Made by a program: the position numbers and the translations under genes
Notes under the pieces: model-generated
What the model was told of the DNA's origin: nothing
Database searches by the model: none
The model's input: the letters and a program-made list of their open reading frames with translations, nothing else
Origin: an uncultured Oscillospiraceae bacterium
Lineage (GTDB): Bacteria; Bacillota_A; Clostridia; Oscillospirales; Oscillospiraceae
Assembly (NCBI GenBank): GCA_900769845.1
Contig: CAAGIF010000128.1
Location: 1 to 28,303 of the forward strand
DNA: 28,303 bases
Direction: 5' to 3'
Part shown: one piece after another, positions 1 to 28,303 of the stretch
Numbering within the stretch: position 1 is the first letter of the stretch
Layout: every line of letters begins with the position of its first letter

Positions 1-1242
1 GCCCTGCAGAACGTGTACGTCAACAGAGGTCTGGCCGTCGGCTGCGGTGGAGAACACCTGGGTCTGCTTTACCGGGATGGTGGTGTTGCGCTCGATCAGC
101 CGGGTGAACACACCGCCCATGGTCTCAATACCCAGGGACAGGGGGGTAACATCCAGCAGGACCACATCCTTCACATCGCCGGTAAGCACGCCGCCCTGAA
201 TGGCAGCGCCCAGAGCCACACACTCGTCGGGGTTGATGCCCTTGAAGCCTTCCTTACCGGTGATGGACTTAACAGCGTCCTGAACCGCAGGAATCCGGGT
301 GGAACCGCCAACCAGCAGAACCTTGTGCAGGTCGGAAGCGGACAGGCCGGCATCGCTCATTGCCTGACGGACGGGCTTCAGAGTCCGCTCCACCAGATCA
401 GCGGTCAGCTCATTGAACTTGGCCCGGGTGATGGTCACATCCAGGTGCTTGGGACCGGTGGCGTCCGCGGTGATATAGGGCAGATTGACAGCGGTGGAAG
501 TCATGCCGGACAGTTCGATCTTTGCCTTCTCGGCAGCTTCCTTCAGCCGCTGCATAGCGACCCGGTCATTCTTCAAATCGATGCCCTCAGCCTTCTTGAA
601 CTCGGCAACCAGGTAATCCATCACTCTCTGGTCGAAATCATCGCCGCCCAGATGGGTGTCACCGTTGGTAGCCAGAACTTCCACGATGCCGTCGCCGATC
701 TCCAGAATGGAAACGTCGAAGGTGCCGCCGCCCAGGTCGTAGACCATGATCTTCTGGTCGTTGTCCTTGTCCAGACCGTAAGCCAGAGCGGCTGCGGTGG
801 GCTCGTTGATGATGCGCTTGACTTCCAGACCGGCAATCTTACCGGCATCCTTGGTTGCCTGGCGCTGAGAGTCGGAGAAGTAAGCGGGGACGGTGATGAC
901 AGCTTCGGTAACGGGCTGTCCCAGATAAGCTTCGGCATCCGCCTTCAGCTTCTGCAGCACCATAGCGCTGATCTCCTGGGGGGTGTAGTTCTTGCCGTCG
1001 ATGGAAACCTTGTAATTTTCACCCATGTGGCGCTTGATGGAGGCCACGGTGCGGTCAGCATTGGTGACAGCCTGGCGCTTTGCAACCTGGCCCACCATGC
1101 GCTCTCCGGTCTTGCTGAATGCAACCACGGAAGGTGTGGTACGGCCGCCTTCGGCGTTGGCGATAACAACGGGTTCGCCGCCTTCCAGAACCGCAACGCA
1201 GGAATTGGTAGTACCAAGGTCAATACCGATGATTTTAGACAT
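1..1242 (-). CDS. dnaK: Molecular chaperone DnaK (Hsp70), C-terminus cut by window edge
   Basis: ATP-dependent Hsp70 chaperone that binds unfolded polypeptides together with DnaJ and the exchange factor GrpE. The minus strand from the ATG at 1240-1242 opens with [21 protein letters not shown], the Hsp70 phosphate-1 ATP-binding motif, and continues unbroken for 414 codons to base 1. The last residues in the window ([10 protein letters not shown]) belong to the start of the substrate-binding domain, so about 200 C-terminal residues of a usual 610-640 residue protein lie outside. A clean AGGAGG sits about 9 bases upstream of the ATG (1252-1257). It is the third gene after hrcA and grpE, with a 42-bp gap from grpE, so it is expected to be repressed by HrcA through the CIRCE at 2911-2937. 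Identity is certain. Confidence 0.97.
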
Positions 1243-1284
1243 AATGTTTTCCTCCTAATATATAAAGCTGAATTGTTTACAAAA

Positions 1285-1818
1285 TTAATTGGCTACTTGA
1301 ACCATTGCGAACCGGACGACCTTGTCGCCGATCTTAAAGCCCTTCTGGAACACGGCGGAGATGGTGTTTTCCTCCAGCTCCTGGCTTTCAATGTGCATCA
1401 CTGCGTTGTGCAGATTGGGATCAAACGCATCCCCCACATTTCCGAAAATCTCCACGCCCAGCCCGGAAAAGATCTTCATCAGTTCCGTCATGGTCATTTC
1501 TACGCCTTTTTTGTAGGCGGCGTCGGCAGTTTCCTGCAGGAGCGCCCGCTCCAGATTGTCGTATACCGGCAGCATCTTTGCCACGGCGTCGGCCTTTCCG
1601 TTGCCGTAGGATGCTTCCTTTTCTTTGATCGTGCGTTTGCGGAAGTTGTCAAACTCTGCGGCGCACCGCAGGTGGGCATCCCGCTCAGCGTTGTATTTTT
1701 CCTCCCAGGGATTTACTTCGGGAGCTTCGGAAGTTTCCGGTGTTTCCACCGCTTGCTCTGCCGGTTCCTTTACTTCCTCAACGGGAGCTTCTTTCTGCGC
1801 CTTATTCTTTTTCGCCAC
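1285..1818 (-). CDS. grpE: Nucleotide exchange factor GrpE
   Basis: Exchange factor that releases ADP from DnaK and works as a dimer. The protein has 177 residues, a usual length. The first ~45 residues are acidic and low in complexity (Glu/Pro/Ala-rich). A long helical region follows with the family pattern around EEKYNAERDAHLRCAAEFDN and FRKRTIKEKEA, and the beta domain ends in GDKVVRFAMVQVAN. The start codon is GTG (1816-1818). It lies 3 bases after the hrcA stop, and its Shine-Dalgarno AGAGGAGG overlaps the end of hrcA, so the two genes are probably translationally coupled. The family usually has Pro where this protein has Phe in the final RFAMV segment; the effect is unknown. Confidence 0.96.
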   Translation of the reverse strand: MAKKNKAQKEAPVEEVKEPAEQAVETPETSEAPEVNPWEEKYNAERDAHLRCAAEFDNFRKRTIKEKEASYGNGKADAVAKMLPVYDNLERALLQETADAAYKKGVEMTMTELMKIFSGLGVEIFGNVGDAFDPNLHNAVMHIESQELEENTISAVFQKGFKIGDKVVRFAMVQVAN

Positions 1819-1821
1819 GGC

Positions 1822-2889
1822 TTATGCCTCCTCTTCTGCAGCTGATTCCGGAAGCTTCGGAGCTTCCGCCTTGCCGAACATCTTGGAAAGACTTTCGGCA
1901 AAATAGCTGAGTCTTGCGGTGACCTTTGCATAGTCCATACGGGTGGGACCAACCACACCGATCATGCCCTGCATGCCGTCACCGATATCAAATTTTGTCA
2001 TTACCACAGATGTATCCTTCAGTTCCTCCGCCACATTTTCCGGGCCGACCAGAACCTTGGTTCCGTTTTCGTTCATCATCACCGCGGGCAGATTGGAGAG
2101 GGCTTCCTCATCCAGGCCGCTGATGACCTTCTGGGCCTTGTCGATGTTCCGGTACTCCGGCTGACCCAGCAGCCGCATCTGGCCCGCCACCGCCATATTG
2201 GCGCTGGTTTGGCGCCGCAGGGTCTCCGTGGCAAATTCCACGATCACGGGAACCAGTCCCGCCGCTGCCCCTGCCGAGCGCATCACCCGGTCCATAAGGC
2301 CGGCGGTGTATTCTTCCACGGACAGAGTTGTCATGGTGGCGTTCAGCAGCGCGGACAACAGTTTCAGATCCTGCTCGGTCACATTCAGAGGTAGCTTGAT
2401 CAGCTTGTTCACCACCTCGTCGGTGGAGAGCATCAAAACCAGAATGAAACTACCCTGACCGGCTTCGATCAATTCAAACCGGGTCACCGTGGCATCTCCC
2501 TGACGGGACGCCATGGAAATGGCGGGAAGATCCGTTGCCTGGGAAACCAGCTTTGCCACCTTTTCCACCAGCTTATCCACCCGCTGCATCTTTTCCTCGA
2601 TGGCGATATTGATGGATTTGGTTTCGTCGATGCTCAGCCGGTAATCTGCCATCAGTTCATCCACATACAGCCGGTAGCCCGCTGCCGACGGGATCCGTCC
2701 GGCGCTGGTGTGGGGCTGTTCCAGATAGCCCAGAGTGGTCAGATCTGCCATTTCGTTTCGGATGGTTGCGGAGGAGTAGTTCATGTCCGGCAGCTCGGCA
2801 ATAGCCTTGGATCCCACCGGCTCGGCGGTGCTGATATACAGATCTACCACGCTGCGCAGAACTTTCTTTTTCCGTTCAGTCAGTTCCAT
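1822..2889 (-). CDS. hrcA: Heat-inducible transcription repressor HrcA
   Basis: Repressor of class I heat-shock genes that binds CIRCE operators and needs GroEL to stay active. The 355-residue protein has the N-terminal winged helix with the family-typical runs ISTAEPVGSKAIAE, SSATIRNEMADL and LEQPHTSAGRIPSAAGYR (about residues 19-75), followed by the GAF-like dimerisation region. The ATG at 2887-2889 has AGGAGG about 9 bases upstream. It is the first gene of hrcA-grpE-dnaK and lies directly downstream of a perfect CIRCE, so it is expected to repress itself. The C-terminal tail is short and acidic (SAAEEEA). Confidence 0.97.
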   Translation of the reverse strand: MELTERKKKVLRSVVDLYISTAEPVGSKAIAELPDMNYSSATIRNEMADLTTLGYLEQPHTSAGRIPSAAGYRLYVDELMADYRLSIDETKSINIAIEEKMQRVDKLVEKVAKLVSQATDLPAISMASRQGDATVTRFELIEAGQGSFILVLMLSTDEVVNKLIKLPLNVTEQDLKLLSALLNATMTTLSVEEYTAGLMDRVMRSAGAAAGLVPVIVEFATETLRRQTSANMAVAGQMRLLGQPEYRNIDKAQKVISGLDEEALSNLPAVMMNENGTKVLVGPENVAEELKDTSVVMTKFDIGDGMQGMIGVVGPTRMDYAKVTARLSYFAESLSKMFGKAEAPKLPESAAEEEA

Positions 2890-2910
2890 TTTCCTGCTCC
2901 TCCTGTCGTT

Positions 2911-2937
2911 TTAGCACTCTTTGTTCCTGAGTGCTAA
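2911..2937 (-). promoter_or_regulatory. CIRCE operator (HrcA binding site)
   Basis: A perfect TTAGCACTC-N9-GAGTGCTAA inverted repeat lies between the hrcA start codon and its promoter. This is the exact consensus of the HrcA operator. It sits just downstream of the -10 box at 2942-2947, so bound HrcA would block transcription initiation. Confidence 0.97.
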
Positions 2938-2941
2938 GCAC

Positions 2942-2970
2942 ACTATACCAGAGAGTGCTAAAAAAGTCAA
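2942..2970 (-). promoter_or_regulatory. Sigma-A-type promoter of hrcA operon, with extra CIRCE half-site in the spacer
   Basis: On the minus strand a TTGACT -35 box (2965-2970) and a TATAGT -10 box (2942-2947) are separated by exactly 17 bases. The spacer contains a third TTAGCACTC (2953-2961), in the same orientation as the upstream arm of the CIRCE and 15 bases from it. Confidence 0.88.
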
Positions 2971-3056
2971 GGGGTCGTTTTTGAATTATTAATGAACAAT
3001 TTATAATAAGTTTATTAAGGCTCCGTTTTCCCTGTCTATTTTACCCCAGAGCAATG

Positions 3057-3084
3057 AAAAAACGCGCCCGCAGGCGCGTTTTTC
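3057..3084 (-). terminator. Rho-independent terminator of the rqcH operon
   Basis: The 8-bp GC-rich stem AACGCGCC / GGCGCGTT (3061-3068 with 3073-3080) has a 4-base loop. On the minus strand it follows the rqcH stop codon immediately and is followed by a run of T. Between it and the hrcA promoter lies only AT-rich DNA with no recognisable feature. Confidence 0.88.
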
Positions 3085-4842
3085 TTAATTCTCTTCCTTT
3101 TTCTCTGCGTTCAGCGCGTCCACCACAATGTTTGCGTAGGGATTGACGATTACCGTGCGATAGGTATGATAGATCACCATGCCGGGTTTCGCTCCGGGCA
3201 CCTTCTTCACCTGCTTGACCGGTGTTACATCCACCGGGATGTTCTGACCGCCGGTGGTTTCTGCGTAGTATGCCGCAAGCTGGGCCGCCTGGGTGACGGT
3301 ATCGTCCGGGGGTGCGGTTCCTCCGCAGGAAATGATCACATGGGAGCCGTGGACCTTGGAGGCATGGCACCAGATATCGTCCTTCCGGGCGGCTTTGAAG
3401 GTCAGCTCGTCATTCTGGCGGTTGTTTCTGCCTACATAAATGGGATAGCCGTCGGTGGAGGTAAAGACCATGGGTTTGGATTTTACCTGCTTCATCTTCC
3501 GTTTGCCGGAATCCGCCTTGATATAGCCGCCTGCCTGCAATTCCTGCCGGATCTCCTCCAGCTCGGCGTCAGTTTGGGCGCGGTTCAGCTCCTCCAGAAC
3601 GCTCTTTAAATAATGAAGCTCCTGCTCACCCAGGCTGATCTGCTTTGTCAATTCCTTTTCGGCGGTTTTCAGCTTGGCGTAATCCTTATAGAATTTTGCC
3701 GCGTTCTGCTGGGGAGAGAGGATGGGGGAGATGGAAATATCAACGAGGGGCATTTCCTCGTCGTAAAAATCCTCCGCCTGCAAAACTGTCTGACCCTTTA
3801 CGATCCGATGGATATTGGCGGTAACAATATCCCCAAGCTGCCGCAGCCGTTCCCGGTCAAAGGTTGCTGCCAGCTCCTTTTCCTGAATTGCCAGCTTTCG
3901 CTGGATCCGCTGGCACAGGTTCTGCACGGTCTTGCGTACCGTCTGGCTCTTCTGGCGCATGGATTCGTTCCGGTCCCGGACTGTGTAGAACATATCCATA
4001 AGCTGACCGAAGGACTCCACCCGGTCACAGCCGCCATACTGCCGGATGGGGCAGAAGGCAAACTGTTTGGGGGTGCCGCCCTGCTGGGTGTAGCAATAGG
4101 GCGCCGGGTGTTCCAGATGCTCCCGGAACCAGAGCTGCAGCTTTTCCGCCACGGTGGTTTTATCCAGGTCTTCCAGCCGGGCGTCCGCACTGCCTGCTGC
4201 AAAAAGCGCCGCCTCCCGGCAGACCAGGGGAGAAAGTCCGCCCAGCTCCGCCATCAGACGGTCTGCCAGCATATCCTCTCCCGGTTTACATAGCAAGTTT
4301 ACATAATCACAGGCTTCCAATTCTGCGGGATTCTGCTTGGCAATGGGTTCGGGTTTTTGATAATTCAGCCCCGGCAGAGCAGCCCGCCTGGCGCTCTCGT
4401 CCAAACCGATCCGCCGCAGGCAATCGATGATCCGCCCCTCGGGGGACAGCAAATACAGATTGCAGGTTCTGCCCATCAGTTCGGCAACCAGGGTCTTGTG
4501 CACATGGTCACCCATTTCGTCGATACAGTCAAAGGTAAACATGGCGCAGCGCTCCATGGGAAGCTGTTCGATTTTTATCAGCCTTGCGCCCAGCAGGTGC
4601 TTACGCAGCAGCATGCAGAACACGGGCGGTTCCGCAGGATTTTCCGGGGAGGACGCGGTCAGATGGAGCCGGGGTGCCGTGGGATTCAGGGCAAACAGCA
4701 GTTTTTCCCTGCCCTCCCGGCATTTCAGCTGCAAAATCACCGTATCCCGACTGGGCTGATGGATCTTATCCACCCGGGCATCTAGGGTCTTTTCCCGGAT
4801 CTCTTCCATCACCGCCGATAAGAAAAAAGCATCAAAGGCCAT
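3085..4842 (-). CDS. rqcH: Rqc2/NFACT-family ribosome quality control factor RqcH
   Basis: Member of the NFACT family (bacterial RqcH; older name fibronectin-binding protein A). In Bacillus subtilis it binds obstructed 50S-peptidyl-tRNA complexes and directs C-terminal alanine tailing. The 585 residues contain an NFACT-N domain beginning MAFDAFFLSAV with the PPVFCMLLRKHLLGARL run (residues 72-88), a central coiled-coil region (roughly 280-430), and a C-terminal NFACT-R domain with DDIWCHASKVHGSHVII. I chose the ATG at 4840-4842 because GGAGG lies 6-7 bases upstream; an in-frame TTG four codons earlier overlaps that site. The residue pair known as Asp97-Arg98 in characterised RqcH is Glu97-Arg98 here. 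It is the last gene of the Gx-mrnC-rqcH unit, 29 bp after mrnC. Confidence 0.94.
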   Translation of the reverse strand: MAFDAFFLSAVMEEIREKTLDARVDKIHQPSRDTVILQLKCREGREKLLFALNPTAPRLHLTASSPENPAEPPVFCMLLRKHLLGARLIKIEQLPMERCAMFTFDCIDEMGDHVHKTLVAELMGRTCNLYLLSPEGRIIDCLRRIGLDESARRAALPGLNYQKPEPIAKQNPAELEACDYVNLLCKPGEDMLADRLMAELGGLSPLVCREAALFAAGSADARLEDLDKTTVAEKLQLWFREHLEHPAPYCYTQQGGTPKQFAFCPIRQYGGCDRVESFGQLMDMFYTVRDRNESMRQKSQTVRKTVQNLCQRIQRKLAIQEKELAATFDRERLRQLGDIVTANIHRIVKGQTVLQAEDFYDEEMPLVDISISPILSPQQNAAKFYKDYAKLKTAEKELTKQISLGEQELHYLKSVLEELNRAQTDAELEEIRQELQAGGYIKADSGKRKMKQVKSKPMVFTSTDGYPIYVGRNNRQNDELTFKAARKDDIWCHASKVHGSHVIISCGGTAPPDDTVTQAAQLAAYYAETTGGQNIPVDVTPVKQVKKVPGAKPGMVIYHTYRTVIVNPYANIVVDALNAEKKEEN

Positions 4843-4871
4843 AATATCCTCCAAAGGAAGTCAAATTTGGT

Positions 4872-5273
4872 CTACATTTCCATTACCAAATTAAAGATTT
4901 CATTTGCCCGGTCTTTCTGTCCCGAGAGGAACAGATAGCCGAACAGAGCCTCCACACCGGTGGCCTTGGCATACTCGGCAGGGGTGGCGGATTTGGGTAC
5001 CGCGTGGACATGGGAATTTTTGCCCCGGCGGTAGTAGGCAAGCTCCTCCTCCGTCAGCAGGGGCAGCATTTTCTCCGCAAACTTCGCCTGGGAGGAGGCT
5101 TTTACCATATGGATGGTATCCCGGTGGAGCCGGTCCACAGTTTTCTCCCCCCGGGCGCACAGGTATGCCCGGCAGAGGATCTCAAATACGCAGTCTCCCA
5201 TGTGGGCAAGTCCCAGATTGGAGATAGTATCGATTTTCCCCTTGGACATGTTCATTTCAAAAAGGTTTTCCAC
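4872..5273 (-). CDS. mrnC: Mini-ribonuclease III
   Basis: Double-strand-specific RNase that matures 23S rRNA in Firmicutes; it has the RNase III catalytic domain but no dsRNA-binding domain. The 133 residues show NLGLAHMGDCVFEI (Asp27 in the catalytic motif) and, near the C-terminus, GVEALFGYLFLSG (second acidic motif), as expected for the family. The start is taken as GTG (5271-5273) because GGGGGAG lies about 8 bases upstream; the later in-frame ATGs have no such site. This start lies inside the end of the Gx-family gene (22-bp overlap), indicating translational coupling. Pairing with rqcH puts an rRNA maturation enzyme and a ribosome rescue factor in one transcript. Confidence 0.94.
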   Translation of the reverse strand: MENLFEMNMSKGKIDTISNLGLAHMGDCVFEILCRAYLCARGEKTVDRLHRDTIHMVKASSQAKFAEKMLPLLTEEELAYYRRGKNSHVHAVPKSATPAEYAKATGVEALFGYLFLSGQKDRANEIFNLVMEM

Positions 5274-5761
5274 AGTTTACTCCCCCGATTCAGCACAAAT
5301 TGGGCGCACAGCCCGGTGAACAGTCCCGTGATCACGGAACAGACGATCATGGCAGGCAGATACACCGCGATCCCCGGCGTCCGGGTAATGGCCACCGCCA
5401 TCGCCATCTGGCCCAGGGAATGGCCCACCGCGGCCAGCGCTCCGGCCACCCAGAGCTGTTTGTCCGTTAAGATCCGTCTGAGTCCGATGGTAATAAGGAT
5501 CGCCGCCAAACCGCCGGCACCGGAATAGAAGATGGTGCTGAAATTCCCGGCAAACACCGCCCCAAGAAAGATCCGGACGAACAGAATTGCCGCCGCTTCT
5601 CCGGAACCCAATGCAAACACCGCAAACACGGTGATGATATTGGCAAGTCCCAGCTTTACCCCGGGGATCGGCACCGGCGCGGGGATCTGCGCCTCGATCA
5701 TAAAAACAGTCAGCGCGATGGCGGTGAGCAGACCCATGAGCGTCAGTTTCTTTACTTTCAT
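5252..5761 (-). CDS. Gx transporter family membrane protein (Hpre_diP_synt_I family)
   Basis: A 169-residue hydrophobic protein of the family named either Gx transporter or heptaprenyl diphosphate synthase component I. The family-typical segment IPGVKLGLANIITVFAVFALG follows the first membrane helix, and there are about five hydrophobic segments in total. Small integral membrane proteins of this type resemble ECF-transporter substrate-binding subunits. The true substrate is not established, and the old synthase name probably does not describe an enzyme activity. The ATG at 5759-5761 is chosen because GGGAGG lies 8 bases upstream; TTG and ATG codons further up overlap that site. It is first in the unit with mrnC and rqcH. 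Confidence 0.85.
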   Translation of the reverse strand: MKVKKLTLMGLLTAIALTVFMIEAQIPAPVPIPGVKLGLANIITVFAVFALGSGEAAAILFVRIFLGAVFAGNFSTIFYSGAGGLAAILITIGLRRILTDKQLWVAGALAAVGHSLGQMAMAVAITRTPGIAVYLPAMIVCSVITGLFTGLCAQFVLNRGSKLWKTFLK

Positions 5762-5778
5762 TACCATCGCCTCCCAGC

Positions 5779-5832
5779 GCCCCAACGGGGCAGATTTTCT
5801 GTAATCATACCAGTTATTTCGGAAAAAGTAAA
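5779..5832 (-). promoter_or_regulatory. Sigma-A-type promoter and leader hairpin of Gx-mrnC-rqcH
   Basis: On the minus strand TTTACT (5827-5832) and TATGAT (5804-5809) are separated by 17 bases, and TGG before the -10 gives an extended -10. The short leader contains the perfect hairpin GCCCC-AAC-GGGGC (5779-5791) just before the Shine-Dalgarno. It could affect translation but is too short to call a known riboswitch. Confidence 0.78.
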
Positions 5833-5851
5833 GCGCAGACGGGCGGAAAGA

Positions 5852-5879
5852 ATGCCCACCATCGGAAGACGGTGGGCAT
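5852..5879 (-). terminator. Terminator after the DegV gene
   Basis: A 9-bp stem ATGCCCACC / GGTGGGCAT with a 10-base loop lies 10 bases past the DegV stop codon on the minus strand. The following T run is short (TCTTT), so it may be a modest terminator. Confidence 0.6.
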
Positions 5880-5889
5880 ATATTTTGGA

Positions 5890-6759
5890 TCAGCGTCCCT
5901 TGCCAAAGAAATATACCGCCAGCATACCGGGGCCCACATGGGAACCGGTAAAGGGCTCGTGAGGACAGACCAGAAGCTGCCTGGGCTTCGCCACAGCGCA
6001 GATCTGCTCCGCCAGAGCCTGGGCTTCCTCAGGACAGTCGCCGTGGGTGATGCCCACCCGCTGGTTTTCCGGATCCACCACCCGCTCGGCGTAGATCTTG
6101 ACCAGCATTTCCACAGCCTTCTTCCGGCCGCGGAATTTCTGGTAGGATACGATGTGACCTTCCTCGTCACCCCGGAGAATGGGCTTGATGTTCAGCATGG
6201 TGCCAACCATGGCGCTGGCGCCGCTGAGACGGCCGGTGCGCTTGAGGAATATCAGATCGTCCACGGTGAAGTATTCGCACAGATCATCGGTGGCAGCGAT
6301 CAGTTCCTCCGCCGCCTCATCCACGGATTTGCCCGCTTCCCGCAGATCCGCCGCCATCAGGGTCAGAAGGCCCGGACCAAAGGCCGCGCCCCGGGAGTCC
6401 ACGGTGCGGATCCGGCGATCGGGATATTCCCCGCTGAGATCTTCCGCCGCCATTCTGGCCGCATTGTAGGTGCCGCTGACACCACTGGAAAGACCCACAT
6501 AGATCACATCCAACCCTTCTTCCAGAGCGGTGCGGAAATGATCCATGAAAAGCTGGGTGTTCAGCAGGCTGGTCTGGATCAGATGACCCGCCCGGAGCAG
6601 ATCGTAATGGGCAGGGGCATCAAAGGTATCAATATCGCCGCTATATACATGCTGGACACCGTCCAGGGTATAGGTACAGGGAAGCACCCGAATCCGGTGC
6701 TTCCGGATCTCTGCGCCGGGAAGATTGGAGCAGCCGTCAGTGAAAATGGCATAGGACAT
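5890..6759 (-). CDS. DegV family fatty-acid-binding protein
   Basis: A 289-residue member of the DegV/FakB-like family, proteins that bind a single fatty acid in a closed pocket. FakB paralogues present fatty acids to the FakA kinase for phospholipid synthesis. The sequence starts MSYAIFTDGCSNLP (family-typical TD.C.DLP-like motif), has YVGLSSGVSGTYNAA at about residues 87-101, the VDDLIFLKRTGRLSGA segment, and ends around CPHEPFTGSHVGPGMLAVYFFGKG. The ATG at 6757-6759 has AGGAGG 7-8 bases upstream; an in-frame extension of 22 codons covers the promoter and is not used. No fakA-like gene is in the window. It has its own promoter and terminator. Confidence 0.92.
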   Translation of the reverse strand: MSYAIFTDGCSNLPGAEIRKHRIRVLPCTYTLDGVQHVYSGDIDTFDAPAHYDLLRAGHLIQTSLLNTQLFMDHFRTALEEGLDVIYVGLSSGVSGTYNAARMAAEDLSGEYPDRRIRTVDSRGAAFGPGLLTLMAADLREAGKSVDEAAEELIAATDDLCEYFTVDDLIFLKRTGRLSGASAMVGTMLNIKPILRGDEEGHIVSYQKFRGRKKAVEMLVKIYAERVVDPENQRVGITHGDCPEEAQALAEQICAVAKPRQLLVCPHEPFTGSHVGPGMLAVYFFGKGR

Positions 6760-6789
6760 AGGACTTCCTCCTGTGTTTGTTTTTTTATT

Positions 6790-6818
6790 ATTATAAAAGA
6801 AAAGTCCTTTTATGTAAA
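6790..6818 (-). promoter_or_regulatory. Sigma-A-type promoter of the DegV gene
   Basis: On the minus strand TTTACA (6813-6818) and a consensus TATAAT (6790-6795) are separated by 17 bases, about 30 bases upstream of the chosen ATG. Confidence 0.85.
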
Positions 6819-6841
6819 GTCCCAAACCGCATTTTCCATTT

Positions 6842-7084
6842 TCAGTACCGCAGGTACCGGCGAAGCTTCTGCTCCGCCCGGCGCAAGGTCCTGGATACCG
6901 TACTTTTCTGTACGCCCCGCTCCCGGGCGATCTGGGGAATGGTTTGCTCGTGAAAATAGTAGGAAATCAGAGTTTGCCGCTGCAGCTCCGTCAGTTCCTC
7001 CCGGATCACCCGCTGAACCCGCAGCAGCATCACATTTTTGGGGAGTCTTGGGCCTTCATATCCCTCATACAGTATATTTTTCAC
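6842..7084 (-). CDS. Small sigma-70 region-4-like HTH protein
   Basis: An 80-residue protein consisting almost only of a sigma region 4 / LuxR-like helix-turn-helix: LTELQRQTLISYYFHEQTIPQIARERGVQKSTVSRTLRRAEQKLRRYLRY. It has no region 2, so it cannot act as a complete sigma factor; it is more likely a DNA-binding adaptor or regulator. The start is uncertain. GTG at 7082-7084 has AGGGGG about 10 bases upstream, while an ATG at 7103-7105 would add seven residues. Both overlap the preceding 77-aa gene, so translation is probably coupled. It is last in a three-gene set with the zinc-ribbon protein. No terminator is visible before the DegV promoter. Confidence 0.8.
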   Translation of the reverse strand: MKNILYEGYEGPRLPKNVMLLRVQRVIREELTELQRQTLISYYFHEQTIPQIARERGVQKSTVSRTLRRAEQKLRRYLRY

Positions 7085-7298
7085 TGCGGTAGTACCCCCT
7101 GTCATAGTAATGGGCAGTCAGCTCTGCCAGTTCGTTCATCTGCGTCAGCATGGGAGTCAGCTCCGCGATCCGCCGCTTCAGATGCCAGATTTGCTCCGGA
7201 TCCTCCGTCCGGGCCAATTCCCGGCGAAGCTGACTCAGCCGGCAGCGCAGGGGAACCGCCGCCGCCTCATAGCACGCGCTCAGTTCCGCCAGGGTCAT
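7065..7298 (-). CDS. Small helical protein of unknown function
   Basis: A 77-residue charged protein, predicted mostly helical, with a coiled-coil-like stretch (LRCRLSQLRRELARTEDPEQIWHLKRRIAELTPMLTQMNELAELTAHYYDRGYY). I do not recognise a family. The ATG overlaps the stop of the zinc-ribbon gene in an ATGA, and its own end overlaps the start of the sigma region-4-like gene by about 20 bp. This tight packing is the main reason to believe it is real. It may partner with the neighbouring HTH protein, but that is inference. Confidence 0.72.
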   Translation of the reverse strand: MTLAELSACYEAAAVPLRCRLSQLRRELARTEDPEQIWHLKRRIAELTPMLTQMNELAELTAHYYDRGYYRSEKYTV

Positions 7299-7429
7299 GG
7301 CGCATCCCTCTCACAGCGGATACAGACCAGACTGGGGGTATACCGCTCCCCGCCGCAGCGGGGACAAAAGCAGGCCGGCTTCCGGTCCTGGTCATCCAAA
7401 AACAGCGCAGGCAGCACAATATCCTTCAT
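7295..7429 (-). CDS. 44-residue zinc-ribbon-like protein
   Basis: On the minus strand ATG (7427-7429) to TGA (7295-7297) encodes 44 residues. Cysteines lie in CFCPRCGG and, 13 residues after the second CxxC cysteine, CIRCE, a typical pair of zinc knuckles. AGGAGG lies 9 bases upstream; two further in-frame ATGs (7433-7435 and 7436-7438) sit closer to it and cannot be excluded. The stop overlaps the ATG of the next gene (ATGA). Function unknown; such mini zinc ribbons commonly bind nucleic acid or protein partners. Confidence 0.7.
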   Translation of the reverse strand: MKDIVLPALFLDDQDRKPACFCPRCGGERYTPSLVCIRCERDAP

Positions 7430-7510
7430 TTTCATCATCCTCCTGTGTAAATTTCCGTCGATTCTCCCCGTTGGTTTTCGCGAATGTTTCCAACTTTTTC
7501 CACGGAAATC

Positions 7511-7594
7511 ACTATACTACACATGCCGTGTAGAGTCCGTCGAATCGTGTAGGGACGACTTTCTCCCATTTTTTTACACAGAAGATGGTATAAT
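7511..7594. promoter_or_regulatory. Divergent promoter region with inverted-repeat operator candidate
   Basis: For the minus-strand set, TATAGT (7511-7516) is a -10 box; the hexamer 17 bases upstream (7534-7539) is a poor -35. The whole 17-bp spacer is the inverted repeat CTACAC-ATGCC-GTGTAG (7517-7533). For the plus-strand XRE gene, TATAAT (7589-7594) preceded by TGG forms an extended -10. A further GTGTAG lies at 7547-7552. The inverted repeat is a natural candidate operator for the XRE protein. The remainder of the 7430-7625 gap shows nothing else I can name. Confidence 0.6.
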
Positions 7595-7625
7595 CTCCCC
7601 AGTACATCGGAAAGGGGCGGTCACC

Positions 7626-7967
7626 TTGTTAGGCTTGCGGATTGCAGCCCTACGCCGGCAGCGGGGCCTCAGCCAGAACCAGCTTGCCCAAAAACTGAAT
7701 ATCAGCCCCAGCGCCATGGGTATGTATGAGCAGGGTCGCCGGGAGCCCTCCGGGGAAACCCTGGTGGCATTGGCCCGGGAGCTGCAGGTATCCACGGACT
7801 TTCTTCTCACCGGCCGGACGGCATCCCCGGACGAGCAGGATATTCTGTCCCGGTTGCTTCTGGACCAGATCGTTACCGCGGACCGCCGCCAGGAGTTCCG
7901 GCCGGACAGGCCCTTCTCCCGTCAGGAGCTGACCGTGCTGTTTGCAGCGCTGCTGATGGAGCCGTAG
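7626..7967 (+). CDS. Small XRE-family transcriptional regulator
   Basis: A 113-residue protein with an N-terminal Cro/CI-type HTH at residues 3-57 (RIAALRRQRGLSQNQLAQKL, then NISPSAMGMYEQGRREPSGETLVALARELQVSTDFLL). A short helical tail follows that may dimerise. The start is most likely TTG (7626-7628), with AAGGGG about 8 bases upstream; the reading frame is open far upstream but crosses the promoter region and opposes other genes. It is divergent from the zinc-ribbon/sigma-like set and probably regulates it and itself. Confidence 0.85.
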   Translation: MLGLRIAALRRQRGLSQNQLAQKLNISPSAMGMYEQGRREPSGETLVALARELQVSTDFLLTGRTASPDEQDILSRLLLDQIVTADRRQEFRPDRPFSRQELTVLFAALLMEP

Positions 7968-7977
7968 CAATTGCCCT

Positions 7978-8006
7978 TTGACTATCCCCGTTTTATGGGT
8001 TATGAT
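7978..8006 (+). promoter_or_regulatory. Sigma-A-type promoter of tadA
   Basis: TTGACT (7978-7983) and TATGAT (8001-8006) are separated by exactly 17 bases, 21 bases upstream of the tadA ATG. It starts 10 bases after the XRE stop codon. Confidence 0.82.
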
Positions 8007-8027
8007 AGGCCCAAAGGGGGTCATGCT

Positions 8028-8516
8028 ATGGATGATCGGACATTTATGGAGGAAGCTCTGGAGCTTGCCCGGCAAGCAGCTGCCGAGGGAGAAGTTCCCG
8101 TGGGCTGCGTGATTGCAAGAAACGGACAGATCGTAGGCCGGGGCAGAAACCGCCGGGAAACGGACAAAACCGCCCTGGGCCACGCGGAGATAGAGGCCAT
8201 CAGCGAAGCCTGCCGGAATCTGGGCGGCTGGCGGCTTTGGGAATGCACGCTGTATGTGACATTAGAGCCATGTCCCATGTGCGCCGGCGCCATCGTCAAC
8301 GCCCGGATCCCCCGGGTGGTCTATGGCGCATCCGACGCCAAGTGCGGCGCATGCGGCAGCGTATGCGACCTGTTCTCCATGGATTTTAACCACCACCCGA
8401 CGGTGGAAAAGGGCGTCTGCGAAGATGCCTGCAGGGAGCTGCTGACGAGCTTCTTTCAGGAGCTGCGGATAACCCTTCGCAGCCGTCCCAAGTGGCACCG
8501 TCCCGCGGAAGACTAA
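8028..8516 (+). CDS. tadA: tRNA-specific adenosine deaminase TadA
   Basis: Zinc-dependent deaminase that converts A34 to inosine in tRNA-Arg(ACG). The 162 residues carry the cytidine/deoxycytidylate deaminase core: HAE (His52, Glu54 as proton shuttle) and LEPCPMCAGA with zinc ligands Cys82 and Cys85, followed by the TadA-typical RVVYGASDAKCGACGS. The ATG at 8028 has AAAGGGGGT about 6 bases upstream; an in-frame extension of 19 codons runs through the promoter and is rejected. spoIIP follows 46 bp later on the same strand. Confidence 0.95.
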   Translation: MDDRTFMEEALELARQAAAEGEVPVGCVIARNGQIVGRGRNRRETDKTALGHAEIEAISEACRNLGGWRLWECTLYVTLEPCPMCAGAIVNARIPRVVYGASDAKCGACGSVCDLFSMDFNHHPTVEKGVCEDACRELLTSFFQELRITLRSRPKWHRPAED

Positions 8517-8562
8517 TTTTCGACAAATTCGCGTTTTTCTGACCCTTCCCAAGGAGGTATTC

Positions 8563-9573
8563 ATGAACCGTTCCCGACAGAGTCTGCGTCTGGGCGCCGC
8601 CCTAATCCTGTTCGCCGTATTTCTGCGGCTTCCCCTGATGAGCCTGCTGCAGCGAGCCGCAGACCGCCTGTCACAATCGGATATTTCCTCTCTGCTGATA
8701 TATTTAGAAACCGGACGGATCGTCCGGTTTTCTCAATCTTCCGGGGATGTTCCCGTATTTGCCGGGGAATCTCCCCCGCCGGACTTTACCCAAACGACAT
8801 CCCCGGCGCTTCCCCGGTTTACCGGGGCGGACGCTGCCGCTGTGGACATCAAATACAACTGCAATCTTTCTCCGGATCTGGCGGCTCTGATGGAAGCGCC
8901 CCTTTCCTGGGACCTTACCGGGGATGCGCCCACAGTGCTGATCCTTCACACCCATGCTACGGAAAGTTATACTAAATCCATGGGAGAAAGCTATCAGGAA
9001 ACCTCTGCCTTCCGCACTCTGGACGAGGGATACAACATGCTCTCCGTCGGGGAGTACCTGGCCGGACTTTTGGAGGCCGGGGGGATTCGCGTTGTCCAGG
9101 ACCGGCAGCTTCATGACTACCCCTCCTACAATGGCTCTTACAACCACGCCAGAAAATCCATGGAACAGTATCTTTCCCAGTATCCCTCCATTCAGCTGGT
9201 GCTGGATCTGCACCGGGACGCATCAGGAAGCAATTACAACCAGATGCGTACCCATGCAACTGTGGCGGGAAAGGATTCCGCTCAGATTATGCTGGTGGTG
9301 GGAACCTCTGCCTCCGGACTCACCCATCCAAACTGGGAGCAGAATCTCTCCCTGGCGCTGAAACTGCACACCCAGCTGGAGCGCGCCGCTCCGGGGATCT
9401 GCCGGTATATCAACCTCCGGGGACAACGGTTCAACCAGGACAAACATCCCGGCGCGCTGCTGGTGGAGGTAGGCGCCGCAGGCAACACCCATGCCGAAGC
9501 TCTGACCGCCACGGAAGTCCTGGCTCGAGCAATTCTGGAGCTGGCAAAAGGCTCTGAACCCCCAATCTCCTGA
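8563..9573 (+). CDS. spoIIP: Stage II sporulation protein P (SpoIIP)
   Basis: Cell-wall hydrolase (amidase and endopeptidase) of the SpoIIDMP complex that thins septal peptidoglycan during engulfment in endospore formation. The 336 residues begin with a basic N-terminus and one membrane helix (about residues 9-28). A variable linker follows, then the catalytic domain with LILHTHATESY (zinc-binding region), LVLDLHRDA and the closing FNQDKHPGALLVEVGAAGNTHAEA. The ATG has AAGGAGG 6-7 bases upstream. It indicates a spore-forming organism. No clear sigma-E promoter was found in the 46-bp gap after tadA, so transcription may come from further upstream or from an unrecognised promoter. Confidence 0.93.
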   Translation: MNRSRQSLRLGAALILFAVFLRLPLMSLLQRAADRLSQSDISSLLIYLETGRIVRFSQSSGDVPVFAGESPPPDFTQTTSPALPRFTGADAAAVDIKYNCNLSPDLAALMEAPLSWDLTGDAPTVLILHTHATESYTKSMGESYQETSAFRTLDEGYNMLSVGEYLAGLLEAGGIRVVQDRQLHDYPSYNGSYNHARKSMEQYLSQYPSIQLVLDLHRDASGSNYNQMRTHATVAGKDSAQIMLVVGTSASGLTHPNWEQNLSLALKLHTQLERAAPGICRYINLRGQRFNQDKHPGALLVEVGAAGNTHAEALTATEVLARAILELAKGSEPPIS

Positions 9574-9579
9574 AAAGAT

Positions 9580-9608
9580 CCCCCATTCCGCGATAAACGG
9601 AATGGGGG
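9580..9608. terminator. Shared terminator between convergent spoIIP and P-type ATPase genes
   Basis: A perfect 11-bp stem CCCCCATTCCG / CGGAATGGGGG with a 7-base loop lies between two convergent genes. The minus-strand side is followed by ATCTTTTC and the plus side by AATTGTT, so it may serve both. Confidence 0.8.
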
Positions 9609-9626
9609 AATTGTTATCGGTAAGGC

Positions 9627-12302
9627 TCAGCGTTTTGCAGCTTTGCGCTGGATGAACTTCACCGTTTCCACAATGGGAATGACCAGGAACGCCAGCCCCA
9701 TGGCAATGCCGTACTCAGCCAGGCCGATGGGAGTAAAGCCGAAGGCAGAGGCCAGGAAGGGAACTTCCAGCAGCAGGGTAGTCAGGACCAGAGAGCCGAT
9801 CATAGCTGCCCAGAGGATCTTATTCTGCTTCTTCAGAGAGAAGACGGACTTTCTCTGGGAACGCAGGTTGAAGGAGTGGAAAATTTCACACATGGACATA
9901 GTCAAAAACGCCATGGTCATACCACGCTCCGAAACACCCAGACTCCTCAGAGCGGCAAAGGAACCCACCGCAGGATCCATCACGGCGCCGATCAGATAGG
10001 ATACCACCGTAATGGCAGTAACCAGAATGCCCTGGTAGGCAATATCCGCAAACAGGCCGCCGGCAAAAATGCCTTCCTTAGAGTCACGGGGAGGACGCTG
10101 CATGGTGTCGGGCTCTGCCTCTTCCATGCCCAAAGCCAGAGCCGGGAAGCAGTCCGTGACCAGGTTGATGAACAGCAGGTGAACGGGATTCAGCAGCGTG
10201 AATCCCATCAGGGTCGCGGAGAACACGCCCAGAACCTCGGACATATTGGATGCCAGCAGGAACTGGATAGCCTTGCGGATATTGTCATAGATCCGGCGGC
10301 CCTCGCCCACCGCAGCTACGATGGTGGCGAAATTATCGTCAGCCAGAACCATATCCGCCACATTCTTGGTAACATCGGTGCCGGTGATGCCCATGCCAAC
10401 GCCAATATCGGCGGACTTGATGGAGGGGGCATCGTTGACACCGTCACCGGTCATGGCGGTAATGCAGCCGTTCGCTTTCCAGGCATTGACGATCCGGGTC
10501 TTGTGCTCGGGCTGGACCCGGGCATAGACACCGTACTTCTTCACAGCCTCCCGAAGTTCTTCATCGGAAATATCGTTCAGTTCCGCGCCGGTGATGGCCT
10601 CGGAAGCATCGGAAATGATTCCCAGCTCCTTAGCAATCGCAACAGCGGTATCCTTATGGTCGCCGGTGATCATTACTGCCCGAATACCGGCGGAGCGGCA
10701 TTCCTCAATGGCGGCCTTCACTTCGGGACGGACGGGATCGATCATGCCGGTCAGGCCGATGAATACCAGCTCCTGCTCCAGGAATTCGGAGGTATTGTCA
10801 GCGGGCTTTTCCGCCCAATCCCGCTTGGCAACCGCCAGAACCCGCAATGCCCGGTCTGCCATGGCCTTGTTGGCAGCCATGATCTCCGCCCGCTTTTCTT
10901 CGGTCATGGGCTTCGCTTCGCCGTTTTCATAGTAATAGTCGCACCGGGCCAGAACCACATCGGGGCCACCCTTGGTGTACTGAACGAAGGAACCGCCCAG
11001 ATCATGGATGGTGGACATCATCTTACGGCCGGAATCGAAGGGCGCTTCATCCACCCGGGGTGTCGCCTTCTCCAATTCCGCCTTGTGCAGGCCCAGGGAG
11101 TATGCGAAGTTGACCAGCGCGCACTCGGTGGGTTCGCCCTCTGCCTGGTTTTCCTCGTTCAGGTTTGCGTCGGAGCACAGAGCCATAGCGGTTGCCACCA
11201 GGTCGGTTTCACCGATATGATCCACAACCGTCATCTTGTTCTGGGTCAGGGTACCGGTCTTGTCAGAGCAGATAACCTGGGTGCAGCCCAGGGTTTCCAC
11301 CGCGGTCAGACGGCGGATGACTGCATTGCGCTGGCTCATCTTGGTAACGCCGATGGACAGAACCACGGTAACGACAGTGGCCAGGCCCTCGGGAATTGCG
11401 GCGACCGCCAGAGAAACAGCAACCATGAAGGTTTCCAGAATCACCTTCAGCGCATGGCCTTCCTGAGCAAGCTCGCCCCGGGCCATGAACAGATTGAATG
11501 CAAAAATAAACACGCAGATGCCAAGGACCATCTTGCTGAGCAAGGTGCCGAGCTCATCCAGCTTCCGCTGCAGGGGTGTTTCCTCCTGCTCGGTAGCAGC
11601 CAGAGCACCTGCGATCTTTCCCATCTCGGTATCCATACCGGTGCCCACGATCACAGCCTTGCCTCTGCCGTAAACCACAGTAGAGCCCATGTAGCACATA
11701 TTCTTCCGGTCGCCCAGAGGAACATCGTCCTGATCCTCCGTTACGCCCAGCGCCTCCAGCGCCTTGTTTACCGGCACAGATTCGCCGGTCAGCGCAGCTT
11801 CCTCGATCTTCAGGGAAGCATTCTCGATGATCCGGCCGTCGGCAGGAACAGCATCGCCTGCTTCCAGGATCACCACATCGCCGGGAACCAGCTCGTCAGA
11901 GTGGAGAACGACCATCTTTCCATCCCGCATCACCTTACAGGTAGCTGCCGTCATGGTTTGCAGGGCTTCGATAGCCGCTTCCGCCTTGCTTTCCTGAATA
12001 ACACCCAGAATGGCGTTGAGCAGAACCACCGCCAGAATGATGATTACCTCTGCCCATTCGTTTTCGCCGGCCAGCATGCCCGTCAGAGCGCTGACACCTG
12101 CTGCAACCATCAGAATGATCAGCATGGGGTCTTTCAGCTGTTCCAGGAAGCGCTGAATCAGGGGAGGCTTTTCGCCTTCTTTCAGCTTATTGGGGCCATA
12201 TTTCGCCAGGCGCTCCTGGGCCTGGACCGTTGTCAGCCCCGACGGGCCGACATCCAGTTTCCGGAGGACATCCTCTGCGGATTGGATATAAATTCTCTCC
12301 AT
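9627..12302 (-). CDS. Calcium-type (P2A) cation-transporting P-type ATPase
   Basis: An 891-residue membrane pump of the SERCA/PMCA-like class, expected to export Ca2+ with ATP. Domains in order: cation-ATPase N domain (1-70), membrane pair, actuator with LTGES (171-175), M4 with IPEGLATVV (303-311), phosphorylation site ICSDKTGTLTQNKM (Asp347), nucleotide-binding region, the MTGDGVNDAPSIKSADIG hinge motif, and M5-M10. M5 has ASNMSE and M6 has NLVTDCFPALALG, the residues that make Ca2+ site ligands in this class. The usual M4 PEGLP is PEGLA here. The ATG at 12300-12302 has TAGGAG upstream. It stands alone, so regulation is unknown. Confidence 0.93.
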   Translation of the reverse strand: MERIYIQSAEDVLRKLDVGPSGLTTVQAQERLAKYGPNKLKEGEKPPLIQRFLEQLKDPMLIILMVAAGVSALTGMLAGENEWAEVIIILAVVLLNAILGVIQESKAEAAIEALQTMTAATCKVMRDGKMVVLHSDELVPGDVVILEAGDAVPADGRIIENASLKIEEAALTGESVPVNKALEALGVTEDQDDVPLGDRKNMCYMGSTVVYGRGKAVIVGTGMDTEMGKIAGALAATEQEETPLQRKLDELGTLLSKMVLGICVFIFAFNLFMARGELAQEGHALKVILETFMVAVSLAVAAIPEGLATVVTVVLSIGVTKMSQRNAVIRRLTAVETLGCTQVICSDKTGTLTQNKMTVVDHIGETDLVATAMALCSDANLNEENQAEGEPTECALVNFAYSLGLHKAELEKATPRVDEAPFDSGRKMMSTIHDLGGSFVQYTKGGPDVVLARCDYYYENGEAKPMTEEKRAEIMAANKAMADRALRVLAVAKRDWAEKPADNTSEFLEQELVFIGLTGMIDPVRPEVKAAIEECRSAGIRAVMITGDHKDTAVAIAKELGIISDASEAITGAELNDISDEELREAVKKYGVYARVQPEHKTRIVNAWKANGCITAMTGDGVNDAPSIKSADIGVGMGITGTDVTKNVADMVLADDNFATIVAAVGEGRRIYDNIRKAIQFLLASNMSEVLGVFSATLMGFTLLNPVHLLFINLVTDCFPALALGMEEAEPDTMQRPPRDSKEGIFAGGLFADIAYQGILVTAITVVSYLIGAVMDPAVGSFAALRSLGVSERGMTMAFLTMSMCEIFHSFNLRSQRKSVFSLKKQNKILWAAMIGSLVLTTLLLEVPFLASAFGFTPIGLAEYGIAMGLAFLVIPIVETVKFIQRKAAKR

Positions 12303-12348
12303 AAGATATGCTCCTAACCTAGTTAATTTACTATTATCTAACTTTACA

Positions 12349-12377
12349 ATTATATAATATTCTCTCCGGGATAGTAA
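12349..12377 (-). promoter_or_regulatory. Possible promoter of the P-type ATPase gene
   Basis: In a very AT-rich leader, TATAAT (12349-12354) lies 17 bases from a poor -35 hexamer TTACTA (12372-12377). Other -10-like sequences are nearby, so the exact site is uncertain. Confidence 0.4.
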
Positions 12378-12503
12378 TCTAAATGCGGCATTTTTTATAG
12401 ATCTTATACGATCGTTTTCTGTTTTTTCTTGCGTTCAGGACCATCATAATCGGGTTTTCCCATGCTGCGGAAAATATTTCTTTCCTTTCCGCGCAAAACG
12501 CGT

Positions 12504-12509
12504 TATAAT
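12504..12509 (+). promoter_or_regulatory. Possible -10 box for the acyltransferase gene
   Basis: TATAAT lies 61 bases upstream of the chosen ATG. No good -35 is seen 16-18 bases upstream (TTTCCT). The rest of the 12378-12570 gap shows no other recognisable feature. Confidence 0.4.
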
Positions 12510-12570
12510 GACACAGAAAGCCCCGGCAAAACCATCTGCCGGTACCTGTTCTATCCCTCAGGAGGTTCCC

Positions 12571-13791
12571 ATGCAGACAAAAGAGAAAACCAAAACCTGG
12601 CTGCTGCGGCGTCACCGGATCATAACCGCCCTGTTAAGGCCCTTTATATCTGTCTATGTCCGGATTGCCTACGGCATTCGGGTAGAGCCCTTCCGCCCAC
12701 AGAGCCGCCGGGCCTATCTGGTGCTTTTGAATCACCAAACCGTCTTCGATCAGTTTTTCGTGGGTGTATCCTTCAACGGACCGGTGTACTATGTGGCCAC
12801 GGAAGATATTTTCTCCATGGGTTGGGTATCCTCTCTGATCCGCTGGCTGGTAGCCCCCATTCCCATCCGGAAACAGACCACGGATATTTCTGCGGTGATG
12901 ACTTGCATACGGGTGGCCCGGGAAGGCGGCACCATCGCCATGGCCCCCGAGGGCAACCGCACCTACAGCGGAAAAACCGAGTACATGAACCCCGCCATCG
13001 CAGCTCTGGCCCGGAAATTGAAGCTGCCCATCGCCCTGTATCGGATCGAGGGCGGCTACGGCGTTCAGCCCCGGTGGGCAGATAAACTCCGCAGGGGCAA
13101 AATGCGCAGCTATGTAGCCCAGGTCATTGAGCCGGAGGAATACGCCGCCATGACCAACGACGAGCTTCTGGCTGCTATCCGCCAGGGTCTGTATGTGAAT
13201 GAAGCCTGCCCCGGCGGCACCTTCAAATCCCGCCACAGAGCGGAATATCTGGAACGGGCGGTCTATATCTGCCCCTTCTGCGGTTTTTCCAAATTCGAAA
13301 GCCAAGGCGATCACATTTCCTGCACCACCTGCGGCAAGACCGCAACCTACGGAGAAGACAAACGCCTCACCGGTCAGGGTTTCGATTTTCCCTTCCCCTA
13401 TGTGAATGACTGGTACCTCTACCAGGAGGATTATGTTAACCAATTGGACACCCGGCTTCATACCGAAGCCCCCCTGTTCCGGGACGAAGCCGCTCTTTCG
13501 GAGGTCATTGTCTATCAGAACAAAAATCTGCTCCGCCCCAAGGCAAAGCTGGCGTTGTACGGCAACCGGATCACCGTGGATGAAGACGGTGAGAATCCCA
13601 TTATCTTCCCCTTCGAAGAGCTGGAAGCAGTTACGGTCCTGGGCAAAAACAAGCTGAATATCTACCACGGCAAGCAGGTCTATCAGCTCAAAGGCGACAA
13701 GCGGTTCAATGCTTTGAAATATGTCCACATTTTCTACCGCCACAGAAATATCATCCGGGGCGAAGAGACCAGCCGATTCCTCGGTCTGTAA
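12571..13791 (+). CDS. PlsC-type 1-acyl-glycerol-3-phosphate acyltransferase-like protein with C-terminal zinc ribbon
   Basis: A 406-residue protein. Residues ~20-215 form a PlsC/LPLAT acyltransferase domain with the catalytic H-x4-D motif in NHQTVFD (His55, Asp60) and the substrate-binding motif APEGNRTYSG (126-134). This suggests acyl transfer to lysophosphatidate or a similar glycerolipid at the inner membrane face. Unusually, a zinc ribbon follows (Cys234, Cys237, Cys251, Cys254), then about 140 residues ending in a beta-rich FPFEELEAVTVLGKNKLNIYHG segment resembling a PH/GRAM-like fold. The ATG at 12571 has CAGGAGG about 6 bases upstream; an in-frame extension of 21 codons contains the -10 box. 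Single gene with its own terminator. The true acceptor is unknown. Confidence 0.85.
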   Translation: MQTKEKTKTWLLRRHRIITALLRPFISVYVRIAYGIRVEPFRPQSRRAYLVLLNHQTVFDQFFVGVSFNGPVYYVATEDIFSMGWVSSLIRWLVAPIPIRKQTTDISAVMTCIRVAREGGTIAMAPEGNRTYSGKTEYMNPAIAALARKLKLPIALYRIEGGYGVQPRWADKLRRGKMRSYVAQVIEPEEYAAMTNDELLAAIRQGLYVNEACPGGTFKSRHRAEYLERAVYICPFCGFSKFESQGDHISCTTCGKTATYGEDKRLTGQGFDFPFPYVNDWYLYQEDYVNQLDTRLHTEAPLFRDEAALSEVIVYQNKNLLRPKAKLALYGNRITVDEDGENPIIFPFEELEAVTVLGKNKLNIYHGKQVYQLKGDKRFNALKYVHIFYRHRNIIRGEETSRFLGL

Positions 13792-13819
13792 TTCGAGTCT
13801 CCCCCTCTTCCGCACAACG

Positions 13820-13846
13820 AAAGGATACCCGAATCGGGTATCCTTT
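13820..13846 (+). terminator. Terminator after the acyltransferase gene
   Basis: An 11-bp stem AAAGGATACCC / GGGTATCCTTT with loop GAATC is followed by TCTTTTC, 28 bases after the stop codon. Confidence 0.85.
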
Positions 13847-13903
13847 TCTTTTCATTCCTCCGGCGGATGTTGGCAAAAACACCATCATTTTATGTAATTA
13901 TTC

Positions 13904-13932
13904 TTGCTTTTCAGTCGCGCACATATTATAAT
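13904..13932 (+). promoter_or_regulatory. Probable promoter of the nucleoside-type ABC importer operon
   Basis: TTGCTT (13904-13909) and consensus TATAAT (13927-13932) are separated by 17 bases, 44 bases before the first ATG. I see no recognisable riboswitch in the leader. Confidence 0.68.
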
Positions 13933-13976
13933 GACTCTGTATGTAAATAAAATATCCCGGAAGGAGGGCAATCAAG

Positions 13977-15521
13977 ATGCAATCCGAATACATCATTGAA
14001 ATGCTCAACATCAGAAAGGAATTCCCCGGCATTGTGGCAAACGACGATATCACCCTTCAGCTTCGCAGAGGCGAGATCCATGCGCTGCTGGGCGAGAACG
14101 GCGCCGGTAAGTCCACTCTGATGAGCGTTCTGTTTGGTCTTTACCAGCCCGAGGCAGGTGTGATCAGGAAAAACGGTGAGGTCGTAAAAATCAACAATCC
14201 CAATGACGCCACCGCCCTGAATATCGGTATGGTGCACCAGCACTTCAAGCTGGTGGATGTGTTCACCGTTATGGACAACATCATCCTGGGCGCAGAGGAC
14301 ACCAAGATGGGTTTCCTGCAGAAGAAGGAAGCCCGGAAAAAGGTTCAGGCTCTGTCTGAAAAATACGGTCTGAATGTGGATCTGGACGCCTATGTGGAGG
14401 ACATCACCGTGGGTATGCAGCAGCGTACCGAGATTCTGAAGATGCTCTACCGGGACAATGAAATTCTGATCTTCGACGAGCCCACCGCCGTGCTGACTCC
14501 CCAGGAAATCGACGAACTGATGGAGATCATGCGGGGCTTCGCCAAGGAAGGCAAATCCATCCTCTTCATCACCCACAAGCTCAACGAGATCATGGCCGTG
14601 GCAGACCGCTGCACTGTCCTGCGTAAGGGCAAGTACATCGGCACCGTGGACATCAAGGATACCAACAAGCAGGAACTGTCCAACATGATGGTCGGCCGTC
14701 CTGTTCAGCTGCAGGTTCAAAAGGACGAAGCCAAGCCCGGCAACACCGTTCTGGAAGTCAAGGGGCTGACCGTTCCCTCCAAGATCAGCAAGAAGGATGC
14801 CGTGAAGAATGTCAGCTTCCATGTCCGGGAAGGCGAGATTGTCTGTATCGCCGGTATCGACGGAAACGGCCAGACCGAGCTGGTTTACGGCATCACCGGT
14901 CTGGAGAAAACTTCCGCCGGCACTGTCAAACTCTGCGGAACGGATATTTCCAAAGCAAGCATCCACAAGCGCAACACCACAGGCTTGAGCCACATCCCCG
15001 AAGACCGGCATAAGCACGGTCTCGTGTTGGATGACACTTTGGAGAACAACATCGTTCTGCATAAGTTCCAGGACGATCGCTTCCAGAAGTTGGGCTTCAT
15101 CCGTCAGGGACAAGTCCGGGAATACGCCGAGCAGATCATCGAGCAGTACGATGTCCGCAGCGGTCAGGGTCCCATCACCATCGCCCGGAGCATGTCCGGC
15201 GGTAACCAGCAGAAGGCCATCGTAGGCCGGGAGCTGGACCGGAGCAACCCCCTGCTCATTGCTGTGCAGCCCACCCGCGGTCTGGATGTGGGCGCCATCG
15301 AATATATCCACGCCCAGCTTGTTGCCCAACGGGATGCGGGCAAGGCCGTGCTGTTGGTCAGCCTGGAGCTGGACGAGGTTATGAATCTTTCTGACCGGAT
15401 CTATGTTATGTACGAAGGCGAGATCGTCGGCGAACTGGATCCCAAGACCACCACCGTTCAGGAGCTGGGTCTGTATATGGCAGGCGCCAAGCGCAGCGGG
15501 AAGGGAGGAACAGAGGCATGA
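13977..15521 (+). CDS. Nucleoside-type ABC importer, two-domain ATPase (YufO/NupA-like)
   Basis: A 514-residue tandem ABC ATPase of the sugar/nucleoside importer class. The first domain has Walker [10 protein letters not shown] (39-47), a non-canonical signature VGMQQRTEI (145-153) and Walker [10 protein letters not shown] (163-171). The second has a degenerate P-loop [10 protein letters not shown] lacking the lysine (293-302), signature MSGGNQQK (406-413) and [12 protein letters not shown]. This asymmetric pattern and the two permeases that follow are typical of YufOPQ/NupABC and BMP-type transporters, which import (deoxy)ribonucleosides. The start has AAGGAGG about 9 bases upstream. Its stop overlaps the next ATG in an ATGA. 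No binding-protein gene lies next to it. Confidence 0.92.
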
Positions 15522-16795
15522 AAAACACTCTGCTGAACATTTATGAAAAAGACGGCACCAAAAAGGTTCTGGCCTCTCTGGCCTCCATCCTTGTGGGTCT
15601 GTTTGTGGGCGCACTGGTCATCGTCATCGTTGGTCTGACTAAGCCCAATATCGGTATCTCCGGCGTGTGGGACGGCGTCCGGCTGATCTTCATTGGCATT
15701 CTGTCCACCGGCCGTAACGCAGTGGGTCAGCTCAGCTGGGGCTTCAACCCCACCTCTTTGGGCAATATGCTCTTCCGGGCAACTCCCCTGGTCATGACCG
15801 GTCTGTCCGTTGCCGTGGCCTTCAAAACCGGCCTGTTTAATATCGGCGCTCCCGGCCAGTATCTGATGGGCACCATGGCATCCCTGATGATCGCCCTGGG
15901 TATCCCCTGCGAGGCTATGCCCACCGGTCTGATCTGGCTGCTGGCCTTCCTGGGCGGCTGCCTGGCTGGCGCTCTGTGGGGCGCGATCCCCGGCTTGCTG
16001 AAGGCCTTCCTGAACATCAATGAGGTTCTGGCCTGCATTATGACCAACTGGTTGGCTGCAAACATTGTCACCTGGGCCTTCGACGAGAGTAATTTCAAAA
16101 ATATTGTGGAAGGCACCAAGACCGGCTACATTTACAAGACCTCCTACGGTCTGACCCAGGTAGACGGCGTCTGGACCTATGTGGACGGCATGGGCGTTTC
16201 CACCCCGAAAATGGGCCTGGATGTGATTTTCCCCCACTCCCAGGTCAACGGCGGCATTCTCATTGCCATTGCCATCGCCATCCTGGTTCACATCATCATG
16301 AGCAAGACCACCTTCGGTTACGAGCTGAAGGCCTGCGGCTCCAACCGCCATGCCGCCCGGTACGCCGGCATCAACGACAAGCGCAACATCGTGCTGTCCA
16401 TGGCTATCGCAGGCGCTCTGTCCTCCGCCGGCGCCGCTCTGTACTGGCTGTCCGGTAACACTGAGTTCTTCTGGTCCACCTATCAGGCACTCCCCGCCGC
16501 TGGCTTTAACGGCATCCCCGTTGCCCTGCTGGCAGTCAACAATCCCATCGGCGTTATTTTCTCTGCCGTCTTTATGGCAATGCTGGATGTGGTGGGTCAG
16601 CAGCTCACCGGTCTGACCGCTTACAACGAATATATCACCGATGTGATCATCTCCGTTATCGTTTACCTCAGCGCATTCTCCCTGGTGATCCGGATGATGC
16701 TTACCCGCAAGAAGAGGGCTGCCGCTCCCGCCGTGAAGAAAGAGCCGAAAAAGCCCGAAACCGATGAAACCGTGGAAGGAGGCGAGCAGGCATGA
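15518..16795 (+). CDS. Nucleoside-type ABC importer, permease 1 (YufP/NupB-like)
   Basis: A 425-residue permease of the BPD_transp_2 family (branched-chain amino acid/ribose/nucleoside type). After one N-terminal helix (about 17-40) it shows the family run LFRATPLVMTGLSVAVAFKTGLFNIGAPGQ, the cytoplasmic coupling region TTFGYELKACGSNRHAARYAGI, and further helices. The C-terminal tail is charged and rich in Lys/Glu/Pro. It overlaps both neighbours by 4 bp (ATGA at each end), so the three subunits are co-translated and should form one membrane complex with the second permease. Confidence 0.92.
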   Translation: MKNTLLNIYEKDGTKKVLASLASILVGLFVGALVIVIVGLTKPNIGISGVWDGVRLIFIGILSTGRNAVGQLSWGFNPTSLGNMLFRATPLVMTGLSVAVAFKTGLFNIGAPGQYLMGTMASLMIALGIPCEAMPTGLIWLLAFLGGCLAGALWGAIPGLLKAFLNINEVLACIMTNWLAANIVTWAFDESNFKNIVEGTKTGYIYKTSYGLTQVDGVWTYVDGMGVSTPKMGLDVIFPHSQVNGGILIAIAIAILVHIIMSKTTFGYELKACGSNRHAARYAGINDKRNIVLSMAIAGALSSAGAALYWLSGNTEFFWSTYQALPAAGFNGIPVALLAVNNPIGVIFSAVFMAMLDVVGQQLTGLTAYNEYITDVIISVIVYLSAFSLVIRMMLTRKKRAAAPAVKKEPKKPETDETVEGGEQA

Positions 16796-17823
16796 CATTT
16801 CTGATTCAGCAGACGCTGCTCTTCGCAGTTCCTCTGATGATCGTAGCTCTGGCAGGCGTGTTCGCAGAGCGCAGCGGTATCATCAATCTGGCGCTGGAAG
16901 GCATTATGATCTTCGGCGCATTCATCGGCGTTCTCTTCGTCCGTTCCATGCAGGAAGTTGACCTGTTTGTCAATGCTGCCCGTTCCGGCAACTGGCTGAC
17001 CCTTCAGGGTCTGGAGATCATGGCCATGGTGGTGGCTGCAGCCCTGGGCGCGCTGTTCTCCCTGCTGCTGTCCTTCGCTTCCATCAATCTGCGGGCTGAT
17101 CAGACCATTGGCGGCACCGCCCTGAACCTGATGGCTCCCGCTCTGGTTCTGTTCCTGGTCCGTATTCTGGCAAACCAGAACACCCTGCGTATGCTCACCG
17201 GCGACTCCGCTTCCTGGTTCATGATCAAGAAGTCCACCCTGGGCATTGACAAAAGCACCAACCTGGGCTTCCTGGGTGAGACCTTCCTGAACAAGGTCTA
17301 CCTGGCAACCTATATCTGCATTCTGGTGTTTATCGTTCTGTCTGTGATCCTGTATAAGACCCGGTTCGGTCTGCGGCTGCGTTCCTGCGGTGAAAATCCC
17401 CAGGCAGCGGACAGCCTGGGCATCAATGTGTACAGAATGCGCTACGCCGGCACCACCATTTCCGGCGCCCTGGCAGGTATGGGCGGCTTCGTCTATGCTC
17501 TGACCACCGCAAACTGCACCGCCAACGGCGATGTGGCAGGCTTCGGCTTCCTGGCTCTGGCAGTTATGATCTTCGGCAACTGGAAGCCCGGCAATATCGC
17601 CCTGGCATCCCTGCTGTTCGGTTTGTTCAAATGCATCGCCGCTGCATACAGCAGCCTGGACCTGAACGGCGACGGCAGATTCTGGCTGGCAGAGATCGGC
17701 ATCAGCTCTCACCTGTACCGGATGCTCCCCTATCTGGTAACCCTGGCGGTTCTGGCCTTCACCTCCAAGAAGTCCCGGGCTCCCAAGGCAGAGGGCATCC
17801 CCTACGACAAGGGCAGCCGCTGA
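16792..17823 (+). CDS. Nucleoside-type ABC importer, permease 2 (YufQ/NupC-like)
   Basis: A 343-residue permease, paralogous to the preceding gene. The N-terminus has LAGVFAERSGIINLALEGIMIFGAF, the family counterpart of the first permease's FNIGAPGQ segment. The coupling loop is TRFGLRLRSCGENPQAADSLGI, followed by the conserved GALAGMGG. The gene ends just before a strong terminator, so the operon has three genes. Confidence 0.93.
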   Translation: MTFLIQQTLLFAVPLMIVALAGVFAERSGIINLALEGIMIFGAFIGVLFVRSMQEVDLFVNAARSGNWLTLQGLEIMAMVVAAALGALFSLLLSFASINLRADQTIGGTALNLMAPALVLFLVRILANQNTLRMLTGDSASWFMIKKSTLGIDKSTNLGFLGETFLNKVYLATYICILVFIVLSVILYKTRFGLRLRSCGENPQAADSLGINVYRMRYAGTTISGALAGMGGFVYALTTANCTANGDVAGFGFLALAVMIFGNWKPGNIALASLLFGLFKCIAAAYSSLDLNGDGRFWLAEIGISSHLYRMLPYLVTLAVLAFTSKKSRAPKAEGIPYDKGSR

Positions 17824-17847
17824 TCTTCGCAATTTAAAATCTTGCAC

Positions 17848-17882
17848 TCCGTGCCGGAGGGTAACCCCGGCACGGATTTTTT
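17848..17882 (+). terminator. Strong Rho-independent terminator of the ABC importer operon
   Basis: A 10-bp GC-rich stem TCCGTGCCGG / CCGGCACGGA with a 9-base loop is followed by six T, 24 bases after the stop codon. Confidence 0.93.
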
Positions 17883-17954
17883 ATGCCGCATTTTAGGCCG
17901 AGCTACTCCGCCTCAACTAAACCAACGGTTTCTCTCTGTCACCTTCAAAGCCAT

Positions 17955-17982
17955 TGTTTTTTGTGTTTTTTTCGGTTATCAT
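17955..17982 (+). promoter_or_regulatory. Possible promoter of the XRE-TPR regulator
   Basis: TTGTTT (17955-17960) and TATCAT (17977-17982) are separated by 16 bases in a T-rich stretch, 45 bases before the start codon. The match is moderate. Confidence 0.45.
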
Positions 17983-18026
17983 GATGTCAACGAGCTCGAA
18001 ATAATCCATTAAAGGAGAATATGATT

Positions 18027-19049
18027 ATGGAAATCGGAAATAAAATCAAACAGCTCCGGCTGCGCCGGGGCATCACCCAGGAAGCCATGGCCCAGCACTT
18101 TGGCATCACTCCCCAGGCAGTCAGCAAGTGGGAACGGGAAGTCACCACTCCCGATATCTCCATGCTGCCGGATATCTCCGCCTACTTCGGCGTCACCATC
18201 GACGAACTTTTCGCCCTCTCCGACGACACCCGGATGGAACGGATCCAGAATATGCTCTGGGATGACCGTTATTACGACCCTGTTGAAGTAGATTCCATCC
18301 GGGAATTTCTGCTTAATAAAGGCAAGCGGGAACCGGAAAACGGCAAAGTCTATGAATATCTGGCAGAAATAGAAAATCATCTTGCCCAAGAGCACTACGA
18401 AAAAGCAGAAGAATATGCAAAAGAAGCCCTCCGGCGCGATCCTGACCTGCGTGATGCTCACAGCGCGCTGAATGAGGCTATGCATGGATATATCCCTGAC
18501 TGGAACGCCAGAAATCATTATCTTCAGATCAATTTTTATCAGGAACATATCAAAAAGAATCCGAACGACTGGCGCGCATACATGTGGATCATGGATCAGC
18601 TGATCGATGACTACCGGCTTGAGGAAGCTGAGAAATACTGCGATGCTTTTGCCCGGATCAATGACACCTACCGGGTTGCCCTTTACCGCGGTATCATTGC
18701 ATGGCAGAGCGGACAGAGGTCAAAAGCTTTTGATATCTGGGAAGAAATGAAAGCAGCATTTCCAGAGGAATGGGTCGTCTATCACAACCTTGGCGACTAT
18801 CTGGCCCGGTGTGGTCGGTTTGACGAAGCCATGGACTGCTATCGTAAAGCGCTGTCCGTCCAGAAAGAGCCTCCACTGCTGGATCCTCTGCAGGCTATGG
18901 CGCAGCTCTGTGAAATCCGGGGCGACATTTCCGGAGCGCTGGCGGCCAGAAAAGAAGAAGCTGACCGAATTGAGAATCAATGGAATGTTTCCGGAGAGGA
19001 ACTGGACATGGTCCTTCGGGACATCGAGCGGCTGCAAAAGAAGCTCTAA
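18027..19049 (+). CDS. XRE-family regulator with TPR-like C-terminal domain
   Basis: A 340-residue protein. The N-terminal HTH (IGNKIKQLRLRRGITQEAMAQHFGITPQAVSKWEREVTTPDISMLPDISAYFGVTIDELF, residues ~3-61) is a Cro/CI-type DNA-binding domain. The rest is helical with TPR-like repeats (for example AEEYAKEALRRDPDLRDAHSAL and WVVYHNLGDYLARCGRFDEAMDCYRKAL). In related Firmicutes regulators such TPR arrays often bind peptides or partner proteins; no peptide gene is visible here. The ATG at 18027 is chosen because AAAGGAG is 9 bases upstream; the ATG two codons earlier is too close. The downstream antiporter has its own promoter, so no operon is implied. Confidence 0.85.
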   Translation: MEIGNKIKQLRLRRGITQEAMAQHFGITPQAVSKWEREVTTPDISMLPDISAYFGVTIDELFALSDDTRMERIQNMLWDDRYYDPVEVDSIREFLLNKGKREPENGKVYEYLAEIENHLAQEHYEKAEEYAKEALRRDPDLRDAHSALNEAMHGYIPDWNARNHYLQINFYQEHIKKNPNDWRAYMWIMDQLIDDYRLEEAEKYCDAFARINDTYRVALYRGIIAWQSGQRSKAFDIWEEMKAAFPEEWVVYHNLGDYLARCGRFDEAMDCYRKALSVQKEPPLLDPLQAMAQLCEIRGDISGALAARKEEADRIENQWNVSGEELDMVLRDIERLQKKL

Positions 19050-19070
19050 TCTCATACGGTAAAAAAACCC

Positions 19071-19093
19071 AGGCGGCAGTAAAACTGCCGCCT
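19071..19093 (+). terminator. Terminator-like hairpin after the XRE-TPR gene
   Basis: A perfect 9-bp stem AGGCGGCAG / CTGCCGCCT with loop TAAAA. The T-rich tail is weak on the plus strand (GATCCTTT) but strong on the minus strand. Confidence 0.6.
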
Positions 19094-19133
19094 GATCCTT
19101 TGCCGCGCCCATGTAAAAAATCCCTCCCTTTTT

Positions 19134-19150
19134 CCACCAATATTTGGTGG
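19134..19150 (+). repeat. Short palindromic hairpin ahead of the antiporter promoter
   Basis: CCACCAA-TAT-TTGGTGG, a perfect 7-bp inverted repeat followed by GTTTT, ends 9 bases before the -35 box at 19160. It could be a second terminator or an operator. Confidence 0.45.
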
Positions 19151-19159
19151 GTTTTGCTC

Positions 19160-19188
19160 TTGAATCCCTTTGCTCCCGGTGCTAGAAT
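19160..19188 (+). promoter_or_regulatory. Sigma-A-type promoter of the antiporter gene
   Basis: TTGAAT (19160-19165) and TAGAAT (19183-19188) with a 17-base spacer; TGC before the -10 makes it an extended -10. The leader to the ATG is about 85 bases. Confidence 0.78.
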
Positions 19189-19278
19189 ACGGTTCGGCAA
19201 TAGGATCTAAAGAGGCCGCCTCCTTCGAGACTACCCCTTCAGACCAAATGTATTTGGAAAAGAAGGTATCAATTTTCT

Positions 19279-20550
19279 ATGGAAACTTATCTGATTTGTC
19301 TGGCCGCTGCCCTTGTCGGCGGTTTGATGCTCTCCCGTGTGACGAAACTGCTGCATCTGCCCGCGGTCACCGCGTATTTGGTGGCAGGTTTGATTCTGGG
19401 CCCCTTCTGTCTGGGCGCGCTGGGTCTGCCCGGATTGGGCTTTAATTCCCTGGAGCAGGTGGAGGGGTTGAACATCGTCACCCAGACCGCCCTGGGTTTT
19501 ATCGCCTTTACCATTGGCAACGAGTTCCGGCTCAGCCAGCTGAAGGCCATGGGCAGCACAGCTATTATGATCGGCATTCTTCAGGCAGTCATCACAACAG
19601 TTGTGGTGGATATTGTGCTGATCGCACTGCATCTACTGTTCCCCTCCGTGATTTCCATTCCCTGCGCCATCACTCTGGGTGCAATCGCTTCCGCAACCGC
19701 CCCCGCTGCTACCCTGATGGTGGTCCGGCAGTACAAGGCAGACGGTCCTTTGACCCGGCTGCTGATGCTGGTGGTAGCCGTTGATGACGCTGTGGGTCTG
19801 CTGCTGTTCTCCGTATCCTTCGGCATTGCCACCGCCCTGGCCCATGGGCAGGTCAGCCTTCTGGCTGTAGTGGTGGAACCCATTCTGGAGATCGTCCTGT
19901 CTTTGGCCCTCGGCAGCTTCATGGGTTGGCTTCTCAACTGGGTGGAGCAGTTCTTCCACTCCAGAAGTAAGCGTATGACCATTTCCATCGCCTTTGTGCT
20001 GCTCACCGTGGGTCTTTCCACCCTGGAGTTCCACATTGGGCCGGTGCACTGCTGCTTCAGCCTGCTTCTGGTGTGCATGATGACCGGCACCGTGTTCTGC
20101 AACATCTGTGATACCTCGGAAGAATTGATGGACCGCATTGACGGCTGGACCACCCCGCTGAATGTGCTGTTTTTCGTCATCTCCGGCGCAGAGCTGGATC
20201 TGCAGATCCTTTCCCATCCTGTGACGATCCTGGTTGGTTTGATCTATATTCTCGCGCGCTCTGCCGGTAAATATTACAGCGCAATGGGGAGCTGCAGGCT
20301 GACCCGCCAGGCAAAGTCCATTACCTCCAATTTGGGTATCACCCTGCTGCCCCAGGCAGGCGTCGCCCTGGGTATGGCGCTGACTGCCGCATCCCTGCCC
20401 GATGGCGCACTGGCCCGGAATGTGGTGCTTTTTGCCGTGCTGGTTTATGAGCTTGTGGGCCCCGCCCTGACCAAGCGGTCCCTGCTGGCAGTTGGTGAAA
20501 TCAAGCCCGAAGGCCGCACCAGCGCCCGAACACTCAACAGCCAGCGTTAA
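19279..20550 (+). CDS. Cation:proton antiporter (Kef/CPA2-type, Na_H_Exchanger family)
   Basis: A 423-residue membrane protein with about 11-12 hydrophobic segments. Features are the N-terminal RVTKLLHLPAVTAYLVAGLILGPFCLG, typical of Kef/NapA-like exchangers, and the ion-binding acidic pair in VVAVDDAVGLLLF (about residues 170). Expected to exchange Na+ or K+ for H+ across the membrane. There is no C-terminal TrkA-N (RCK) domain, unlike full Kef channels. The start is ATG 19279; the ribosome binding site AAGAAGGT is about 12 bases upstream, so it is weak. It is a single gene between its own promoter and a terminator. Confidence 0.87.
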   Translation: METYLICLAAALVGGLMLSRVTKLLHLPAVTAYLVAGLILGPFCLGALGLPGLGFNSLEQVEGLNIVTQTALGFIAFTIGNEFRLSQLKAMGSTAIMIGILQAVITTVVVDIVLIALHLLFPSVISIPCAITLGAIASATAPAATLMVVRQYKADGPLTRLLMLVVAVDDAVGLLLFSVSFGIATALAHGQVSLLAVVVEPILEIVLSLALGSFMGWLLNWVEQFFHSRSKRMTISIAFVLLTVGLSTLEFHIGPVHCCFSLLLVCMMTGTVFCNICDTSEELMDRIDGWTTPLNVLFFVISGAELDLQILSHPVTILVGLIYILARSAGKYYSAMGSCRLTRQAKSITSNLGITLLPQAGVALGMALTAASLPDGALARNVVLFAVLVYELVGPALTKRSLLAVGEIKPEGRTSARTLNSQR

Positions 20551-20588
20551 CCAGGCAGCCGTTTTATAGCGCTGCGCCCCTATAAAGC

Positions 20589-20618
20589 AAAAGAGAGAGG
20601 CCGTTGCCTCTCTCTTTT
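20589..20618. terminator. Bidirectional terminator between antiporter and repeat region
   Basis: A perfect 13-bp stem AAAAGAGAGAGGC / GCCTCTCTCTTTT with loop CGTT. On the minus strand it directly follows a tRNA-3'-end-like sequence ending in CCA (20622-20695), as in the other repeats further right. Confidence 0.82.
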
Positions 20619-20621
20619 ATG

Positions 20622-20695
20622 TTGGTGCGGACGACAGGACTCGAACTTGCGCGTCAAAGACAGATGAGCCTAAGGGCGCTGTCACCTCAGTGAAG
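20622..20695 (-). repeat. tRNA 3'-half-like sequence, left copy
   Basis: Read on the minus strand it ends GTTCGAGTCC-TGTCGTCCGCACCAA, a T-loop followed by an acceptor strand and CCA. Its 5' part CTTCACTGAGGTGACA is shared with the copy at 24513-24585; the middle differs. No matching 5' acceptor, D-arm or anticodon arm of a whole tRNA is present, so it is not an intact tRNA gene. GGTGACA can pair with TGTCGTC through two wobbles. The 20551-20588 stretch before the terminator also has a small TTTATAG/CTATAAA inverted repeat. Confidence 0.7.
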
Positions 20696-20726
20696 GTTTT
20701 GCTATAATCAAGATTATCGAAAGTGA

Positions 20727-21785
20727 TTATTCACCCAGAATCAGTGTTTTCAGAACCGGGATTCGTTTGATGACCGCAACCAGCGGCGGGAGGACGATTA
20801 TCAAAATAACAGGTAAAAGCAAGTACATGGACCAGACGGGGAGGTGCAACAGCATGTCCATGGTCCAGGCCCCCAGAGCCAGAACGGGATAATGAAGAAC
20901 ATAGAACCCGAAACTGCGCTTCGCCATGTAGCGGGTGAAGGAAGTTTCTTTATCCATCCACCGTTTGCCTGCGCCCAGAACTGCCAGCATAGCACACCAG
21001 GCATAAACATTGGTCAAAAAAGCTTTGAGATTGTCCATGGAGGCGTAATTCTTGCCCCAGAAGTGGACAGTGTAACTAATTGCCAGAAGGGCGCTGATGC
21101 CCAGAAGCGCCGGCGCGTATTTTGCCAGCATTTCCTGAACACAGTCATGAGAGAAAACACAGTAGCCCAGCAGAAAAGTAAAGATATAAATGCCGTTGCG
21201 GTATACCTCAATAATGGGGGTGTTAAGAATCTGGGCGCTGCCCCACAGAGCAAAGACCATCAGGCAAAGAATGGGCATGGTGACCTTTCCGCCAAGCTGA
21301 TACAGTCGGTCTTTTTTATCGATCCTGCGAAGCAGTACCAGCACAACATCCGCAGCCAGAAGCTGGTGCAGAAACCACAGCGAACCGATCCCAGACAAGC
21401 TCCAAATCAGATATTTGGCAAAGCCCGGAATAGCACCGCTGTTGGTGCCGAACATATCCGCATACTGCCCGGTGACCCAGCCGGAAGTCCAACCAATGAT
21501 AAAAATGATGGCGATGGAGGGGATGAACTGACGGCGGGCTTTGGTTTTCAAAAATGCCTTGGGCGTCTGCTTTTCCAGAGAATACCGGGCACAGGCACCT
21601 GAGATCGCAAACAGCGTCACCATGAACCAGGGATGCAGCACATACAGCACCGCATCCAGCGCAGGAATTCCTGGAATGTCCACATTGGTGATAACCCCCA
21701 CGCTGTTGAACAGATAAAAAACATGATAGAAAATAACCAGTAGAACGATGGAGTAGCGCAGATTATCCAGAAAAGGCTTTCTCAT
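20727..21785 (-). CDS. Membrane acyltransferase, acyltransferase-3 family
   Basis: A 352-residue multi-pass membrane protein with about ten hydrophobic segments. The N-terminus MRKPFLDNLRYSIVLLVIFYHVFYLF is the typical first helix of acyltransferase-3 proteins, with the family His in the FYHVF run. Later FGFYVLHYPVLALGAW matches the family's C-terminal helix. Family members O-acylate cell-wall, exopolysaccharide or other carbohydrates at the membrane; the acceptor here is unknown. The ATG overlaps the stop of the DUF3021-like gene (ATGA), so it is the third gene of a LytTR-controlled operon. It ends 31 bp from the left tRNA-like repeat. Confidence 0.88.
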   Translation of the reverse strand: MRKPFLDNLRYSIVLLVIFYHVFYLFNSVGVITNVDIPGIPALDAVLYVLHPWFMVTLFAISGACARYSLEKQTPKAFLKTKARRQFIPSIAIIFIIGWTSGWVTGQYADMFGTNSGAIPGFAKYLIWSLSGIGSLWFLHQLLAADVVLVLLRRIDKKDRLYQLGGKVTMPILCLMVFALWGSAQILNTPIIEVYRNGIYIFTFLLGYCVFSHDCVQEMLAKYAPALLGISALLAISYTVHFWGKNYASMDNLKAFLTNVYAWCAMLAVLGAGKRWMDKETSFTRYMAKRSFGFYVLHYPVLALGAWTMDMLLHLPVWSMYLLLPVILIIVLPPLVAVIKRIPVLKTLILGE

Positions 21786-22210
21786 TTTGCTTCACCCCGC
21801 AGTTTCCGGTTGATCCGGTCAGTTTTGGCTTTGATGCTGAAATAGATGCATACCCAGACCAGCCCGTAGCCCACAGCGAAGATTGCTGTAAAAATGCCTA
21901 TTCCAGTCAAGTCACGGGGGATCCAGCTGTTCAGCAGGTACATCACAAGATAGTCCAGATACAGTACACCGGCATGGATGGCAATGGCAGATACCAGAGG
22001 AAGCCGTTCCATCTGATAGACGATGGTGATACCTGCGGCAATGAATGCCATCAGCGTCACGGTCAGGATGCCCATACAGACCTCACCGGGGGCAAAGCTG
22101 GCTGCTTCTCCGGTGGCGCCGATAATCCCATAAACAATGGCAAGGATCACAGGGCCGCCGGCAGCAACCATCAGTCCGCGTTGTATAAATTTATGTACAT
22201 ATCTTTTCAT
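21782..22210 (-). CDS. DUF3021-like four-helix membrane protein, LytTR partner
   Basis: A 142-residue membrane protein with four hydrophobic segments (about 12-32, 42-64, 73-93, 105-128) and a basic C-terminal tail, matching the size and layout of DUF3021 proteins. These are commonly encoded directly after LytTR regulators. In Streptococcus the comparable membrane partners (HdrM, BrsM) hold their LytTR regulator inactive. The ATG (22208-22210) overlaps the LytTR stop in ATGA and has AAAGGAGG about 8 bases upstream; an in-frame extension lies inside the LytTR gene and is rejected. Confidence 0.8.
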   Translation of the reverse strand: MKRYVHKFIQRGLMVAAGGPVILAIVYGIIGATGEAASFAPGEVCMGILTVTLMAFIAAGITIVYQMERLPLVSAIAIHAGVLYLDYLVMYLLNSWIPRDLTGIGIFTAIFAVGYGLVWVCIYFSIKAKTDRINRKLRGEAK

Positions 22211-22647
22211 CGGTCGTACCTCCTTTTGATTTCCGAAAAACACCGTCGGGACACATATTCCCGGTAGCCGCATTGGAACACCGCATCTACCGCACCACTA
22301 AAGGATGTGGCAAACCGGGCGATGCGCTTTTCGTTAGCCAGCGTACTCTTGTTAATGCGGATATAGTATGCCGGCAGCAATTCCTCCAGTTCATACAGCC
22401 GCTGCTTCAGGCGGTAGTGTTCATTCTGGATATCGATGGCATAAGTCTTACCATCCAAAACTGTGATGCATTCGATTTCTTCAAATGTCAGCTTCTTCAT
22501 TTCATCTTCCGTATACGCAACGATGCGGTCTGAGCCGGTGTGCTGCATAACCAAGGCTTCGATTTGATCTGTCAACGAGGAACGCACATGAGCCGTTACG
22601 GTCACTTCTTCCTCTTTGGTTTCGTCTATGTTGAGTTTGAATTTCAT
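22207..22647 (-). CDS. LytTR-family transcriptional regulator
   Basis: A 146-residue DNA-binding protein without a response-regulator receiver. The N-terminal half (MKFKLNIDETKEEEVTVTAH) is beta-rich. The LytTR domain covers about residues 45-146, with ELEELLPAYYIRINKSTLANEKRIARF, the common LytTR signature for this stand-alone type, and a C-terminal GYREYVSRRCFSEIKRRY. The ATG (22645-22647) has GGAGG about 9 bases upstream. It is first in an operon with the DUF3021-like protein and the acyltransferase. By analogy to HdrRM and BrsRM it probably activates its own operon when the membrane partner releases it; this is inference. Confidence 0.88.
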   Translation of the reverse strand: MKFKLNIDETKEEEVTVTAHVRSSLTDQIEALVMQHTGSDRIVAYTEDEMKKLTFEEIECITVLDGKTYAIDIQNEHYRLKQRLYELEELLPAYYIRINKSTLANEKRIARFATSFSGAVDAVFQCGYREYVSRRCFSEIKRRYDR

Positions 22648-22668
22648 TGGCTCACCTCCAATGCCCCG

Positions 22669-22674
22669 AGTATA
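22669..22674 (-). promoter_or_regulatory. Extended -10 of the LytTR operon
   Basis: On the minus strand TGC-TATACT lies 22 bases before the LytTR start codon. The -35 at 17 bases upstream is poor, as expected if the promoter needs an activator such as the LytTR protein itself. Confidence 0.62.
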
Positions 22675-22847
22675 GCATAAATTAAAAGGGATGTGTTGCA
22701 AATTGTACTCATCGGTCATTTTTGGGGTGTAAGCGGTAGGGATAACACTGTGCCGAAATTAGATTGAGTGGTCTGCTTCAGAAAAATCCCCTTGCGTAAG
22801 GTATTCTGCGTCATGATGTAAGATAACGGCGTCAGGAGGCTGATATG

Positions 22848-22958
22848 ATGGAATACAAGAAGAAACTGCACAGGGTTCATGGTATTATGCCGGTACTCGC
22901 AATCACAGCGATCCTGTACGCACGGAACAACCGGGCGGATCTGAAAAAACTGCAATAA
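22848..22958 (+). CDS. 36-residue basic hydrophobic peptide gene
   Basis: Plus-strand ATG (22848-22850) to TAA (22956-22958). The peptide starts MEYKKKLHRVHG, then a short hydrophobic run (IMPVLAITAILYA), then a charged tail ending RADLKKLQ. AGGAGG lies 8 bases upstream (22834-22839), and a terminator follows 4 bases after the stop. An ATG one codon earlier is also possible. I do not recognise it. It is divergent from the LytTR operon and lies between it and a repeat. The hydrophobic run is short for a membrane helix. No convincing promoter was found in 22700-22833. Confidence 0.6.
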   Translation: MEYKKKLHRVHGIMPVLAITAILYARNNRADLKKLQ

Positions 22959-22962
22959 GGAA

Positions 22963-22993
22963 CCGCCGGTGGAAATATCGGCGGCTATTTTTT
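22963..22993 (+). terminator. Terminator of the 36-residue peptide gene
   Basis: Stem CCGCCG (22963-22968) pairs with CGGCGG (22979-22984), loop 10 bases, followed by six T (22988-22993). Confidence 0.78.
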
Positions 22994-23022
22994 GATCTGA
23001 TGACACTTTATCGGCTGTTTTT

Positions 23023-23139
23023 GTCCAACCGGAATCGAGCCACACCCCACCGGGGTGTGGCATTCGGATGGGTTCGAGTCCTATTCCTATAGGAAACAAA
23101 GAAGAGAGGCCTCTCGACCTCTCTTCTTTATTTGGTACG
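23023..23139. repeat. Repeat copy 1 (hairpin, T-arm-like sequence, terminator hairpin)
   Basis: 117 bases nearly identical (5 differences, no gaps) to 24404-24520. It contains the 10-bp hairpin GCCACACCCC-ACC-GGGGTGTGGC (23039-23061), a T-arm-like GGGTTCGAGTCC, and a terminator-like stem AAAGAAGAGAGG / CCTCTCTTCTTT. The 5' part of the unit seen at 24362-24403 is missing, and the segment after TTTGG is degenerate (TACGGGTGTTCATAACGG). The two copies lie either side of the lipoprotein gene. Confidence 0.88.
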
Positions 23140-23160
23140 GGTGTTCATAACGGACTTAAT

Positions 23161-23179
23161 AAAAATCGCAGCCTGCGAT
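23161..23179 (-). terminator. Probable terminator of the lipoprotein gene
   Basis: On the minus strand the short stem ATCGCA-GGC-TGCGAT is followed by TTTTTATT, about 40 bases after the lipoprotein stop codon. The stem is only 6 bp, so strength is uncertain. Confidence 0.5.
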
Positions 23180-23218
23180 CTTCCCAACGCCAAGCAGCAT
23201 CTGCCGGACTCAAGATTT

Positions 23219-24058
23219 TTAATAATACAGTTCCTCTATGACTGTGCGGCAGCCGTCAAGATCCATGCCGCATTGGATCGCCGGATGGTAAAGCAGCTTC
23301 AAAATCAACCAATCTATATCACTTAAGGCAGTATTATCGTTGGAATACTGATAGACGATACTGTCCGTTCGCAACACCGTGTCGCTGATACCCAACATAT
23401 TGATAATCTCTTCGATCAATACAGATGTTCGGGTGCTTTGATCAATATCGGTACGATAACCCACATTTGCTGTGTAGATTTCGTTGGTTTCGGTATAGTA
23501 CCAAAATTGTGTCGCTCCATAGGCGTCTTCACCGTTGAGAAAATCACTGAAATACATATTGAAATCCTCGGAATCCCAGAAACCAATCATGAGATTGGCC
23601 GGCTCGCCCTCCGCCCGGGCATAGATTCCCGGGAATCCTGGAATCTCATTCAACTGTGCAAACAACGCCGTTAACACCGAAAGATCCTCTTCAGTCGGGG
23701 TTCCGTATATAGAATAAAGAATCGGTTCTTTCCATTTCTGCACAAGAGCAGCATTGCCTGTGCCATCCGAATACTCCGTACGCAGCACAACTTCCTCAAA
23801 ATACTCCCATACCTGTTGGCTTGTGTATTCCGGAAGATACAGCGCTGAGTGCGCAGGCGCGGTTGTTTCCGTTTCCCCTGTTGTGATTTCCTGTATTTCT
23901 ATGGTTGCGGCCGATGTTGTATCCTCGATGACCGACTCTGTAGGCAAAATTTCGTATGTTGGCAGAGACGTACTGTTACTCTCTAAATTTACACCTGCGC
24001 AGGCGCAAAGTAGCAAAACTAACGCCAAATTCAGTCCCAGACAGAGTCCTTTTCGCAT
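23219..24058 (-). CDS. DUF2927-like lipoprotein
   Basis: A 279-residue secreted lipoprotein. A type II signal peptide (MRKGLCLGLNLALVLLLCAC) places the lipidated cysteine at Cys20 in an LCAC lipobox. A Ser/Thr/Glu-rich linker follows to about residue 70, then a globular domain. The domain's C-terminal half (SVLIEEIINMLGISD, then DIDWLILKLLYHPAIQCGMDLDGC) fits DUF2927, a domain of unknown function in Clostridia lipoproteins. The ATG (24056-24058) has GAGGGGG about 7 bases upstream. It is monocistronic with its own promoter and lies between two copies of a 117-bp repeat. Confidence 0.82.
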   Translation of the reverse strand: MRKGLCLGLNLALVLLLCACAGVNLESNSTSLPTYEILPTESVIEDTTSAATIEIQEITTGETETTAPAHSALYLPEYTSQQVWEYFEEVVLRTEYSDGTGNAALVQKWKEPILYSIYGTPTEEDLSVLTALFAQLNEIPGFPGIYARAEGEPANLMIGFWDSEDFNMYFSDFLNGEDAYGATQFWYYTETNEIYTANVGYRTDIDQSTRTSVLIEEIINMLGISDTVLRTDSIVYQYSNDNTALSDIDWLILKLLYHPAIQCGMDLDGCRTVIEELYY

Positions 24059-24089
24059 GGCAACCCCCTCTTAAGAATGGAATAATTCT

Positions 24090-24118
24090 AGTATAGTATC
24101 TAATGGGTGCCTCGTCAA
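24090..24118 (-). promoter_or_regulatory. Sigma-A-type promoter of the lipoprotein gene
   Basis: On the minus strand TTGACG (24113-24118) and TATACT (24090-24095) are separated by 17 bases, 31 bases before the ATG. Confidence 0.87.
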
Positions 24119-24175
24119 TACCTCTCGTGATCGCTGGTTGACTACAAGTGGGATGCCTTTTGTTCTTGGAGTGAT

Positions 24176-24211
24176 CAAACAAAGAGAGGGAATCGTCCCT
24201 CTCTTTGTTTG
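24176..24211. terminator. Terminator-like 16-bp hairpin at the left end of the array
   Basis: A perfect 16-bp stem CAAACAAAGAGAGGGA / TCCCTCTCTTTGTTTG with loop ATCG. Its A-rich and T-rich outer ends make it terminator-like on both strands. Confidence 0.8.
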
Positions 24212-24322
24212 GTGCGGGCAACAGGAGTCGATTTAATCATAGTGTTGCCGCCGACGAGCCGTCGGCAAGCAGATGTCCACCGGACATCTGCATTTGGATG
24301 GGTTCTCGTCCGGTGCCCACAT
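24211..24322. repeat. Structured repeat unit 1
   Basis: A 112-base unit that aligns without gaps to 24362-24473. It begins GGTGCGG and carries two adjacent hairpins. P2 is at 24245-24268, whose outer stem TTGCCGCCG / CGTCGGCAA has one mismatch; an alternative inner stem is GCCGACG-AGC-CGTCGGC. P3 is at 24269-24291, GCAGATGTCC-ACC-GGACATCTGC, a perfect 10 bp. It ends in a T-arm-like GGATGGGTTCTCGTCC. The ends can pair through GGGCA (24216-24220) and TGCCC (24314-24318). Strand of any transcript is unknown. Confidence 0.72.
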
Positions 24323-24364
24323 ACCAACACAAAAGGCACCCCCAAGGGTGCCTTTTGTGTTGGT
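24323..24364. terminator. Terminator-like 19-bp hairpin between the two units
   Basis: A perfect 19-bp stem starting ACCAACACAAAAGGCACCC (24323-24341), loop CCAA, with its exact complement at 24346-24364. Long AT-rich outer arms resemble a bidirectional terminator. Confidence 0.82.
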
Positions 24365-24473
24365 GCGGATGTCAGGACTCGAGTATATTATCGTGTCGAT
24401 TCCGTCCAGCCGGAATCGAGCCACACCCCACCGGGGTGTGGCATTCGGATGGGTTCGAGTCCTGTTCCTATAT
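24362..24473. repeat. Structured repeat unit 2
   Basis: A 112-base unit homologous to 24211-24322. P2 is TCGATTCCG-TCCAGC-CGGAATCGA (24396-24419), a perfect 9 bp. P3 is GCCACACCCC-ACC-GGGGTGTGGC (24420-24442), a perfect 10 bp. The unit is closed by P1, CAGGACTCGA (24373-24382) with TCGAGTCCTG (24455-24464). On the minus strand the unit ends TCGAGTCCTGACATCCGCACCA, like a tRNA 3' end, directly before the 19-bp hairpin. Its right part (24404 on) belongs to the 117-bp repeat shared with 23023-23139. Confidence 0.75.
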
Positions 24474-24478
24474 GAAAC

Positions 24479-24510
24479 AAAGAAGAGAGGCCTTTCGACC
24501 TCTCTTCTTT
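24479..24510. terminator. Terminator-like hairpin at the right end of the array
   Basis: A 12-bp stem AAAGAAGAGAGG / CCTCTCTTCTTT with an 8-base loop. On the minus strand it follows the tRNA-like CCA end at 24513-24518 and would terminate transcripts coming from the AraC gene. Confidence 0.82.
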
Positions 24511-24512
24511 AT

Positions 24513-24585
24513 TTGGTGCGGATGACAGGACTCGAACCTGCACGCTTGCGCGTTGGAACCTAAAGATGATGTCACCTTAGTGAAG
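24513..24585 (-). repeat. tRNA-Leu 3'-half-like sequence, right copy
   Basis: On the minus strand it reads TTTAGGTTCCAACGCGCAAG, CGTGCAGG, then TTCGAGTCCTGTCATCCGCACCA. This gives a hairpin ACGC-GCAA-GCGT like a long variable arm, a 5-bp T-arm and an acceptor strand with encoded CCA, as in tRNA-Leu. The 5' acceptor strand and D-arm are absent; instead it begins CTTCACTAAGGTGACA, shared with the left copy at 20622-20695. The AraC stop codon (24577-24579) lies inside it. It is judged a partial or remnant tRNA, possibly an attachment site. Confidence 0.68.
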
Positions 24586-25545
24586 ATTTAGATTGTTGAT
24601 ATCCTGCAAATTGCGGTACTCCCGGGGCGAGATACCGTACTCCTGCTTGAACGCCCGGTAGAAGGCGGAGTAATCGCAGAAGCCTGCCATTTCTCCGATC
24701 TGTCCAAGGGGAAATCCTTCTGTCATCAGATGCTTTGCCACCGTCAGCCGCTGTTGGGTAACATAGCGGTGAAAGCTGATTCCAAGCCGGTTTCGGCACA
24801 GGTGTGTGATGGTACTCTCACTGACCAGAAGCTGCCGGGCCGCGCTGCTGATGGAGATCTTCTCCTTCAGATGACTTTCGACATATTCCAGCAGCTCATC
24901 CAGCAGTTCATTATGTTCGGAGAGCAGATGCTTCCTATCGTTGAGCAGAGCGCGGTTCAAAAGTGTAATCAGCATGGTGGTGTTTCCGTAAAGGGCCGCC
25001 TCCCAGCCGGGATAACGCTTATCGGATTCGCTGCATCCCCTCCGAAAGGTTTCCCCGATGGGCTCCTCCCAATAGGTCCCCCCGGTCCGCAGCAGGTAGC
25101 TGCTGTGCCAACAGCCGCTGGCATATTCAATCTCCGGCCACTTCCGGTAGAATTGCTGCAAAAGCTCCGCATTGACCCACACCACGATTCGCTCATAGGG
25201 CCTGTCCATTACCTCCGGAAAGAGGGGGCCATGGCTGACTCCGGGAGGGATAAACAGCACATCGCCCTTCTGGAGTCGGTAGCGTTGACTGCCCAGAAGA
25301 TACTGGACATTATCGCAGCTGCAGCAAAAGATCAGTTCATAAAAGCTGTGGCTGTGGGGCTGAACCCGTTCCCTGGCTGTACTGATATCCCTGTGGCTAT
25401 CCACATAGGAAGAGCTCATCTCCAGTTCCTGATAGATATTTTCCAGACAGATACCCATGCTGTCCAACTTGTTTTTCAGTTCCAGCATATTCAGCGTATT
25501 GCCCGCCGCCCTCCGGACCTGATTCATTAATTCGGCAATGTTCAT
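24577..25545 (-). CDS. AraC-family transcriptional regulator
   Basis: A 322-residue regulator with an N-terminal cupin-like ligand domain and a C-terminal double HTH. The cupin part is recognised by VQPHSHSFYELIFCCS (residues ~61-76) and YRLQKGDVLFIPPGVSHG (~88-105). The AraC HTH covers about residues 222-315: ISISSAARQLLVSESTITHLCRNRLGISFHRYVTQQRLTVAKHLM, then PLGQIGEMAGFCDYSAFYRAFKQEYGISPREYR. The ATG (25543-25545) has CGGAGA about 7 bases upstream. It is divergent from the symporter-hydrolase set across a 176-bp AT-rich gap and is its most likely activator. Its last codons run into the tRNA-like repeat. Confidence 0.92.
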   Translation of the reverse strand: MNIAELMNQVRRAAGNTLNMLELKNKLDSMGICLENIYQELEMSSSYVDSHRDISTARERVQPHSHSFYELIFCCSCDNVQYLLGSQRYRLQKGDVLFIPPGVSHGPLFPEVMDRPYERIVVWVNAELLQQFYRKWPEIEYASGCWHSSYLLRTGGTYWEEPIGETFRRGCSESDKRYPGWEAALYGNTTMLITLLNRALLNDRKHLLSEHNELLDELLEYVESHLKEKISISSAARQLLVSESTITHLCRNRLGISFHRYVTQQRLTVAKHLMTEGFPLGQIGEMAGFCDYSAFYRAFKQEYGISPREYRNLQDINNLNLH

Positions 25546-25581
25546 AACTGATCTCCGTTTCTTTCCCCTGATTATAGCATT

Positions 25582-25610
25582 ATTATAAAACAGAAATACC
25601 GGAATCGCAA
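25582..25610 (-). promoter_or_regulatory. Promoter of the AraC gene
   Basis: On the minus strand TTGCGA (25605-25610) and TATAAT (25582-25587) are separated by 17 bases. A second TATAAT with TGC in front lies 11 bases closer to the gene. Confidence 0.72.
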
Positions 25611-25628
25611 TATAAAATACTTATTCCA

Positions 25629-25706
25629 CAATTTAAATTGCATTTTATGTTTTGTATAGTGTAATGTATGATGGACAAAAAACTATTTGTCTGTTGAGAA
25701 CAAATA
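25629..25706 (+). promoter_or_regulatory. Promoter and palindromes upstream of the symporter operon
   Basis: Two overlapping promoter readings are possible: TTTAAA (25632) -N17- TATAGT (25655-25660), or TTGCAT (25638-25643) -N16- TGTAAT (25660-25665). The perfect palindrome CAATTTAAATTG (25629-25640) covers the -35 region and may be a regulator site. Just before the Shine-Dalgarno lies the inverted repeat TATTTGT-N9-ACAAATA (25684-25706). Confidence 0.55.
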
Positions 25707-25721
25707 AAGGAGCGAATCATC

Positions 25722-27101
25722 GTGGCAAAAATTGATACTTCCGTCCGTCCTTTCAGCGGCAAGGATGAATGGGGCTATATCTTCGGTGATATGGCCGGCA
25801 GCTTTGTAAACCTGTATGTTGACGCGTATTTTTTGACCTTCTGCACCTACTGTCTGGGCATCGACGCCAAATGGATGGCTGGTCTGTTCTTGGTCGCCCG
25901 TCTGTGGGATGCTGTCAACGATCCCATTATCGGTTCCTTCCCCGACCGTTGGCATCTGGGCAAGAGCAAGGACAAGTTCACCCCCTGGATCAAGCTATTT
26001 ATGATCCCCCTGGCTCTGTCCGGCGTACTCTGCTTCAGCAAGGTTCCTTTTGAGGGGATTGCCCTGCATGCCTTCGTAGCCTTTGCCTACGTATTCTTCG
26101 GCATGAGCTACACCGGCACCTCCATGCCCTTCGGTGCCATGGCAAATGTTGTTACTGTCGATCCTGTCCAGCGTTCCAAGCTGTCCCGCGCCCGCTCTGT
26201 AGGCGGCGGTCTGGTGGGTGCCGTGGCTCTGGGTATGGTCCCCGTGATCTGCTACAAGGACAATCAGCCCATTCCCGGACGCTTCACCCTGCTGGCTGTC
26301 ATCTTCGGCATCTGCTCCATCGTCAGCTATATCCTGCTGTGTACCCTGACTAAGGAACGTGTTCGCGAAGAGAAGACCAAAGGCGAGAAGTTTGAATTCT
26401 GGAAGGTTCTGAAGATGGTCCTTAAGAACCGTCCTCTGATCGGTGTCATGATCGCAACCATCGGCTCCATGCTGGTCATCACCGGTTCCAGCCAGACCTA
26501 TGGCTACATCTACAAAGAAGTTTACGGCAACGCCTCCCTGGCTACCGTTTCTATGGCAATGTCCATGCCCTTCATGATCGTTGTATTCCCCCTTATCCCC
26601 AAGATGGTCAAAAAGTTTGGCAAGCGGGATGTCATTCTGTACACCGCTGTACTGAGCTTTGTGTTCAGCGTGGTTAGACTTTTCTTCTACATCAAGAACG
26701 TGTGGGTGTATACTGCCCTGAACATCATGACTCTGCTGGGTCAGACCGCTTTCACCATGCTGATCTGGGCTCTGGTTTCCGACTGCCTGGATTACTCCGA
26801 GTGGAAGACCGGCTTCCGCAGCGACGGCTCCATGTATTCCATGTACACCTTCAGCCGTAAGATTGGCTCCACCATTGCATCTTCCGGTCTGGCTTTCAGC
26901 TTGGGTCTGGTTGGCTATGTTTCCGGTGAGAACGTGGTACAGACTGCCGAGGCCGTAAAGGGTATCTACTACATCTGCAACGCCATCCCCACGATCTGCT
27001 ATGCGCTGATCCTCATCGGCATCGGCCTGATCTTCAATCTGGACAAGAAGAAGACCGACCAGATGTATGCCGAAATGGCCGCCAAGCGGGAAGCCAAGTG
27101 A
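25722..27101 (+). CDS. MFS symporter, glycoside-pentoside-hexuronide (GPH) family
   Basis: A 459-residue transporter with about 12 hydrophobic segments. The N-terminal part shows the GPH signature: GYIFGDMAGSFVNLYVDAYFLTF, then LWDAVNDPIIGSFPDRW, the family-wide DAxxDPxxG motif between helices 2 and 3. The central DPVQRSKLSRARSVGGG and C-terminal SDCLDYSEWKTGFRSDGSMYSMYTFSRKIG are also typical. It should import a sugar derivative or related solute with Na+ or H+. The start is GTG (25722-25724) with AAAGGAG about 9 bases upstream. It is first in the operon with the amidohydrolase (4-bp gap) and the esterase. Confidence 0.92.
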   Translation: MAKIDTSVRPFSGKDEWGYIFGDMAGSFVNLYVDAYFLTFCTYCLGIDAKWMAGLFLVARLWDAVNDPIIGSFPDRWHLGKSKDKFTPWIKLFMIPLALSGVLCFSKVPFEGIALHAFVAFAYVFFGMSYTGTSMPFGAMANVVTVDPVQRSKLSRARSVGGGLVGAVALGMVPVICYKDNQPIPGRFTLLAVIFGICSIVSYILLCTLTKERVREEKTKGEKFEFWKVLKMVLKNRPLIGVMIATIGSMLVITGSSQTYGYIYKEVYGNASLATVSMAMSMPFMIVVFPLIPKMVKKFGKRDVILYTAVLSFVFSVVRLFFYIKNVWVYTALNIMTLLGQTAFTMLIWALVSDCLDYSEWKTGFRSDGSMYSMYTFSRKIGSTIASSGLAFSLGLVGYVSGENVVQTAEAVKGIYYICNAIPTICYALILIGIGLIFNLDKKKTDQMYAEMAAKREAK

Positions 27102-27105
27102 GCTT

Positions 27106-27966
27106 ATGAAGAAGATCGATCTGCACCTTCATCTGACCCTGCGCCAGATTCCGAAGATCGGCAAAATGCATCTGACCAGCGGAAAAAATATGCTCGCTCA
27201 TCTAGATGAACTGGGCATCGAAAAGGGTGTGCTCATGTCCGGTGCCGAAAAGGGAATGCCCTTTGGAACCAATGCCCAGAACCGGGCAATCTGTGCAAAG
27301 TATCCGGACCGATATGCCTGGATGTGCAACCTGAGTCCGAAAAATCCGGAGACGGTATATGCCCGCCTGGCGCTTTACAAATCTCAAGGCGCGATCGGCA
27401 TCGGTGAGCTGACCTATAATCATAAGCTGTCCGATCCGTTCTTGCAGGCGGTGTTTGCTGCGGCGGAAAAACTGAATATGCCCATCACCATCCACATGAG
27501 CCCGGAAGAGGGCTACAGCTATGGTGTTGTGGATGATCCCGGACTACCCCTGCTGGAAGAGGTCCTGCGGAAGTATCCCGATTTGAAGATTCTCGGCCAT
27601 AGCCAGACCTTCTGGATCGAGATGAGCGCAGACGCACCCAAAGACAAGGAATCTCGGAACCAATGGGGCGACGGCCCCGTGGTTCCCGGCGGCCGGATAC
27701 CGGAATTATTCGAGCGATATCCGAATCTGTACGGTGATCTCAGTGCGAACAGCGGCAGCCGGGCCATCATGCGGGATGAAGCCTTTGGTCTTGCGTTTCT
27801 CGAAAAATATGCTGACCGGCTCTTTTTTGCCACGGATATGGTCAATAAGGATATGGTATTCCCTCTGGGTGCCTGGCTCGACCGGATGGCATCTGAGGGT
27901 AGGCTCAGCAAAGATGCTTACGAAAAGATCGTTCGTGGCAATGCCCAGCGTATCTTCGGATTGTGA
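27106..27966 (+). CDS. Metal-dependent amidohydrolase (amidohydrolase-2-like TIM barrel)
   Basis: A 286-residue hydrolase. The N-terminal MKKIDLHLHL holds the metal-binding HxH (His7, His9). Other active-site candidates are GIGELTYN (Glu), ITIHMSP (His), LKILGHSQTFW (His) and the late FATDMV (Asp), in the order expected for this superfamily. Members hydrolyse or decarboxylate small ring compounds, lactones or amides; the substrate here is unknown. The ATG at 27106 follows the symporter stop by 4 bases, with a weak AAGTGAG ribosome site, suggesting coupling. An upstream in-frame ATG lies inside the symporter gene and is rejected. Confidence 0.85.
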   Translation: MKKIDLHLHLTLRQIPKIGKMHLTSGKNMLAHLDELGIEKGVLMSGAEKGMPFGTNAQNRAICAKYPDRYAWMCNLSPKNPETVYARLALYKSQGAIGIGELTYNHKLSDPFLQAVFAAAEKLNMPITIHMSPEEGYSYGVVDDPGLPLLEEVLRKYPDLKILGHSQTFWIEMSADAPKDKESRNQWGDGPVVPGGRIPELFERYPNLYGDLSANSGSRAIMRDEAFGLAFLEKYADRLFFATDMVNKDMVFPLGAWLDRMASEGRLSKDAYEKIVRGNAQRIFGL

Positions 27967-27974
27967 GGTAGCAT

Positions 27975-28303
27975 ATGGAAATTATAAAAACACCCTGCGG
28001 CGAAATCCGCGGCACGGCAGGTCGCGTTCCCGGCACCATTGCCTACAAAGGCATCCGCTATGCCACCGCCGGCCGTTGGGAATATCCCAAGATGGTCACC
28101 GCTTGGGACGGCATCTACGATGCCACGCAGTATGGCCATTGCTCCTATCAACCTCGGGCCTTCCATGATGAAGAGCTGAATGAGAAGAAGTATTTCTACT
28201 ACAACGAATTCCGCAAGGGCGAAACCTACCGTTACAGTGAGGACTGTCTCTTCCTGAACATCTTTGCTCCCGAAACGGCCACAGAAGGCGACCGAGATCG
28301 GAA
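27975..28303 (+). CDS. Type-B carboxylesterase, C-terminus cut by window edge
   Basis: The first 109 codons of an alpha/beta-hydrolase esterase. They begin MEIIKTPCGEIRGT, then GTIAYKGIRYATA (family-typical F.GIPYA-like segment), and reach SEDCLFLNIFAP, the type-B carboxylesterase signature with its conserved disulfide-type Cys. The catalytic Ser, Glu and His lie beyond the window. The ATG (27975-27977) is 8 bases after the amidohydrolase stop with GAGGTAG upstream. It probably cleaves an ester imported by the GPH symporter; the substrate cannot be told from this part. Confidence 0.88.
   Translation, partial: MEIIKTPCGEIRGTAGRVPGTIAYKGIRYATAGRWEYPKMVTAWDGIYDATQYGHCSYQPRAFHDEELNEKKYFYYNEFRKGETYRYSEDCLFLNIFAPETATEGDRDR

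What the first reader, a model, noticed from the sequence alone, without database searches (positions are those of the whole stretch)
24211..24473. Tandem structured units with compensatory stem changes: candidate undescribed structured RNA or folded-DNA element
Two 112-base units (24211-24322 and 24362-24473) align with no gaps. Both carry two adjacent hairpins at identical offsets (34 bases from GGTGCGG). In P3 six of ten base pairs differ between units (GCAGATGTCC/GGACATCTGC versus GCCACACCCC/GGGGTGTGGC), yet all still pair and the loop ACC is unchanged. In P2 four of five changed pairs remain complementary and one is broken. The stems change while the fold stays, which is the mark of selection on structure. 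On the minus strand each unit ends like a tRNA 3' end with CCA and is followed directly by a terminator-like hairpin. I know of no named family that fits, but I could not search one.
Basis: partly seen in the sequence, partly recalled or inferred. Interest (0 to 1): 0.8.

Follow-up and report, generated by a model that had tools for sequence, protein, structure and literature searches.

The report
Folded mini-insertions at tRNA 3' ends
The two repeated hairpin units belong to a family, not described in the sources searched, of roughly 150-base insertions that gut bacteria of one genus carry just behind their tRNA genes, each duplicating the tail of the tRNA it sits behind and ending in a copy of that tRNA's T-loop.

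Summary
The two 112-base units are real, fold better than shuffled sequence and match no Rfam family. Homologues: 114 of 136 genomes of one Oscillospiraceae-related genus (840 matches, a lower bound), 20 of 400 drawn from the family (13 outside the genus), and only the seed genome of 391 drawn from the class. The window belongs to that genus (HrcA up to 88% identical). Units lie behind tRNA genes of 14 isoacceptors. The left end repeats the neighbouring tRNA's 3' end (T-loop towards CCA); the right end is an inverted copy of its T-loop and T-stem strand. One tRNA-Val site occurs empty (13 of 30 places) and filled (16 of 30), showing insertion with a 22-base duplication. P2 and P3 covary strongly across 22 units, yet almost without G-U pairs, unlike tRNA stems in the same DNA. 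I read this as a non-autonomous mobile element folding as single-stranded DNA, rather than an RNA. Its enzyme is unknown; reverse transcriptase and RAYT transposase fit poorly. The window pair sits beside a truncated tRNA-Leu(UAG).

The parts
24176..24211 (.). terminator-like perfect hairpin left of unit 1 (16-bp arms, 4-nt loop)
   Evidence: pair I5
24210..24231 (-). unit 1 left arm: copy of a tRNA-Leu 3' end (T-loop to CCA); 21 of 22 nt match the tRNA-Leu(UAG) of genome G005, 18 of 22 the window's own fragment
24245..24268 (.). unit 1 stem P2 in the family register (24245-24253 with 24260-24268; one broken pair)
   Evidence: A1 columns 25-48
24269..24291 (.). unit 1 stem P3, loop ACC
   Evidence: A1 columns 49-71
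24303..24314 (+). unit 1 right arm: inverted T-loop/T-stem-like copy, changed in the T-loop (TTCTCGTCC)
24323..24364 (.). terminator-like perfect hairpin between units 1 and 2
   Evidence: pair I4
24361..24382 (-). unit 2 left arm: copy of the tRNA-Leu(UAG) 3' end, 21 of 22 nt match the adjacent fragment
24396..24419 (.). unit 2 stem P2 (24396-24404 with 24411-24419)
24420..24442 (.). unit 2 stem P3, loop ACC
24443..24453 (.). linker ATTCGGATGGG between P3 and right arm (family motif GCATTYRGATGGG)
24454..24465 (+). unit 2 right arm TTCGAGTCCTGT: inverted copy of the tRNA-Leu T-loop and T-stem 3' strand, pairs with the left arm as P1
24475..24514 (.). terminator-like hairpin between unit 2 and the tRNA fragment
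   Evidence: pair I7
24514..24564 (-). 3' part of a tRNA-Leu(UAG) gene from the anticodon loop to CCA, 5' half missing (alignment 24503-24564: 93.5% identical over 62 columns to the intact gene region in L009)
23023..23143 (.). third, truncated copy: P3 23039-23061, right arm 23073-23084, terminator-like hairpin 23094-23133; left arm lost
   Evidence: families D1, I2, I6

Best explanation
The units are copies of a non-autonomous mobile DNA element of about 150 bp (here called type A). SHOWN at one tRNA-Val(GAC) site by comparing genomes: it inserts at the T-loop so that the tRNA stays whole. The old 3' end of the tRNA (T-loop to CCA) with its old terminator-like hairpin ends up on the far side as the left arm; the inserted stretch supplies stems P2 and P3, a constant linker, an inverted copy of the tRNA's T-loop/T-stem strand (right arm), another terminator-like hairpin and a second copy of the tRNA 3' end. 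SHOWN: copies occur behind 14 isoacceptors and the right arm carries the neighbouring tRNA's own T-loop letters. INFERRED: the mobile form is single-stranded DNA folded so that left and right arms pair (P1) with P2 and P3 on top; an enzyme that recognises this fold, as integron integrases recognise attC, joins it to the T-arm, and the right arm is rewritten from the new target at insertion, by copying of the paired arm or by strand exchange. INFERRED: the hairpin next to the tRNA terminates its transcript before the element, which makes insertion harmless; new copies enter next to the tRNA and push older ones outwards, giving tandem arrays such as units 1 and 2. The enzyme is not identified.
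For: Empty and filled versions of one tRNA-Val(GAC) site: 13 empty, 16 filled, 1 decayed of 30 places in 17 of 136 genomes, both states within one genome in G232, G236, G002 and G325. Of the 16 filled sites 10 are followed by the second copy and the rest of the tRNA; in 7 of these the 22 bases are identical on both sides, in 3 the left copy has one change. Right arm equals the own tRNA at the variable position 59 in 0.99 of 76 units against 0.31 for other isoacceptors, at 63 in 0.91 against 0.31, with little excess from 66 on; 0 of 5000 permutations reach the observed match for 61 units. Cores are somewhat more alike within a genome across different arms (mean 0.694, 64 pairs) than between genomes with the same arm (0.636, 300 pairs) or different arms (0.621, 1223 pairs), as expected if copies spread between tRNAs and change arms. 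Up to 26 matches per genome; G222 has four copies of equal score, three of them within 130 bases of a contig start. P2/P3 covariation almost without G-U wobble.
Against: No enzyme found: among the 16 largest clusters of neighbouring open frames that I read, the only recombinase-like one is a large serine recombinase at tRNA-Val and tRNA-Gln, best read as a separate element. No excised or circular form and no active movement was seen. In L273 (outside the genus) the arms fit a different tRNA from the neighbour. Only 32 of 76 left arms match the tRNA at all 21 positions compared; agreement drops to 0.68-0.84 at positions 70-76, so the duplication is not always full length or has decayed. The empty/filled test was done for one tRNA only. 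Scarcity of G-U could partly reflect young copies. The within-genome likeness was not tested for significance.
Confidence: 0.6

Rival explanations
1. A structured non-coding RNA made with or against the tRNA transcript, for example an antisense partner of the tRNA 3' end that tunes processing or termination; P1-P3 are RNA stems.
For: Strong fold and covariation of P2/P3; read from the tRNA strand, the right arm is complementary to the tRNA's T-arm; many copies per genome keep the fold.
Against: Almost no G-U pairs (1 of 418 cells in A1; 14 of 759 against 65 of 818 in tRNA stems); terminator-like hairpins on both sides in the window and, by eye, at many units with a full left arm; insertion polymorphism with empty sites; no Rfam match.
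Confidence: 0.15
2. Leftover attachment sites of ordinary tRNA-integrating phages or conjugative elements: each unit is an attR scar or a cis-mobilisable mini-element moved by conventional tyrosine or serine integrases.
For: Direct repeats of a tRNA 3' part are a usual mark of such integrations (passages of PMC9897764 and PMC2647930); tandem islands beside ssrA with 20-bp repeats and a serine recombinase are known in Dehalococcoides (passages of PMC3146451); serine-recombinase genes sit at the same tRNA-Val and tRNA-Gln ends.
Against: Related cores occur behind 14 isoacceptors with matching arms, while one integrase normally serves one site (recalled); no integrase gene recurs beside the units in the clusters read apart from the serine recombinases at two tRNAs; an inverted T-arm copy is not part of a normal att pair (recalled).
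Confidence: 0.15
3. A mutational product of the host: template switching or fold-back copying at tRNA terminators makes inverted copies, later amplified by recombination; no dedicated mobile element.
For: The right arm is an inverted copy of variable length (0.91, 0.68, 0.61 at positions 63-65, then near background), as fold-back copying would leave; a minimal palindromic form exists (L110).
Against: P2, P3 and the linker are shared by 114 of 136 genomes and nearly confined to this clade, which repeated independent copying of tRNAs would not give.
Confidence: 0.1

Closest known systems
Integrative elements at tRNA/tmRNA genes (tyrosine-recombinase att sites; Dehalococcoides ssrA islands with the serine recombinase DsiB)
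   Same: Insertion with the gene kept whole and a direct repeat of its 3' part on the far side; [quoted passage not shown]
   Different: About 150 bp, no genes, many isoacceptors for related cores, an inverted T-arm copy at the other end, a terminator-like hairpin of its own.
Integron attC sites
   Same: Little sequence conservation but a conserved fold that is recognised as a single strand (PMC2727003, abstract start in the listing); outer boxes pair (recalled).
   Different: By eye no GTTRRRY/RYYYAAC boxes (motif recalled; rows); outer boxes copy the neighbouring tRNA; integron integrases were not searched for.
REP/BIME repeats with RAYT transposases (names recalled)
   Same: Short repeated hairpins in intergenic DNA without genes; RAYT-like genes occur in 34 of 61 genomes.
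   Different: The two RAYT-like loci read in full carry GTAG-type hairpins of their own (L168, L169); 21 of 27 genomes without RAYT still have units, and numbers do not differ clearly (p = 0.20).
Tandem repeats behind E. coli tyrT (rtT RNA)
   Same: Repeats behind a tRNA gene, each with a copy of the tRNA 3' end (recalled; one search found no paper on it, one search failed).
   Different: One locus, one tRNA, no T-arm inversion or spread to other tRNAs (recalled).
tRNA-targeting retrotransposons (Dictyostelium TRE5-A, yeast Ty3)
   Same: Use tRNA genes as safe insertion sites (PMC5006619 and PMC8632968, abstract starts in the listing).
   Different: RVT_1 reverse transcriptase in only 3 of 12 unit-bearing genomes.

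Membership tests
Any Rfam RNA family | covariance model match at gathering score | tested here: not met
   0 matches in the window; 18 matches in 15 unit-bearing loci, all tRNA
Integrative element at a tRNA gene | intact tRNA plus direct repeat of its 3' end on the far side | tested here: met
Integrative element at a tRNA gene | integrase gene within the element | tested here: not met
   units of about 150 bp between repeats leave no room for one
Integron cassette array | attC consensus boxes and an IntI-type integrase | not tested
   no integrase model was searched; boxes judged by eye
Integron cassette array | fold conserved while sequence varies | tested here: met
RAYT-mobilised REP | GTAG tetranucleotide at the hairpin foot and RAYT in the genome | tested here: not met
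   by eye no GTAG foot in the 85 rows; no RAYT match in 21 of the 50 unit-bearing genomes among 61 (assemblies may be incomplete)
Retroelement | reverse transcriptase in host genomes | tested here: not met
   RVT_1 in 3 of 12 genomes with units, none in G256 and G214 with 15 and 13 units (assemblies may be incomplete)
Functional RNA | covarying stems that tolerate G-U pairs | tested here: not met
Functional RNA | transcript over the unit | not testable with these tools
   no expression data
MITE-like non-autonomous mobile element | empty and filled sites with target duplication | tested here: met
   one tRNA
MITE-like non-autonomous mobile element | autonomous parent with the same ends | tested here: inconclusive

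The most novel reading that the evidence does not exclude
A new class of mobile DNA whose target specificity lies in a folded single strand and is rewritten at every insertion: the element pairs with the T-arm of any tRNA gene, inserts there with a terminator of its own so that the tRNA survives, and copies the new target into its right arm. A second, differently built 'type B' element with the same T-arm-matched right end would then be a sister class.
Probability: 0.3. Interest if true: 0.85.

Novelty: new variant of a known kind. Interest (0 to 1): 0.64.

Why it matters
If right, one small element family colonises tRNA genes of a whole genus without breaking them and adapts its end to each target, which no mobile element I know of does. 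It would give a new model of structure-guided DNA insertion, could explain stray tRNA 3' ends in gut metagenomes, and warns that covariation and stable folds near tRNAs need not mean RNA.

Tried and rejected
Rfam at E up to 5 on 22900-24700: 16 weak matches, none near its gathering score, mostly microRNA models over the terminator-like hairpins. tRNA search: no tRNA called in the window. Phage and plasmid collections: 19 and 2 records; where annotated the matches are tRNA-Leu/Ser 3' ends or fall on a terminator-like hairpin. Viral contigs: one contig, L001. Family-wide pattern search: 13 of 200 genomes; of the 12 loci read, only L038 is a real unit, and the reversed-pattern control gave 8 matches. 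RAYT/Y1 transposase: looked promising because genes lie within about 1.3 kb of units in G001, G245 and G257 and a fragment lies beside one in G262, but L168 and L169 carry their own GTAG hairpins and RAYT presence does not track unit number. Reverse transcriptase: rejected. Large serine recombinase at tRNA-Val: its junction is present at 5 of 16 filled and 0 of 13 empty sites, but the search pattern could not see empty sites already split by it, so nothing follows. Larger autonomous version: left junctions without a near right junction were decayed or mixed copies. Literature: sought such an element and listed none by title or abstract start (I did not open the listed papers except passages of three); preprints and most subscription papers are not in that library.

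Weak points of my own tests: the left arm was anchored on positions 55-65, so the high match there is partly built in, while 66-76 are free; 3 of 76 units were dropped for weak anchors. One search counts 131 motif matches at up to two mismatches, which include chance hits in coding DNA. In one search unit stems needed at least 6 Watson-Crick pairs while tRNA acceptor stems needed 6 of 7 Watson-Crick or G-U pairs, which leans against G-U in units; A1, not filtered by pairing (the 21 rows with arm spacing 69, plus unit 1), shows the same. Unit counts are lower bounds, because only 31, 10 and 10 candidates per genome were scored. In one search G238, not listed, was taken as zero. The serine recombinases are Resolvase/Recombinase proteins by Pfam.

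Full report
WHAT IS THERE. The window holds two 112-base units (24211-24322, 24362-24473) and a truncated third copy (23023-23143, 95% identical to 24404-24524). Each unit has two adjacent hairpins, P2 and P3 (loop ACC in P3); in unit 2 the ends pair as a closing stem P1 (CAGGACTCGA / TCGAGTCCTG), which is degraded in unit 1. Folding energies beat all 200 shuffles on both strands; unit 1 alone prefers a shifted P2. Terminator-like hairpins lie at 24176-24211, 24323-24364 and 24475-24514. At 24514-24564, minus strand, lies the 3' part of a tRNA-Leu(UAG) gene from the anticodon loop to CCA; its 5' half is missing and ARAGORN calls no tRNA. Unit 2's left arm matches this tRNA end at 21 of 22 positions; unit 1's left arm matches at 18 of 22, but matches the tRNA-Leu(UAG) of genome G005 at 21 of 22, so unit 1 records another version of the same tRNA.

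RELATIVES. No Rfam family matches. The motif GCATTYGGATGGGTTCNNGTCC finds eight loci in the public genome collection, all in assemblies titled Oscillospiraceae, Clostridiales or Clostridia; six of the eight name goat, roe deer or cow. A covariance model from 22 units matches 114 of 136 genomes of one genus at E <= 0.001, 840 matches in all by my sum of the table, median 6 and up to 26 per genome. At E <= 1e-5 it matches 20 of 400 genomes drawn from the family, 13 of them not among the 136, and only the seed genome of 391 drawn from the class. The window is a member of that genus: its HrcA (Pfam) is 86-88% identical to the four nearest genomes, and 119 of 136 genomes have a match.

POSITION AND ENDS. 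Of 131 motif matches held at that point (chance hits included), 61 lie within 110 bases of an intact tRNA gene on the opposite strand, 14 isoacceptors in all, led by Gln(CUG), Val(GAC), Gly(CCC), Val(CAC) and Leu(CAA). The left arm repeats the 3' end of that tRNA: positions 55-69 match at 0.93-1.00 and 70-76 at 0.68-0.84 in the 73 of 76 units that could be anchored; 32 of 76 match at all 21 positions compared. The right arm is an inverted copy of positions 54 to about 65: at position 59, the most variable one in the T-loop, it agrees with the own tRNA in 0.99 of 76 units and with other isoacceptors in 0.31; at 63 the values are 0.91 and 0.31, at 64 0.68 and 0.21, at 65 0.61 and 0.40, and from 66 on the excess is small. 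For 61 units no permutation of 5000 reached the observed agreement. One exception, L273, has arms of another tRNA than its neighbour.

INSERTION. The junction of an old terminator-like hairpin with tRNA-Val(GAC) was searched in 136 genomes: 30 places in 17 genomes. Thirteen are empty (hairpin directly followed by the tRNA), 16 are filled by a unit and one (L202) is decayed. In 10 of the 16 filled sites the second copy of TGGTGGACGATATAGGACTCGA, i.e. the tRNA 3' end from T-loop to CCA, follows 128-139 bases later and runs into the rest of the tRNA; in seven of them both copies are identical, in three the left one has a single change. In five filled sites a serine-recombinase gene starts inside the second copy, and in L188 another unit follows. 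By eye the hairpin next to the tRNA differs from the old one on the far side. Both states occur within one genome in G232, G236, G002 and G325. This shows insertion with a target duplication.

FOLD: DNA OR RNA. In the gapless alignment A1, P2 and P3 form standard pairs in 96.9% of cells (shuffled 71.4 +- 1.4) with covariation 0.700 (0.212 +- 0.020); sliding the partners by 1-3 columns drops pairing to 30-44%. Yet only 1 of 418 cells is a G-U pair, against 13 cells without a standard pair, nine of these at one position. In a wider set, 14 of 759 stem cells are G-T and 59 are mismatched, whereas acceptor and T stems of 69 tRNAs from the same loci have 65 G-U and 6 mismatches in 818 cells (filters differ, see weak points). 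Stems kept through RNA pairing normally pass through G-U; these rarely do, on either strand (7 A-C cells in P2 and 6 in P3 would be the wobble of the other strand). I take this as evidence for pairing in DNA. P1 must be left out of such arguments: of 803 compared cells, 89 have at least one arm that departs from the tRNA, and in only 2 of these do the arms still pair with each other, so P1 covaries because both arms copy the tRNA.

MOBILITY. Cores in one genome with different arms are somewhat more alike (mean 0.694, 64 pairs) than cores with the same arm in different genomes (0.636, 300 pairs) or with different arms in different genomes (0.621, 1223 pairs; only pairs of similar length, no significance test), and the nearest neighbour of 45 of 85 units has a different arm. 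I read this as movement between tRNAs with change of arms. Tandem arrays of near-identical units (G256, L272) and partial copies further out fit repeated entry next to the tRNA. Genes may lie between copies: the window has a DUF2927 gene with a lipoprotein-like start (23219-24058) between the third copy and unit 1, and G001 two small open frames by my reading; I cannot say whether they travel with the element.

ENZYME. Reverse transcriptase (RVT_1) is present in 3 of 12 unit-bearing genomes. RAYT-like Y1 transposases are in 34 of 61 genomes; the two loci read carry their own GTAG-type hairpins and unit numbers do not clearly depend on RAYT (mean 7.6 against 5.4, p = 0.20; 21 of 27 genomes without RAYT have units). 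Large serine recombinases recur beside units at tRNA-Val and tRNA-Gln, best read as separate elements. The mechanism I commit to, a fold-recognising recombinase acting on a single strand as in integrons, is inference; for attC the abstract start of PMC2727003 (listing) speaks of bottom-strand recombination, poor sequence conservation and structural recognition.

KNOWN KINDS. Partial tRNA copies and direct repeats of tRNA 3' parts are typical of integrative elements (passages of PMC9897764 and PMC2647930), and Dehalococcoides stacks islands beside ssrA with 20-bp repeats, a T-loop insertion point and a serine recombinase (passages of PMC3146451). The present elements share the place and the duplication but are tiny, gene-free, serve many tRNAs and carry the inverted target copy. 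Six literature searches listed no such element.

VERDICT. Observation confirmed, interpretation partly supported: a folded element, most likely mobile DNA and not an RNA gene. Interest 0.64.

Noticed in passing
L021, L061, L074, L107, L216, L239-L268: A second element, 'type B' (GGANTC-TCCCACGGGCTAA, one or two hairpins, CGCCC-TTTCGANTCC), also sits near tRNA 3' ends: 79 of 136 genomes match its motif at up to one mismatch, with 6 reversed-pattern control matches; 29 of 43 places read have a tRNA within 700 bases; its right arm equals the own tRNA at position 59 in 19 of 19 units against 0.38 for others.
   Followed up: partly
L137, L168, L169: RAYT-like Y1 transposase genes (about 175 aa in L137; a fragment in L169); L168 and L169 show GTAG-type hairpins such as GTAGGGACACCCGTCCCCGGGTGTCC.
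   Followed up: partly
L003, L065, L069, L182, L189, L191, L200, L203; L072: Large serine recombinase genes abutting the acceptor end of tRNA-Val(GAC) (TGGTGGAC|ACATACT) or of tRNA-Gln (L072); the one in L003 looks truncated.
   Followed up: partly
L137, about 520-1240 (minus strand): Two small adjacent open frames between a RAYT-like gene and a partial unit at tRNA-Ser in G001; the layout resembles a cargo cassette.
   Followed up: no
window 24514-24600: The tRNA-Leu(UAG) gene is cut at the anticodon loop and its 5' half is replaced by other sequence, so the window may lack a working copy here or the contig may be mis-joined.
   Followed up: no
window 23219-24058 (-): DUF2927 protein of 279 aa with a lipoprotein-like start, lying between the third copy and unit 1.
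   Followed up: no
L001:1-700: One unit lies at the end of an IMG/VR contig, next to sequence that I read as an insertion sequence; not tested.
   Followed up: no
unit loci: 38 of 61 units beside a tRNA sit behind isoacceptors with C at anticodon position 34 (Gln CUG, Gly CCC, Val CAC, Leu CAA/CAG, Ser CGA, Met CAU); not tested against the tRNA gene content of the genomes.
   Followed up: no
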